Shown: one piece after another, positions 1-45,563 of the stretch
Layout of the letters: each line of letters begins with the position of its first letter
Position numbering within the stretch: position 1 is the stretch's first letter
NCBI GenBank assembly: GCA_003566715.1
Contig: PXCF01000035.1
Location: 1-45,563 of the forward strand
Source: Cryomorphaceae bacterium
Lineage (GTDB): Bacteria > Bacteroidota > Bacteroidia > Flavobacteriales > Schleiferiaceae
Direction of reading: 5' to 3'
Length of the DNA stretch: 45,563 bases
Program-made: the position numbers and the translations under genes
Notes under the pieces: generated by a model
What the model saw: the letters and a program-made list of their open reading frames with translations, nothing else
Databases searched by the model: none
What the model was told of the DNA's origin: nothing

Positions 1-1120
1 AAGGTGGTACGCCTTGCATTTTACTGGTAGACACATCGTAGTTAACAAACATGGGATCTACTTGAATGATGTCGTTTGGTTGCTGACGAGTCAAGCGGTT
101 ACCATTGGCATCTACATCGGTGGAAGGCCAGAAGTTGTCCTCATCCACGGGATCGTTGGCATAGTAGTGCTGGTAGTCGTAAGGAATGTTGGTGGTATCT
201 GGCAAGCGGTCACCACGCAAGCGAAGACCAAAGCGGCAGTTTACGATGAGGTTGTTGTAGACCTTACCACGTGCACCTTGCTCGTAGTTGATGGAACCAC
301 CACGACCGGCTTGTACACGACGGAAACCGCTGTTGATAAACGTGTTGTTATACGTGTTGATGTCTGTTTGCGGCACACCATCACCTTCACCGGCAGGCTT
401 AGAACCATTTGTTGCCATACCGTAGAAAAGGTTGTATGCAACATCACCGGTTGTACCGTCTTTGGCATTTAAACCTTCTCCACCAGTCTCTCCACAATTG
501 TAAAATGTGCTGTAGATGATTGCAATACGCGCACCACCGTTGGGACGAATACCGTCATCAGCAATGTTACGTAGCGTGCTGTGATCGAATACAAACACAG
601 TAGTAGGACTGGTTGTCAAAATGGTATATCTTGGATCACCAGCGTCGTAATTGTCTGATTGACGTGCAGGACCTCCTGAGTACTCTACTATTGTGTGACG
701 AAGAATGATTGCTTCTGCTGTAGCCATCCCTTGAATACCTCCCCAAAGACCTTCAAATGCGTTGGATACATCGCGGCGGTCTTCCGGTACGGTAAACATA
801 ACGGGGTTAGACTCGGTACCTTCGGCAATTAGTGAACCAAACACGGTGATTTCAGGACTTGTTTCTGGAGAGAGGCCATCGCCGTCAAAGGCGAGGATAA
901 CACCCGGTTGAAGGCGTAGCTCTTGTCCTTCAGGTACAATAATGTCTGAAGTTACAAGGTAGGTTCCTGCCTCTAACGTACCGGACACTTCACCGGAAAG
1001 ATCGCCTTGATCTCCGCCGCCATTGCCACCGCCGTTGTCTTCGTCGTCTTTACCACAAGAGGTAAAGGTCATTGCAGCGCCCAGAAATAGAGCGGATGCT
1101 AAAAAACTCAACTTTTTCAT
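1..1120 (-). CDS. Parallel beta-helix lipoprotein (C-terminus beyond window)
   Basis: An open frame runs from ATG at 1120 to the left edge, giving 373 residues without a stop. The N-terminus (MKKLSFLASALFLGAAMTFT) is a lipoprotein signal with the lipid cysteine in TSCGKDD, followed by an Asp/Gly-rich linker typical of Bacteroidetes surface lipoproteins. The body alternates short beta-strand-like stretches with Asn/Gly turns (GDGLSPETSPEITVFGSLIA, then YNNTFINSG and YNNLIVNCRF), as in right-handed parallel beta-helix proteins. It starts 32 bases after the stop codon of the TonB-dependent receptor gene on the same strand, so the two are probably co-transcribed. Receptor-lipoprotein pairs of this kind usually take up a ligand together, or the lipoprotein is displayed at the surface. 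The ligand cannot be read from the sequence. The frame and lipobox are seen; the fold and partnership are inferred. Confidence 0.85.
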   Translation of the reverse strand, partial: MKKLSFLASALFLGAAMTFTSCGKDDEDNGGGNGGGDQGDLSGEVSGTLEAGTYLVTSDIIVPEGQELRLQPGVILAFDGDGLSPETSPEITVFGSLIAEGTESNPVMFTVPEDRRDVSNAFEGLWGGIQGMATAEAIILRHTIVEYSGGPARQSDNYDAGDPRYTILTTSPTTVFVFDHSTLRNIADDGIRPNGGARIAIIYSTFYNCGETGGEGLNAKDGTTGDVAYNLFYGMATNGSKPAGEGDGVPQTDINTYNNTFINSGFRRVQAGRGGSINYEQGARGKVYNNLIVNCRFGLRLRGDRLPDTTNIPYDYQHYYANDPVDEDNFWPSTDVDANGNRLTRQQPNDIIQVDPMFVNYDVSTSKMQGVPP

Positions 1121-1151
1121 TTTGATTGATTTTAGATGATTGTTTAGTTGA

Positions 1152-4034
1152 TTACTGATTGAAATTATAGCGTACGCCAAACAGAATATTGCGTTGATAA
1201 AAATCACGCCGCACCAGTGTTTCCGTTGCGCTATTGGGTTGAAGCTCGTTCACGCCAACTTGTGGCATGTGAGGCTTTTTAATGAATAGTTCGTATGGGG
1301 TATCGAGAAGGTTGGCTATTTTGATAAATGCAACAAACTTCTTGGCGAAGGTCTTTTCAACTGATAAGTCGAGTTGCACCATATCTCTCATCCACCAGTC
1401 GGTGTCTACGCCGGCCGAAACTACAGCAATTCTACTTCCGGTATAAACCATAGAGACCTGAGCATTAAAGCCTTTTTCTTTATTTCTGTATAGCAATGAA
1501 AAATTCCCGATATGTCTCGATTGACCTTGAAGAGGCCTACTTTGCATCACGTTTAATAAAGTAGTATCTCCTATGTCCAATGTTTCTCTTTGAAGTGGAC
1601 TCAATTGATCAATATTATCCTCTGTAATTTCAGTTCGTGTTCTCTTTATACTTTCAATTCGTGAATCGGTGAACGTATAATTAGCGCGAATGCCAAAGTT
1701 TTTAAAGAAACCATACTCAAACGTCTTCATATAGTCAAATTCAATTCCTTGATTAACGGCTGTTTCAAGATTGACAGGCACAATGGTTGTTGCGGGGGGT
1801 AAGAATTGCGGAAAGTTGGGATCCGTTGGTGCCAGGATGGCCTGCTCAATCGGGTTATTGATTATTTTGTAAAAACCACCGATAAGTATTTGGTCCGTTG
1901 ACGTAGGGAAATATTCGAATCGCGCATCAAAATTGTGTGCGTCTACCGGGACCAAATTTGGATTACCACCTTCAGGGCGTATTTCCTCAGTTCCCGGTCT
2001 GCGATAAGGAATAATTTCTAAAAAGCTCGGACGAGATATTGAGCGGAAATAAGAGGAGCGTACATTGGTTTTACCTGTAGGCATATATTTCATATGCATA
2101 CTTGGCAAAATTGACCAATACTCTTGTGCGCCGTCAGGTATATGATCACTAGCCGTACTGTATCCCTGATTTGTGTGTTCAGCTCTGACCCCTCCGACAA
2201 ATTGTGTCTTTTTCACCTGAAACTTAAACTCACCGTATTGAGCAAATACATCTTCATATGATTGATAATTTAGAACGTGTGAAGGGGTTCCTGCACCTCC
2301 GGTAAGTCGCCATGTTATGTCGGCATAATCCGTTTCAAAAGGGCGATACTCTTGTACCCCGGGATTTGGTCTAAATGAATATAAATCAAAGAAGTTTTCC
2401 CTTCTTTTAATGCGAAGTAATCCACCTGTTTTTAATTCCAAGTTATATCTTCTTAGATGCGCTGGGGTATAGGTCAAATTATAGTACCCTGCATAATCTT
2501 GATCCGAGTTGTTTTCCCAAATTCGAATAATATTCTCGTGCACCAACCATCTTAATTCCCTTTCCGGCGTATCGTAGTTCGAAACGGTAATTAACTGAGA
2601 ATTGTCGGGCATATCTTGTGTAGCTAGAGAGTAGACCAAAGACCAGTCAACAGTGAATTCATCATCTATTATATGCTCTCCTTGAAGCGTGGAGTTATAA
2701 ATGCGCTGACGATTTACCTGTCCTCGCCAATTGTTCTCAAGTGTTCTTTCTCTATTGGCGTCACGTAGTCCGTCTTCCCAAATTACCCGAGTTTCGTTGT
2801 TTTCTAAATGAAGGACTGCATTATAAAAACGCAATTTATTGTTGTTGTTTATCTGATAATCCATCATAGAGTGAACCCCTGCGCGTTCTTGCTCAACGGA
2901 ATATCTTCGTTCCTGATATCGTGAAACCGTAGGTAGTGGAGACCCAAACTCATTGTCTGACACACCAAATTCAATACGGTCTGCTCCTCTAAAAGTGTTT
3001 TGATAACTGGCGGCTAGTACAACACCAAACTTTCCGTCCATGAATCGGTCGCCATACGTTATTGACCCTAAGGTATTAGGCGTCAACATACCTGATGCAA
3101 AAGGATTTGCAGTAAGCTGACGTTGTTCAAAATTTAGATTTTCCGTACTAAACATGTCTATGCCCGCTACGCGCTGACCAGCCGGGACACGTTGCATTGG
3201 AGATTGAAAGTTTACCGCAGATGTATTGAAATAATCGTAAGGCCTGGTTAAGTACAATGTGTTAAACCCGGTACTAAAACTCGCTGTCAATAGTTTTTTC
3301 TTGGGCGCATCTTTCATTCTTAAATCAACGACCCCTCCAATGGCATCGCCTTCCATGGAAGGCGTTAAAGATTTTGAAACGGCCAGCTGATCTAAAAGCT
3401 CTGCGGGAAAGATATCCAGAGGAACATAACGGTTTTCATTATCAGGTGAAGGTATTTTAATTCCATTAACCAGCGTATAATTATAGCGCTGATTCATCCC
3501 TCTCACAATGGCGTACTGTCCATCACCATTAGCATTTCTTTCAACAGTAAGACCAGAAACGCGTTGTATTACGTTGGCTACTGTTATGTCCGGAGAAGCC
3601 TCAATACTCTCAGCAGATACGGCATTTAGTACTACCGCAGAGTTTCTTTCAGCTGCTCGGGCTCCTGCATCGCTTGTCCCTTCGTAAGAAGTTGTTACCA
3701 CAACTTCACCAATTAATGCAGGATCTTCCCTTAAAGTGATGTTTTTGTAAACCTCGTCTTCATCTCCAGATATGGTAAACTCGATTCTGTATTTCAAATA
3801 CCCTATATATGAAATTTCAACAAAGTGTGTCCCAACAGGTACCGAACCTATCTTAAATGTTCCATCAATATTGGTGGTGATATGTAGATCTAAATTGTAA
3901 ATGGATACTGCTGCACCAATTAAAGGCTCATTGTTTTCTGAGATTACTTTTCCTTTTAACACAGCAGCATGCGCATTATTAGCGAAATGACAAATAGTCA
4001 AAAGCGTTACAATGGCCATTCTTTTTTTAGCCAT
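1152..4034 (-). CDS. TonB-dependent outer-membrane receptor
   Basis: A 960-residue outer-membrane active transporter. After a signal peptide ending near NNAHA come a carboxypeptidase-like regulatory domain (about residues 25-105, LKGKVISENNEPLIGAAV), a TonB-box-like stretch (GEVVVTTS), a plug domain (about 120-240, with VIQRVSGLTVERNANGDGQY and GDAIGGVVDLRMKDAP) and a large 22-strand-type barrel ending in FGVRYNFNQ. The plug wording is close to the TonB-dependent receptor subfamily first defined in Xanthomonas/Caulobacter (TIGR01782 type). The start was placed at 4034 because the signal peptide begins there; an in-frame ATG at 4079 would add 15 polar residues in front of it. The beta-helix lipoprotein gene follows immediately. 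The substrate is unknown: no SusD-like partner is in view, so this is not a classical polysaccharide locus. Confidence 0.92.
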   Translation of the reverse strand: MAKKRMAIVTLLTICHFANNAHAAVLKGKVISENNEPLIGAAVSIYNLDLHITTNIDGTFKIGSVPVGTHFVEISYIGYLKYRIEFTISGDEDEVYKNITLREDPALIGEVVVTTSYEGTSDAGARAAERNSAVVLNAVSAESIEASPDITVANVIQRVSGLTVERNANGDGQYAIVRGMNQRYNYTLVNGIKIPSPDNENRYVPLDIFPAELLDQLAVSKSLTPSMEGDAIGGVVDLRMKDAPKKKLLTASFSTGFNTLYLTRPYDYFNTSAVNFQSPMQRVPAGQRVAGIDMFSTENLNFEQRQLTANPFASGMLTPNTLGSITYGDRFMDGKFGVVLAASYQNTFRGADRIEFGVSDNEFGSPLPTVSRYQERRYSVEQERAGVHSMMDYQINNNNKLRFYNAVLHLENNETRVIWEDGLRDANRERTLENNWRGQVNRQRIYNSTLQGEHIIDDEFTVDWSLVYSLATQDMPDNSQLITVSNYDTPERELRWLVHENIIRIWENNSDQDYAGYYNLTYTPAHLRRYNLELKTGGLLRIKRRENFFDLYSFRPNPGVQEYRPFETDYADITWRLTGGAGTPSHVLNYQSYEDVFAQYGEFKFQVKKTQFVGGVRAEHTNQGYSTASDHIPDGAQEYWSILPSMHMKYMPTGKTNVRSSYFRSISRPSFLEIIPYRRPGTEEIRPEGGNPNLVPVDAHNFDARFEYFPTSTDQILIGGFYKIINNPIEQAILAPTDPNFPQFLPPATTIVPVNLETAVNQGIEFDYMKTFEYGFFKNFGIRANYTFTDSRIESIKRTRTEITEDNIDQLSPLQRETLDIGDTTLLNVMQSRPLQGQSRHIGNFSLLYRNKEKGFNAQVSMVYTGSRIAVVSAGVDTDWWMRDMVQLDLSVEKTFAKKFVAFIKIANLLDTPYELFIKKPHMPQVGVNELQPNSATETLVRRDFYQRNILFGVRYNFNQ

Positions 4035-4108
4035 GTGAAAAACCTTGTAGAGTGGTGGTCTATTTTGGTGGCAATTCATTAATTATTGATTTAATTAATT
4101 AACTGCCG

Positions 4109-4116
4109 CAAAAGTA
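4109..4116 (-). promoter_or_regulatory. Putative -7 element for the TonB receptor operon
   Basis: On the minus strand this reads TACTTTTG, a match to the Bacteroidetes sigma-A -7 consensus TAnnTTTG, 29 bases upstream of the ATG at 4079 and 74 bases upstream of the preferred ATG at 4034. No clear TTG -33 box is seen at the usual distance. Confidence 0.35.
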
Positions 4117-4317
4117 TTGGGACGATATTACCCCTATGTAAATCGATTTTATGGGAAGGTTAACAATCCGACGCTTGTGTTTTCTCAGTGTTAAGTCAGC
4201 GTAAGAATGGTATGATGTTACGTTGACGAAACAACCTCCAACAAACCTTAACAACCTCAATAAAAGATATCTTTGCCGTTAACTTTGGCGTAACATTGAC
4301 CTTTTTTTGAAAAAAAA

Positions 4318-4707
4318 TCAGCGGTAATAGTAAAAAAACAACACCACTTCTTTCTGTGTAAGGCCTTCGTAACGTCCGATTAAACGCCCGGACGCATCGA
4401 CGATTCTCTGCCCGTCAATTCTGCCGATCAAGCGCCCCGATTGATCGTGTAGGCGATGGCCATCGGTTCGCCCAATAAGTCGCCCGGAAGCGTCCATTAA
4501 TCGGTTGCCATCCACGCGACCGAGCAACCTTCCGGATGCATCCATCACCCGGTCGCTATCCACACGCCCCATCAGGCGACCGGAGGCATCTAAGTAGCGT
4601 TTGTTGTCCACCCTTCCCATCAAGCGCCCGGTATCGTCATAAATGCGCTGCGCATACAATACATGCGAGCACAATAAGTAAAGAAGCGTTATGAGGATGA
4701 TGCGCAT
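4318..4707 (-). CDS. Small secreted protein of six 16-residue repeats (beta-flower type)
   Basis: A 129-residue exported protein: a 20-residue signal peptide (MRIILITLLYLLCSHVLYAQ), then six tandem units of 16 residues (residues 21-115) of the form R-[ILV]-x-D-A-S-G-R-L-x-G-R-[VTI]-D-[GS]-x, and a short hydrophobic tail ending FFYYYR. Asp, Gly and Arg positions are almost invariant between units. The pattern resembles the Bacteroidetes proteins named 4-fold or 5-fold beta-flower, in which each repeat gives one blade of a small closed barrel; that assignment is from memory of the family. An upstream in-frame extension to 4860 overlaps mnmE and is not credible because the signal peptide begins at 4707. 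The start lies 7 bases after the mnmE stop, so it is probably read from the mnmE transcript. Function unknown. Confidence 0.8.
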   Translation of the reverse strand: MRIILITLLYLLCSHVLYAQRIYDDTGRLMGRVDNKRYLDASGRLMGRVDSDRVMDASGRLLGRVDGNRLMDASGRLIGRTDGHRLHDQSGRLIGRIDGQRIVDASGRLIGRYEGLTQKEVVLFFYYYR

Positions 4708-4714
4708 ACGAATA

Positions 4715-6082
4715 TTATTTTCCGATACAGAACTTCCCAAAAATGGTACCCAATATATCGCGATCGATTTCAATGGCGCCGGTGATGTTGCCGAGGTAAC
4801 GAAGCGCTTCGCGCACATCTTGTGCGAGAAAATCGCCACTGATGCCGTTGTTGAGTCCATCTTTGATACGTATAATCACTTCCAGCGTTTGTTCTAAGTT
4901 TTGAAAGTGACGGGCGTTGGTGACCACCACTTCGTTGTTGGACAACGCATTGGTCTCTACGGCACTCGTAAGCGCACGATGAATGTCCTCGATGCCTTCA
5001 CCGGTAGTGGCCGATAGATTAATGAAGCTATGTTGAATGAAATCCGGTTTTTCCACCGCTTGAACATCCGATTTATTGGCTAATACCACGAGTATTTTAT
5101 CCGTACACCTTCCCTTGATATCATCGTAATCGCGTTTGACATCTGCCGTTGAAGATCGGGAATCAAACAAAAACAACACGATATGGGCTTGGTCAATTTT
5201 TTCGTAGGCTTTTTTTATCCCGATGCTTTCAATGGTGTCTTCGGTTTCGCGAATCCCTGCCGTATCAATGAAGCGATAAGTGAGTCCGCCCAACTGCATT
5301 TCGTCTTCGATGGTATCTCGTGTGGTACCCGCAATATCGCTGACAATGGCGCGTTCCTCTTTGAGCAAGGCATTGAGCAAGGTAGATTTACCCGCATTGG
5401 GGGCACCCACAATAGCTACGGGGATGCCATTTTTGATGACGTTCCCCAAGCGAAAACTCTCACTAAGGGAACGAACCACCGCACTGATGTTGTCCAATAA
5501 CTGATGTAATTGATCTCGATCGGCAAAAGCCACATCCTCTTCGGAAAAATCAAGTTCGAGCTCTATCAAGGAAGCGAAGTTAATGAGTTGCTCACGTAAG
5601 CCGGCCAGTTCTTTGCTGAAGCCGCCACGCATCTGCTGAAGAGCGACCTTAGCCGAGGCTTCGCTTTCGGCGTGAATGAGATCGGCCACGGCTTCCGCCT
5701 GACTCAAATCCATTTTACCATTGAAAAAACCACGCATGGTAAATTCACCAGGCTCTGCCATGCGAACACCTTTTTCAATAAATAAATGGAGTAGACGCTG
5801 TTGGATATAAGTGGAACCATGACAGGAGATTTCTACCACATCTTCACCGGTGAAAGACTTTGGCGCACGAAATAGCGTGACCAACACTTCATCCACCACT
5901 TGATCAGCGTCTTTGATTGCACCGAAATGCACGGTGTAGCCCTTTTGTTGCGAAAGGGGGTTCTTTCCGTGAAATACGCTGTTGACGATGTCGATGACAG
6001 CCTTGCCAGACAGCCTTAGAACGGCGATTGCGCCCATGCCGGAAGGGGTGGCAATGGCGACGATGGGTTGATTGTTTTCCAT
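4715..6082 (-). CDS. mnmE: tRNA uridine-5-carboxymethylaminomethyl(34) synthesis GTPase MnmE
   Basis: 455 residues, the normal family length. MnmE works with MnmG to modify U34 in the wobble position of certain tRNAs, using a folate-bound one-carbon unit and GTP hydrolysis. The N-terminal tetrahydrofolate-binding domain is followed by a G domain inserted in a helical domain. G motifs are visible: GAPNAGKS near residue 226 (G1), DIAGTTRDT (G2), DTAGIRET (G3) and NKSD (G4). The protein ends in FCIGK, the conserved catalytic Cys motif C-[ILV]-G-K. It is divergent from the delta' gene, with only 67 bases between the two starts, and the small repeat-protein gene follows it directly. Confidence 0.98.
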   Translation of the reverse strand: MENNQPIVAIATPSGMGAIAVLRLSGKAVIDIVNSVFHGKNPLSQQKGYTVHFGAIKDADQVVDEVLVTLFRAPKSFTGEDVVEISCHGSTYIQQRLLHLFIEKGVRMAEPGEFTMRGFFNGKMDLSQAEAVADLIHAESEASAKVALQQMRGGFSKELAGLREQLINFASLIELELDFSEEDVAFADRDQLHQLLDNISAVVRSLSESFRLGNVIKNGIPVAIVGAPNAGKSTLLNALLKEERAIVSDIAGTTRDTIEDEMQLGGLTYRFIDTAGIRETEDTIESIGIKKAYEKIDQAHIVLFLFDSRSSTADVKRDYDDIKGRCTDKILVVLANKSDVQAVEKPDFIQHSFINLSATTGEGIEDIHRALTSAVETNALSNNEVVVTNARHFQNLEQTLEVIIRIKDGLNNGISGDFLAQDVREALRYLGNITGAIEIDRDILGTIFGKFCIGK

Positions 6083-6086
6083 GAGA

Positions 6087-6094
6087 CAAAGGTA
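6087..6094 (-). promoter_or_regulatory. Putative -7 element giving a leaderless mnmE transcript
   Basis: Minus-strand TACCTTTG matches TAnnTTTG and ends only 4 bases before the mnmE ATG at 6082. Transcription normally begins a few bases after this element, so the predicted mRNA starts at or next to the ATG. Confidence 0.5.
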
Positions 6095-6136
6095 GGGTGA
6101 TTTTATTTTTCCTCGAATAAGTCTTGCTTGCTATTG

Positions 6137-6144
6137 TATCTTCG
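6137..6144 (+). promoter_or_regulatory. Putative -7 element for the delta' gene
   Basis: TATCTTCG differs from TAnnTTTG at one position (compare TACTTTCG in front of purH) and ends 5 bases before the ATG at 6150. This again predicts an mRNA with little or no leader. No TTG box at the expected -33 position. Confidence 0.35.
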
Positions 6145-6149
6145 CGCTG

Positions 6150-7301
6150 ATGATATCTTTCGACGACAATCCCTTTCATCAGAAGGAAAAAGGCTTGATT
6201 ATCCAGTCGTTTTTTGACGGGAGAAACAGTCATGCGCAGTTGTTTCACGGACCTTCAGGCAACGGAAAGTTCAGTACAGCCATGGCGTATACAGCTCTTT
6301 TGCTTTGCGAGCAACCCACGGAAAGAGGGGCGTGTACGACTTGCACATCTTGCAAGCAAATGGCCAAGCTCACCCACCCGGATGTGCATTTCGTTTTTCC
6401 TACTCACAAGGACGCCAGCAATGACTTAACCGGCCGAAGCGAAGAATTAATTAAGCAGTGGCGAAATGCGGTAATTTCCAACCCTTATCTTTCTCTAGGC
6501 GATTGGAAGCGCTTCGTTGATGCTGAGCAAAAAAACTTTGAAATCCGTGTCATAGAAGCTGAATACATCAACGAAAAACTCAGTTTTAAATCGTTTTACG
6601 GCGGGTACAAAGTGGTGTTTATTTGGCTGCCGGAAGATTTACATCCTTCAACGGCCAATAAACTTTTAAAAAACATCGAAGAGCCGGAAGACAAGACGGT
6701 CATCATTATGGTATCGGAGCGCTACGGACAGCTGATGCCTACCATTACCAGTCGGATGCAGTCGGTTTATTTCCCAAGATTAACCGAGGAAGAAGTTCGC
6801 AGAACATTAGAAGCAAAGAATATTGAAAGCGCTCAGGTTTTGGCACAACTGGCCGAGGGCAACCTCGCTACAGCCTTTGAATTGGCCGATCAATCGGATG
6901 CACTCACCGAATTGGCTCGGTACTTTACCTTGTGGATGCGGGTGAGTTATTCGGTAAACATGCCGGAAATCGTTAAGCTTTCCGAAGACTTAAGCAAAAA
7001 AAGCCGCGGTTTTGCCATGGCATTCTTGCAGTTTTCTCTGCAAACCATCCGTCAAGCGGTGTTGTCTAATTTCAGGCCATCGGCGGAAAACCCTATTTTT
7101 GCCAATACGGATTTCAAGATGGCCAACTTCGCAAAAATTGTGAATCCGGAAAATGCCTGGTTGTTGATGAACGAAATCGACAGCGCCATTTCCGATATCG
7201 ACCGCACTTGCAGTATCAAAATCGTAATGACCGATTTGAGCATTCGCGTGCATTACTTGTTGAAGCGGGGGGGAATACCCAAGGCGTTAGATATATTTTG
7301 A
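6150..7301 (+). CDS. holB: DNA polymerase III subunit delta'
   Basis: 383 residues; an AAA+ clamp-loader subunit that helps load the beta sliding clamp. Walker A is GPSGNGK at residues 34-40. Four cysteines at 53, 62, 65 and 68 (in CEQPTERGACTTCTSC) form the zinc-binding module typical of delta' and tau/gamma. HPDVHFVFP follows, and then a degenerate Walker B region with the conserved NKLLKNIEEPED helix and sensor-1 region TITSRMQ, where the usual arginine-finger SRC appears as SRM. The start is the first ATG after the divergent mnmE gene. It converges on folK across 71 bases in which I see no terminator. Confidence 0.93.
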   Translation: MISFDDNPFHQKEKGLIIQSFFDGRNSHAQLFHGPSGNGKFSTAMAYTALLLCEQPTERGACTTCTSCKQMAKLTHPDVHFVFPTHKDASNDLTGRSEELIKQWRNAVISNPYLSLGDWKRFVDAEQKNFEIRVIEAEYINEKLSFKSFYGGYKVVFIWLPEDLHPSTANKLLKNIEEPEDKTVIIMVSERYGQLMPTITSRMQSVYFPRLTEEEVRRTLEAKNIESAQVLAQLAEGNLATAFELADQSDALTELARYFTLWMRVSYSVNMPEIVKLSEDLSKKSRGFAMAFLQFSLQTIRQAVLSNFRPSAENPIFANTDFKMANFAKIVNPENAWLLMNEIDSAISDIDRTCSIKIVMTDLSIRVHYLLKRGGIPKALDIF

Positions 7302-7372
7302 TTTGACTTTTATGGCTTTATCCCGAGCGAATCTTCAGCGCTCCTTGGCATAGCTTATTCAAACATCGTTCA

Positions 7373-7891
7373 TCAATTCAGCATTTTTTGAACCACCGAT
7401 TCATCGGGACACTGCGACAACAACTCGGCATAGGTCAATCCGGTGCTAGGATGCACGAGATGAGGCGCCACATCGCAGATAGGCGCCAAAACAAATCGCC
7501 TTACTTGCAGTCTTGGGTGGGGAACGGTGAGTTTGGGATGCATTATCTCTCTATTACCAATGGCAATGATATCGATGTCTAAAGTTCGTGATTCGTAGCC
7601 AATACTTTCTGTTCGCTGCCGACCAAATTCGGTTTCAATATCGAGAATGCTGACCATCAAATCCAGTGGTGATAGTTTTGACCTATGATTTTGATAAACC
7701 AAAGCTTGGTTCAAAAATTCATTGTCTGCTTCAAACCCCCAAGGTGGCGAGATAAACAAAGACGAAGCAGCACTCTTACCATTCAAACGTTCATCCAATC
7801 TTCCTTTAGCAGCTTCTAGGATTTGCTTAGAATCACCTTGATTTGAACCGGTTAGCAAGATGATTGCTTCACTCTTGTGGATATATTGCAT
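7373..7891 (-). CDS. folK: 2-amino-4-hydroxy-6-hydroxymethyldihydropteridine diphosphokinase
   Basis: 172 residues. HPPK transfers pyrophosphate from ATP to the pterin in folate synthesis. The family marks are visible: the N-terminal strand and loop LLTGSNQGD, the PPWGFEADNEFLNQAL segment, the signature SRTLDIDIIAIGN with the Mg-binding DxD pair, and LTVPHPRLQVRRFVLAPI. The ATG at 7891 lies 26 bases after the stop of the small membrane protein gene on the same strand, so the two probably form a transcription unit. Confidence 0.95.
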   Translation of the reverse strand: MQYIHKSEAIILLTGSNQGDSKQILEAAKGRLDERLNGKSAASSLFISPPWGFEADNEFLNQALVYQNHRSKLSPLDLMVSILDIETEFGRQRTESIGYESRTLDIDIIAIGNREIMHPKLTVPHPRLQVRRFVLAPICDVAPHLVHPSTGLTYAELLSQCPDESVVQKMLN

Positions 7892-7917
7892 TTAGTGATA
7901 GGTATACCAAGTAAAAC

Positions 7918-8313
7918 TCAATGATGATTGTTTGTTTTTTTATACCCACCTATAGCTAGCATGATTCCATTAAAAAAAGATACCAGCAATGAAAACAGCA
8001 AGGCCCAGCCAAAACTCTGAACTTCAAAGTTTTTCACCAATGATGCTGCCATAAGTACCACTATGGCATTAATGACAAACAAAAACAATCCAAAGGTAAT
8101 CAAGGTGGCCGGGAGGGTGAGAAAAATGAGAATGGGGCGAACGAAAAGATTGAGTAGACCAATGGCTAAGGCGATCCAAATGGCGGTGGTAAACTTAGGA
8201 ACTTCAACCCCGTTAAGGACGTAGGCTGCAAAGAATACACTTAAGGTAGACACGATTAGTCGTACCAAAAATGGGATTCTCTGTTCATTATAGTGGTATT
8301 CGTATGATGGCAT
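7918..8313 (-). CDS. YvlD/phage-holin-4-2 family membrane protein
   Basis: 131 residues with four hydrophobic segments (LIVSTLSVFFAAYVL, AIWIALAIGLLNLFV, TLITFGLFLFVINAIVVLM, WALLFSLLVSFFNGIMLA) and the RP-x3-x-LTLP-x2-L loop typical of the YvlD/Phage_holin_4_2 family (PF04020). Despite the name, these are ordinary chromosomal membrane proteins of unclear role in many bacteria and do not indicate a prophage. I start it at MPSYEYHY (8313); the frame extends to 8355 but the extra residues lie within the upstream A-rich terminator. Probably co-transcribed with folK. Confidence 0.85.
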   Translation of the reverse strand: MPSYEYHYNEQRIPFLVRLIVSTLSVFFAAYVLNGVEVPKFTTAIWIALAIGLLNLFVRPILIFLTLPATLITFGLFLFVINAIVVLMAASLVKNFEVQSFGWALLFSLLVSFFNGIMLAIGGYKKTNNHH

Positions 8314-8337
8314 ATCGATGTTATTTGGCGTAAATAT

Positions 8338-8373
8338 AAAAAAAAAAGCACTCAAGTTATAAAACTCAAGTGC
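8338..8373 (-). terminator. Intrinsic terminator after the 8397 T9SS gene
   Basis: An imperfect hairpin (arms 8348-8358 and 8363-8373, 9 of 11 pairs, loop ATAA) is followed on the minus strand by a run of ten T residues (8338-8347). It sits just downstream of the stop at 8397 and just upstream of the next minus-strand gene. Confidence 0.6.
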
Positions 8374-8396
8374 TCAAAATAATGTGAAAGAATCTT

Positions 8397-9110
8397 TTAT
8401 TGGACTACGTGAACACGCTTGGTGCCAAGGAGGTTTCCGTCAACATAAAGGTTAAAAAAGTAGTAACCGGAACGCAAGGCATGAATGTCAATGGTTTCGC
8501 GATTGCTGTAACCGGAGATTTGCTTTTCCATTATGGTGTTGCCAATGACATCATTTACAATCAGGCGAACGTCGTTGGAACTGATTTGGTGCATATCAAT
8601 GTAGACCATTTCTTTCGCCGGATTGGGATACACTTTTAAGCGGATTTTTTCGTTTTTCTTTTCGTGAACGGAAAAATCCGTAGTGGTAATGTAGGTAACC
8701 GTCATAGAGACCTGGTCACTGGGATTGTTTTTATCAAAAAACGTGTAGGTAATGGTTCCACTGCGCGGAACGCCATCCATTGGAGGATAAACGTGACCAT
8801 TAAAATCGTTAGAATTGGTCATGCCTGCATTGATGGTGATGGGCACCGGACTGGTATCTACTTCCGGGGCAAAACACATTCCCCAGCAAATGGCATTGGA
8901 TTGTGTCAATGTATTGGATGTATCAACGCTTCGGGTGACCATAACCTCGATGTCTTGTGAGGCATTGTTTCTAATAGACGCATTGCCATAAATATCGAGA
9001 TCGTTGGTTGCGTGGCCATAAATTACAGAATCAAATGAGGTAATCTCAAGAGATTGTGCACTCATGAACAGTGGTAATAGAAATAGAAATATAGTATAAC
9101 GTTTCATCAT
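8397..9110 (-). CDS. T9SS type A sorting-domain protein with a CWGMC motif
   Basis: 237 residues. A signal peptide (ending MSAQ) is followed by an immunoglobulin-like beta domain (about 20-145) and a C-terminal T9SS type A sorting domain (from about residue 150: KVYPNPAKEMVYIDM to RVHVVQ), so it should be exported across the outer membrane by the type IX system. The beta domain contains two cysteines in CWGMC (75 and 79) within an ICWGMCFAP stretch, which could form a disulfide. Divergent from the Omp28-like gene across 166 bases, it may belong with that cluster. No enzymatic motif was recognised. ATG at 9110 or 9107 are both possible. Confidence 0.85.
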   Translation of the reverse strand: MMKRYTIFLFLLPLFMSAQSLEITSFDSVIYGHATNDLDIYGNASIRNNASQDIEVMVTRSVDTSNTLTQSNAICWGMCFAPEVDTSPVPITINAGMTNSNDFNGHVYPPMDGVPRSGTITYTFFDKNNPSDQVSMTVTYITTTDFSVHEKKNEKIRLKVYPNPAKEMVYIDMHQISSNDVRLIVNDVIGNTIMEKQISGYSNRETIDIHALRSGYYFFNLYVDGNLLGTKRVHVVQ

Positions 9111-9140
9111 GCAATGTTATTTAATTAGTAGAGTTGTGGG

Positions 9141-9148
9141 CAAAAGTA
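9141..9148 (-). promoter_or_regulatory. Putative -7 element for the CWGMC T9SS gene
   Basis: Minus-strand TACTTTTG matches TAnnTTTG, 30 bases before the ATG at 9110; an A/T-rich run precedes it. Confidence 0.45.
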
Positions 9149-9177
9149 CAATTTTTTTTTTTAAATTGACTTGCTCA

Positions 9178-9207
9178 TTGTCTAAAAACGTGTAATTTTA
9201 CACTTTG
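9178..9207 (+). promoter_or_regulatory. Possible promoter for the Omp28/TlpA/DUF6029 unit
   Basis: TTG (9178-9180), 18 bases, then TACACTTTG (9199-9207), a -7-like element with one extra base. It lies 69 bases upstream of the ATG at 9277. Confidence 0.3.
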
Positions 9208-9276
9208 ATTAAGGTCAAAAGATATACCAAATTTCTTTTTGACTTGAAAATTTTCACAACCCATAATTCAGACTCC

Positions 9277-10743
9277 ATGAAGAAATTGACTATGTTTATT
9301 GTGCTTGTTGCGACGTCTTTTGTGCTGAGGGCTCAGGAACCGGTTAATAGCGACCTCTCTATAGAAATTGTAAAACAGTTTCCCACTTCCAACATTGCGC
9401 ACGACAGAGCCAATCCTGTATTTATTGACATTGTTAATAATGAAGAAGAGGTGATAGAATCTTTAGACATTGTCTTTGTTTTAACCGATGGAGAAAAGGT
9501 CACTGTTCAGAATAAAGCGTTTTCAGACCTCAGTATTGAAAAAGGAGAAATAAAGCGTTTAAGATTTGAAAAGATAGACGTGCCTCAATCGGAGAATGTA
9601 GAAGTTATTTTTTACCTTAAAACATTAAATGGTAAATCGTTTGTCAAAAAAGATGGTGAATCTAAATTAGAGCTGTTATCATATAACCAATCTCGTACTT
9701 CCAGCTCTGTTGACATGACGGTATTTGCGGAAATGTTTAGCAGTAGTACGTGTCCGCCATGCGCCACATGGAACACCAATGTCTACGCGCATATTTTACC
9801 ACAACTCAACTTCAATGTGCCCGGCTCAAAGCGCACCATTGCCAAGAATCAAGTGCCTATTCCAACCGCAGGCGACCCTAGCATCAACTCTTACACAGCA
9901 GGGCGTAGAGGGCTTTATAATGCCAATTCTGCCCCAAGGATGTACGTGCAAGGTGACTGGGTAGATTATTCTCAAGCCAACTTGCAAAACTGGAATGATG
10001 CGCAAGATTATTTTTCGGACATGGTTGACGATGCCGCGGCCACACCGTCTTTTGTTACCATCAGCATCGATGAGTTCACCCAAACGGCAAACGGCAACAA
10101 CATCGAGATTAACGTAAAAGGAGAAATCGAAGCCTTGGCAAACTTTGGTGGTCAAAATATCAGGCTCAACCTATTTATCCTCAACAAAGACTACACATTT
10201 AATGGTGCGCAAAATGGAGATCAAAACTACAAGCACATCACTCGCGCCATTATGCCTGACGATATTGGAATGCGGGTTTTAAATTTCAATGTAGGAACCA
10301 CAATACCGTTTGATGAAACCATTACGCTGTTAAATCAAAATGGTGTTGTAACAGCCAACACAAGTAATTTATGGAACGACCGTATTGAGATTGTGGCTAT
10401 TGTGCAAAACCGCAGCAGCAGAGAGGTGCTTCAGGCCGCCTATGCCAATGAGTTTCTCTCAAACAATTCCTTCTCAGCTTTAGAAAGCAACATCAAGCTT
10501 TATCCCAACCCGGCCAATGACTTCAGCACATTGCGTTTTACAGCCCCGCAAAGTGGCTCCGTCAACATCGAAGTTTTGTCGACCGACGGCAAGGTGGTTC
10601 AGCACATTCAAACTTCGGTCCATGCAGGAGAAGACACCCGTATAAATTTGCCAACGGAAAACCTCGCCAACGGTTTGTATATCATAAAGATTCAAAATGG
10701 CAATGAATTTGCAACAAAAAAGTGGACGGTAAAAAAGCCATAA
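9277..10743 (+). CDS. Omp28-like thioredoxin-fold protein with T9SS type A sorting domain
   Basis: 488 residues. The signal peptide is MKKLTMFIVLVATSFVLRAQ. The next 120 residues look like an all-beta domain. An Omp28-like region follows (MTVFAEMFSSSTCPPCATWN), with a thioredoxin-type CPPC at 159-162 and a conserved NSAPRMYVQG stretch. The C-terminus is a T9SS type A sorting domain (IKLYPNPANDFSTLRF to KKWTVKKP). It is expected outside the cell or on the cell surface. The ATG at 9277 was chosen because the signal peptide begins there. It is followed by a TlpA-type gene after 15 bases and a barrel gene, all on one strand. The redox role is inferred from CPPC only. Confidence 0.88.
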   Translation: MKKLTMFIVLVATSFVLRAQEPVNSDLSIEIVKQFPTSNIAHDRANPVFIDIVNNEEEVIESLDIVFVLTDGEKVTVQNKAFSDLSIEKGEIKRLRFEKIDVPQSENVEVIFYLKTLNGKSFVKKDGESKLELLSYNQSRTSSSVDMTVFAEMFSSSTCPPCATWNTNVYAHILPQLNFNVPGSKRTIAKNQVPIPTAGDPSINSYTAGRRGLYNANSAPRMYVQGDWVDYSQANLQNWNDAQDYFSDMVDDAAATPSFVTISIDEFTQTANGNNIEINVKGEIEALANFGGQNIRLNLFILNKDYTFNGAQNGDQNYKHITRAIMPDDIGMRVLNFNVGTTIPFDETITLLNQNGVVTANTSNLWNDRIEIVAIVQNRSSREVLQAAYANEFLSNNSFSALESNIKLYPNPANDFSTLRFTAPQSGSVNIEVLSTDGKVVQHIQTSVHAGEDTRINLPTENLANGLYIIKIQNGNEFATKKWTVKKP

Positions 10744-10758
10744 CCTAACCTTATAAAC

Positions 10759-11274
10759 ATGAACAAATTTTCTTACTCCTTATTAGCATTATTTTTTGTA
10801 ACCGGCATTTACGCGCAAGACGGAAATTTCAGTAAGCTTCCCAACGTGACAGTAAAAGACGTCAAGGGAAATTCCATTAGCAGCGAAGATTTTGAAAACA
10901 ACGGCAAACCCATTATCATTAGCTTCTGGGCAACCTGGTGCAAGCCCTGCATTTCGGAGCTCAACGCCATCAACGACTATTACGATGAATGGGTAGAAGA
11001 AACGGGAGTTAAGCTCATTGCCGTTTCCATTGACGATGCAAGAAACGCTGCGCGTGTTCGTCCATTTGTATTAGGTCAGGGTTGGGAGTACGAGGTCTAT
11101 CTCGACGAAAACAGCGACCTTCGCAGAGCCATGAACGTCAACAATCCTCCCCACACGTTTTTGTTAAACGGAAAAGGTGAGGTCGTATGGCAGCACAACG
11201 GTTATGTGCCCGGCGACGAAGACATCCTCTATGATTTGGTTGTAAAATTAAACCGAGGCGAGCCCTTAGAATAA
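10759..11274 (+). CDS. TlpA-family thiol-disulfide oxidoreductase
   Basis: 171 residues: signal peptide (ending TGIYAQ), then a single thioredoxin domain with the active site WATWCKPC (C61, C64) and the cis-proline segment NPPHTFLL. TlpA/ResA-type proteins reduce or exchange disulfides in the periplasm. It has no lipobox, so it should be soluble and exported. Position between an Omp28-like CPPC protein and an outer-membrane barrel suggests it serves those proteins. The CKPC dipeptide is typical of reducing TlpA relatives; direction of electron flow is not shown by the sequence. Confidence 0.93.
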   Translation: MNKFSYSLLALFFVTGIYAQDGNFSKLPNVTVKDVKGNSISSEDFENNGKPIIISFWATWCKPCISELNAINDYYDEWVEETGVKLIAVSIDDARNAARVRPFVLGQGWEYEVYLDENSDLRRAMNVNNPPHTFLLNGKGEVVWQHNGYVPGDEDILYDLVVKLNRGEPLE

Positions 11275-11295
11275 ACTTCCGAAAGAATTGTCTTT

Positions 11296-13062
11296 GTGAA
11301 ACAATATATATTGGCCGGGCTTTTGACATGTTCGGCGATATCCATCTACGCCCAGAACCCTTCCGGGACCTCACCCGACATGTCCGGAGGAGGATCTACC
11401 AATAATGGTCTATTTGGTGAAGCCGGAGAAATACACGGAAATTTTCAAAGTGACTTCCAGTTGTATTTCAGAGATCCTGAAATTGACCCAACCGGAGAGT
11501 TTTTTCCCGATGAACGGTTTCTCGCGGCGGGTTTTACAAACTTGGTTTATACCAACGGAAACTTTGAGGCCGGTTTGCGTTACGAAAATTATCAAAACAA
11601 CTTGCTTGGTTTGCCGGAGGGATTTCGCGGACAAGGCATTCCGTTTCGCTATGCTCGATTCAAAAAAGATGGCCTCGACATAACTGTTGGTAATTACTAC
11701 GAACAATTTGGCAGCGGTATGTTGCTGCGTGCATTTGAAGAGCGTGGACTTGGACTAGACAATGCTCTTGACGGGGTGCGATTGAGATACTCCCCGGTAA
11801 AAGGATTGTACATCAAGGGCGTGGTAGGTCGCCAGAGACTATACTTTGAAACGACCGAAGGTATTGTTCGTGGCATAGATGTGGAGCATAACCTCAATGA
11901 AAGCTTTAAAGGCCTTTCTCAATCAAACTGGCTCATCACTACAGGAGCAAGTTTTGTGAGTAAATATGAACAGGCCAACGATCCTTTTCTCAATCTTCCG
12001 GAAAACGTAGGGGCTTACGGAGGGCGCTTACTCTTGCAGAATGGTGGATTTGCTTGGAGTACTGAAGGCGTTTATAAAATCAACGACCCTTCGGCCGACA
12101 ATAATTACATCTTTCGATCGGGCAATGGCTTGCTGTCTACCTTGACCTACTCAAGACCTCGACTTGGCATGATGGTGGCTTTTAAAAGACTTGACGATAT
12201 GAGTTTTCGCTCACAACGAGATGCCGGCCTCATCGATGCGCAGGTTAACTTCCTTCCGCCAACAACAAAATTACACACCTATACCCTACCGGCGCTTTAC
12301 CCTTACGCCGTGCAACCCACCGGAGAAATTGCTCGTCAGGCCGAAATTACTTATACCTTTAAAAAGAAATCTCTCTTGGGCGGACGATACGGAACCACGG
12401 TAGCGGTGAATTTTAGCGATGCTTACAGCTTAGACAAAACGTTGGTAGACGAGCGACCCATAGCCGAAGGAAGTGAAGTCACCACGCCAAGTGGAACCAG
12501 CGGCTATACTGCAGAGTTTTTTACCCCTGGTCCGATTAAGTACTTTCAAGACTTTAATGTAGAGATAAAGAAAACCATCTCTCGAAAATGGAAAGCCACA
12601 CTGAGCTATTTTAATTTTGAATACAATCAAGAAGTACTCGAGAGGGGGGTAACCGACCGCGCCATTTTACTCCGTGAAGGAGGAGCTGAATCTCAGCAAT
12701 TGGTTTACATCAACGCAGCTGTTGTTGAATTGCTCTACAAAATAAAGCCACGTCACAGTTTGCGCATGGAGTTTCAGGGGATGTTTACCCAACAAGATAG
12801 AGGAGATTGGGCCATGGCGTTATTTGAGTACTCCGTCTCACCAAAGTGGTTTTTTGCCATTCAAAACAGCTACAACTACGGCAATCCCGATCCCGACAGA
12901 CGATCGGTATATCCCTTGGGAAGTGTCGGGTTTACATTGAAAACCACCCGCTTTCAATTGAATTATGGTAGACAAATGGAAGGTATTTTCTGTGTTGGCG
13001 GTATTTGCCGAGTGGTTCCTCCTTCTAACGGAATCACACTTACCGTTACGTCCAACTTTTAA
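11296..13062 (+). CDS. DUF6029-like outer-membrane beta-barrel protein
   Basis: 588 residues with signal peptide MKQYILAGLLTCSAISIYAQ. The mature part alternates amphipathic strands with Gly/Asn turns throughout (FEAGLRYENYQNN, GLDITVGNYYEQFGSGML, WKATLSYFNFEYNQ), and the last strand ends GITLTVTSNF with C-terminal Phe, as in outer-membrane barrels. The wording around GNYYEQFGSGM matches the Bacteroidetes DUF6029 family as I remember it. The start is GTG at 11296, 21 bases after the TlpA stop; no in-frame ATG precedes the signal peptide. Role unknown; the operon position suggests it works with the two preceding exported thioredoxin-fold proteins. Confidence 0.85.
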   Translation: MKQYILAGLLTCSAISIYAQNPSGTSPDMSGGGSTNNGLFGEAGEIHGNFQSDFQLYFRDPEIDPTGEFFPDERFLAAGFTNLVYTNGNFEAGLRYENYQNNLLGLPEGFRGQGIPFRYARFKKDGLDITVGNYYEQFGSGMLLRAFEERGLGLDNALDGVRLRYSPVKGLYIKGVVGRQRLYFETTEGIVRGIDVEHNLNESFKGLSQSNWLITTGASFVSKYEQANDPFLNLPENVGAYGGRLLLQNGGFAWSTEGVYKINDPSADNNYIFRSGNGLLSTLTYSRPRLGMMVAFKRLDDMSFRSQRDAGLIDAQVNFLPPTTKLHTYTLPALYPYAVQPTGEIARQAEITYTFKKKSLLGGRYGTTVAVNFSDAYSLDKTLVDERPIAEGSEVTTPSGTSGYTAEFFTPGPIKYFQDFNVEIKKTISRKWKATLSYFNFEYNQEVLERGVTDRAILLREGGAESQQLVYINAAVVELLYKIKPRHSLRMEFQGMFTQQDRGDWAMALFEYSVSPKWFFAIQNSYNYGNPDPDRRSVYPLGSVGFTLKTTRFQLNYGRQMEGIFCVGGICRVVPPSNGITLTVTSNF

Positions 13063-13341
13063 TGACTTCATCTGTTAGATACGCAATCACCATTTTACAA
13101 CGGAATTGATAAATATCCGCTTAAATGGTGTTGTAAACGACAAAAAACAAAACTCCAAAAGATCAAATTTTGTCTCTTTTCCTTAAAATAATCATTCAAT
13201 TTGTTGGTTAGCAGCGCATATTGTTTTTAATTTATATTTTATATTATTTTTAATCAATATTAAGATTTTGTCATCATTTTTATTACTTTAGCTGCCTAAT
13301 GTTTAATCTGGCAACGAAAGGGGCCAAAAAGTAAAAAAGTT
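13063..13341. other. AT-rich spacer with overlapping inverted repeats
   Basis: This gap between the barrel gene and the second Omp28-like gene is very A/T-rich from 13140 onward. At its left end CACCATTT (13088-13095) can pair with AAATGGTG (13123-13130), and TTACAAC (13095-13101) with GTTGTAA (13130-13136), in interleaved order. No convincing promoter box was found; TACTTTAG near 13286 is a weak -7 candidate. Confidence 0.4.
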
Positions 13342-15300
13342 ATGAGAAAACTATACACCTTTATTCTAGGGGGCCTTGTGTGTTCTTTAGGATACGCGCA
13401 GACACCCTCTAAATTGGTGCTGATAGAGGCTTTTTCAAATGCGTCTTGTCCGCCATGTGCAGCAAACAACCCACAGATGAATGCGCTATTGGCCAACAAT
13501 ACCAACAAAGCTGTTTCGGTAAAATTCCAAGCCAATTTTCCCGGTGCCGATCCCATGAATGCTCAGAACCCAACGGAGAACAACGGTCGCCGTACATATT
13601 ATGGCGTAAATGCCGTCCCCGGGGTAATGGTTGACGGAACAACTGGACCAATCAACTCTGGATCAATCAATCAAAACAACATCGATGCTGCTTACAACGT
13701 AGGAACAGATGTGGATTTGACGTTGAGTCACACCCTATCCTCTAACTTCGATTCAATTTCCATTAGTGTATCGGCTACCAACCTAGGATCATCGGCCATT
13801 ACCGGTAACTTGGTTCTTCACGTTGCGCTCATTGAACGTGAAATCAACTTCCCTTCGCCCCCGGGATCAACCAATGAGAAAGACTTTTACGGTGTCATGA
13901 GAAAAATGTACCCCGGCCTCAATGGAACTCCTATTAGTGGAGGACTTACCGTAGGTAATACCCAAACATTCAGCATGAACGAACTCGTTCCTAGTTATAT
14001 TTACAACTATGGAGAGATTGCCGTGGTCGCGTGGGTACAAGACGTAACCACCAAAGAGGTTTACAACGCGGCATACTCTGCACCTCAAGCACTTCCCTCA
14101 AACGCTGTAGATGCCGGTTTAGAGAATATCCCTCAAGACATTTCCGATTTTTGTGCCGAAAACTTTGAACCAAAAGTTAGATTGAAAAATGAAGGTAATT
14201 CCCCCATTACCAGCGCAGTAGTGAGCTATTCACTCAATGGTGGAGCTCCGGTAGATTTCAATTTCTCTGGAAATCTTGCCCCAAATGCGACGGAAACCAT
14301 TACCTTCCCTAACGCTACGCTTAGTGCCGGACAAACAAACACCCTTGCCTTTCAATTGACAGATGTAAACAACGGTGCATTTGATTTTAACACCATGAAC
14401 AACAGCACGCCTACCGTTGATATCCCCTTGCTGCCAAGCGGCCCTGTTGCTACACCGGTACAAGAAGACTTTGAAGGCACTAATGTTGGGCAACTGCCAA
14501 ACGGTTTTATCTTCTCCGGTGATGTTAACAATGTTATCGTTATCAACCAAACCATCGTCAATAACCTTAACCGCAGCTTAGGAGGCTTCGGTGCTTCTGA
14601 AAATTCCCTGTTCGTCGATTATTACGTAAAGCAGACAGGAGAAACTACCTTCATTACCGTTCCAAAGGTTGACTTAACCTCTTCCCCCGGTTCCATCGTG
14701 TCTTTTAACTACGCCTACGCACAATTTAATGCCGGCAGCAACGACTACCTAGCCTTTGAAGTATCTAGAGATTGTGGTGCCACCTGGGATATTTTGTGGG
14801 ATGCCGCCGGCGCTAGCTTAGCAACAGCTTCCGCCAGAACCGGACGCTTTTTCCCTGATCACTCAACCACACAGACCGACTGGCGTAAAATTGTTATTGC
14901 ATTAGCGCCTTACGGAAACGAAACAGAGCTTGTGTGCCGCTTCCGTTGTGTGTCTGACTATGGCAACTCCTTGTTTATTGATGACATCAATATTGCCAAT
15001 GCTACATCAAGCGTTGAAAGCATTGAAGAAACATCTGTTAGCAATGATTTTGTTGATGTGCGTGTGTTCCCTAACCCTGCCAACAAACAGTTTACCATCA
15101 ACATGCAAACATCTGAAGAAAAAGACATGTCTATCAGTGTTATCAATGTTCTTGGTCAAGTTGTATACAGCAGTAACGAACGCATTTTTGGTGAGCAAAA
15201 CCTTGAAATATCTACCGAAGGCATGGCTTCCGGAATGTATCAAGTAATCATTAGCAATGGCAATGATCGCATGGTTAAGAAGTTGACCATTCAGAAATAA
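13342..15300 (+). CDS. Second Omp28-like protein with jelly-roll and T9SS type A sorting domains
   Basis: 652 residues. Signal peptide MRKLYTFILGGLVCSLGYAQ, then an Omp28-like thioredoxin-fold region beginning VLIEAFSNASCPPCAANN (C36, C39) with NAVPGVMVDG, as in its neighbour. A CARDB-like beta domain occupies about 250-365, and a MAM/choice-of-anchor-J-like jelly roll about 370-560 (VQEDFEGTNVGQLPNGF, ending LFIDDINI). The T9SS type A sorting domain closes the protein (RVFPNPANKQFTINM to KKLTIQK). Two Omp28-type proteins in a 6-kb stretch suggests duplication with addition of domains. A double terminator follows directly. Confidence 0.88.
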   Translation: MRKLYTFILGGLVCSLGYAQTPSKLVLIEAFSNASCPPCAANNPQMNALLANNTNKAVSVKFQANFPGADPMNAQNPTENNGRRTYYGVNAVPGVMVDGTTGPINSGSINQNNIDAAYNVGTDVDLTLSHTLSSNFDSISISVSATNLGSSAITGNLVLHVALIEREINFPSPPGSTNEKDFYGVMRKMYPGLNGTPISGGLTVGNTQTFSMNELVPSYIYNYGEIAVVAWVQDVTTKEVYNAAYSAPQALPSNAVDAGLENIPQDISDFCAENFEPKVRLKNEGNSPITSAVVSYSLNGGAPVDFNFSGNLAPNATETITFPNATLSAGQTNTLAFQLTDVNNGAFDFNTMNNSTPTVDIPLLPSGPVATPVQEDFEGTNVGQLPNGFIFSGDVNNVIVINQTIVNNLNRSLGGFGASENSLFVDYYVKQTGETTFITVPKVDLTSSPGSIVSFNYAYAQFNAGSNDYLAFEVSRDCGATWDILWDAAGASLATASARTGRFFPDHSTTQTDWRKIVIALAPYGNETELVCRFRCVSDYGNSLFIDDINIANATSSVESIEETSVSNDFVDVRVFPNPANKQFTINMQTSEEKDMSISVINVLGQVVYSSNERIFGEQNLEISTEGMASGMYQVIISNGNDRMVKKLTIQK

Positions 15301-15310
15301 CAACAACCTT

Positions 15311-15380
15311 TGAGGGTCGGCATCCCGCCCCTTTTTATCCGACCCTCATTTTAAGTCCTGCAATCTTGCAGGACTTTTTT
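15311..15380 (+). terminator. Double hairpin terminator
   Basis: Two perfect hairpins lie in tandem after the stop at 15300. TGAGGGTCGG (15311-15320) pairs with CCGACCCTCA (15339-15348). AAGTCCTGCAA (15353-15363) pairs with TTGCAGGACTT (15366-15376) and runs into six T residues ending at 15380. The second is a strong intrinsic terminator. Confidence 0.9.
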
Positions 15381-15402
15381 ATATTTACCAAAATTTTTTA
15401 CT

Positions 15403-15939
15403 ATGAGAATACTTACTATTGCAACAATTGCTATAAGCCTATGCTTATTTTCTTGTGAAGGCGAAGAAGGACCACAAGGGCCGCAAGGCGAACAAGGTCT
15501 ACAAGGTGAAACGGGTGAACAAGGAGAGCCCGGCGAACCTTTTCGAACCCTCACCACCAGCTTTTCGGTAACGTCTTCCGATTGGGTTCAACAAGGCGAC
15601 TTTAATGACCCTGACTTTCGCTTCACGTTCGATCACCCATGGAGTATACTTAATGGTGATGACTTTAAAAACTATGCATTATTGGGCTATATCGACGTTG
15701 GTCAAGGTTTTCATAACCTACCTTACACCCTCACCTTTGCCAATTATTTTACGGAAGTGAATTTTGGCTGGAAAAGCGGAAATATCTTTGTAAGCTGGAA
15801 AGACAGCGACCTACAAACCATCCCTCCCGGAGGAACAGTCGACTTCACATTTATCGCTATTGAAATCAACCAAATGATTGATGGATTGGAAAATTTACCA
15901 TTTGAAGAGGTAAAAGAGATTCTGATCGATACTTACTAA
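15403..15939 (+). CDS. Lipoprotein with short collagen-like repeat
   Basis: 178 residues. Lipoprotein signal MRILTIATIAISLCLF with the lipid cysteine in FSCEGEEG. Directly after it come nine G-X-Y triplets (GEE, GPQ, GPQ, GEQ, GLQ, GET, GEQ, GEP, GEP), a collagen-like stalk rich in Glu/Gln. The remaining 130 residues form an unrecognised globular, probably beta-rich, domain. Short collagen-like stalks next to a lipid anchor occur in several Bacteroidetes lipoproteins and would trimerise and hold the head away from the membrane; that is inference. The gene stands alone between a terminator and a convergent permease gene. Confidence 0.85.
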   Translation: MRILTIATIAISLCLFSCEGEEGPQGPQGEQGLQGETGEQGEPGEPFRTLTTSFSVTSSDWVQQGDFNDPDFRFTFDHPWSILNGDDFKNYALLGYIDVGQGFHNLPYTLTFANYFTEVNFGWKSGNIFVSWKDSDLQTIPPGGTVDFTFIAIEINQMIDGLENLPFEEVKEILIDTY

Positions 15940-15955
15940 ATTAGCCTGTACTACC

Positions 15956-15983
15956 GGGGCGTATAGCTATACGCCTCTAACGC
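15956..15983 (+). repeat. Palindrome, possible divergent REP-like hairpin
   Basis: GGCGTATAGCTATACGCC (15958-15975) is a perfect 18-base palindrome between convergent genes, extended by G-C and G-T pairs. Its 3' flank, CTAACGCAA, resembles the CTAC(C/T)GCAAG tail of the hairpins at 31899 and 44017, but the stem centre is shifted by half a base. No T run follows, so it is not a standard intrinsic terminator. Confidence 0.45.
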
Positions 15984-15995
15984 AACAGACAAAAT

Positions 15996-17249
15996 TTATC
16001 CGTTGGCACGAATGGCATCTACGGGCTTCAACCTGCTTGCCGTAAGTGCAGGTACAAAACCGGACACAATTCCAATAAACACACTAATCACTATTCCGAG
16101 AATAATATTGGCGGTGCTCAGTCGAAAATCAAAGTCAATCGCATTATCAGCCGCGGTGATGACCAAATAAACCAAACCCAGTCCAACCAATCCGCCAATA
16201 ATGCACAAGAAAACAGACTCCCACAAAAATTGAAACAAGATGAAATTGTTTCGGGCACCCAGTGACTTTTGAATACCAATTTCGCCCGTACGCTCTCGGA
16301 CGCTAACAAACATGATATTGGCAATGCCAAAACCACCCACGAGTATGCTAAATCCTCCTATGAACAAACCGGCAATAGTAAGGACCGAAAAAATACTCTG
16401 AATGCTTTCCTGCAATAGCGTAACCTCATTGATGGCAAAATCGTCTTCTCCCGACGGAGAAATTCGTCGGTGAACACGAAACCTCCCACGCAGTTCACCT
16501 TTTAATTCTTCGGCGGTAATCCCGGGTAAGGGTTTGATTTCAATATTGGCCGAACCCAATTGACGCATGTTCAAAAACGAACGTCCAAAGTTTAGGGGGA
16601 CAATCACGTTTTCGTCGATGCCGTCACCTATCAAACTGCTGCCCTGGGGCTCATATACCCCTATCACTCTAACTTGCTTGCCGCTGAATCTAATCAATTG
16701 TCCAATAGGTGGTTCGCCGACAAACAATTCAGCCGCGAGATTGGCGCCTAATACCGCCACTGGACTACCGTTATTGCTTTCAAATTCTGTAAAATAGCGT
16801 CCTTCAAGCAGCGCCATTTTCTGCATGTCGTGAAAGTCGTGCGACACAAACTTTATGCTCGTATTCTCTGCTTCCACTCTGTACTGACTAACCGTTCGGG
16901 TAATGGAATTGGTGAAAACCACAAATTCGGCGGAGCTTAACTGCCTGCGCAAAAACAAGTAATCCTCCACACTAACCTCCGGACGATTGACATACTTCCA
17001 CCAAGGATACTCACCCCCTGTACCCCATGGCCATTTCTGCACGTATATCACCTCGCTACCCAGATCATCCAAGCTCTTGCGGATATTGTCTTTAAGCGAA
17101 TCGACCATGGAAAAAACCGTAATGATCGCAAAAATGCCAATGGTAATGCCCACCAGCGATAAAGTGGCTCTTAGTCGGTTGGCGCGGAGAGATTTCCATG
17201 CAAAAGCAACGGACGTTTCAAACCAATATAAAGCTTTGGATATGGACAT
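15996..17249 (-). CDS. MacB-type ABC transporter permease
   Basis: 417 residues with the MacB/LolCE layout: one N-terminal membrane helix (about 25-48, ATLSLVGITIGIFAIITVFS), a periplasmic MacB_PCD domain (about 50-285), and three C-terminal helices in an FtsX domain (starting IFSVLTIAGLFIGGFSILVGG, with the conserved ERTGEIGIQKSLGA segment). The family acts in mechanotransmission with an ATPase and often a membrane-fusion protein, exporting peptides, lipids or drugs. Neither partner gene is in the immediate neighbourhood; downstream is a convergent lipoprotein gene, so the partners must be elsewhere. Substrate unknown. Confidence 0.92.
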   Translation of the reverse strand: MSISKALYWFETSVAFAWKSLRANRLRATLSLVGITIGIFAIITVFSMVDSLKDNIRKSLDDLGSEVIYVQKWPWGTGGEYPWWKYVNRPEVSVEDYLFLRRQLSSAEFVVFTNSITRTVSQYRVEAENTSIKFVSHDFHDMQKMALLEGRYFTEFESNNGSPVAVLGANLAAELFVGEPPIGQLIRFSGKQVRVIGVYEPQGSSLIGDGIDENVIVPLNFGRSFLNMRQLGSANIEIKPLPGITAEELKGELRGRFRVHRRISPSGEDDFAINEVTLLQESIQSIFSVLTIAGLFIGGFSILVGGFGIANIMFVSVRERTGEIGIQKSLGARNNFILFQFLWESVFLCIIGGLVGLGLVYLVITAADNAIDFDFRLSTANIILGIVISVFIGIVSGFVPALTASRLKPVDAIRANG

Positions 17250-17313
17250 TTTACCTTAAAAAAGCGCGCACCAACGCGGTTCTAAAAAAATTTGGATAAA
17301 GTTACAATTCCTG

Positions 17314-17344
17314 TTGATACCACCATTAACTTTACGTACTTTCG
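17314..17344 (+). promoter_or_regulatory. Promoter of the purH-mre operon
   Basis: TTG at 17314-17316, a 20-base spacer, then TACTTTCG at 17337-17344: a near-complete match to the Bacteroidetes arrangement TTG-N19-23-TAnnTTTG. The purH ATG at 17365 follows 20 bases later. Confidence 0.6.
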
Positions 17345-17364
17345 CAGATTCAAAATAATCAACA

Positions 17365-18861
17365 ATGAATGAGTTACTTAAGCCCAAAAAGGCGCTGATT
17401 TCTGTTTTTCACAAAGACGGTTTAGACCCTCTAATTGACGCACTTGAAAACTGTGGAGCCACTTTACTATCAACCGGTGGTACCCATGCGCATATTTCAA
17501 GTCTCGGTAAAGAGGTTGAGGCCGTAGAAGACATAACAGGATACCCCAGCATTTTAGGTGGACGAGTAAAAACACTTCACCCTTCCGTTTTTGGCGGAAT
17601 CTTAGGGCGTAGAAGCAACGATTCGGATATTTTGGAAATGAAACAACACCACATTGACGACATCGATGTGGTGGTGGTTGATCTCTATCCCTTTGAAGAA
17701 ACCGTAGCGGCCGGTGGCTCTGAAAGTGACATCATCGAGAAAATTGACATTGGAGGGATTTCCCTTATTCGCGCGGCGGCAAAAAATTTCAATGATGTGT
17801 GGATCATTTCCAACCGCAACCAGTACCAACGGGCGGTAGAGATACTTAAAAACAACGATGGTCAAGTTGACTTGCAAACCCGGAAGCAATTTGCCATGGA
17901 AGCTTTTGCCGTAAGTTCATCATACGATACGGCCATTCAACAGTGGTTTGCCGGTACGCAAGAGAAAACACCCTTGCGTTACGGTGAAAACCCCCATCAA
18001 GAAGGATATTTCCTCGGACGCCTCAACGATGTATTGGAGCAACACCACGGAAAAGAACTGTCGTACAACAACCTCCTCGACATTGACGCCACATTAAACC
18101 TCCTCAGCGAGTTTGAAGAAACCACCTTCATCGTTGTTAAACACAATAATGCCTGTGGATTGGCCAGTAGAGACACCTTGCTAGACGCGTGGAAAGACGC
18201 CTTGGCCGGTGATCCGGTTTCTGCTTTTGGAGGCGTAATCGCATGTAACCGCACACTGGACGAAGCCACGGCAACTGAAATCGATAAGCTGTTTGTGGAA
18301 GTGGTAATGGCACCCGAATACACCGCAGAAGCCTTGGAAGTACTCAAAAGCAAGAAAAATCGTATCATTCTGAACATCAAAGACCTGTCTTTTGTGGAAT
18401 GGCAGGAGAGAAGCATCCTCAACGGCAAGCTCGTTCAACAACGCAACAGCAAAACCGATCGTGCTTCAGAGTTAAAAACCGTTACCAATCGTCAAGCCAC
18501 CGATGCGCAGATTGATGACTTGATTTTTGCTTCAAAAATTTGCAAACACACAAAGTCCAACACCATCGTTTTGGCGAAAAACAAACAGCTCATCGGCAGT
18601 GGTACCGGACAAACCTCTCGTGTGGATGCCCTAAAACAGGCTTTGAACAAAGCCAAAAACTTTAACTTTGACACCAATGGAGCAGCCATGGCCTCCGATG
18701 CCTTTTTCCCTTTCCCCGATTGTGTGGAAATAGCCGATCAACACGGTATTGAAACCGTCATTCAGCCGGGAGGCTCCATCAAAGATCAATTGAGCATTGA
18801 CTACTGCAACGAACACGATATGGCCATGGTATTTACCGGAACCCGTCATTTCAAACACTAA
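17365..18861 (+). CDS. purH: Bifunctional AICAR formyltransferase/IMP cyclohydrolase
   Basis: 498 residues, catalysing the last two steps of IMP synthesis. The N-terminal IMP cyclohydrolase (MGS-like) domain shows STGGT, GGRVKTLHP and the KIDIGGISLIRAAAKN segment. The C-terminal AICAR transformylase shows LRYGENPHQ, the catalytic Lys-His in VVKHNNACG, and SDAFFPFPD and IQPGGSIKDQ near the end. It ends 6 bases before mreB and shares the strand with the whole elongation operon, an arrangement seen in other Bacteroidetes. A good promoter lies just upstream. Confidence 0.98.
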   Translation: MNELLKPKKALISVFHKDGLDPLIDALENCGATLLSTGGTHAHISSLGKEVEAVEDITGYPSILGGRVKTLHPSVFGGILGRRSNDSDILEMKQHHIDDIDVVVVDLYPFEETVAAGGSESDIIEKIDIGGISLIRAAAKNFNDVWIISNRNQYQRAVEILKNNDGQVDLQTRKQFAMEAFAVSSSYDTAIQQWFAGTQEKTPLRYGENPHQEGYFLGRLNDVLEQHHGKELSYNNLLDIDATLNLLSEFEETTFIVVKHNNACGLASRDTLLDAWKDALAGDPVSAFGGVIACNRTLDEATATEIDKLFVEVVMAPEYTAEALEVLKSKKNRIILNIKDLSFVEWQERSILNGKLVQQRNSKTDRASELKTVTNRQATDAQIDDLIFASKICKHTKSNTIVLAKNKQLIGSGTGQTSRVDALKQALNKAKNFNFDTNGAAMASDAFFPFPDCVEIADQHGIETVIQPGGSIKDQLSIDYCNEHDMAMVFTGTRHFKH

Positions 18862-18867
18862 TTCATC

Positions 18868-19893
18868 ATGGGATTATTTGATTTTTTTACCCAAGACATC
18901 GCCATTGACTTGGGAACGGCCAACACCCTCATCATTCACAACGACAAAGTAGTGGTTGATGCGCCGAGTATTGTTGCCATTGACCGCAATACCAATAAAG
19001 TCATCGCCGTTGGTCACGAGGCGCGACAAATGCATGGGAAAACACACGAAGATATCAAGACAATCCGTCCGCTGAAAGACGGGGTTATTGCCGATTTCAA
19101 CGCGTCTGAGTACATGATACGCGAGATGATTAAAAGCATACCCGGGTTTCAAAAGCGCTTATTTGCCCCTTCATTACGCATGGTCATTTGTATTCCATCC
19201 GGTATTACCGAAGTAGAAAAACGCGCCGTACGCGACTCCGCGGAACACGCCGGCGCCAAAGAGGTATATCTGATCCAAGAACCCATGGCGGCTGCGATTG
19301 GTATCGGAGTAGACGTTCAAGAGCCCAAAGGAAATATGATCATCGATATCGGAGGTGGGACCACGGAAATCGCCGTTGTTGCACTCGGGGGAATCGTTTC
19401 TGATAAAAGCATTAAAATCGCCGGTGACGTATTTACCAACGACATTGCCTCCTATATGCGAACGCAACACAACCTATACATTGGTGAGCGTACCGCTGAA
19501 GAAATCAAAATTAACGTAGGAGCAGCCTTGGATGAATTGGCTTCTCCCCCCGATGACTATCCGGTTCAGGGTCGCGACTTACTCAGTGGAAAGCCGAAAC
19601 AGGTGATGGTTACCTACAAGGAAATTGCCCGTGCACTTGATAAATCAATTGTTCGCGTAGAAGAGGCCATTATGGAAGCGCTTTCCATGACACCTCCCGA
19701 ATTGGCAGCGGACATCTACAACAGCGGTATTTACCTTGCCGGTGGTGGCAGCATGCTTCGCGGGTTGGATAAGCGAATCTCCATGCGCACAGACTTGCCT
19801 GTTTATGTTGCCGAAGATCCGCTAAGAGCCGTTGTACGTGGAACCGGTATCGCGTTGAAAAACATCGATAAGTTTAATTTTCTTATCCGTTGA
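18868..19893 (+). CDS. mreB: Rod shape-determining protein MreB
   Basis: 341 residues; the bacterial actin that guides lateral cell-wall synthesis. Phosphate-1 motif DLGTANTLI near the N-terminus, phosphate-2 IDIGGGTTEIAVV near residue 155, and the adenosine motif GGGSMLRGL are intact. An N-terminal amphipathic start (MGLFDFFTQD) is typical of the membrane-binding end. First gene of the mreB-mreC-mreD-mrdA-rodA series, 6 bases after purH. Confidence 0.98.
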   Translation: MGLFDFFTQDIAIDLGTANTLIIHNDKVVVDAPSIVAIDRNTNKVIAVGHEARQMHGKTHEDIKTIRPLKDGVIADFNASEYMIREMIKSIPGFQKRLFAPSLRMVICIPSGITEVEKRAVRDSAEHAGAKEVYLIQEPMAAAIGIGVDVQEPKGNMIIDIGGGTTEIAVVALGGIVSDKSIKIAGDVFTNDIASYMRTQHNLYIGERTAEEIKINVGAALDELASPPDDYPVQGRDLLSGKPKQVMVTYKEIARALDKSIVRVEEAIMEALSMTPPELAADIYNSGIYLAGGGSMLRGLDKRISMRTDLPVYVAEDPLRAVVRGTGIALKNIDKFNFLIR

Positions 19894-19906
19894 TTAATAT
19901 CTAAAC

Positions 19907-20746
19907 ATGGGCAAACTGCTAGCATTCTTACGCCAGAACAGTGTAGAGATTCTCTTTATTGCCCTGCAGATCTTGTGTTTATCGGTACTCGTTCAAACGA
20001 AATCCTTTCATCAGTCACGCTGGAATCAAGTGGCCGGAAACCTCACCAATCGAGTACTCGACATACGCAGCAATGTCGAAAATTACCTATCTTTGAAAGA
20101 GCAAAACAACGTTCTCCAAAGAGAAAATGCGCGTTTGAGAAGCCTGGTTCCCGAGATGTTTGTGCTGGATGCAGCGGTGTACTTCCCGTTAAAAACCGAG
20201 GACATGGAGCAGCGATATCGCGTATTTCCGGGCAAAGCCATCAATCGCAGTTTTAAAAAGGCCAACAACGCCATTTTGATCGATAAGGGCGAGAAACACG
20301 GGGTTTACTCCGGAATGGCGGTGATTGGCCCCAAGGGCGCTGTGGGGATTGTAAAGGACGTTTTTCCACGCTACAGCACTGCCTTAGCATTGATTCACAG
20401 CAATATGCGATTGAGCGTGCGCCTAAAGTCCAATAATTTTTTTGGCACCTTAACGTGGGATGGGCGCGACTTTCGTTTTGCGCAAATTACCGATTTGCCA
20501 ACTCATGCCGATATTGAAATTGGAGATACTGTGGTGACCGACAGTCGATCTACAATTTTTCCTCCGGGGATAACCGTTGGCGTGGTTGATGGCATTGAAT
20601 TTAATACCGTAGGGGACTTTATTCACGCACAAATTCATTTGTCGACCGACTTCTCCTCCCTTCATGCCGTTTACTTAGTTGACGATGTGCGAAAAGATGA
20701 AGTAGAAGCCATCATGGATGAGACATTAAACTTTAACAACCAGTGA
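19907..20746 (+). CDS. mreC: Rod shape-determining protein MreC
   Basis: 279 residues. One N-terminal membrane helix (about 11-30), a coiled coil (about 58-80, SLKEQNNVLQRENARLRSL) and a periplasmic beta domain with the family segment NNAILIDKGEKHGVYSGMAV. MreC connects MreB in the cytoplasm with PBP2 and RodA. It starts 13 bases after mreB. Confidence 0.95.
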   Translation: MGKLLAFLRQNSVEILFIALQILCLSVLVQTKSFHQSRWNQVAGNLTNRVLDIRSNVENYLSLKEQNNVLQRENARLRSLVPEMFVLDAAVYFPLKTEDMEQRYRVFPGKAINRSFKKANNAILIDKGEKHGVYSGMAVIGPKGAVGIVKDVFPRYSTALALIHSNMRLSVRLKSNNFFGTLTWDGRDFRFAQITDLPTHADIEIGDTVVTDSRSTIFPPGITVGVVDGIEFNTVGDFIHAQIHLSTDFSSLHAVYLVDDVRKDEVEAIMDETLNFNNQ

Positions 20747-20756
20747 TGCTGATCGA

Positions 20757-21269
20757 ATGAAAAGCTCGTTAAACATATTGACCTCTTTTATCCTGGGTAT
20801 CCTCTTACAGGTCTTGGTGCTCAATAACGTTCAGTTGTTTGGGTTTATGGTGCCATATTATTACCCCGTCATCATCCTTGCGCTACCGGCCACCATGAAC
20901 CAGCATTACGTGTTGATCCTTGCAGCTTTAACAGGTTTTGTTGTCGACATATTTGAACATACCGGTGCACTTCATGCCTCTGCGACCTTGATTATGGCAT
21001 ACTTAAGACCGGTGATATTGCGTTTGATATCTACCCAATCGGGAAGAGAATTGCCCGAACTGTCTTTAAAAGCGCTGGGGGCTAAAAACTTCTTATTGTT
21101 TTCTACCATTGGGGTTTTGGTACATCACTTCTCATTGTTTTTTGTCGATGCCCTGCGCCTATCAAACATCGATATTACAATCATGCGCTCATTATACAGC
21201 ACTTTACTAAGTGTAGTGGTGATATTTTTGGTTCACGGTTTACTTACGCCCTTGAAGAAAAACGTTTAA
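20757..21269 (+). CDS. mreD: Rod shape-determining protein MreD
   Basis: 170 residues, hydrophobic, with about five membrane helices; size and operon position between mreC and the PBP2 gene identify it as MreD, whose sequence is poorly conserved. The stretch VVDIFEHTGALHASATLIMAY matches the family loop. ATG at 20757 is 10 bases after the mreC stop; it ends 4 bases before mrdA. Confidence 0.88.
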   Translation: MKSSLNILTSFILGILLQVLVLNNVQLFGFMVPYYYPVIILALPATMNQHYVLILAALTGFVVDIFEHTGALHASATLIMAYLRPVILRLISTQSGRELPELSLKALGAKNFLLFSTIGVLVHHFSLFFVDALRLSNIDITIMRSLYSTLLSVVVIFLVHGLLTPLKKNV

Positions 21270-21273
21270 CGGC

Positions 21274-23127
21274 ATGGATCGTCGATTTATATTGTTGTCC
21301 GGATTTGTCCTTGCCGTGTTATTGATTTTCTCGGCGCGACTATTCTATTTACAAATCATTGATGAGGACTTAAAACTCTCAGCAGAAAACAACGTCATAC
21401 GACGCATAAAAGACTACGCGCCTCGAGGGCATATTTATGACCGAGAAAACCGACTGGTGGTTGGAAATCAATCGGCCTATGACTTAATGGTTGTTCCTTC
21501 ACAGATTAGAGATTTGGATACCGCCGCCTTTTGTCAGGTATTTAATATAGAAAAAGAGGAGTTGAAACGGAAATTGACTCGCGCAACGACCTATTCGCGA
21601 TTAAAACCTTCCGTGGTAATCAAGCAAATGATGCGTTCAGAATATGTAGAAGTACAAGAGCACATCATTTTCTTTCCCGGGTTCTACTTCCAAAGGCGAT
21701 TGCTAAGGGAATATCTCTACGAGGGAGCGCCAAATATTGCCGGTTTTATTGGCGAAGTATCGGAAACATTCATTCGCAATAATCCCGGATACAGTCGGGG
21801 AGATTTTTACGGTGTCGCGGGAATTGAGAAATCTTACGAACAAACCCTTCGAGGAAAAGATGGTGTTCGTCGTATCGTAGTGGACGTGCACAACCGAGAA
21901 AAAGGGCGATTTCAGGAAGGGATGTATGACACCCTCCCTCAACCGGGGGAACACCTAACCACAACCATTGACATTGAACTACAGCGCTATGCCGAGTTAT
22001 TGATGACCAATAAACGCGGAGGTGTGGTTGCCATAGAGCCATCTACAGGAGAACTCCTAATTGTGGCCAGTAGTCCTACCTACGACCCTTCGCTTTTGGT
22101 GGGGCGTCATCGCAATCAAAACTACTTTCAACTTTTTTCTGATTCCATAGAAAAACCACTTTTTGACCGGGCACTCTTGGCCGAGTACCCTCCCGGTTCA
22201 CCGTTTAAAATCGTCAATGCTCTCATTGGATTACAAGAGGGGGCCATTTCGCCCAACAGTCATTATGCGTGTGGAGGAGGGTTTAGACATGGTCGCCTGT
22301 TTGTGCGTTGTAAATGCGGAACGGCTGCCCCCATTCCGCTGAAAACCGGCATTTATAAGAGTTGCAACAACTATTTCTGTCAGACCTATAAAAAAATAGT
22401 CGACTCGTACCCTACGGCACAAGAAGGCCTCGAGCGCTGGAGCAATTATGTTCGTAGCTTTGGTATGGGTGAGTTTTTTAACAACGACTTGCCTACGGGA
22501 AGGCGTGGGAACGTACCTGATAGCACTTACTACAATCGCATTTACAACGACCATCGATGGAAGGCTGTTTCCACCATTTCCAACGGCATCGGACAAGGAG
22601 AACTTCTCTCAACACCTTTACAGTTGGCCAATATTGCGGCCATTGTTGCCAACCGCGGCTTCTATTATACCCCACATATTGTTTCCCACATTGGCGGCGA
22701 ACCCATAACGGATCCGCATTTTACCCAACGCAAAAAAACCATGGTGGATAGTATACACTTTGAGCACGTGATTGCCGGAATGTTTGAAGTGTTTCAGCAA
22801 GGGACTGCGCGATTGGCCAAAGTAGAAGGCATCGATATGTGTGGCAAAACCGGTACAGCAGAGAATCCACACGGTCAAGACCACTCCATTTTTATGGCAT
22901 TTGCCCCTAAAGACAACCCCAAAATTGCCATTGCGGTATTTGTGGAAAACGGCTATTGGGGTTCGCGTTGGGCCGCCCCCATTGCCAGCTTAATCATGGA
23001 AAAGTTCCTCACTGGAGAGGTGCAGAGAGAGGCACTGGAAAAACGCATGCTGGAGGGGTCTTTAGAGGATGAGTATAGAGAACAAGCCATTCGTTTGGCG
23101 GAAAGACGAGCAAAGAAAAATGAGTAA
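21274..23127 (+). CDS. mrdA: Penicillin-binding protein 2 (elongation transpeptidase)
   Basis: 617 residues. N-terminal membrane anchor (about 6-27), a PBP dimerisation domain (about 50-220) and a transpeptidase domain. The three active-site motifs are intact: SPFK near residue 309 (SxxK), SCN near 363 (SxN) and KTG near 523. It cross-links peptidoglycan in the elongasome. The last codons overlap the rodA start (ATGAGTAA), so translation of the two is coupled. Two cysteine-containing stretches in the domain (CGGGFRHGRLFVRCKCG) resemble the same region of other class B PBPs. Confidence 0.97.
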   Translation: MDRRFILLSGFVLAVLLIFSARLFYLQIIDEDLKLSAENNVIRRIKDYAPRGHIYDRENRLVVGNQSAYDLMVVPSQIRDLDTAAFCQVFNIEKEELKRKLTRATTYSRLKPSVVIKQMMRSEYVEVQEHIIFFPGFYFQRRLLREYLYEGAPNIAGFIGEVSETFIRNNPGYSRGDFYGVAGIEKSYEQTLRGKDGVRRIVVDVHNREKGRFQEGMYDTLPQPGEHLTTTIDIELQRYAELLMTNKRGGVVAIEPSTGELLIVASSPTYDPSLLVGRHRNQNYFQLFSDSIEKPLFDRALLAEYPPGSPFKIVNALIGLQEGAISPNSHYACGGGFRHGRLFVRCKCGTAAPIPLKTGIYKSCNNYFCQTYKKIVDSYPTAQEGLERWSNYVRSFGMGEFFNNDLPTGRRGNVPDSTYYNRIYNDHRWKAVSTISNGIGQGELLSTPLQLANIAAIVANRGFYYTPHIVSHIGGEPITDPHFTQRKKTMVDSIHFEHVIAGMFEVFQQGTARLAKVEGIDMCGKTGTAENPHGQDHSIFMAFAPKDNPKIAIAVFVENGYWGSRWAAPIASLIMEKFLTGEVQREALEKRMLEGSLEDEYREQAIRLAERRAKKNE

Positions 23128-24367
23128 TCGCGGCGGCTTCCATATCGATTGGCCCATCGTGGTGATGTATTTCGCCCTATTGTTGATAGGGTGGATGAAT
23201 ATTTATTCCGCTACGTTTTCTGAGGCTTATACTGGCTACTTTGATATGAACCAAAACCACGGCCGACAACTGGTGTTCATCATGGGGGCAGTCGTGCTTA
23301 TCTCGGTTATTTTGATATTGGATATTCGACTGTACACCCTGCTTCCTTGGCCTATTTTTGCATTGTCTATTCTGTCGTTGGTAGCCGTGCTTTTGTTTGG
23401 ACAAAAAATTTCCGGCGCACGTTCGTGGTTTACCATTGGGAGCTTAGCAATTCAGCCCGGAGAGTTTGCCAAAGTAGCTGCGGCTTTAGCTTTGGCAAAG
23501 TATATGGGCACCATCGATTTTCAGTGGAAAAAACTCCGACAACGATTTATCGCTTTGGGCATTATAGCGCTCCCGGCACTGGTCATTCTTCCACAGCCCG
23601 ACTTAGGTTCCGCCATAGTTTTTTCTGCTTTTATCTTCGTTTTTCACCGTGAAGGCATGTCATCCATTTGGATTTTTCTTGGGGTTACCCTCGGAGTTTT
23701 GTTTGTCTTTAGTCTCTTGTTTAATACCCACATCTTATCCGCTATTTTAGCGTTGCCATTTTTGTTCTTGATGTACAGATACCGCAAAGGGAGATGGGCG
23801 CAGTGGCTGGGTGTGTTGATCTTGGTCGTTGGTTTTGTTCAAAGTGTTGATTTTACGTTCAACAACTTACTTGAAGACCGCCACAGAAACAGAATCAATA
23901 TTATGCTGGGATTAGAACACGATCCTCAAGGCGTAGGGTACAACATCCATCAAGCTCAGATTGCCATTGGATCGGGGGGTTTGTTTGGCAAGGGGTATTT
24001 GCAAGGCACGCAAACCAAATTCAACTTTGTTCCCGAGCAACATACCGATTTTATCTTCTGCACCATTGGCGAAGAATGGGGCTTTGTGGGCAGCGTATTG
24101 GTGTTGGTGCTGTTTGCTTCGTTCATCGTTCGTTTGCTCTTTATGGCCGAACGACAAAAGGTTGCCATGTACCGAATTTACGGCTACTCCGTCGCATCCA
24201 TATTATTTTTTCACTTCACCATCAACATCGCCATGGCAATGGGCCTGTTTCCCGTAGTAGGTATTCCGCTGCCTTTTATCAGTTACGGCGGTTCCTCACT
24301 ATGGGCATTTACCATATTGCTTTTTATTTTCATTAAAATGGATGCCCATAGGAAAGACATCTGGTAG
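23120..24367 (+). CDS. rodA: Rod shape-determining protein RodA (SEDS glycosyltransferase)
   Basis: 415 residues, about ten membrane helices; a SEDS-family peptidoglycan polymerase partnered with PBP2. The SEDS signature region near the C-terminus reads GIPLPFISYGGSSLW, and QPDLGSA and EWGFVG are also present. The start ATG at 23120 lies inside the mrdA stop region (8-base overlap); an earlier in-frame codon at 23069 would place 17 charged residues in front and is less likely. Last gene of the operon; it converges with the DinB-type gene across 24 bases with no obvious terminator. Confidence 0.96.
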   Translation: MSNRGGFHIDWPIVVMYFALLLIGWMNIYSATFSEAYTGYFDMNQNHGRQLVFIMGAVVLISVILILDIRLYTLLPWPIFALSILSLVAVLLFGQKISGARSWFTIGSLAIQPGEFAKVAAALALAKYMGTIDFQWKKLRQRFIALGIIALPALVILPQPDLGSAIVFSAFIFVFHREGMSSIWIFLGVTLGVLFVFSLLFNTHILSAILALPFLFLMYRYRKGRWAQWLGVLILVVGFVQSVDFTFNNLLEDRHRNRINIMLGLEHDPQGVGYNIHQAQIAIGSGGLFGKGYLQGTQTKFNFVPEQHTDFIFCTIGEEWGFVGSVLVLVLFASFIVRLLFMAERQKVAMYRIYGYSVASILFFHFTINIAMAMGLFPVVGIPLPFISYGGSSLWAFTILLFIFIKMDAHRKDIW

Positions 24368-24391
24368 TGGCTTGTAAATTCTAGATAGCCA

Positions 24392-24928
24392 TCAATTGAT
24401 AATGGATCGGATATAATAAATGTAATCTGTTCTGGGTGGTTTATTTAACCCCTGTTGACGTCCAAGTGTAATCAATTGTCCGCGGTGATACGTTGCGTGA
24501 TTGCACACGTGCAAAAGAATGTCTTCAATACTTACTTCATCATCGCCCAGTATGCGAATACCTTTGTGTTCTTCTTCTAAAAGGCTCAGGGCATAGGTGG
24601 CAAAATCCTGAGATGTTTGTCGCCATCCGCTCAGGATATCGCTTTTATTTAAACCGTCGGGAACATTATCCCAAGGCTTCTTTTTTAGCGTTGTGAGCCA
24701 ACCAAATTCTGCATTCCAGAGATGCCTGCTCGTGGCAGCAATGGAGCTGAAGCTAGAAGACACCTCTTTTGTCCATGCGTCATCGTCGCACGCTTCTAGC
24801 CACTGAATCAATTGATCATTGGCCCATACGGTATATTGAACGTATTGTGCAATGCTTGAATGTTGCTTGTCTTGTGCCATAAGAATCGTGTTTGAGAGAA
24901 GTAATAAGGTCAATAATTTTGTCTTCAT
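24392..24928 (-). CDS. Exported DinB-fold protein
   Basis: 178 residues. The DinB/YfiT-like four-helix bundle is shown by the metal-binding histidine triad: H69 (SRHLWNAE), H144 and H148 (CNHATYHRGQL). These enzymes are usually cytoplasmic thiol transferases or hydrolases related to bacillithiol S-transferases. Here the bundle is preceded by a clear signal peptide (MKTKLLTLLLLSNTILMAQ), so the protein should be periplasmic, which is less common. The name DinB here has no link to DNA polymerase IV. Single-gene unit, convergent with rodA. Confidence 0.88.
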   Translation of the reverse strand: MKTKLLTLLLLSNTILMAQDKQHSSIAQYVQYTVWANDQLIQWLEACDDDAWTKEVSSSFSSIAATSRHLWNAEFGWLTTLKKKPWDNVPDGLNKSDILSGWRQTSQDFATYALSLLEEEHKGIRILGDDEVSIEDILLHVCNHATYHRGQLITLGRQQGLNKPPRTDYIYYIRSIIN

Positions 24929-24967
24929 TTGTATGTATTTTAAATTCTTACAAAGTTTTGCATTTCT

Positions 24968-24999
24968 TTGTCAGATTTAGTGCTTTTTTTGTATTTTTG
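24968..24999 (+). promoter_or_regulatory. Promoter of the tandem barrel paralogues
   Basis: TTG at 24968-24970, 21 bases, then TATTTTTG at 24992-24999. The ATG at 25046 follows after a 46-base leader that contains a hairpin. Confidence 0.5.
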
Positions 25000-25002
25000 A
25001 AA

Positions 25003-25030
25003 TAGTGGTTTAATCGACTTAAACCCACTA
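25003..25030 (+). promoter_or_regulatory. Hairpin in the leader of the 25046 gene
   Basis: TAGTGGTTTAA (25003-25013) pairs with TTAAACCCACTA (25019-25030) around a TCGAC loop with one bulged C. It begins at the expected transcription start and ends 15 bases before the ATG, so it could stabilise the mRNA 5' end or affect translation. No known riboswitch was recognised. Confidence 0.4.
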
Positions 25031-25045
25031 CTAAATTACTCTACA

Positions 25046-25891
25046 ATGATAAAACGACTATGCCTAATTTTTCGATTAAAATTGGTTTTGCCATTTACTT
25101 TGTTAAGCAGTAGTCTGATTGCACAATATGATTTTTCAAGTGACGAGCCCAAAAGCATTGTGATCGAAGAGGGTCAAAGTCAAATTGATATGTTGCAGCC
25201 TTTGTTGGTAACCGAAATTGTAACCAAAGACGGAAGGGTTATTCGGGGGAAATTAATGGACGGACCAACCGCTGAAAACCCTAAGGATTTTATTATTCGT
25301 GTGAGGAAAAAAAAGCCCATAAGTATTCCTCTGGAGAATGTGAAAGAGTATGCGTGGGCAGTAGGTGATCGCCGTGATTTAAATTTGTTTGCAGACGTGG
25401 GTTTTACTTCTGGGTTTGTCTCAAGCAAGGCCGTGGGGTTTGCTCCGGGCATTTCTTCTGCTTTGGGTTTTGAATTACCGTACGAAGTATTGCTTACCTT
25501 GAATGCCTCTATCACCGGAATGTTTTCTGAAACGTTTAATGAAGGTTCAGATGTGTTTTTTGCCTTTGGATTCGGCGGTGGGTATCGATTTAATCGTCAA
25601 GAATCACACATACAGACTTTGGCGTTGAATATTGATTTCGGTGCTGGTTTTTTTAACTACGAACAAGCGCATCCTTTTTCATCGGCAGATCCCATTTTGC
25701 AAGTTGTATTAAGCCCAACATTCGACTATGAATTTCCTATGGGAAGAACCAGTGGTGTTTCCTTATTTACACGCTTTCATTATTTTACACAAGTGCCTGA
25801 ATTTAGCCAATTGGTTTTTGGCGTAGCGTTTAGATTCTATAGTGGGTTTCCAAATATTGGGGCAATGTATAACCAAACCTTCCAATACTAA
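25046..25891 (+). CDS. Exported protein: small K-D-G-x-x-I-R-G domain plus beta-barrel-like region (paralogue 1)
   Basis: 281 residues. Signal peptide ending near SSLIAQ. Residues about 50-110 form a small beta domain with the motif VTEIVTKDGRVIRGKLMDG followed by a second half ending IPLENVKEYAW; domains of this form (tlk.G..i.G.i) are frequent in Bacteroidetes exported proteins. The rest (about 115-281) alternates Gly-rich amphipathic strands (FADVGFTSGFVSS, FAFGFGGGYRF) and ends in NQTFQY, like an eight-stranded outer-membrane barrel. The next gene starts at the base after its stop codon and has the same layout. Function unknown. Confidence 0.8.
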   Translation: MIKRLCLIFRLKLVLPFTLLSSSLIAQYDFSSDEPKSIVIEEGQSQIDMLQPLLVTEIVTKDGRVIRGKLMDGPTAENPKDFIIRVRKKKPISIPLENVKEYAWAVGDRRDLNLFADVGFTSGFVSSKAVGFAPGISSALGFELPYEVLLTLNASITGMFSETFNEGSDVFFAFGFGGGYRFNRQESHIQTLALNIDFGAGFFNYEQAHPFSSADPILQVVLSPTFDYEFPMGRTSGVSLFTRFHYFTQVPEFSQLVFGVAFRFYSGFPNIGAMYNQTFQY

Positions 25892-26638
25892 ATGAAAACC
25901 ATCAAACGTAGCGTTCCATTTGCCATTCTTTTTGTGTTTTGCACTTTTGGTACATGTATATACGGACAACACGTATTTACACCCGACGTAGAAGGCGTGT
26001 TGGTCTCGGAGCTAATTTTAAAAAACGGAGATACCATTCGCGGTCGCGTAGTAAGGGTTGTTCCCGGCCAAGAATATGAAATCCGCACCATAAGCCGAGA
26101 AACGTTTACCATTCGTGAAACTGAAATCGATTCGAAAACCAAAACCTTTGCCGATATCCGAGAATCTCGCTCGAGTTACAACTTTGGATTGATTACAAGT
26201 TCACCCTTCTTACCCGAGTTTAATTCTCTCATGCCGGGATTTGTTTTTGGCTATAACTATGATTTTGGCAAGGACTTGAAATATTCATTTATGCAAGAAT
26301 TTTCAAATGCTTTTTCTTTTGGCGGAGAGAATAATCTTTTAACAGAGTCTTTTTATATTGTTTCTTACGGATTCGCTTTTGGTTACAAACACAACCGAAA
26401 TAAAAAGCACAGCCAGGCCTATTATCTTGGTCCATCCTTCTTTTTTACCGAGTCTTCTTCGCATTTGGCCATGAACTTTCGCTATGAATATGCTAGAAAA
26501 ATTGGCAAGCACACCCAATTGGTGCCTTTTATCAACTTAACGCAAAGTTTCTTGGATTTAGAAGATATAAATACCTCACCTTTTCTAACTTTTGGATTGA
26601 TACTAAAGTATTATTTCCCGGTGTCAGGTATTAAATAA
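25892..26638 (+). CDS. Exported protein: small K-N-G-D-x-I-R-G domain plus beta-barrel-like region (paralogue 2)
   Basis: 248 residues. Signal peptide MKTIKRSVPFAILFVFCTFG to about YGQ. A small domain with VSELILKNGDTIRGRVVRVV (compare VTEIVTKDGRVIRGKLMDG in the preceding gene) and a second half ETFTIRETEI; then a Gly/aromatic-rich strand region (YNFGLI, FVFGYNYDFGKD, GFAFGYKHNRNK) ending in LILKYYFPVSGIK. The start codon directly follows the TAA of paralogue 1, so translation is probably coupled. The two have diverged strongly apart from layout and motif. Function unknown; convergent with the helicase gene. Confidence 0.8.
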   Translation: MKTIKRSVPFAILFVFCTFGTCIYGQHVFTPDVEGVLVSELILKNGDTIRGRVVRVVPGQEYEIRTISRETFTIRETEIDSKTKTFADIRESRSSYNFGLITSSPFLPEFNSLMPGFVFGYNYDFGKDLKYSFMQEFSNAFSFGGENNLLTESFYIVSYGFAFGYKHNRNKKHSQAYYLGPSFFFTESSSHLAMNFRYEYARKIGKHTQLVPFINLTQSFLDLEDINTSPFLTFGLILKYYFPVSGIK

Positions 26639-26652
26639 TGAATACAAGACTT

Positions 26653-29040
26653 TCAATACATCTGCATCCGCTTTACCCTATCCTCCAACGACTCGTTGCT
26701 TACGCGCTCTCTCAGTCGATCTACCATGATGGGAAAGGCAAAGGGAGTAGGCTTTTCGGGATGGGTGAGCACCACGTCTAAGGTGCGTAAGCGCGCCACC
26801 ACTTGTTGCATGCGCTCGGACTCCATATAGTTGTCGTAGACTTCACGGTAGGCCTGTTTGAGTAAAAAATGCTCGGGTTCGTATTCTTGTAAGACGTCAA
26901 ACAGCAATCCGGAAGATGCTTGTAGGTGACGATCTTTAACAGGTTTACCGGGATAGCCCTGAAAAACCAGTCCAGAAATGGCGGCTATGTCGCGGAAGGT
27001 ACGACGGGCCATTTCGCCGGCGTTGATGCCCGCTTCTAAATCGCTTTCGACATCCATGCGCTCAAAAACGAGTGTTTCCAAGGCCTCGTGAATGGGAATC
27101 TCTTGATCACTAAGGAGTTCAAAACCGTAATCGTTCATGGCAATAGAAAAGGTTTGTCCGCGCTCCATGCTGAGGTGATGTGCCAACATCGCCGCCAATC
27201 CTTCATGGATATTGCGTCCTTCAAAGGGGTAACAGCACAGGTGAAAGCCCTCGCGGGTGCGGAAGTACTCGATGAGTAGTTCGTTCCCTGCCGGAAGGTG
27301 AGAGCGCTCAGCCTGTAGATTCCATAGTGGATTGAGCTCTCCCAGCTCATCGGGACGAATACCTTTGTGAACCCGTTGCATCTGCTCGCGCAAGGCCGCG
27401 CCCATCTTTGCACTCAAGGGCATTCGACCACCCATCCATGAGGGAATGGTAGCGTTTTTGGACTTGCTCAGTTTCACTTGAACCTCCATGTTTTTAATCC
27501 GGATCAGCTCCAAGCTTCGTCCGGCAAACCAAAAACTGTCACCGGGCTTCAAACGTGCTACAAACCACTCTTCGATGGTGCCGATGTGCCCCCCCTTGGC
27601 AAACTTCACCCGCAACATGGCGTCGCTGACGATGGTGCCAATACTCATGCGGTGGCGCATGGCGGTTTTCCGACTGTTTACCACATATTTGCCATCGGCG
27701 TCGATGTCGACCCGCTTAAACTCGTCGTATTCACCTAAGGTCTTACCTCCGCGGGTTATGAATACCAAACAGGCCTCAAACATCTCTCGAGTAATATCGG
27801 CATAGGCATGGGACTGTTGTAACTGTGCAAACACCTCTTCCGGGTAAAAACCGTCGGAAACGGCCAAGGTGACGAGGTACTGTACCAAAACATCCCAGCC
27901 ATTGCGAAGAGGCATTCGGTCTTCGCGTATCTCATTGGCCACGGCTTCACGCAGGGCCACGGCTTCTACCAACTCCAAACTGTGAGTGGGCACGAAATGG
28001 ATGACACTCAACGCATCGGGTTGATGGCCACTGCGGCCGGCGCGCTGAACAAAACGACTAACACCTTTCGGACTTCCCACTTGAATGATGGTGTCAACGG
28101 GACGAAAATCTACGCCCAAATCTAAGCTGGAAGTACAAATGACTACGGAAATATCTCCACGGTATAGCGCCTCTTCCACCCAGTGGCGTATATCCCGACT
28201 GATAGACCCGTGGTGCATGGCCATACGACCTGCCAAACTAGAATCAGCCTCGAGCAGCTGCTGATACCAAATCTCTGCTTGAGCGCGGGTATTGGTGAAG
28301 AGCAGGGTGGTTTTACTCTCGTGAATGATGGGAAGTACCTTGGGGATGAGTTTGGTACCGAGATGACCGGCCCAAGGCAGTACTTCAATTTCATCGGGCA
28401 GCACCGAGCGCACATCGATGCGTTTTTTGATGTCTGCACGAATCAAAACACCCTCTTTTCCGGCGACAACTTCGCAGGCCTGTTGGAGATTGCCAATGGT
28501 TGCAGAGATGCCCCACACTTGTAAGTTGGGGAAATAAGCTTTAAAACGATTCAGTGCCAATTCCATTTGCACGCCCCGTTTACTACCCAATAACTCGTGC
28601 CATTCGTCCACCACAATGGTATGACAGCCTTTCAGCCACTGTCGGTGGTTCTTTTGTGCCAATATGAGATGACTGCTCTCCGGTGTGGTGATGAGAATAT
28701 TGGGGGGCTTTTTACGCATTTTTGTGCGTTCGGAAGTGGAGGTATCGCCCGTGCGCACCCCTACCGTCCATGACAGATTCATCCCTTTAATGGCACGCTC
28801 AGCAGATTGTTGAATCTCACGAGCTAAAGCGCGTATAGGCGTAATCCAAATGATGTGTAATCCCGATGGTTCGGGCTGCCGCAACAGCGCTGGTAAGAGC
28901 AAGGCATAGGTTTTTCCACTACCCGTTGGAGCGTTGACCAATCCTGATTTTCCATTGGTATACGATTCCCAAGTGGCGCGTTGAAACGGCTGGGGTTGCC
29001 AGCTGATAGAAGCCATCCAGTCGTATGCCGGCTGCATCAT
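26653..29040 (-). CDS. Ligase-associated-type DEXH-box DNA helicase (Lhr-like)
   Basis: 795 residues, superfamily 2. Walker A APTGSGKT at 37-44, DEWH box at 145-148 (VVDEWHELLGSKRG), SAT at 179-181, helicase C motifs including QRAGRSGHQ (motif VI), then the long Lhr-type C-terminal region. The DEWHELLG wording is characteristic of the bacterial ligase-associated helicase family, normally encoded with an ATP-dependent DNA ligase, a nuclease and the phosphoesterase PdeM. None of these partners is in this window: upstream is a TlpA lipoprotein gene whose TAA abuts the ATG (TAAATG), downstream a convergent gene. Probable role: DNA repair. Start at the first or second Met. Confidence 0.93.
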   Translation of the reverse strand: MMQPAYDWMASISWQPQPFQRATWESYTNGKSGLVNAPTGSGKTYALLLPALLRQPEPSGLHIIWITPIRALAREIQQSAERAIKGMNLSWTVGVRTGDTSTSERTKMRKKPPNILITTPESSHLILAQKNHRQWLKGCHTIVVDEWHELLGSKRGVQMELALNRFKAYFPNLQVWGISATIGNLQQACEVVAGKEGVLIRADIKKRIDVRSVLPDEIEVLPWAGHLGTKLIPKVLPIIHESKTTLLFTNTRAQAEIWYQQLLEADSSLAGRMAMHHGSISRDIRHWVEEALYRGDISVVICTSSLDLGVDFRPVDTIIQVGSPKGVSRFVQRAGRSGHQPDALSVIHFVPTHSLELVEAVALREAVANEIREDRMPLRNGWDVLVQYLVTLAVSDGFYPEEVFAQLQQSHAYADITREMFEACLVFITRGGKTLGEYDEFKRVDIDADGKYVVNSRKTAMRHRMSIGTIVSDAMLRVKFAKGGHIGTIEEWFVARLKPGDSFWFAGRSLELIRIKNMEVQVKLSKSKNATIPSWMGGRMPLSAKMGAALREQMQRVHKGIRPDELGELNPLWNLQAERSHLPAGNELLIEYFRTREGFHLCCYPFEGRNIHEGLAAMLAHHLSMERGQTFSIAMNDYGFELLSDQEIPIHEALETLVFERMDVESDLEAGINAGEMARRTFRDIAAISGLVFQGYPGKPVKDRHLQASSGLLFDVLQEYEPEHFLLKQAYREVYDNYMESERMQQVVARLRTLDVVLTHPEKPTPFAFPIMVDRLRERVSNESLEDRVKRMQMY

Positions 29041-30228
29041 TTACAAGAGAGATTCGATGGCCTCTTCCAGTGCTTTACCGTGAAGATTACGGCCACGAAT
29101 GATCCCATCGCGGTCGATTAAGAAAGTTAACGGAATACCTTCAATAGCAAAATCGGTCACCACCGAAGAGTTCCATCCATTGACCTCACTCACGTGATAA
29201 GGCCAGCGCAATCCGTCGTCTTCAATAGCCTTAAGCCATTCTTCACGGGGGTTTTTTTGATTGGGCAATCCATCGATAGAGACACTAAATACGGTAAATC
29301 CGCGCTCGTTGTAACGGTTGTAAATATCTACCACACCGGGATTGGCGCGGCGACAAGGTCCACACCATGCAGCCCAAAAGTCCAATAACACCACCTTGCC
29401 TTTTAAATCGCTCAATCGGTAGGTGTTGCCATCGGCGCCGGCCATTTCTATGTCTTTGATGGGACTACCCTCTTTTAATCGCTGCGCGTTGGCTTCGCGT
29501 TGTTTTTGCAAATCCATGCCGCGCTCGTAACGCTTCAGTTGTGAGTTAAAGAAAATGGTGTGGCGACAACGTGGATATTCCTCTTCCATATTACTCAGCA
29601 ACTCTTTAAATAAATCGTAGTTGTCAACAATGGATACCAACTCTCTTTGACCCAATCTCTGAGGAAGGATAAAGAAAGCCGCAAGGTTATCGGTATTGTC
29701 TTGCAACAATTGGCGCAGGTTTTCTCTATGCGTAGCCACTTGTCGCTGATAGACTCTATCGAGTTGCTGACGGACCTGCATCAGTTCGTTGGGGTTTTCT
29801 TCGCGAACGCGTGCCATGACTTCATCCAAACTGTCAACCAAGGCAAACGACTCCATCATATAGGTGTTCATTTTCATCAATAAGTCCAAGCTACTGTTGC
29901 CTTCCAGTTCATATTGCCCCACAGGATTGGTAGCGTTGGCGTTGACCGTGATTAAATCACCGGGAAAGGCGACCAAGGGAATGCGCATGCCACTGGTAAA
30001 CTCCAACACGTAAAACTCTGGTTCTTCTATCTTGGTTTTAAAGCGAAAAAAACCGTTGTGAATCTCCAAAGTATCACTGCTCATGATATCATTGGTGTCC
30101 ATTTTGAGTACAATCACCTCATCGGCGCCATCGATGTTTCCTTTGATGATGATTTGCTCATTGGGGCCAAACATATCACATGCGGCTACCATTGCGATTA
30201 GCGCCATAGCAAAGGACCATTTTTTCAT
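29041..30228 (-). CDS. TlpA-family thioredoxin lipoprotein with N-terminal DUF4369-like domain
   Basis: 395 residues from ATG at 30228 (the frame extends to 30267, but the lipoprotein signal begins here). MKKWSFAMALIAMVAAC places the lipid cysteine at 17. Residues about 25-125 resemble DUF4369 (IIIKGNIDGADEVIVLKM). A helical linker follows, then a thioredoxin domain with WAAWCGPC near residue 285 and the cis-proline in EGIPLTFLI. Proteins of this build are common in Bacteroidetes and handle disulfides at the periplasmic face. It lies between gatB (82 bases upstream) and the helicase gene. Confidence 0.93.
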   Translation of the reverse strand: MKKWSFAMALIAMVAACDMFGPNEQIIIKGNIDGADEVIVLKMDTNDIMSSDTLEIHNGFFRFKTKIEEPEFYVLEFTSGMRIPLVAFPGDLITVNANATNPVGQYELEGNSSLDLLMKMNTYMMESFALVDSLDEVMARVREENPNELMQVRQQLDRVYQRQVATHRENLRQLLQDNTDNLAAFFILPQRLGQRELVSIVDNYDLFKELLSNMEEEYPRCRHTIFFNSQLKRYERGMDLQKQREANAQRLKEGSPIKDIEMAGADGNTYRLSDLKGKVVLLDFWAAWCGPCRRANPGVVDIYNRYNERGFTVFSVSIDGLPNQKNPREEWLKAIEDDGLRWPYHVSEVNGWNSSVVTDFAIEGIPLTFLIDRDGIIRGRNLHGKALEEAIESLL

Positions 30229-30309
30229 CTCGGATAGTATGCGGTTGTTATTGGTTGTGTGTAGCATATGACTAAAACAATGTGTTAATGATTAAATGTT
30301 TGAGAAGAA

Positions 30310-31761
30310 TCAACCCAAAATTTCATTGAGAATTTTGGTGGTTTTCTTAGGATCTGCTTTACCTCTTGAGGCCTTCATCACTTCACCCATAAACAGTCCC
30401 ATCAAGCCTTTTTTGCCATTGCGAAAGGCCTCGGCTTTGTCGGGATAGGCATCAACGGCGGTTTGTGCCCAACGGCGAAGTTGATCTTCGTCGTCTTGTA
30501 CAATCCAGTTGTTTTCCTCGGCTAAGGTTTCCGGGTTGGCATCGGGTTGTGCTAAGAGTGCGGGATAGAGCTTTTGCTGAGCTATGGTATTGGAAATTTT
30601 TCCGCTTTCCACCAAGTGAAGAATTTTTCCTGCCGCTTCTGCAGAAATGGGAAAGTCGGCAATATCGGTAGCCGTTTCGTTGAGGTGGGCTTTGACATAC
30701 CCCAGAATAAAATTGGCCGCGCTTTTGGCGTTCGGGGCAAAGCCACATAGGGCGTCGTAGTACTCGGCAATATCTTTACTTTCCGTAAGAATCCGGGCAT
30801 CGTACTCACTGAGCTTGAGTTCGTTCATGTAGCGCTCCAAGCGGGCTTTGGGTAATTCCGGCAAGGTTTTGCGAACGTCGTCGATGTGCTCGTCTTCTAC
30901 GTAAATAGGTGGTAAATCCGGCTCGGGGAAATAGCGATACTCTTGGGCATCTTCTTTTTCACGCAAAACAAAGGTCACGCCTTTTACCGGATCAAAACTG
31001 CGGGTTTGCTGGGTGATGGTTTCTCCGCCCTCAATGGCGTCATATTGACGTTGAATTTCAAAGTCGATGGCCTTTTGCACGTGACGAAAAGAGTTGAGGT
31101 TTTTGACCTCCACCTTGGTGCCAAATTTTTCTTGTCCCCACGGACGAATGGATACGTTCACATCGCAGCGCAAACTACCTTCTTCCATGTTGCCATCGGA
31201 TATGTCGAGATAGCGCACCAATTTGCGCATTTCGTTGAGGTAGTTATAGGCCTCAATCCCGTCGCGGAAGTCGGCTTCCGACACGATTTCCAACAGGGGC
31301 GTTCCCGCACGGTTGAGGTCGATCAAACTGTAGTCGGGATCGAGGTCGTGGATACTCTTACCACTGTCTTCCTCCATGTGGATGCGCGTCAAACGAATGA
31401 CTTTATCGTTGCCATCGGCATCTTTGATCAACACCTCACCGCCGTTACAAATGGGTGTTTTGTCTTGGGTAATTTGGTATCCCTTGGGTAAGTCGGCGTA
31501 GAAATAATTTTTTCTTGCAAATTGATTTTCATGGCGAATCTCGCTGTTGCACGCCAATCCCAAACTAATGGCGCTGTCAATCGTCTTGGCGTTCATAAAG
31601 GGCAGCGTACCCGGATGACCCAGTGAAATTGGGCTGACGTGCGTATTGGGCTTGCCGCCAAAAGCCACCCCATCGGAGGAATAGGCTTTAGATTGGGTCT
31701 TGAGTTGAACGTGTATTTCCAGACCGATAATGGCCTCGTATTTTTCTTTAATCGGCGACAT
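30310..31761 (-). CDS. gatB: Asp-tRNA(Asn)/Glu-tRNA(Gln) amidotransferase subunit B
   Basis: 483 residues, the usual length. GatB binds the misacylated tRNA and activates its carboxyl group with ATP; with GatA and GatC it makes Gln-tRNA(Gln) or Asn-tRNA(Asn). Visible marks: YEAIIGLEIHVQLKT at the start, FYADLPKGYQITQ, IHMEEDSGKSIHD, DLNRAGTPLLEIVSEAD and the C-terminal YqeY-like tail ending NEILG. gatA and gatC are not in the window, as is often the case when the genes are dispersed. Confidence 0.97.
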   Translation of the reverse strand: MSPIKEKYEAIIGLEIHVQLKTQSKAYSSDGVAFGGKPNTHVSPISLGHPGTLPFMNAKTIDSAISLGLACNSEIRHENQFARKNYFYADLPKGYQITQDKTPICNGGEVLIKDADGNDKVIRLTRIHMEEDSGKSIHDLDPDYSLIDLNRAGTPLLEIVSEADFRDGIEAYNYLNEMRKLVRYLDISDGNMEEGSLRCDVNVSIRPWGQEKFGTKVEVKNLNSFRHVQKAIDFEIQRQYDAIEGGETITQQTRSFDPVKGVTFVLREKEDAQEYRYFPEPDLPPIYVEDEHIDDVRKTLPELPKARLERYMNELKLSEYDARILTESKDIAEYYDALCGFAPNAKSAANFILGYVKAHLNETATDIADFPISAEAAGKILHLVESGKISNTIAQQKLYPALLAQPDANPETLAEENNWIVQDDEDQLRRWAQTAVDAYPDKAEAFRNGKKGLMGLFMGEVMKASRGKADPKKTTKILNEILG

Positions 31762-31796
31762 GAGGAGCTAAATTTAAGGTGCTACAAAGTAACAAC

Positions 31797-31828
31797 AAAA
31801 AAACCCGCAATATGATGCAGGTTTTTTT
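31797..31828 (-). terminator. Bidirectional intrinsic terminator
   Basis: Arms 31797-31809 and 31816-31828 pair at 12 of 13 positions with loop ATATGA; the outer seven pairs are A-T, giving a T run in either direction. It lies between the 55-residue membrane-protein gene and gatB on the minus strand, so it mainly ends transcripts of the former. Confidence 0.75.
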
Positions 31829-31840
31829 AAATTGTGTATG

Positions 31841-31863
31841 TTAAGCACGTGTAATCGTGCTAA
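31841..31863. repeat. Hairpin next to the REP-like element
   Basis: TTAAGCACG pairs with CGTGCTAA around TGTAAT, with one bulged A. It is 36 bases from the REP-like hairpin at 31899. Possibly a decayed partner hairpin or part of a termination region. Confidence 0.35.
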
Positions 31864-31895
31864 TATAGGGTGATTTATAAAGCTTGTGGTGAATA

Positions 31896-31926
31896 CTTGC
31901 AGTAGGAGTTAGCCTCGCGCTAACCC
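31896..31926 (-). repeat. REP-like intergenic hairpin, copy 1
   Basis: On the minus strand GGGTTAGC, loop GCGAG, GCTAACTC, then CCTACTGCAAG. The eight-pair stem includes one G-T pair. It aligns without gaps with the copies at 34705 and 44017, sharing the GGG start, AGC-N5-GCT core and CTAC tail; with the 44017 copy the match extends through GCAAG. Confidence 0.7.
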
Positions 31927-31959
31927 TTCGCAACTTTCGAGCTTTTATAAGCCCCTTTA

Positions 31960-32127
31960 TTAATTCTCGCCTGCTTTGGAGTGCTTACGAATTTGCCCCA
32001 ACCAGTAGATGAAATATGCTGTGATGATGAGGGAGATAATAATGTTTGGTCCGTTGGCTACTACGGGCATAGCCTTGAACGTCCACTGAAAGAAATCTCC
32101 GATGGCGAAAGCAATGTCTCTAATCAT
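31960..32127 (-). CDS. 55-residue membrane protein, DUF6341-like
   Basis: ATG at 32127 to TAA at 31960 gives 55 residues: an amphipathic start (MIRDIAFAIGDFFQWTFKAM), one strong membrane helix (NIIISLIITAYFIYWLGQ) and a basic tail (RKHSKAGEN). A TATTTTTG -7 element lies 33 bases upstream and a terminator lies downstream. It is divergent from a DUF6427-like gene; in Flavobacteriales, small DUF6341 membrane proteins with a similar aromatic W-x-x-Q/R end sit beside DUF6427 genes, as I remember it. Function unknown. Short length makes this less certain than its neighbours. Confidence 0.72.
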   Translation of the reverse strand: MIRDIAFAIGDFFQWTFKAMPVVANGPNIIISLIITAYFIYWLGQIRKHSKAGEN

Positions 32128-32159
32128 AATACGCGGTATTTTCTATTGTAATTTAGCCG

Positions 32160-32167
32160 CAAAAATA
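32160..32167 (-). promoter_or_regulatory. Putative -7 element for the 55-residue membrane protein
   Basis: Minus-strand TATTTTTG matches TAnnTTTG and ends 32 bases before the ATG at 32127. Confidence 0.4.
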
Positions 32168-32181
32168 ATACACACACCCCA

Positions 32182-33141
32182 ATGTTGGCACGTTTCTTTT
32201 CTCGCCCACAAATAAACCACCCCATTGTTTTGGTCATAATGGCCTTGGTTTTCACCTCGTGGACACTGCTTTGGGTTCCAATACAACCTCAAACTTTTGA
32301 TTTATGGGGCAGTCCGGTGATTGTGCCCGGTATTGGCGGTTATATCATCGGTGGTGCCGTGTGGGTTCTCATTGCACTTTTTTGGCAATTTTTAGGGAAA
32401 CAGCATCAGTTTGTACAAGACCATTATTTCTGGCCGGTGATGATTGTGGTTTTGGGTGTGGTTTTCCTGCCTTCCCCCAATTACTTAACCTTCACGCAAC
32501 ATTTTGGAGGATTTGCGCTTTTAGCGGGACTGTTTATTCATCGTCGCGATGGTCAGCAGATGTATTTCTCTATGTTTGATTTGGGACTATTTATTGGTTT
32601 ATGGGTCTTGTTTTCTCCGTTGACCATCATTTGGATTGTGTTGATGTGGATTGGTCTGCTGGTATTTGGTTTTCCTCCTTTGAGAAGTTTTATTTTGCTG
32701 TTGGTTGGAGCATTGATCACCTTATTTCTCACCGCTACCGTTATTCAATCGATTGTCTTTTTTGGTGGTGATGTTTTAACCATGCAGACACTTTATAATC
32801 GGTTTGCGTTAGAAATCTCTGAAACACCCATTTACATGGGAGCTGCTCTTGCCTTGTTACTGCTTTACATTGCACCGGAGATTTATCGCTCGGTCTCACG
32901 CTCTTCGGTTTTAAAGCGTCAACTTGCCGGTTGGGGCATCATCTGCTTGTTGTTGTTGGTTCCCACTTTGGGGTTCTTTGGGTTAAAGCCCGAGTTCACC
33001 GCGCCACTCATCTTGTTTTCCTCTCTGTTTTTAGCCAATCGCTTTGCCTTCAACAAAAGCAAGCGCCGTGAACTGATGTTTTATTTATTTATGTTGGTTG
33101 TTTTATTGTATCCGGTGGGGGTTTATTTGTTGGTGGGGTAA
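32182..33141 (+). CDS. DUF6427-like polytopic membrane protein
   Basis: 319 residues with about nine or ten hydrophobic helices and almost no soluble loops. The segment SMFDLGLFIGLWVLFSPLTI and the position beside a small DUF6341-like protein fit the Flavobacteriales DUF6427 family. The helices LIALFWQFLG, VIVVLGVVFLP and ALLLLYIAPEIY are typical. No transporter or enzyme signature was recognised; the role is unknown. Start at the first ATG, 54 bases from the divergent gene. Confidence 0.8.
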   Translation: MLARFFSRPQINHPIVLVIMALVFTSWTLLWVPIQPQTFDLWGSPVIVPGIGGYIIGGAVWVLIALFWQFLGKQHQFVQDHYFWPVMIVVLGVVFLPSPNYLTFTQHFGGFALLAGLFIHRRDGQQMYFSMFDLGLFIGLWVLFSPLTIIWIVLMWIGLLVFGFPPLRSFILLLVGALITLFLTATVIQSIVFFGGDVLTMQTLYNRFALEISETPIYMGAALALLLLYIAPEIYRSVSRSSVLKRQLAGWGIICLLLLVPTLGFFGLKPEFTAPLILFSSLFLANRFAFNKSKRRELMFYLFMLVVLLYPVGVYLLVG

Positions 33142-33255
33142 AATATATAGAAAGCCTTACAGAGCAACGATTAAAGATAAAAAGAAATCAAGGGAGTAAA
33201 TTGTTATTTGTTCAGCAATGCCTTGTTATTATTGACATGAAAATCAAATATAAAT

Positions 33256-33291
33256 GGCTGAATTAAAATTGTATTCCAACAGCCTTTTTTT
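33256..33291 (+). terminator. Weak terminator-like hairpin
   Basis: GGCTG (33256-33260) can pair with CAGCC (33280-33284), with a few further inner pairs, followed by seven T residues. It lies 115 bases after the DUF6427-like stop. Confidence 0.35.
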
Positions 33292-33305
33292 GAGTCAAAA
33301 TGTTA

Positions 33306-33558
33306 CTAGTCATAAATATCTTTACGATGCCCAAAGTTTATAACGTCAACATGTAGGACATTGTCATGTATCTCATATACAATCCGGTAGTCTGCAACAC
33401 GAATTCGATAAGCATTTCTACCTTTTAATTTTTTTGTAACCTTTTGGTCGCGGGTTATTCCCTAAATCCAGTATGGTAGTTTTGATATTGGAATAATACG
33501 GTTCCGGAATTTTAGAAAGCTTTTTCTGCGCTTTACGTTCCAGGCGAACTTTGTACAT
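33306..33558 (-). pseudogene. RelE/ParE-type toxin, frameshifted at an A7 run
   Basis: From ATG at 33558 the frame reads MYKVRLERKAQKKLSKIPEP and continues to NPRPKGYKKIKR, then hits TAG. Removing one base from the seven-A run (T run 33429-33435 on the plus strand) restores an 83-residue protein: GYKKLKGRNAYRIRVADYRI, then VYEIHDNVLHVDVINFGHRK and DIYD before TAG at 33306. The restored wording KKLKGRNAYRIRV-x-DYRIVYEI is standard for RelE/ParE mRNA interferase or gyrase-type toxins. The gene starts 5 bases after the antitoxin stop, the normal antitoxin-first order. It is either a recently disabled toxin, a transcript-slippage-dependent gene or a base-calling error in the homopolymer. Confidence 0.85.
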
Positions 33559-33563
33559 CACTT

Positions 33564-33764
33564 TTATTTTTGTTCACGTTTTTTCTCAATTTCCCTAAAA
33601 GCCTCTTCAGCATCTATATATTCCTGCTTGCCTTTTTTTGCGGCGTCATAGCTTTTAATGTCTTCTAGTTCCTCTAATTCATCTACCATTTTGTTGTACT
33701 TTTTAATGGGAAGTACAACAGCGAGCTTTTTGCCCCGATCGTCTGTAATATATTGTGTTTTCAT
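33564..33764 (-). CDS. Phd/YefM-family antitoxin
   Basis: 66 residues from MKTQYITDDRGKKLAVVLPI. The N-terminal strand-helix with VVLPIKKYNKMVDELEELED is the Phd/YefM DNA-binding and dimerisation fold; the charged C-terminal half (AFREIEKKREQK) would wrap the toxin. The frame could extend to 33806 but the Phd start is at 33764. A TATCTTTG promoter element lies 39 bases upstream. Toxin gene directly downstream. The antitoxin itself looks intact, as expected if the toxin has been lost or is only conditionally made. Confidence 0.88.
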   Translation of the reverse strand: MKTQYITDDRGKKLAVVLPIKKYNKMVDELEELEDIKSYDAAKKGKQEYIDAEEAFREIEKKREQK

Positions 33765-33803
33765 CTTTTTACTGCTTAAGAAAAATAAAAGTAAATCTAC
33801 ATA

Positions 33804-33811
33804 CAAAGATA
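33804..33811 (-). promoter_or_regulatory. Putative -7 element of the toxin-antitoxin unit
   Basis: Minus-strand TATCTTTG matches TAnnTTTG, 39 bases upstream of the antitoxin ATG. Phd-type antitoxins usually repress their own promoter; no clear operator palindrome was found. Confidence 0.45.
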
Positions 33812-33906
33812 CAGTATTTCAACAAAAAAATATTGTGTGATAATTTTTGTCTATAGTTGAATCATAATGGTATGCCAAAACTGAACAGATTAACCTTAAT
33901 CCCAAT

Positions 33907-33936
33907 AAAAAACCCGGACGAATAGCCCGGGTTTTT
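33907..33936 (-). terminator. Bidirectional terminator after the superoxide dismutase gene
   Basis: AAAAACCCGG (33908-33917) pairs perfectly with CCGGGTTTTT (33927-33936) around a nine-base loop. T runs flank both sides, so it can end transcripts from either direction. It lies 18 bases after the sod stop. Confidence 0.85.
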
Positions 33937-33954
33937 GATACTGAATTATGGCGG

Positions 33955-34560
33955 TTACAATGTATTCTCGTAACGCTTGCTTACCTCATCCCAGTTAATC
34001 ACATTGAAAAAGGCTTCAATGTAATCCGGGCGACGGTTTTGGTAGTTGAGGTAGTACGCGTGCTCCCATACGTCGATGCCGAGGACGGGCGTTCCGCAAT
34101 TGTCGGTCACGTCCATCAATGGGTTATCTTGATTGGGTGTACCACATACGGATAGCTTTCCGCCATCGCTGCATAGCCAGGCCCATCCGGAACCGAATTG
34201 CGTAGCCGCAGCATTGGAGAATGCATCCTTAAATTTTTCGAACGAACCGAAGTCGCGGTCAATGGCATCGGCCAATTTGCCTGAAGGGTTACCTCCGCCG
34301 TTGGGCGACATCACCGACCAAAACAAGGTGTGGTTGTAGTGACCACCGCCGTTGTTGCGAACACCTGCTCCGTGCTTACCAACATTCTGGAGAATTTCTT
34401 CGATGGACTTACCGGCCAAATCGGTGCCTTCAATAGCGGCGTTGAGTTTGGTGACGTATCCATTGTGGTGCTTACCGTGATGGATTTCCATCGTTTTGGC
34501 GTCGATATGCGGTTCTAACGCATCGTGTGCGTAGGGTAATTTGGGAAGTTCAAATGACAT
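33955..34560 (-). CDS. sodA: Superoxide dismutase, Mn/Fe family (Mn-type signature)
   Basis: 201 residues. It converts superoxide to hydrogen peroxide and oxygen. Metal ligands are in place: H27 (MEIHHGKHH), H77 ([11 protein letters not shown]), D163 and H167 ([10 protein letters not shown]). The GGHxNHxxFW form and Q144 in NQDNPLM point to the manganese subtype rather than iron. The sequence has no signal peptide, so it is cytoplasmic. Single-gene unit with its own promoter and terminator. Metal choice is inferred from motifs and may be cambialistic. Confidence 0.96.
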
Positions 34561-34593
34561 AATATTTCGATTTAAGTGTTAAAAAATGAAGTT

Positions 34594-34601
34594 CAAATAT
34601 A
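34594..34601 (-). promoter_or_regulatory. Putative -7 element of the superoxide dismutase gene
   Basis: Minus-strand TATATTTG matches TAnnTTTG, 33 bases upstream of the ATG. ATTTGAAC occurs twice in this leader (minus strand, around 34591-34598 and 34623-34630), which may be chance or a binding site. Confidence 0.45.
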
Positions 34602-34704
34602 TGACAAATTTGACGATAAAATGTTCAAATAATGGTGGGTGTCTTTAAAGTCCGATAGCTGCATTGGGGCAACACGTAGGATGCTCCTAATTGTCGTGTG
34701 TTAA

Positions 34705-34732
34705 GGGCTAGCGCAATGCTAGCCCCTACACC
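34705..34732 (+). repeat. REP-like intergenic hairpin, copy 2
   Basis: GGGCTAGC, loop GCAAT, GCTAGCCC, then CCTACACC. A perfect eight-pair stem, 6 bases beyond the pgk stop at 34738. It aligns without gaps with copies 1 and 3. Confidence 0.7.
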
Positions 34733-34737
34733 ATCCA

Positions 34738-35919
34738 TTAATTCCTAATTGCTGCTATGCCTGGTAATTCTTTTCCTTCGAGGTATTCCAGCATGGCGCC
34801 GCCGCCGGTGGATACGTAGCTGACGCGATCGGCCAGGTTGAATTGCTTGACTGCCGCCACGGAGTCGCCGCCACCGACCAAACTGAAGGCGCCGTTTTCG
34901 GTGGATTGCGCCACGGATTCCCCGACTTTTTGGGTACCGGCGGCAAAAGGCGCCATTTCAAAGACGCCTAACGGGCCGTTCCACAATATGGTTTTGGCAA
35001 AGCTCAGGACGTTGTTGAAGTGACTAATGGATTTTGGCCCAATGTCCAATCCCATGAATCCATCGGGAATTTCGTCGATGGCTGTGACATTTGTTTTGGC
35101 CGTTTCGCTAAAGGCGTCGGCATTGACCGAGTCTATTGGCAAGTGAATCTTTACGTTTTGCTCCTCCGCTGTTTTTAAAATATCCCTAGCCAAATCGAGA
35201 TAATCCTCTTCAACCAATGAGTTACCCACTTTCCCTCCTTTTGCTTTCACGAAGGTGTACGCCATGCCACCACCAATAATGATGTGGTCAACATTGGGCA
35301 TGAGGTTTTTGAGAATGGTAATCTTCGAGCTCACCTTGGCGCCACCTACGATGGCAATGGTTGGGGTTTTGTTGCTGTTTAGAACCTGATCGACACTATC
35401 TATTTCCGATTGCATGCACAGTCCAAATGCACGTGCATTGGGGAAGTGTTTGGCAATAACCGCCGTAGAAGCATGTGCGCGGTGCGCGGTGCCAAAGGCG
35501 TCGTTGATGTAAACATCACCCAATTCGGCCAATGAAGCCGCAAAGTCTTCGTCACCGGCTTCTTCACCCGCGTGAAAGCGAAGGTTTTCCAATAACAATA
35601 CGTTGCCGGGTTGTAATTGTGTAATGGCATCTTGGGCTTCTTTACCCACACAGTCGACGACAAAAGCAACCTCAGCATCCAAGCGTTCACCAATGGCTTT
35701 GGCTACCGTTGCCAAGCTCATGTCGGGATTGGGCTTGCCTTTAGGACGGCCTCGGTGCGACATTAAAATGACTTTTGCGCCGCGCGACTGTAAATCGCGA
35801 ATGGTAGGCAGTGTTGCATCGATGCGTGAATGATCGCTGATTTCGCCCTGGTCGTTGAACGGTACATTTACGTCCACGCGGACAAGTACGCGTTTGTTGT
35901 TAACTTCTAAATCTTTCAT
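34738..35919 (-). CDS. pgk: Phosphoglycerate kinase
   Basis: 393 residues, normal length. It transfers phosphate between 1,3-bisphosphoglycerate and ADP in glycolysis and gluconeogenesis. N-terminal substrate-binding motifs KRVLVRVDVNVPF, SHRGRP and LLLENLRFH, then AIVGGAKVSSKI, IIGGGMAYTF and the nucleotide-binding GGGDSVAA near the end. It is last in a fumC-lpxH-pgk minus-strand run, starting 23 bases after lpxH. Confidence 0.98.
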   Translation of the reverse strand: MKDLEVNNKRVLVRVDVNVPFNDQGEISDHSRIDATLPTIRDLQSRGAKVILMSHRGRPKGKPNPDMSLATVAKAIGERLDAEVAFVVDCVGKEAQDAITQLQPGNVLLLENLRFHAGEEAGDEDFAASLAELGDVYINDAFGTAHRAHASTAVIAKHFPNARAFGLCMQSEIDSVDQVLNSNKTPTIAIVGGAKVSSKITILKNLMPNVDHIIIGGGMAYTFVKAKGGKVGNSLVEEDYLDLARDILKTAEEQNVKIHLPIDSVNADAFSETAKTNVTAIDEIPDGFMGLDIGPKSISHFNNVLSFAKTILWNGPLGVFEMAPFAAGTQKVGESVAQSTENGAFSLVGGGDSVAAVKQFNLADRVSYVSTGGGAMLEYLEGKELPGIAAIRN

Positions 35920-35942
35920 AATGATATGCTTTAATGCGTTTT

Positions 35943-36725
35943 TTATTCTTTTTGTGATATTTCGGAACCTACAAAAAACAAAGGTTTCTCAAAAGCTTTA
36001 AGCTCGAATTGTCCGTCGTGCATCACGCCGTAGGTAAAGTATTTCAGCCAGTCACCAAGGTTATAATACCTCCCGCCTTCCGGAATGTCGGCGATGATGG
36101 GCAGATGACGGTGACCAAATATGAAGTAATCGACCGGTTCACCTTCCTTCTGGTAATCGCGTGCGTACTGATACAACCACTCGTTTTCCAGTCCGTTGAA
36201 GTCGCTGTCGGATGTGCCCGTCTTAGCCCGACTGCTGCGCGAGAAGTAATTGGCCATACCGATACCGGTATTGGGGTGTAGGCGGGCAAAACACCACTGC
36301 AAAAAGCGGTTGGTAAAAATCTTCTTGATGAATTTATACCCGTGGTCGCCCGGACCTAAGCCATCGCCGTGACCGACGAGCAACTTTTTCCCTTGTATCT
36401 CAAACCGCTGTGGCTGATGGTAGACCTCCGCGCCAATTTCCTCTTTGAGATAATCAAACACCCACAAATCGTGGTTGCCGGTAAAAAAGTGGACGGGTAT
36501 GCCGCGATCGTGCAACTCGGCCAGTCGTCCAAGTGTTCTTACGTGTCCACGGGGAACGGCACGCTTGTATTCAAACCAAAAATCAAACAAATCACCGACC
36601 ACATACAGCGCCTCCATATCGTCGACACAGGCATCCAGCCAGCGCAGAAATCGGCGCTCGCGCTCGTGCGAAGCGGCCAAATCCGGGGCGCCCAGATGCA
36701 GGTCAGAAATGAAGTAAGTAGTCAA
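35943..36725 (-). CDS. lpxH: UDP-2,3-diacylglucosamine diphosphatase
   Basis: 260 residues. LpxH hydrolyses UDP-2,3-diacylglucosamine to lipid X in lipid A synthesis. The calcineurin-type metal motifs are visible: DLHLG (D8, H10), GDLFDFWFE (D45), GNHD at 83-86, GHGD at 118-121 and GHRH. The frame opens with a TTG codon at 36725; no ATG or GTG lies between it and the fumC stop 12 bases upstream, and the next in-frame Met would remove the metal site. The TTG start suggests low translation, possibly coupled to fumC. Confidence 0.94.
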   Translation of the reverse strand: MTTYFISDLHLGAPDLAASHERERRFLRWLDACVDDMEALYVVGDLFDFWFEYKRAVPRGHVRTLGRLAELHDRGIPVHFFTGNHDLWVFDYLKEEIGAEVYHQPQRFEIQGKKLLVGHGDGLGPGDHGYKFIKKIFTNRFLQWCFARLHPNTGIGMANYFSRSSRAKTGTSDSDFNGLENEWLYQYARDYQKEGEPVDYFIFGHRHLPIIADIPEGGRYYNLGDWLKYFTYGVMHDGQFELKAFEKPLFFVGSEISQKE

Positions 36726-36737
36726 TATTTCAATTGT

Positions 36738-38132
36738 TTATTTACGACCTACCATGTCCTCCGGCCGAACCCACTGGTCAAATTCCTCGCCGGTGAGTAG
36801 GCCAAGATTGATGGCTTCCTCGCGCAGCGTCGTTCCGTTTTTATGGGCCGTTTTGGCAATCAGTGCCGCATTCTCGTAACCTATCTTGGTGTTGAGCGCG
36901 GTAACCAGCATCAAGCTGTTGTCTAAGTGGCGTTTGATGACTTCGTGATTGGGCTCAATACCTACGGCGCAGTTGTCGTTAAACGAGACACAGGCATCAC
37001 CGATGAGGCGTGCGCTTTGCAAAACGGCTGCGGCCATTACGGGTTTAAACACGTTGAGCTCGTAGTGACCCTGCATACCCCCGGTGGTAACGGTTACATC
37101 GTTGCCCATCACTTGCGCACAAACCATGGTCAATGCCTCGGCTTGGGTGGGGTTCACTTTTCCCGGCATAATGGATGATCCGGGTTCGTTGGCGGGAATG
37201 ATGATTTCACCAATCCCCGAGCGCGGACCGGAGGCCAATAAGCGAATGTCGTTGCCTATTTTATTGAGGGAAACGGCCAACTGCTTAAGCGCGCCATGGG
37301 TTTCTACCAATGCGTCGTGCGCGGCCAATGCCTCAAATTTGTTTTCGGCCGTACGGAATGGCAGTCCCGTAAAATCGGCAATATACGTGGCCACTTTTTC
37401 GGCGTAGCCCTTAGGGGTGTTGATGCCGGTTCCAACGGCGGTTCCGCCCAGTGCCAATTCCGATAAGTGGTCGAGGGTGTTTTGCAAAGCTTTAATGCCG
37501 TGGTCTAACTGTGACACATAACCGGAAAACTCTTGTCCAAGGGTCAATGGCGTAGCGTCCATCAAGTGGGTACGACCAATCTTTACCACGTCTTTAAACG
37601 CTTCCGATTTCGCGGCCAATGTATCGCGGAGTTTTTTCACTCCGGGAATGGTCGTTTCCACCACTTTCTTGTATACGGCAATGTGCATGGCCGTGGGGTA
37701 GGTATCGTTGCTCGATTGAGATTTATTGACGTCGTCGTTGGGGTGGATGAAGCGCTCACCTTCGCCCAAGGTGTTTCCATCGAGTACGTGTGCGCGATTA
37801 GACACCACCTCATTCATGTTCATGTTGGACTGTGTACCGCTACCGGTTTGCCAGATGACGAGTGGAAACTGCTCGTCGTGCTTGCCTTCTAAGACTTCAT
37901 CACATACCTGTGCAATGAGATCGCGTTTTCTCTCTTCCATCACCCCTAAGGCGCAATTGGTATAGGCGGCGGCTTTTTTGAGGTAGGCAAAACCATAGAT
38001 TACTTCCAGTGGCATGGTTGCTTCCGGCCCGATTTTAAAGTTTGAACGGCTGCGTTCGGTTTGCGCGCCCCAGTATTTGTCGGCAGGCACGTTCACCTCG
38101 CCCATGGTGTCTTTCTCTACGCGGTATTCCAT
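36738..38132 (-). CDS. fumC: Class II fumarate hydratase
   Basis: 464 residues. Interconverts fumarate and malate in the TCA cycle. The signature [15 protein letters not shown], the [10 protein letters not shown] segment and the [14 protein letters not shown] stretch are intact. The start at 38132 ([16 protein letters not shown]) is the family start; the frame runs on to 38291 but crosses its own promoter. First gene of the fumC-lpxH-pgk run. Confidence 0.98.
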
Positions 38133-38159
38133 TGTGATATGAATTGTTTTTTTGTGTTG

Positions 38160-38167
38160 CAAAGGTA
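38160..38167 (-). promoter_or_regulatory. Putative -7 element of fumC
   Basis: Minus-strand TACCTTTG matches TAnnTTTG, 27 bases upstream of the fumC ATG. Confidence 0.5.
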
Positions 38168-38232
38168 ATGTGTAGAGGTTAATATTATTGTTGTGATGGG
38201 CAAGGCCGTCCATAACTAAATTATTGAATCCG

Positions 38233-38240
38233 TATATTTG
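38233..38240 (+). promoter_or_regulatory. Putative -7 element of the 38267 gene
   Basis: TATATTTG matches TAnnTTTG, 26 bases upstream of the ATG at 38267, and forms a divergent pair with the fumC element. Confidence 0.5.
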
Positions 38241-38266
38241 TCTGCGTGAACCCTTATCAATAAAAA

Positions 38267-39049
38267 ATGAAACAACCATTCCTAAGCACACTGATTTTAT
38301 CGTTGGTCATTTCCCTTGGATACAGTCAAAGTAAGTGCGACATCGTAAATCATTATGAAGATTTTATTTCTATCGAAAAATCTAATTATAACGGTAGGGA
38401 TTTCATCACCTTAAATGCTGTAAAACACGATAAAGAAAGTTGTTTTTCTGAGCTGGTTAACGCTAATCTCAATTTGATAGATTACCTGTTAGAGAACTTT
38501 TCAATGAATGAAAACCAAAGCAACCTATTGGCTTTAAATGATAATAACGAAATCAGTAGAATCTACTTTCAGCGATTAACAAATGACAGTATGTTCAATG
38601 CCGTTATGGTTGACTTTGCCAATAAGTCCATCGATGAAGCTACACCTAAGGACTCTGTTTCCATGGATAAATTATTGAATACTGCGGTAAAGTTTTTTTA
38701 CATTCCAGATATAAATAACGATGGGCATTACATGGTAAAAATTTGTATAGGCATCAACGGTCTTCGCCATACTGAAAGTGAGAGGGAGCCGTTTTTAGAA
38801 GCGTTTTCATTTACTTCTATTTGGAAACATTACATGGGAGGAGGTGAGTTTAGCATTTACGATGAATTCGTCAACAACGTAAAACAGCTTTATAAACTGA
38901 ATCTTGGCGTCGAAAAAGAGGAACAATTACTACGCGCTCAAGGCGCTTTATTCATGCTTATGAGAAACAATGACCTTCTGAAAGACATGTTGAAAAGCGA
39001 ATACGAAAAACAAAAAGCGTTTTTGCCTTTTGTGTTGGTTAGCGAATAA
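38267..39049 (+). CDS. Exported protein of unknown function
   Basis: 260 residues. Signal peptide [20 protein letters not shown], no lipobox. The mature protein is mixed, mostly helical in the last third ([20 protein letters not shown]), with two cysteines near the start (KCDIV and ESCFSEL), a third in KICIGIN, and a central [20 protein letters not shown] segment whose DINNDGH is reminiscent of a calcium-binding loop. I recognise no family. It has its own promoter divergent from fumC and is followed after 32 bases by a transporter gene on the same strand. Confidence 0.8.
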
Positions 39050-39081
39050 TTATTTTTGAGCCACCAAAAAAACCCACTTTC

Positions 39082-40503
39082 ATGGCCTCCAACGACTCCC
39101 GCTATGCCGCCATTCGCTTATACAAAAAACTGAAGCTCGGTTGGCTCTTTAATACATCCACCTTTATTGGAAACTTGGTGATTGCTGCGGGGCTGACCTA
39201 TTTCTTTCGCCAGCTCGGTTATGGCAATGCGGTTGATTTTGTCTTTCTCATTGCCGTATTGTCGATAGGCTTATGGGTAACGGAAGCTGTGCCACCCTTT
39301 GCTGTAGGTATTTTTATCGTGTGTATGATGTTGTTTGGTTTTGGCACCGATTTCATCATCGACGAATCGGCGCCGGTGGAGTTGTACGTTGGCACATGGA
39401 CCAGTAACGTGATTTGGTTGCTTTTGGGCGGGTTTTTTCTTGCGGAAGGGATGAAGCAAGCACAGCTCGATCGGAGTTTATTTTCTTTTACCGTACGTCG
39501 GTTTGGTAGAAGTCCGCAGCGCTTACTTCTCGGTTTGATGATGGTTACCGCGCTGGGGAGCATGATTATGTCCAATACCGCCACCTCAGCCATGATGATA
39601 TCTTCCATTACCCCATTGATATACGTCATGGGCGCCAAAACCAGTTACGCACGAGCACTGCTTACGGGCATACCGGCAGCGGCAACCGTAGGTGGGATTG
39701 GCACAATCATCGGGAGCACGCCCAACGCCATTGCCGTGGGGGCACTAGCAGAGCAAGGCATCAACATCACCTTTGTGGAGTGGATGATGGTGGGCTTTCC
39801 TACGGGCTTGATTCTGGTCTATATGTTTTACCGCTACTTGGTGAAAAAAATGAACATTCGCGAAGCTACGGTTGATGCTTCGCTTATTCCCAAAAGCGAT
39901 ACACCCGCAGAGCCGTTTAAGCGCCGGGCCGTGATTTTTACCCTGTTTGTAACCATTGGCTTGTGGGTTACCGAGCCCCTTCATGGCATACCGGTAGCCG
40001 CCACCTCAGCGGTTCCCATTTTACTGCTCACCATGACCCAAGTGATTGGCACCGATGAAGTGCGCGCATTGCCGTGGGACACCCTCATGCTGGTTGCCGG
40101 TGGATTGGCTTTGGGCATTGCTTTGGTGGATGTAGGACTGGCCGACATCATCATGGAAAAAATCAACAGTTTACCTGTTGCCGTATTTACGGTGGTTTTC
40201 CTCTTCGCATTTATTGGTGTATTGCTATCCAATGTGATGAGTAACACCGCGGCGTCGTCTATTTTGATCCCTTTGGCGGTTACCCTGCCCGGTGCTTTTG
40301 GAATTGCAACACCGGTTATTGTTGCCATCAGCTGCTCGTGTGCGCTATTTCTACCTGTATCTACGCCATCCAACGCCGTGGCCTATGCAACGGGCTTAAT
40401 CGAGCAAAAAGAGTTTCGTCGAGGAGGCGTTTATTTTGTCATTGCCGGGCCTTTAGCGGCTTGTGCGGCCGTGGCGTTGTGGGTTTGGTTGTATATGGGG
40501 TAG
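39082..40503 (+). CDS. SLC13/DASS-family anion:Na+ symporter
   Basis: 473 residues with about twelve membrane helices. The two SNT sodium-binding motifs of the divalent anion symporter family are present: MSNTATSAMM near residue 163 and MSNTAASSIL near 387. GIGTIIGSTPNAIAVG and LFLPVSTPSNAVAY are the paired hairpin tips. These carriers import dicarboxylates, citrate or sulfate with sodium; the substrate cannot be chosen from the sequence. Given fumC nearby, a C4-dicarboxylate is plausible but speculative. Confidence 0.93.
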   Translation: MASNDSRYAAIRLYKKLKLGWLFNTSTFIGNLVIAAGLTYFFRQLGYGNAVDFVFLIAVLSIGLWVTEAVPPFAVGIFIVCMMLFGFGTDFIIDESAPVELYVGTWTSNVIWLLLGGFFLAEGMKQAQLDRSLFSFTVRRFGRSPQRLLLGLMMVTALGSMIMSNTATSAMMISSITPLIYVMGAKTSYARALLTGIPAAATVGGIGTIIGSTPNAIAVGALAEQGINITFVEWMMVGFPTGLILVYMFYRYLVKKMNIREATVDASLIPKSDTPAEPFKRRAVIFTLFVTIGLWVTEPLHGIPVAATSAVPILLLTMTQVIGTDEVRALPWDTLMLVAGGLALGIALVDVGLADIIMEKINSLPVAVFTVVFLFAFIGVLLSNVMSNTAASSILIPLAVTLPGAFGIATPVIVAISCSCALFLPVSTPSNAVAYATGLIEQKEFRRGGVYFVIAGPLAACAAVALWVWLYMG

Positions 40504-40530
40504 AATGTCTTTTCACAACCCCTTCCACCA

Positions 40531-41460
40531 CTACTGAATTTGCAACTTTGTCGTTGAAATCCCCCCACTGGTACTTTCTATCCTCATCACATACATCCCG
40601 GATGCAAAGCCACTGATACTTAAAGTCACTTCCTCATCTTTGTCATTGTTTTGCTGATGCAACAAGACATTTCCGCGAAGATCATACAATTTTACCGACT
40701 GAATGGGGTGTGATTTTGAACGAATAAAAACGTCATCTACTGCCGGATTGGGGAATATATCATAAGAGGCTTTTTCAAATGATTCTACGCCAATGGTTGA
40801 ACCAACCCAACACGTATCGCCCCAACCAGCGCCTTGGTATAATTGAGTCCCTGATTTCCAAACACATAGTGAGTATGCAAGAATACCTTCAAGTGCTACC
40901 ATATTTATTCCCCTCTCCGACCCTAAACCTTCTATCCAAACAATAGGCATATAATTGATGCATGCCCAATGAACACCCTGTGTAATATGTTGCAAGTGTA
41001 TTTCTTTTCTCGGGGTTCCTTCTAAATCTATAAAGGTATCAACTTGATTAACAATATAACTTTGAAGTGAATCACACAATGTAGACGTTTCTCTATTATT
41101 AGCAAAAACAGTCACCGTATCACCGGCCATTACTGAATAATCATACCACAGGTATTCTAAAGAGTCAACAAAAATCCAGACCTTGCCATTAATGGTATCT
41201 TCACGAGCCAGTATGGGGTTGCCAATCGGATCGCTACTAGGCCAATTTCCCGGTAAAAGCACTCCGTCTAGCTTGTAGTAGGTAGTACCATTGATGAGCG
41301 AATCTGCTCCGGACATAGAGATGGAGTCTGAAAATCCGCCGGCAGTATGGTAACCAAAATGCTGTGTCCAAACTTTTCCCGGTTCCAACATGGGTTTGTA
41401 TTGGCCTTTTAGCACAAACTGAGAAAATAGGATGCTGAGGAGAATTATGGTTTTATTCAT
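40531..41460 (-). CDS. T9SS type A sorting-domain protein of unknown function
   Basis: 309 residues from ATG at 41460 (MNKTIILLSILFSQFVLKGQ, signal peptide); the codon two residues earlier at 41466 is possible. The body (about 20-225) is beta-rich with WTQHFGYHTAGGFSDSISM, several Asp/Ser stretches and a WVSYxx-like CVWKSGTQLYQGAGWGDTCW end; a domain of this form precedes many Bacteroidetes sorting signals. The C-terminal sorting domain begins YDIFPNPAVDDVFIRS and ends ISTTKLQIQ. Exported to the surface or medium by T9SS. Function unknown. Confidence 0.85.
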   Translation of the reverse strand: MNKTIILLSILFSQFVLKGQYKPMLEPGKVWTQHFGYHTAGGFSDSISMSGADSLINGTTYYKLDGVLLPGNWPSSDPIGNPILAREDTINGKVWIFVDSLEYLWYDYSVMAGDTVTVFANNRETSTLCDSLQSYIVNQVDTFIDLEGTPRKEIHLQHITQGVHWACINYMPIVWIEGLGSERGINMVALEGILAYSLCVWKSGTQLYQGAGWGDTCWVGSTIGVESFEKASYDIFPNPAVDDVFIRSKSHPIQSVKLYDLRGNVLLHQQNNDKDEEVTLSISGFASGMYVMRIESTSGGISTTKLQIQ

Positions 41461-41611
41461 AGCCACTTTTTGTTTATTGCTTATTGACTTACCTGCTTTT
41501 GAGGAATCAAGGCTCTGTCCCTATTTGGCGCAAACATTAGGGCAATATTTTTTAAACGATGTCTCAAAGATGGTTTATCTGAAGGAGAATATGCTGCATG
41601 TCCGATGGTGC

Positions 41612-43261
41612 TTACTTCCTATTCGCCACCGTCATCTTTTGCTGCTCCACTCTTCCATTGAGCGGATATTCTAAACGAACAACGTAATTACCCGGCGCGA
41701 GTCCTGCCTGACTGACCAAATGCTCTCCATGACCACGCTCCTCAATCACACAAACGCCTAGCATGTTATAGACGCGCAATACATGGGGTTCACCGGTACC
41801 AACGGCGGTAAAAGTACCGTTGTTGGGGTTGGGGTAAATGCGCAGACTGATGGGTGATTGGTCTTCCATGTGGGTTGAAAATACCGGACAGTCGTCGGAA
41901 TGAATAACAAAGGTGTAATGCGGGGCGACGTCAAAACCACATTCGTTGATCAGAGTATTGTTATCGGTGCCGGTGCGAATGCTTGCAAGGAAATCGCCAT
42001 TGCCGGGCAGAGGATTGTGGAGCATCAATGTTATGTGATCGGTAGTTTGTGGAGGGGTGCAATTAGGAATGGCCGCTGATATGGGTACCAGAACAGAGTC
42101 GGGTGATAAAATTCGGAAATCGCTGCCATCCGGTGCAATGGTGTTACAGCGGATGTTGTTTTCAAAATACAAATCAATGGAGTTTGATAGGCAGTTGTAT
42201 GAAACCCTGTGCAAAGAAACCTCGGCTGAAGAACCGGATCCGGCAACGGTATCTGCATTTGGTATCAGCAAGACATCTTCCATGCGGTTAAGAATACTTG
42301 CCGGGTAGTTTTGCTTGGGGTGGTGGTTGTTTGACAAATCAGGCCCATCAATTACATTAGGACGGCATGAGCCTCCAATGGACGCCCAGCCTTCTACGTA
42401 GCTGCTGCCCACTTTTACATAGGCATTTAACTGGTTAACCCAGCGGTATTCTATCACTTCAAATGCGTAGATGAAGTTTCCGGAGGCACTTGTCGATTTA
42501 AAAAGAATTTCTCCGGTCTGTTGATCAATGGTAGTGCCCGGTAATTCAGCAGGAAAGGGTTGATCAAACGTGTAAGGGGGATCATAGCTCACGTTAAAAG
42601 CTGTGTCGCAACTGTTGCCATTAGAAACGTAATCAAAGGCATATTGTAAGGAATCTCCATCGGGTTCAATGGCGTAGTGGTTGATGCTGACATTTTGACT
42701 TTGGCACAAGTTGATGACGGCTTCATTAAAAACAAATTGCGGAGAGGTGTTTTCACCGCGTGTGTTGTTTAAGAGTGCTTCCAATCTGTTGGTAATTCCG
42801 GTTCCTCCAAACACATTTGCAAAGTTTGCATATCCGACACGACAGCATACCATGGCGTATTTGAATGAAAAATCGGAGCATGTACCTGGAAGTTCAACAA
42901 ACCCCTCCAACTTATGCTCAAAGAAGTCCGTGGTGTTGGGGTTAAGGGTAACACAATTTGCATTTTCTCCCACCGCTGTTCCGTTTGGCGGATATCCGGG
43001 AGCGAGGCCAATAGTTACTGTCTGATTAGGAAAGCAAGAAGAGGTGATGCACACCGTAGGGCCAAGAACATTGTTGAAAGTTGTATACCGAGTAGTTCGG
43101 TACAAGGTAATATTGATTTTGTAATGATGGGGTATTCCCGATGTATCTCCAATGTATTCGTAAGACATGGTGCCGCCAACCAAGTGAGAGGCATTTAAAG
43201 GGGAGTCAAAATGGCTCAAAAATATCAATAAAACAACGGCGTATTTAATCAGCGCTTTCAT
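41612..43261 (-). CDS. Large T9SS cargo of the ASHLVGG adhesin/gliding type
   Basis: 549 residues. Signal peptide ending LNA, then SHLVGGTMSYEYIG at the mature N-terminus; this opening (ASH-[IL]-VGG-x-[IM]-x-Y) is characteristic of long Bacteroidetes cell-surface proteins, many annotated as gliding-motility associated. A cysteine-rich beta-sandwich-like region (about 50-330) includes CFPNQTVTIGLAPGYPP, MVCCRVGYANF and EPDGDSLQYAFDYVS. The last 80 residues form a T9SS type A sorting domain (LRIYPNPNNGTFTAVG to QQKMTVANRK). Length is short for the group, which often exceeds 1000 residues. No evidence here for motility itself. Confidence 0.88.
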   Translation of the reverse strand: MKALIKYAVVLLIFLSHFDSPLNASHLVGGTMSYEYIGDTSGIPHHYKINITLYRTTRYTTFNNVLGPTVCITSSCFPNQTVTIGLAPGYPPNGTAVGENANCVTLNPNTTDFFEHKLEGFVELPGTCSDFSFKYAMVCCRVGYANFANVFGGTGITNRLEALLNNTRGENTSPQFVFNEAVINLCQSQNVSINHYAIEPDGDSLQYAFDYVSNGNSCDTAFNVSYDPPYTFDQPFPAELPGTTIDQQTGEILFKSTSASGNFIYAFEVIEYRWVNQLNAYVKVGSSYVEGWASIGGSCRPNVIDGPDLSNNHHPKQNYPASILNRMEDVLLIPNADTVAGSGSSAEVSLHRVSYNCLSNSIDLYFENNIRCNTIAPDGSDFRILSPDSVLVPISAAIPNCTPPQTTDHITLMLHNPLPGNGDFLASIRTGTDNNTLINECGFDVAPHYTFVIHSDDCPVFSTHMEDQSPISLRIYPNPNNGTFTAVGTGEPHVLRVYNMLGVCVIEERGHGEHLVSQAGLAPGNYVVRLEYPLNGRVEQQKMTVANRK

Positions 43262-43351
43262 GCTAAGTTTTTTAATTCAATATTAATCAATCTATTTAAA
43301 CGCGTTGATCGCCTTCAAAATTCTTGCAAAAACAACAGACACCACAGCATA

Positions 43352-43359
43352 CAAAAGTA
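43352..43359 (-). promoter_or_regulatory. Putative -7 element of the ASHLVGG gene
   Basis: Minus-strand TACTTTTG matches TAnnTTTG, 90 bases upstream of the ATG at 43261. Confidence 0.4.
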
Positions 43360-43472
43360 ATAAAATGCATTAAACACTCTATGATTTGTGTTTTTCCGCA
43401 ACATTAAATTATTAAACGCCTCCTAAAACTATTTAACGATTAACTGTTTGCATTTATGCGTGTTAATGGTTT

Positions 43473-43622
43473 TTATTTGCTTTCTTTCATACCCGTAATG
43501 GCAATTATTATAAACCCAAGCCCCGTCAACACCGGAGGTAGTATTCCGCCCTGATGCCCTAGATATAACATCCAAAATGCAATGATTAGTAAAAGGGTGT
43601 ATGCCAATTTCTTTAATGTCAT
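43473..43622 (-). CDS. 49-residue membrane protein
   Basis: ATG at 43622 to TAA at 43473. The 49 residues form two hydrophobic helices (LAYTLLLIIAFWMLYLG and LPPVLTGLGFIIIAITGM) joined by a short HQGGILPP turn, with Lys residues at both ends (MTLKK and MKESK), giving both termini the same side of the membrane. A TACATTTG -7 element lies 23 bases upstream, which supports a real gene. No family recognised. It stands alone between a T9SS gene and a decayed region. Confidence 0.65.
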   Translation of the reverse strand: MTLKKLAYTLLLIIAFWMLYLGHQGGILPPVLTGLGFIIIAITGMKESK

Positions 43623-43645
43623 GGTGGTTTGTGTTGGTTAATAGG

Positions 43646-43653
43646 CAAATGTA
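43646..43653 (-). promoter_or_regulatory. Putative -7 element of the 49-residue membrane protein
   Basis: Minus-strand TACATTTG matches TAnnTTTG and ends 23 bases before the ATG at 43622. Confidence 0.45.
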
Positions 43654-43795
43654 ACAAATATGGATGACAATCGAATAATGAGATATTTGCAAAGCTAATG
43701 TGTCAATTTAATCTAATAATTGCAATGTCAACATTACAATTTTTACAACAGGCTGCCTGACAGCACTTAATATGGCTTAAAATTGAAAATGATAA

Positions 43796-43993
43796 GTGAG
43801 CAACAGGTACCCGATACAAAGCAGTGCACACGGAGACTTCCTCGTTGATGGTAAGTACACGTTTGAGGTTGGCGGGAAGTCCAAAACCCGCAAGCAACTA
43901 AAGCACACACCTGAAGGCTACATTGCAGCCGACAACCTAGAATACGGCAACGACCGCACCATAACGCTGTGGTTGTTTGGGTTTTTGTATTAA
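43796..43993 (+). pseudogene. C-terminal remnant of an AAA-family ATPase (DUF4143 type)
   Basis: From about 43829 the frame reads HGDFLVDGKYTFEVGGKSK, then TRKQ, GYIAADNLEYG and ends ITLWLFGFLY before TAA. This is the characteristic C-terminus of Bacteroidetes AAA ATPases of the AAA_14/DUF4143 type (GDF-[LV]-V-x-x-KY-x-FEVGGK ... PLW-[LM]-FGFLY). An in-frame TAA lies directly before 43796 and no ATPase domain is present upstream, so the first 350 or so residues have been deleted. The GTG at 43796 is not a credible start. Probably left over from loss or transfer of a mobile gene. Confidence 0.82.
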
Positions 43994-44016
43994 TACGTTT
44001 TATTGGCACATAGGCA

Positions 44017-44047
44017 GGGGCAGCCTTGTGCTGCCCCCTACCGCAAG
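44017..44047 (+). repeat. REP-like intergenic hairpin, copy 3
   Basis: GGGGCAGC, loop CTTGT, GCTGCCCC, then CTACCGCAAG. A perfect eight-pair stem, 24 bases after the AAA ATPase remnant. Aligns without gaps with the copies at 31896 (minus) and 34705. Confidence 0.75.
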
Positions 44048-44149
44048 CCTTGCTCTTGAACTTTACAGAACAGCCACTTTGACAATATGGACATGCACTA
44101 ATTAAACTGCTTGGTAAAATTGGGGTGCATGATAAAGGAATATTTTTCT

Positions 44150-44157
44150 TATATTTG
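44150..44157 (+). promoter_or_regulatory. Putative -7 element of the right-edge T9SS gene
   Basis: TATATTTG matches TAnnTTTG, 42 bases upstream of the ATG at 44200. Confidence 0.45.
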
Positions 44158-44199
44158 GAAACAGAATGATACACAAACAGTATCTTAAAAAAACACCCC

Positions 44200-45563
44200 A
44201 TGAAACAATCATTATTCTTGTTATTGATAAGCTTAAGTGCTTCATATGTGTTTGCTCAAATCACCCCAAACCCCAGAGGCTTTACTTCAATGAACCTTGG
44301 AAACACACAAGCAGTTGATGTGGTTGAGGTAGATGATGGATATGTGACTTCTGTAACGTCTGGTGCAAATTCTATAAGTTCTGCCACTTATCTTGTGAAA
44401 TTTGACTTCGACCTGAATTTTGTAGACTCGGTTATGTTACCTCATAACTTTACTCATATTACCCAATCTCCAACCTTAAGAATAATTGGAGACAGCATTT
44501 ATGCACAATATTTTTATAATACACCAAATTTGCCAATATTCTATGAAGAACTTATCAACTTTGATTTCGACTTAAATCGCGGGAATATATATAAACTCCC
44601 AACAGATTCGTTTGGACTCACCTTCCTGCTTACACCAAAAACAGATTCAACCTTTATTGCAGCGGGCACTAAAGCAGTAACATTTGACCAAATAGCGGTT
44701 TTTGAATTTGACTTAACAGGCAACATTATAAACCAGACAGTATTTGATGATACCAATTACGCACCTTTTGCATTTTCGCTTTCAATCATGCCGTTAGAAA
44801 ACAATCGCGTATTTGTAACTACCATTACATCTTCATATATACTAAATCTTTCTACAAATAATATTGATGAAATCATAAGTGATACGCTCATTTCTGAACT
44901 AAATTCATTTTTTCGTATAGAAATAATACATGGTTTAAATACTAAAAACTTCGGAATTTACAGCCTTACCCCACATTCTCCAATGCACCTTGTTGAAGTT
45001 AACAATGACGGTTCGATGATAGAGATTTTCCCGCTTGATTCAACAATGATAATTCCTCTACAAGGTGATTCGACTTATAGTCATGGTCTTATAAGAGGAT
45101 TGGATGAAGACTTAGATGGTAATATATACGCAATTTCAAGGTATGAGAGAAGAAAAAGTTTTGACTGGCGCCCCCAAAATGACTCACTCTTTGGGTCCAT
45201 TTTCGTTCATAAGTTTAATGCTGATACCAGAGAAATACTTTGGAAAAGAGAAATCAATATTTACGAGATTAAAGGCGGTAGCCTTCCTCCTTTTGCTACA
45301 AGCATTCATGCAACGTCAGACGGAGGATGTGTTGGCGTTTTTAATTCTAACAGCCTAGACTCTCTAAGAAACCCCAGCGGAACCGTAGGCTTTATTTTTA
45401 AACTCGGCCCCAACGGCGAACTCCTATCCCAAACCTCCTTCAAAGCGCCAAAGCCCCAAATAAGCATTTACCCCAATCCGGCAAACGAATACCTACACAT
45501 CAACAGCCATCAAACAGCCGTAGATATTACCATCAGCGATGTAAGTGGACGGGTGGTTTATCA
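44200..45563 (+). CDS. T9SS type A sorting-domain protein, likely beta-propeller-like (C-terminus beyond window)
   Basis: ATG at 44200 opens a frame that reaches the right edge: 454 residues visible. Signal peptide MKQSLFLLLISLSASYVFAQ. The body has repeated strands of the form V-x-x-x-D-D-G-Y and FDFDLN-x-x (KFDFDLNFVDSV, NFDFDLNRGN, EFDLTGNI), and DEDLDGNIYAIS, HATSDGGCVGVF; these recall secreted WD/Kelch-like or PQQ-like propellers of Bacteroidetes. At the end ISIYPNPANEYLHINS begins the T9SS type A sorting domain, with about 50 residues missing. Function unknown. Confidence 0.88.
   Translation, partial: MKQSLFLLLISLSASYVFAQITPNPRGFTSMNLGNTQAVDVVEVDDGYVTSVTSGANSISSATYLVKFDFDLNFVDSVMLPHNFTHITQSPTLRIIGDSIYAQYFYNTPNLPIFYEELINFDFDLNRGNIYKLPTDSFGLTFLLTPKTDSTFIAAGTKAVTFDQIAVFEFDLTGNIINQTVFDDTNYAPFAFSLSIMPLENNRVFVTTITSSYILNLSTNNIDEIISDTLISELNSFFRIEIIHGLNTKNFGIYSLTPHSPMHLVEVNNDGSMIEIFPLDSTMIIPLQGDSTYSHGLIRGLDEDLDGNIYAISRYERRKSFDWRPQNDSLFGSIFVHKFNADTREILWKREINIYEIKGGSLPPFATSIHATSDGGCVGVFNSNSLDSLRNPSGTVGFIFKLGPNGELLSQTSFKAPKPQISIYPNPANEYLHINSHQTAVDITISDVSGRVVY

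Follow-up and report, generated by a model that had tools for sequence, protein, structure and literature searches.

Within the window, meaning the whole stretch of 45,563 nucleotides that was analysed (contig PXCF01000035.1), genes for exported proteins with cysteine pairs are gathered around an uncharacterised outer-membrane barrel, which raises the question of what such a set might do together at the cell surface. Surface display through the T9SS is widespread in Bacteroidota, and the making, keeping and reading of surface disulfides is a matter that the literature covered has not settled. The same gene order is found in many distant relatives and the set includes a relative of PorA; therefore, these proteins and the pore that they surround probably constitute a real surface disulfide-handling system. 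Five consecutive genes for exported proteins (ORFs of 237, 512, 171, 588 and 652 aa) are present where the first-pass annotation had placed them, with the motifs CWGMC, CPPC, CKPC and CPPC in proteins 1, 2, 3 and 5 and with T9SS tails that Pfam also detects on proteins 1, 2 and 5. The features of the region are:

8397..9107, minus strand: PorA-like protein with an Ig-like N domain and a T9SS tail (Pfam, profile, fold)
codons 8874-8888, minus strand: CWGMC of the PorA-like protein, C75 and C79 (sequence)
9111..9276, no strand: intergenic stretch that separates the divergent PorA-like gene from the operon (gene starts)
9277..10743, plus strand, ORF listed from TTG 9205: Omp28-like protein with CPPC and a T9SS tail (Pfam, NCBIfam)
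10759..11274, plus strand: TlpA/ResA-type exported thioredoxin with CKPC (AhpC-TSA, E 1.4e-20)
11296..13062, plus strand: DUF6029 outer-membrane barrel (PF19494, E 4.7e-171)
12991..13008, plus strand: CVGGIC, C566 to C571, in the last barrel hairpin (conserved cysteine pair)
13342..15300, plus strand: second Omp28 protein with CPPC and a T9SS tail (PF11551, E 1.3e-11)

The genes had been thought to form a single operon. Gene 1 lies on the minus strand and is divergent from the other four, and therefore shares no operon with genes 2-5; judging from the gene starts, the region 9111..9276 is a possible shared control region for both. The signal peptide of gene 2, read by eye, begins at ATG 9277, 24 codons past the listed TTG 9205. 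An AT-rich gap of 279 bases precedes gene 5, which may accordingly have its own promoter, and a promoter scan returned sites that were not more frequent than in shuffled sequences. T9SS tails are common in this genome, with 78 matches (E 0.001), so three tailed neighbours are by themselves little proof of a functional set.

This abundance makes tailed neighbours common, as would be expected from a chance clustering of frequent exported proteins, an explanation that is nevertheless exceedingly improbable and is ruled out by the conserved order, with the gene fusion described below also counting against it: the cluster is beyond chance, and its gene order recurs across the phylum. When gene order was compared in other Bacteroidota, as the first-pass annotation had suggested, the neighbourhood proved to be conserved, with a core consisting of TlpA, the DUF6029 barrel and Omp28, so that the earlier proposal survives the refuting condition it had itself set. 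Regions were examined for 97/97 other matching genomes of the phylum (98 loci) and for 40/80 of the matching ones in the family; a genome may sit in more than one of the phylum, family and named-genome sets, which therefore overlap, and one weak match that is probably not DUF6029 (locus L129, genome G227) is kept in the denominators. Labels were assigned under stricter inclusion from profiles iterated from the window proteins, and the counts may be generous, as the TlpA and Omp28 profiles cross-match. A TlpA gene lies directly upstream of DUF6029 on the same strand at 71/99 phylum, 34/40 family and 66/80 named-genome loci, and by slots the phylum comparison is 71/98 against 15/849 distant gene slots. 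The full triplet occurs at 51/99, 31/40 and 63/80 loci, respectively, where a TlpA-labelled protein after the barrel was scored as the partner in the Omp28 slot, a rule that matters for one lineage (f25) discussed below. Among the 48/99 phylum loci with an incomplete triplet, 20 are without the +1 partner, 19 without TlpA and 9 without both. Two Hymenobacter isolates (L202 and L233) have the triplet, with no PorA-like gene seen next to it, and a Fluviicola MAG (L254) shows all five labels, its tailed upstream protein being labelled TlpA-like. The best 30 of 67 positive genomes in another order have TlpA upstream (28/30) and Omp28 downstream (24/30), and in both genomes (2/2) of one genus TlpA and DUF6029 are fused into one protein, in which the barrel part has no signal peptide of its own. 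Within the family, 81/88 genomes have DUF6029, among them some with assembly sizes of 1.6-1.8 Mb at 96-98 percent completeness, while tallies made by eye over 395 genomes place SprA, a T9SS component, in 97/98 genomes with DUF6029 and in 207/297 of the others.

The thioredoxin and the barrel had both been recognised correctly. Protein 3 is an AhpC-TSA protein according to Pfam (74 bits, cut-off 26), with WCxPC invariant in 20/20 aligned TlpA relatives, and scores 85.2 bits against the ResA model NF002854, whose cut-off of 170 is not reached. Protein 4 is a full-length DUF6029 protein (570.5 bits, cut-off 27, positions 1-538 of 538), the model of which (pLDDT 90.2) would have approximately 22-24 strands, as counted from the predicted DSSP strands. 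A cysteine pair that had been missed, C566/C571 (CxxGxC), is located in the last hairpin; the motif is found in 216/219 DUF6029 ORFs (96/99 phylum, 40/40 family and 80/80 named-genome, in overlapping sets) and the pair is invariant in 57/57 aligned relatives. Strand order in the model suggests that it is placed at the extracellular end, away from TlpA. Some Wzi-like barrel hits have been reported as similar to DUF6029 by HHpred in a study from 2022, in the context of polysaccharide export (PMC9603273); within the literature covered, DUF6029 is mentioned in this paper alone. The Mtr complex (6r2q_B) appeared at Foldseek rank 37 for the barrel and was absent among the 50 matches of a second fold search; no inference was drawn from it.

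The fold of the barrel bears on another reading, in which DUF6029 would be a translocation or assembly pore for the PorA-like and Omp28 proteins, independent of the T9SS translocon, with TlpA keeping the passengers reduced and competent for export. FimD/PapC ushers, a class of 24-stranded pores, are among the best folds for the barrel model (3ohn_A, Z 17.8, 378 residues aligned, rmsd 4.5), and the part of PMC8754138 covered was also counted in its favour. However, OprD-type porins score on a par with them (3szv, Z 17.2), the identities of 7-12 percent are at the level of barrels in general, and DUF6029 is the sole Pfam match of protein 4 at 0.1, with no usher family detected. Furthermore, proteins 1, 2 and 5 have T9SS tails, and PorA homologues are absent at E 1e-6 from 51/98 genomes with DUF6029. 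A common barrel fold says nothing of function, and a translocation role is unlikely.

Two Omp28-like proteins had been proposed, and the assignment holds in Pfam for protein 5 (45.1 bits, cut-off 34.9) and not for protein 2 (9205-10743), which has no Pfam Omp28 match at 0.1 and finds its best Omp28-type match in NCBIfam Omp28_seleno (NF045500; 28.7 bits, cut-off 200). Both resemble the -2 gene of relatives, protein 2 at 28-85 percent across ~240-270 aa (family relatives) and protein 5 at ~42 percent across 565 aa. In most family relatives the slot of gene 5 is occupied by a tail-less Omp28, mostly with a lipobox, and a lipoprotein-like Omp28 is also encoded elsewhere in the source genome. By a permissive motif, CxxC is found in context in 137/137 tail-less and 107/109 tailed Omp28 proteins, and besides it a histidine, H84, is invariant in 29/29 relatives. 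Similarity between the Omp28 and TlpA profiles is modest (hhalign probability 53.4, E 1.3e-4). A profile built from the tail-less Omp28 of 28 relatives and the copy in the source genome matches PDB 2r2c, which we take to be the Porphyromonas gingivalis Omp28, PG2173, at E 2.2e-30, and the Omp28 profile matches HBP35 (PGN_0659, PDB 5y1a) at E 2.1e-7. HBP35 is reported to reduce insulin through two cysteines, that is, to have a cysteine-dependent thioredoxin activity (PMC2907840).

Protein 1 is a homologue of PorA, a T9SS regulator, as established by profile and fold. Its tail matches Por_Secre_tail (E 1.3e-11, 45.1 bits, cut-off 27) and falls just below the TIGR04183 cut-off (22.9 against 23). 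The N-domain profile has PDB 6kjk (PorA-N) as its sole match (E 1.1e-5), with CWGxC aligned over CFGQC; for the model of the PorA-like protein 6kjk is the top row in VIA (Z 11.9, rmsd 2.8, 120/134 residues), the runner-up for the N domain alone having Z 10.1, and it stands at Foldseek rank 22. The gene is single copy in the genome, and both CWGMC cysteines are kept in 101/101 profile-selected relatives. Counted by eye at E <=1e-6, PorA homologues occur in 47/98 genomes with DUF6029 and in 5/297 without it. These are 52 of the 93 genomes matching at 0.001, the weaker matches mostly spanning the first 40-80 positions only, hence the stricter limit; the best 9 candidates per genome were scored, using a profile from block-linked proteins that favours such lineages. 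The first-pass annotation had related the set to no known pathway. It is less unknown than was thought with respect to gene 1, and the rest of the set is not tied to PorA in the literature covered: nothing was found there that connects PorA or Omp28 of Bacteroidota to either DUF6029 or TlpA, subscription papers being mostly outside its scope.

With a PorA homologue in the block, the genes might instead relay a signal from surface PorA to the PorXY-SigP system that controls T9SS genes, in which case the cysteine pairs would be either structural or the sensed signal. Yukitake et al. expect other factors between surface PorA and PorY in the inner membrane (PMC7712824). In P. gingivalis, PG2172, which is PorA (PMC7712824), and PG2173, an Omp28 lipoprotein in print, have adjoining locus tags; PG2174 appears in print as an uncharacterised vesicle protein (PMC4335976), its tag number being the only hint that it lies beside them. 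The core triplet is also found without PorA, which counts against this relay, and it is quite improbable.

The flanking genes were also considered. Downstream of the barrel, lineage f25 has thioredoxin-like proteins, mostly with CPHC, in the Omp28 slot, and the two that were scanned (locus L083) both belong to AhpC-TSA, one of them being T9SS-tailed; the protein family differs and the redox type is the same. Near the block at L083, L123 and L091, Pfam detects a DtxR-type iron-dependent repressor, TonB receptors, imelysin and a further thioredoxin-like protein, as well as HTTM and SpoIIE in the flanks, and the repressor cluster lies within seven genes of the block at 13 loci. These neighbours hint at a different function, surface metal or haem handling, in which Omp28 would provide a binding site from its CxxC and histidine and TlpA would be its reductant. 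The invariant H84 is consistent with such a site and HBP35 binds hemin, but the CxxC of HBP35 is dispensable for this binding (PMC2907840), and the only flanks scanned outside f25 (L183, L058, L224 and L049) hold housekeeping or T9SS-tailed proteins and no metal genes. On account of the f25 neighbours metal handling stays a candidate, if a distinctly unlikely one. Dedicated further partners beside the block were rejected, as the flanks at L183, L058 and L224 are housekeeping genes that differ between lineages (RuvA, RuvB, QueG, a PEP-utilising enzyme, sugar-phosphate isomerase, NADH dehydrogenase and phosphomannose isomerase), f25 being unlike these. The trypsin-recruiting proteins of Paraprevotella (PMC9477747) were likewise set aside, as they belong to a different T9SS locus.

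The reading that we tentatively prefer, at somewhat less than an even chance, is that of an outer-membrane thiol-disulfide module linked to the T9SS. That the barrel is the centre of a dedicated system for disulfides had been suggested before, and this idea gains support, the five-gene operon excepted, because the neighbourhood is conserved, TlpA and DUF6029 are fused in one genus, each component has conserved cysteine pairs and the f25 slot holds thioredoxin-like proteins. The near-confinement of DUF6029 to T9SS genomes in the sample and the thioredoxin activity reported for HBP35 also speak for the module. Against it count the phylum loci with an incomplete triplet, the DUF6029 genomes with no PorA-like gene at E 1e-6 and the 5 genomes with the reverse, the modest similarity of Omp28 to TlpA, the iron-related neighbours in f25 and the probable extracellular position of C566/C571. 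In this module, TlpA would act as a periplasmic thioredoxin where the DUF6029 pore opens inwards, and the Omp28 proteins, presumably thioredoxin-like, would act at the outer membrane or on its surface side, anchored probably by lipid in most relatives and by the T9SS tail in the source genus, their slot being filled by other thioredoxin-like proteins in one lineage. The module would control whether cysteine pairs in surface proteins are oxidised or reduced, those of the PorA-like protein and of the barrel's CVGGxC hairpin among them. We infer disulfide exchange between the partners, a route through the pore and a reductant role for TlpA; the cysteines of the surface proteins may be purely structural. 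It is possible, although doubtful, that the module extends to a relay across the outer membrane, in which periplasmic TlpA, docked beneath a wide DUF6029 pore, would hand on reducing equivalents to surface Omp28, where they control PorA and thereby link surface redox to T9SS expression. The PorA study leaves two points open, in the parts covered: by what route PorA gets to the surface if not through the T9SS translocon, and how surface PorA is connected to the inner-membrane kinase PorY (PMC7712824). In this conserved block PorA homologues are often accompanied by a thioredoxin that is exported, a pore that is still unstudied and a further protein of presumed thioredoxin-like type, and it offers named candidates for both questions.

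Several characterised systems resemble parts of this set. The PorA-like protein shares with P. gingivalis PorA (PGN_0123/PG2172) an Ig-like N domain, a T9SS tail, a similar length (PMC7712824) and a cysteine pair in the equivalent place, CFGQC in PorA, whereas their identity is 15 percent across 120 aligned residues. P. gingivalis Omp28 (PG2173), which adjoins porA by locus tag, is related through the profile match to 2r2c, whereas both window Omp28-like proteins are T9SS-tailed and the lipoprotein-like copy is encoded elsewhere in the source genome. HBP35 is likewise a T9SS cargo with a thioredoxin motif and a profile match, and differs in that no neighbouring barrel is described for it in the parts of PMC2907840 covered. 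The usher pores FimD and PapC are among the top fold matches of the DUF6029 model, which lacks a match to their sequence family and is equally close to OprD-type porins. Finally, protein 3 is exported and has the WCxPC of TlpA/ResA thiol-disulfide oxidoreductases; it differs from ResA in falling under the subfamily cut-off, and from these oxidoreductases in general in that its type is tied to an outer-membrane barrel, to which it is fused in one genus.

The five consecutive open reading frames of the cluster were found within the stretch assigned to them in the first-pass annotation (8397-15300):

8397-9107, minus strand: PorA-like protein
9277-10743, plus strand: Omp28-like protein
10759-11274, plus strand: TlpA
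11296-13062, plus strand: DUF6029 barrel
13342-15300, plus strand: second Omp28

Pfam and NCBIfam searches have borne out that frames one, two and five carry T9SS tails and that the third encodes a TlpA-type thioredoxin, and the DUF6029 match in the fourth is full-length; of the pair described as Omp28, one is clear in these databases and the other is not. The five genes had been read as one operon, which does not hold because the first is oriented the opposite way; the operon therefore comprises the Omp28-like gene, TlpA and DUF6029, with gaps of 15 and 21 bases, and the last Omp28 gene stands 279 AT-rich bases behind DUF6029. Directly behind the cluster, a putative lipoprotein (15403-15939, plus strand) carries a short collagen-like Gly-X-Y stretch (Pfam Collagen, 22.7 bits, below the cut-off), and in two genus mates (L140, L143) an ORF lies at the same place, a counterpart by length and position only. 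At 29041-30267 on the minus strand, part of a larger protein resembles TlpA (31 percent identity). T9SS tails are also matched at 40531-43261 (minus strand) and at the right end (45466), in one case below the cut-off.

The neighbourhood has proved to be conserved among relatives. A search for PF19494 in 395 genomes of the phylum gave 98 positives, from which 99 loci including the window were fetched, each match with flanking sequence of up to 8 kb in both directions and two loci for one genome. With TlpA and Omp28 labelled by stricter profiles, TlpA is the next upstream gene, on the strand of DUF6029, in 71/99 loci (an ORF is present there in 98); at a distance of three to seven genes, it occupies 15 of 849 ORF slots. 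The full triplet of TlpA, DUF6029 and an Omp28-slot partner occurs in 51 of the 99, with 20 lacking the partner, 19 TlpA and nine both. In genome G180 the DUF6029 gene occurs twice (L059, L061), with a separate TlpA-like and Omp28-like neighbour for either copy. Within the window's family, the barrel is found in 81/88 genomes (53/56 of good quality), among them assemblies sized 1.6-1.8 Mb with a completeness of 96-98 percent; the genome carrying the window measures 2.46 Mb. Among 40 loci fetched from the 80 other barrel-positive genomes of this family, 31 have the triplet and 31 a tailed Omp28 two genes upstream; in 32, a divergently oriented PorA-like gene precedes the barrel by two or three genes. 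A set of 80 loci from named genomes, mostly MAGs, kept from at least 572 confirmed, has the triplet in 63; the record titles include Hymenobacter, Lentimicrobium, Fluviicola, Vicingaceae, Bacteroidales and Chlorobiota, and the loci closest to the window's DUF6029 among the matches listed belong to a Cryomorphaceae MAG (L234, 80 percent) and a Schleiferiaceae MAG (L180, 61 percent). DUF6029 is likewise present in 67/119 genomes of the order of genome G394; among the 30 loci with the highest scores there, 28 have TlpA upstream of the barrel and 24 have Omp28 behind it.

In one genus, TlpA and DUF6029 form a single open frame (2/2 genomes, 67 percent identical, no internal stops). No separate signal peptide is seen in the barrel part of the fused protein, and the TlpA domain must therefore enter the envelope along with it; being N-terminal to the barrel, this domain is expected to be located in the periplasm. 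Behind the barrel, most family relatives (31/40) have a tail-less, mostly lipoprotein-like Omp28; in the window and its genus mates (L140, L142, L143; the contig ends in L141) the slot is filled by a T9SS-tailed Omp28, which in the window resembles, along 565 residues, the gene upstream of the barrel in relatives, and a lipoprotein-like Omp28 of this genome lies on another contig. The ability of a T9SS-anchored form to occupy the slot suggests an outer-face site of action for Omp28.

Cysteine pairs recur throughout the block. CxxGxC is found in the last 60 residues of DUF6029 in 96/99, 40/40 and 80/80 ORFs of the phylum, family and named sets, and of the three exceptions one is a broken frame, one a truncated ORF and one probably not DUF6029. 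By a permissive motif, CxxC is present in 137/137 tail-less Omp28 proteins directly behind the barrel and 107/109 tailed ones, with a His and a lipid-attachment-like Cys also kept among 29 aligned tail-less proteins. The CxPC of TlpA is kept in 20/20, and two aligned cysteines occur in 101/101 PorA-like proteins, with three residues between them in the window and three, four or more elsewhere.

An AlphaFold2 model of the barrel (57 alignment rows; pLDDT 90.2, pTM 0.84) has some 22-24 long strands by our count, and C566 and C571 fall in two short ones (563-567, 570-574) that separate the final pair of long strands; if both barrel ends are periplasmic, this hairpin would lie at the outer end or folded into the lumen. 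The best VIA matches are tied (FimD, Z 17.8; porin OccK3, 17.2; PapC, 17.1), and at 7-12 percent identity such matches speak for a shared type of barrel and do not reveal its function. That the barrel acts as a translocation pore appears unlikely. In the literature, passages of PMC9603273 mention DUF6029 in connection with polysaccharide barrels.

The reading that we prefer, tentatively, is an outer-membrane thiol-disulfide module linked to the T9SS, in which TlpA would act below the pore and Omp28 above. The conserved gene order, the fused gene and the cysteine pairs are observations; that disulfides are exchanged, in which direction, and by way of the pore, is put forward as a proposal. The strongest hint at redox chemistry as the purpose of the block comes from one lineage (f25; L083, L087 and others), where the post-barrel slot holds a redox protein of another family: one or two thioredoxin-like proteins, mostly with CPHC, instead of Omp28. 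The CPHC motif is also that of DsbA. In L083, both proteins are AhpC-TSA, the second with a T9SS tail. Near the block in this lineage are encoded an iron-dependent repressor with a FeoA domain, TonB receptors, an imelysin, and HTTM and SpoIIE proteins, in L083 no more than about 9 kb from the barrel; L123 and L091 are further examples. The iron-related neighbours speak for a metal link in f25; metal or haem handling as the role of the cluster seems rather improbable.

Co-occurrence also links DUF6029 to the T9SS. SprA is found in 304/395 genomes, comprising 97/98 with DUF6029 (the exception is G230) and 207/297 others (Fisher 7.6e-12, uncorrected for shared ancestry). PorA homologues (E 1e-6), sought with a profile built from block-linked proteins, occur in 52 genomes, and DUF6029 is present in 47 of these (Fisher 1e-27, likewise uncorrected); in some genomes the homologue lies on a different contig from the barrel. 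Five genomes (G049, G186, G146, G156, G202) have a PorA homologue and no DUF6029 match.

The single-copy PorA-like gene of the window connects the block to a known system. In a profile search of its N domain against the PDB, PorA-N was the only match (E 1.1e-5), with CWGxC aligned on CFGQC. PorA-N is also the top VIA row for the protein model (pLDDT 89.2; Z 11.9, rmsd 2.8, 120/134 residues), the next for the N domain alone scoring 10.1; it ranks 22 in Foldseek, where most higher-ranked proteins align over both domains. Passages of PMC7712824 report that deletion of porA lowers T9SS expression, that PorA remains exposed on the surface when the T9SS translocon is absent, and that as yet unknown mediators are expected between PorA and PorY. 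A PorA signalling relay, the third rival reading beside the translocation pore and metal or haem handling, seems improbable. PorA is reported to occur together with PorV and Sov (PMC8754138), and its binding by PorV is also covered in PMC5562754. In P. gingivalis PG2172 is PorA and PG2173 the Omp28 lipoprotein, so that the two carry neighbouring tags in that organism.
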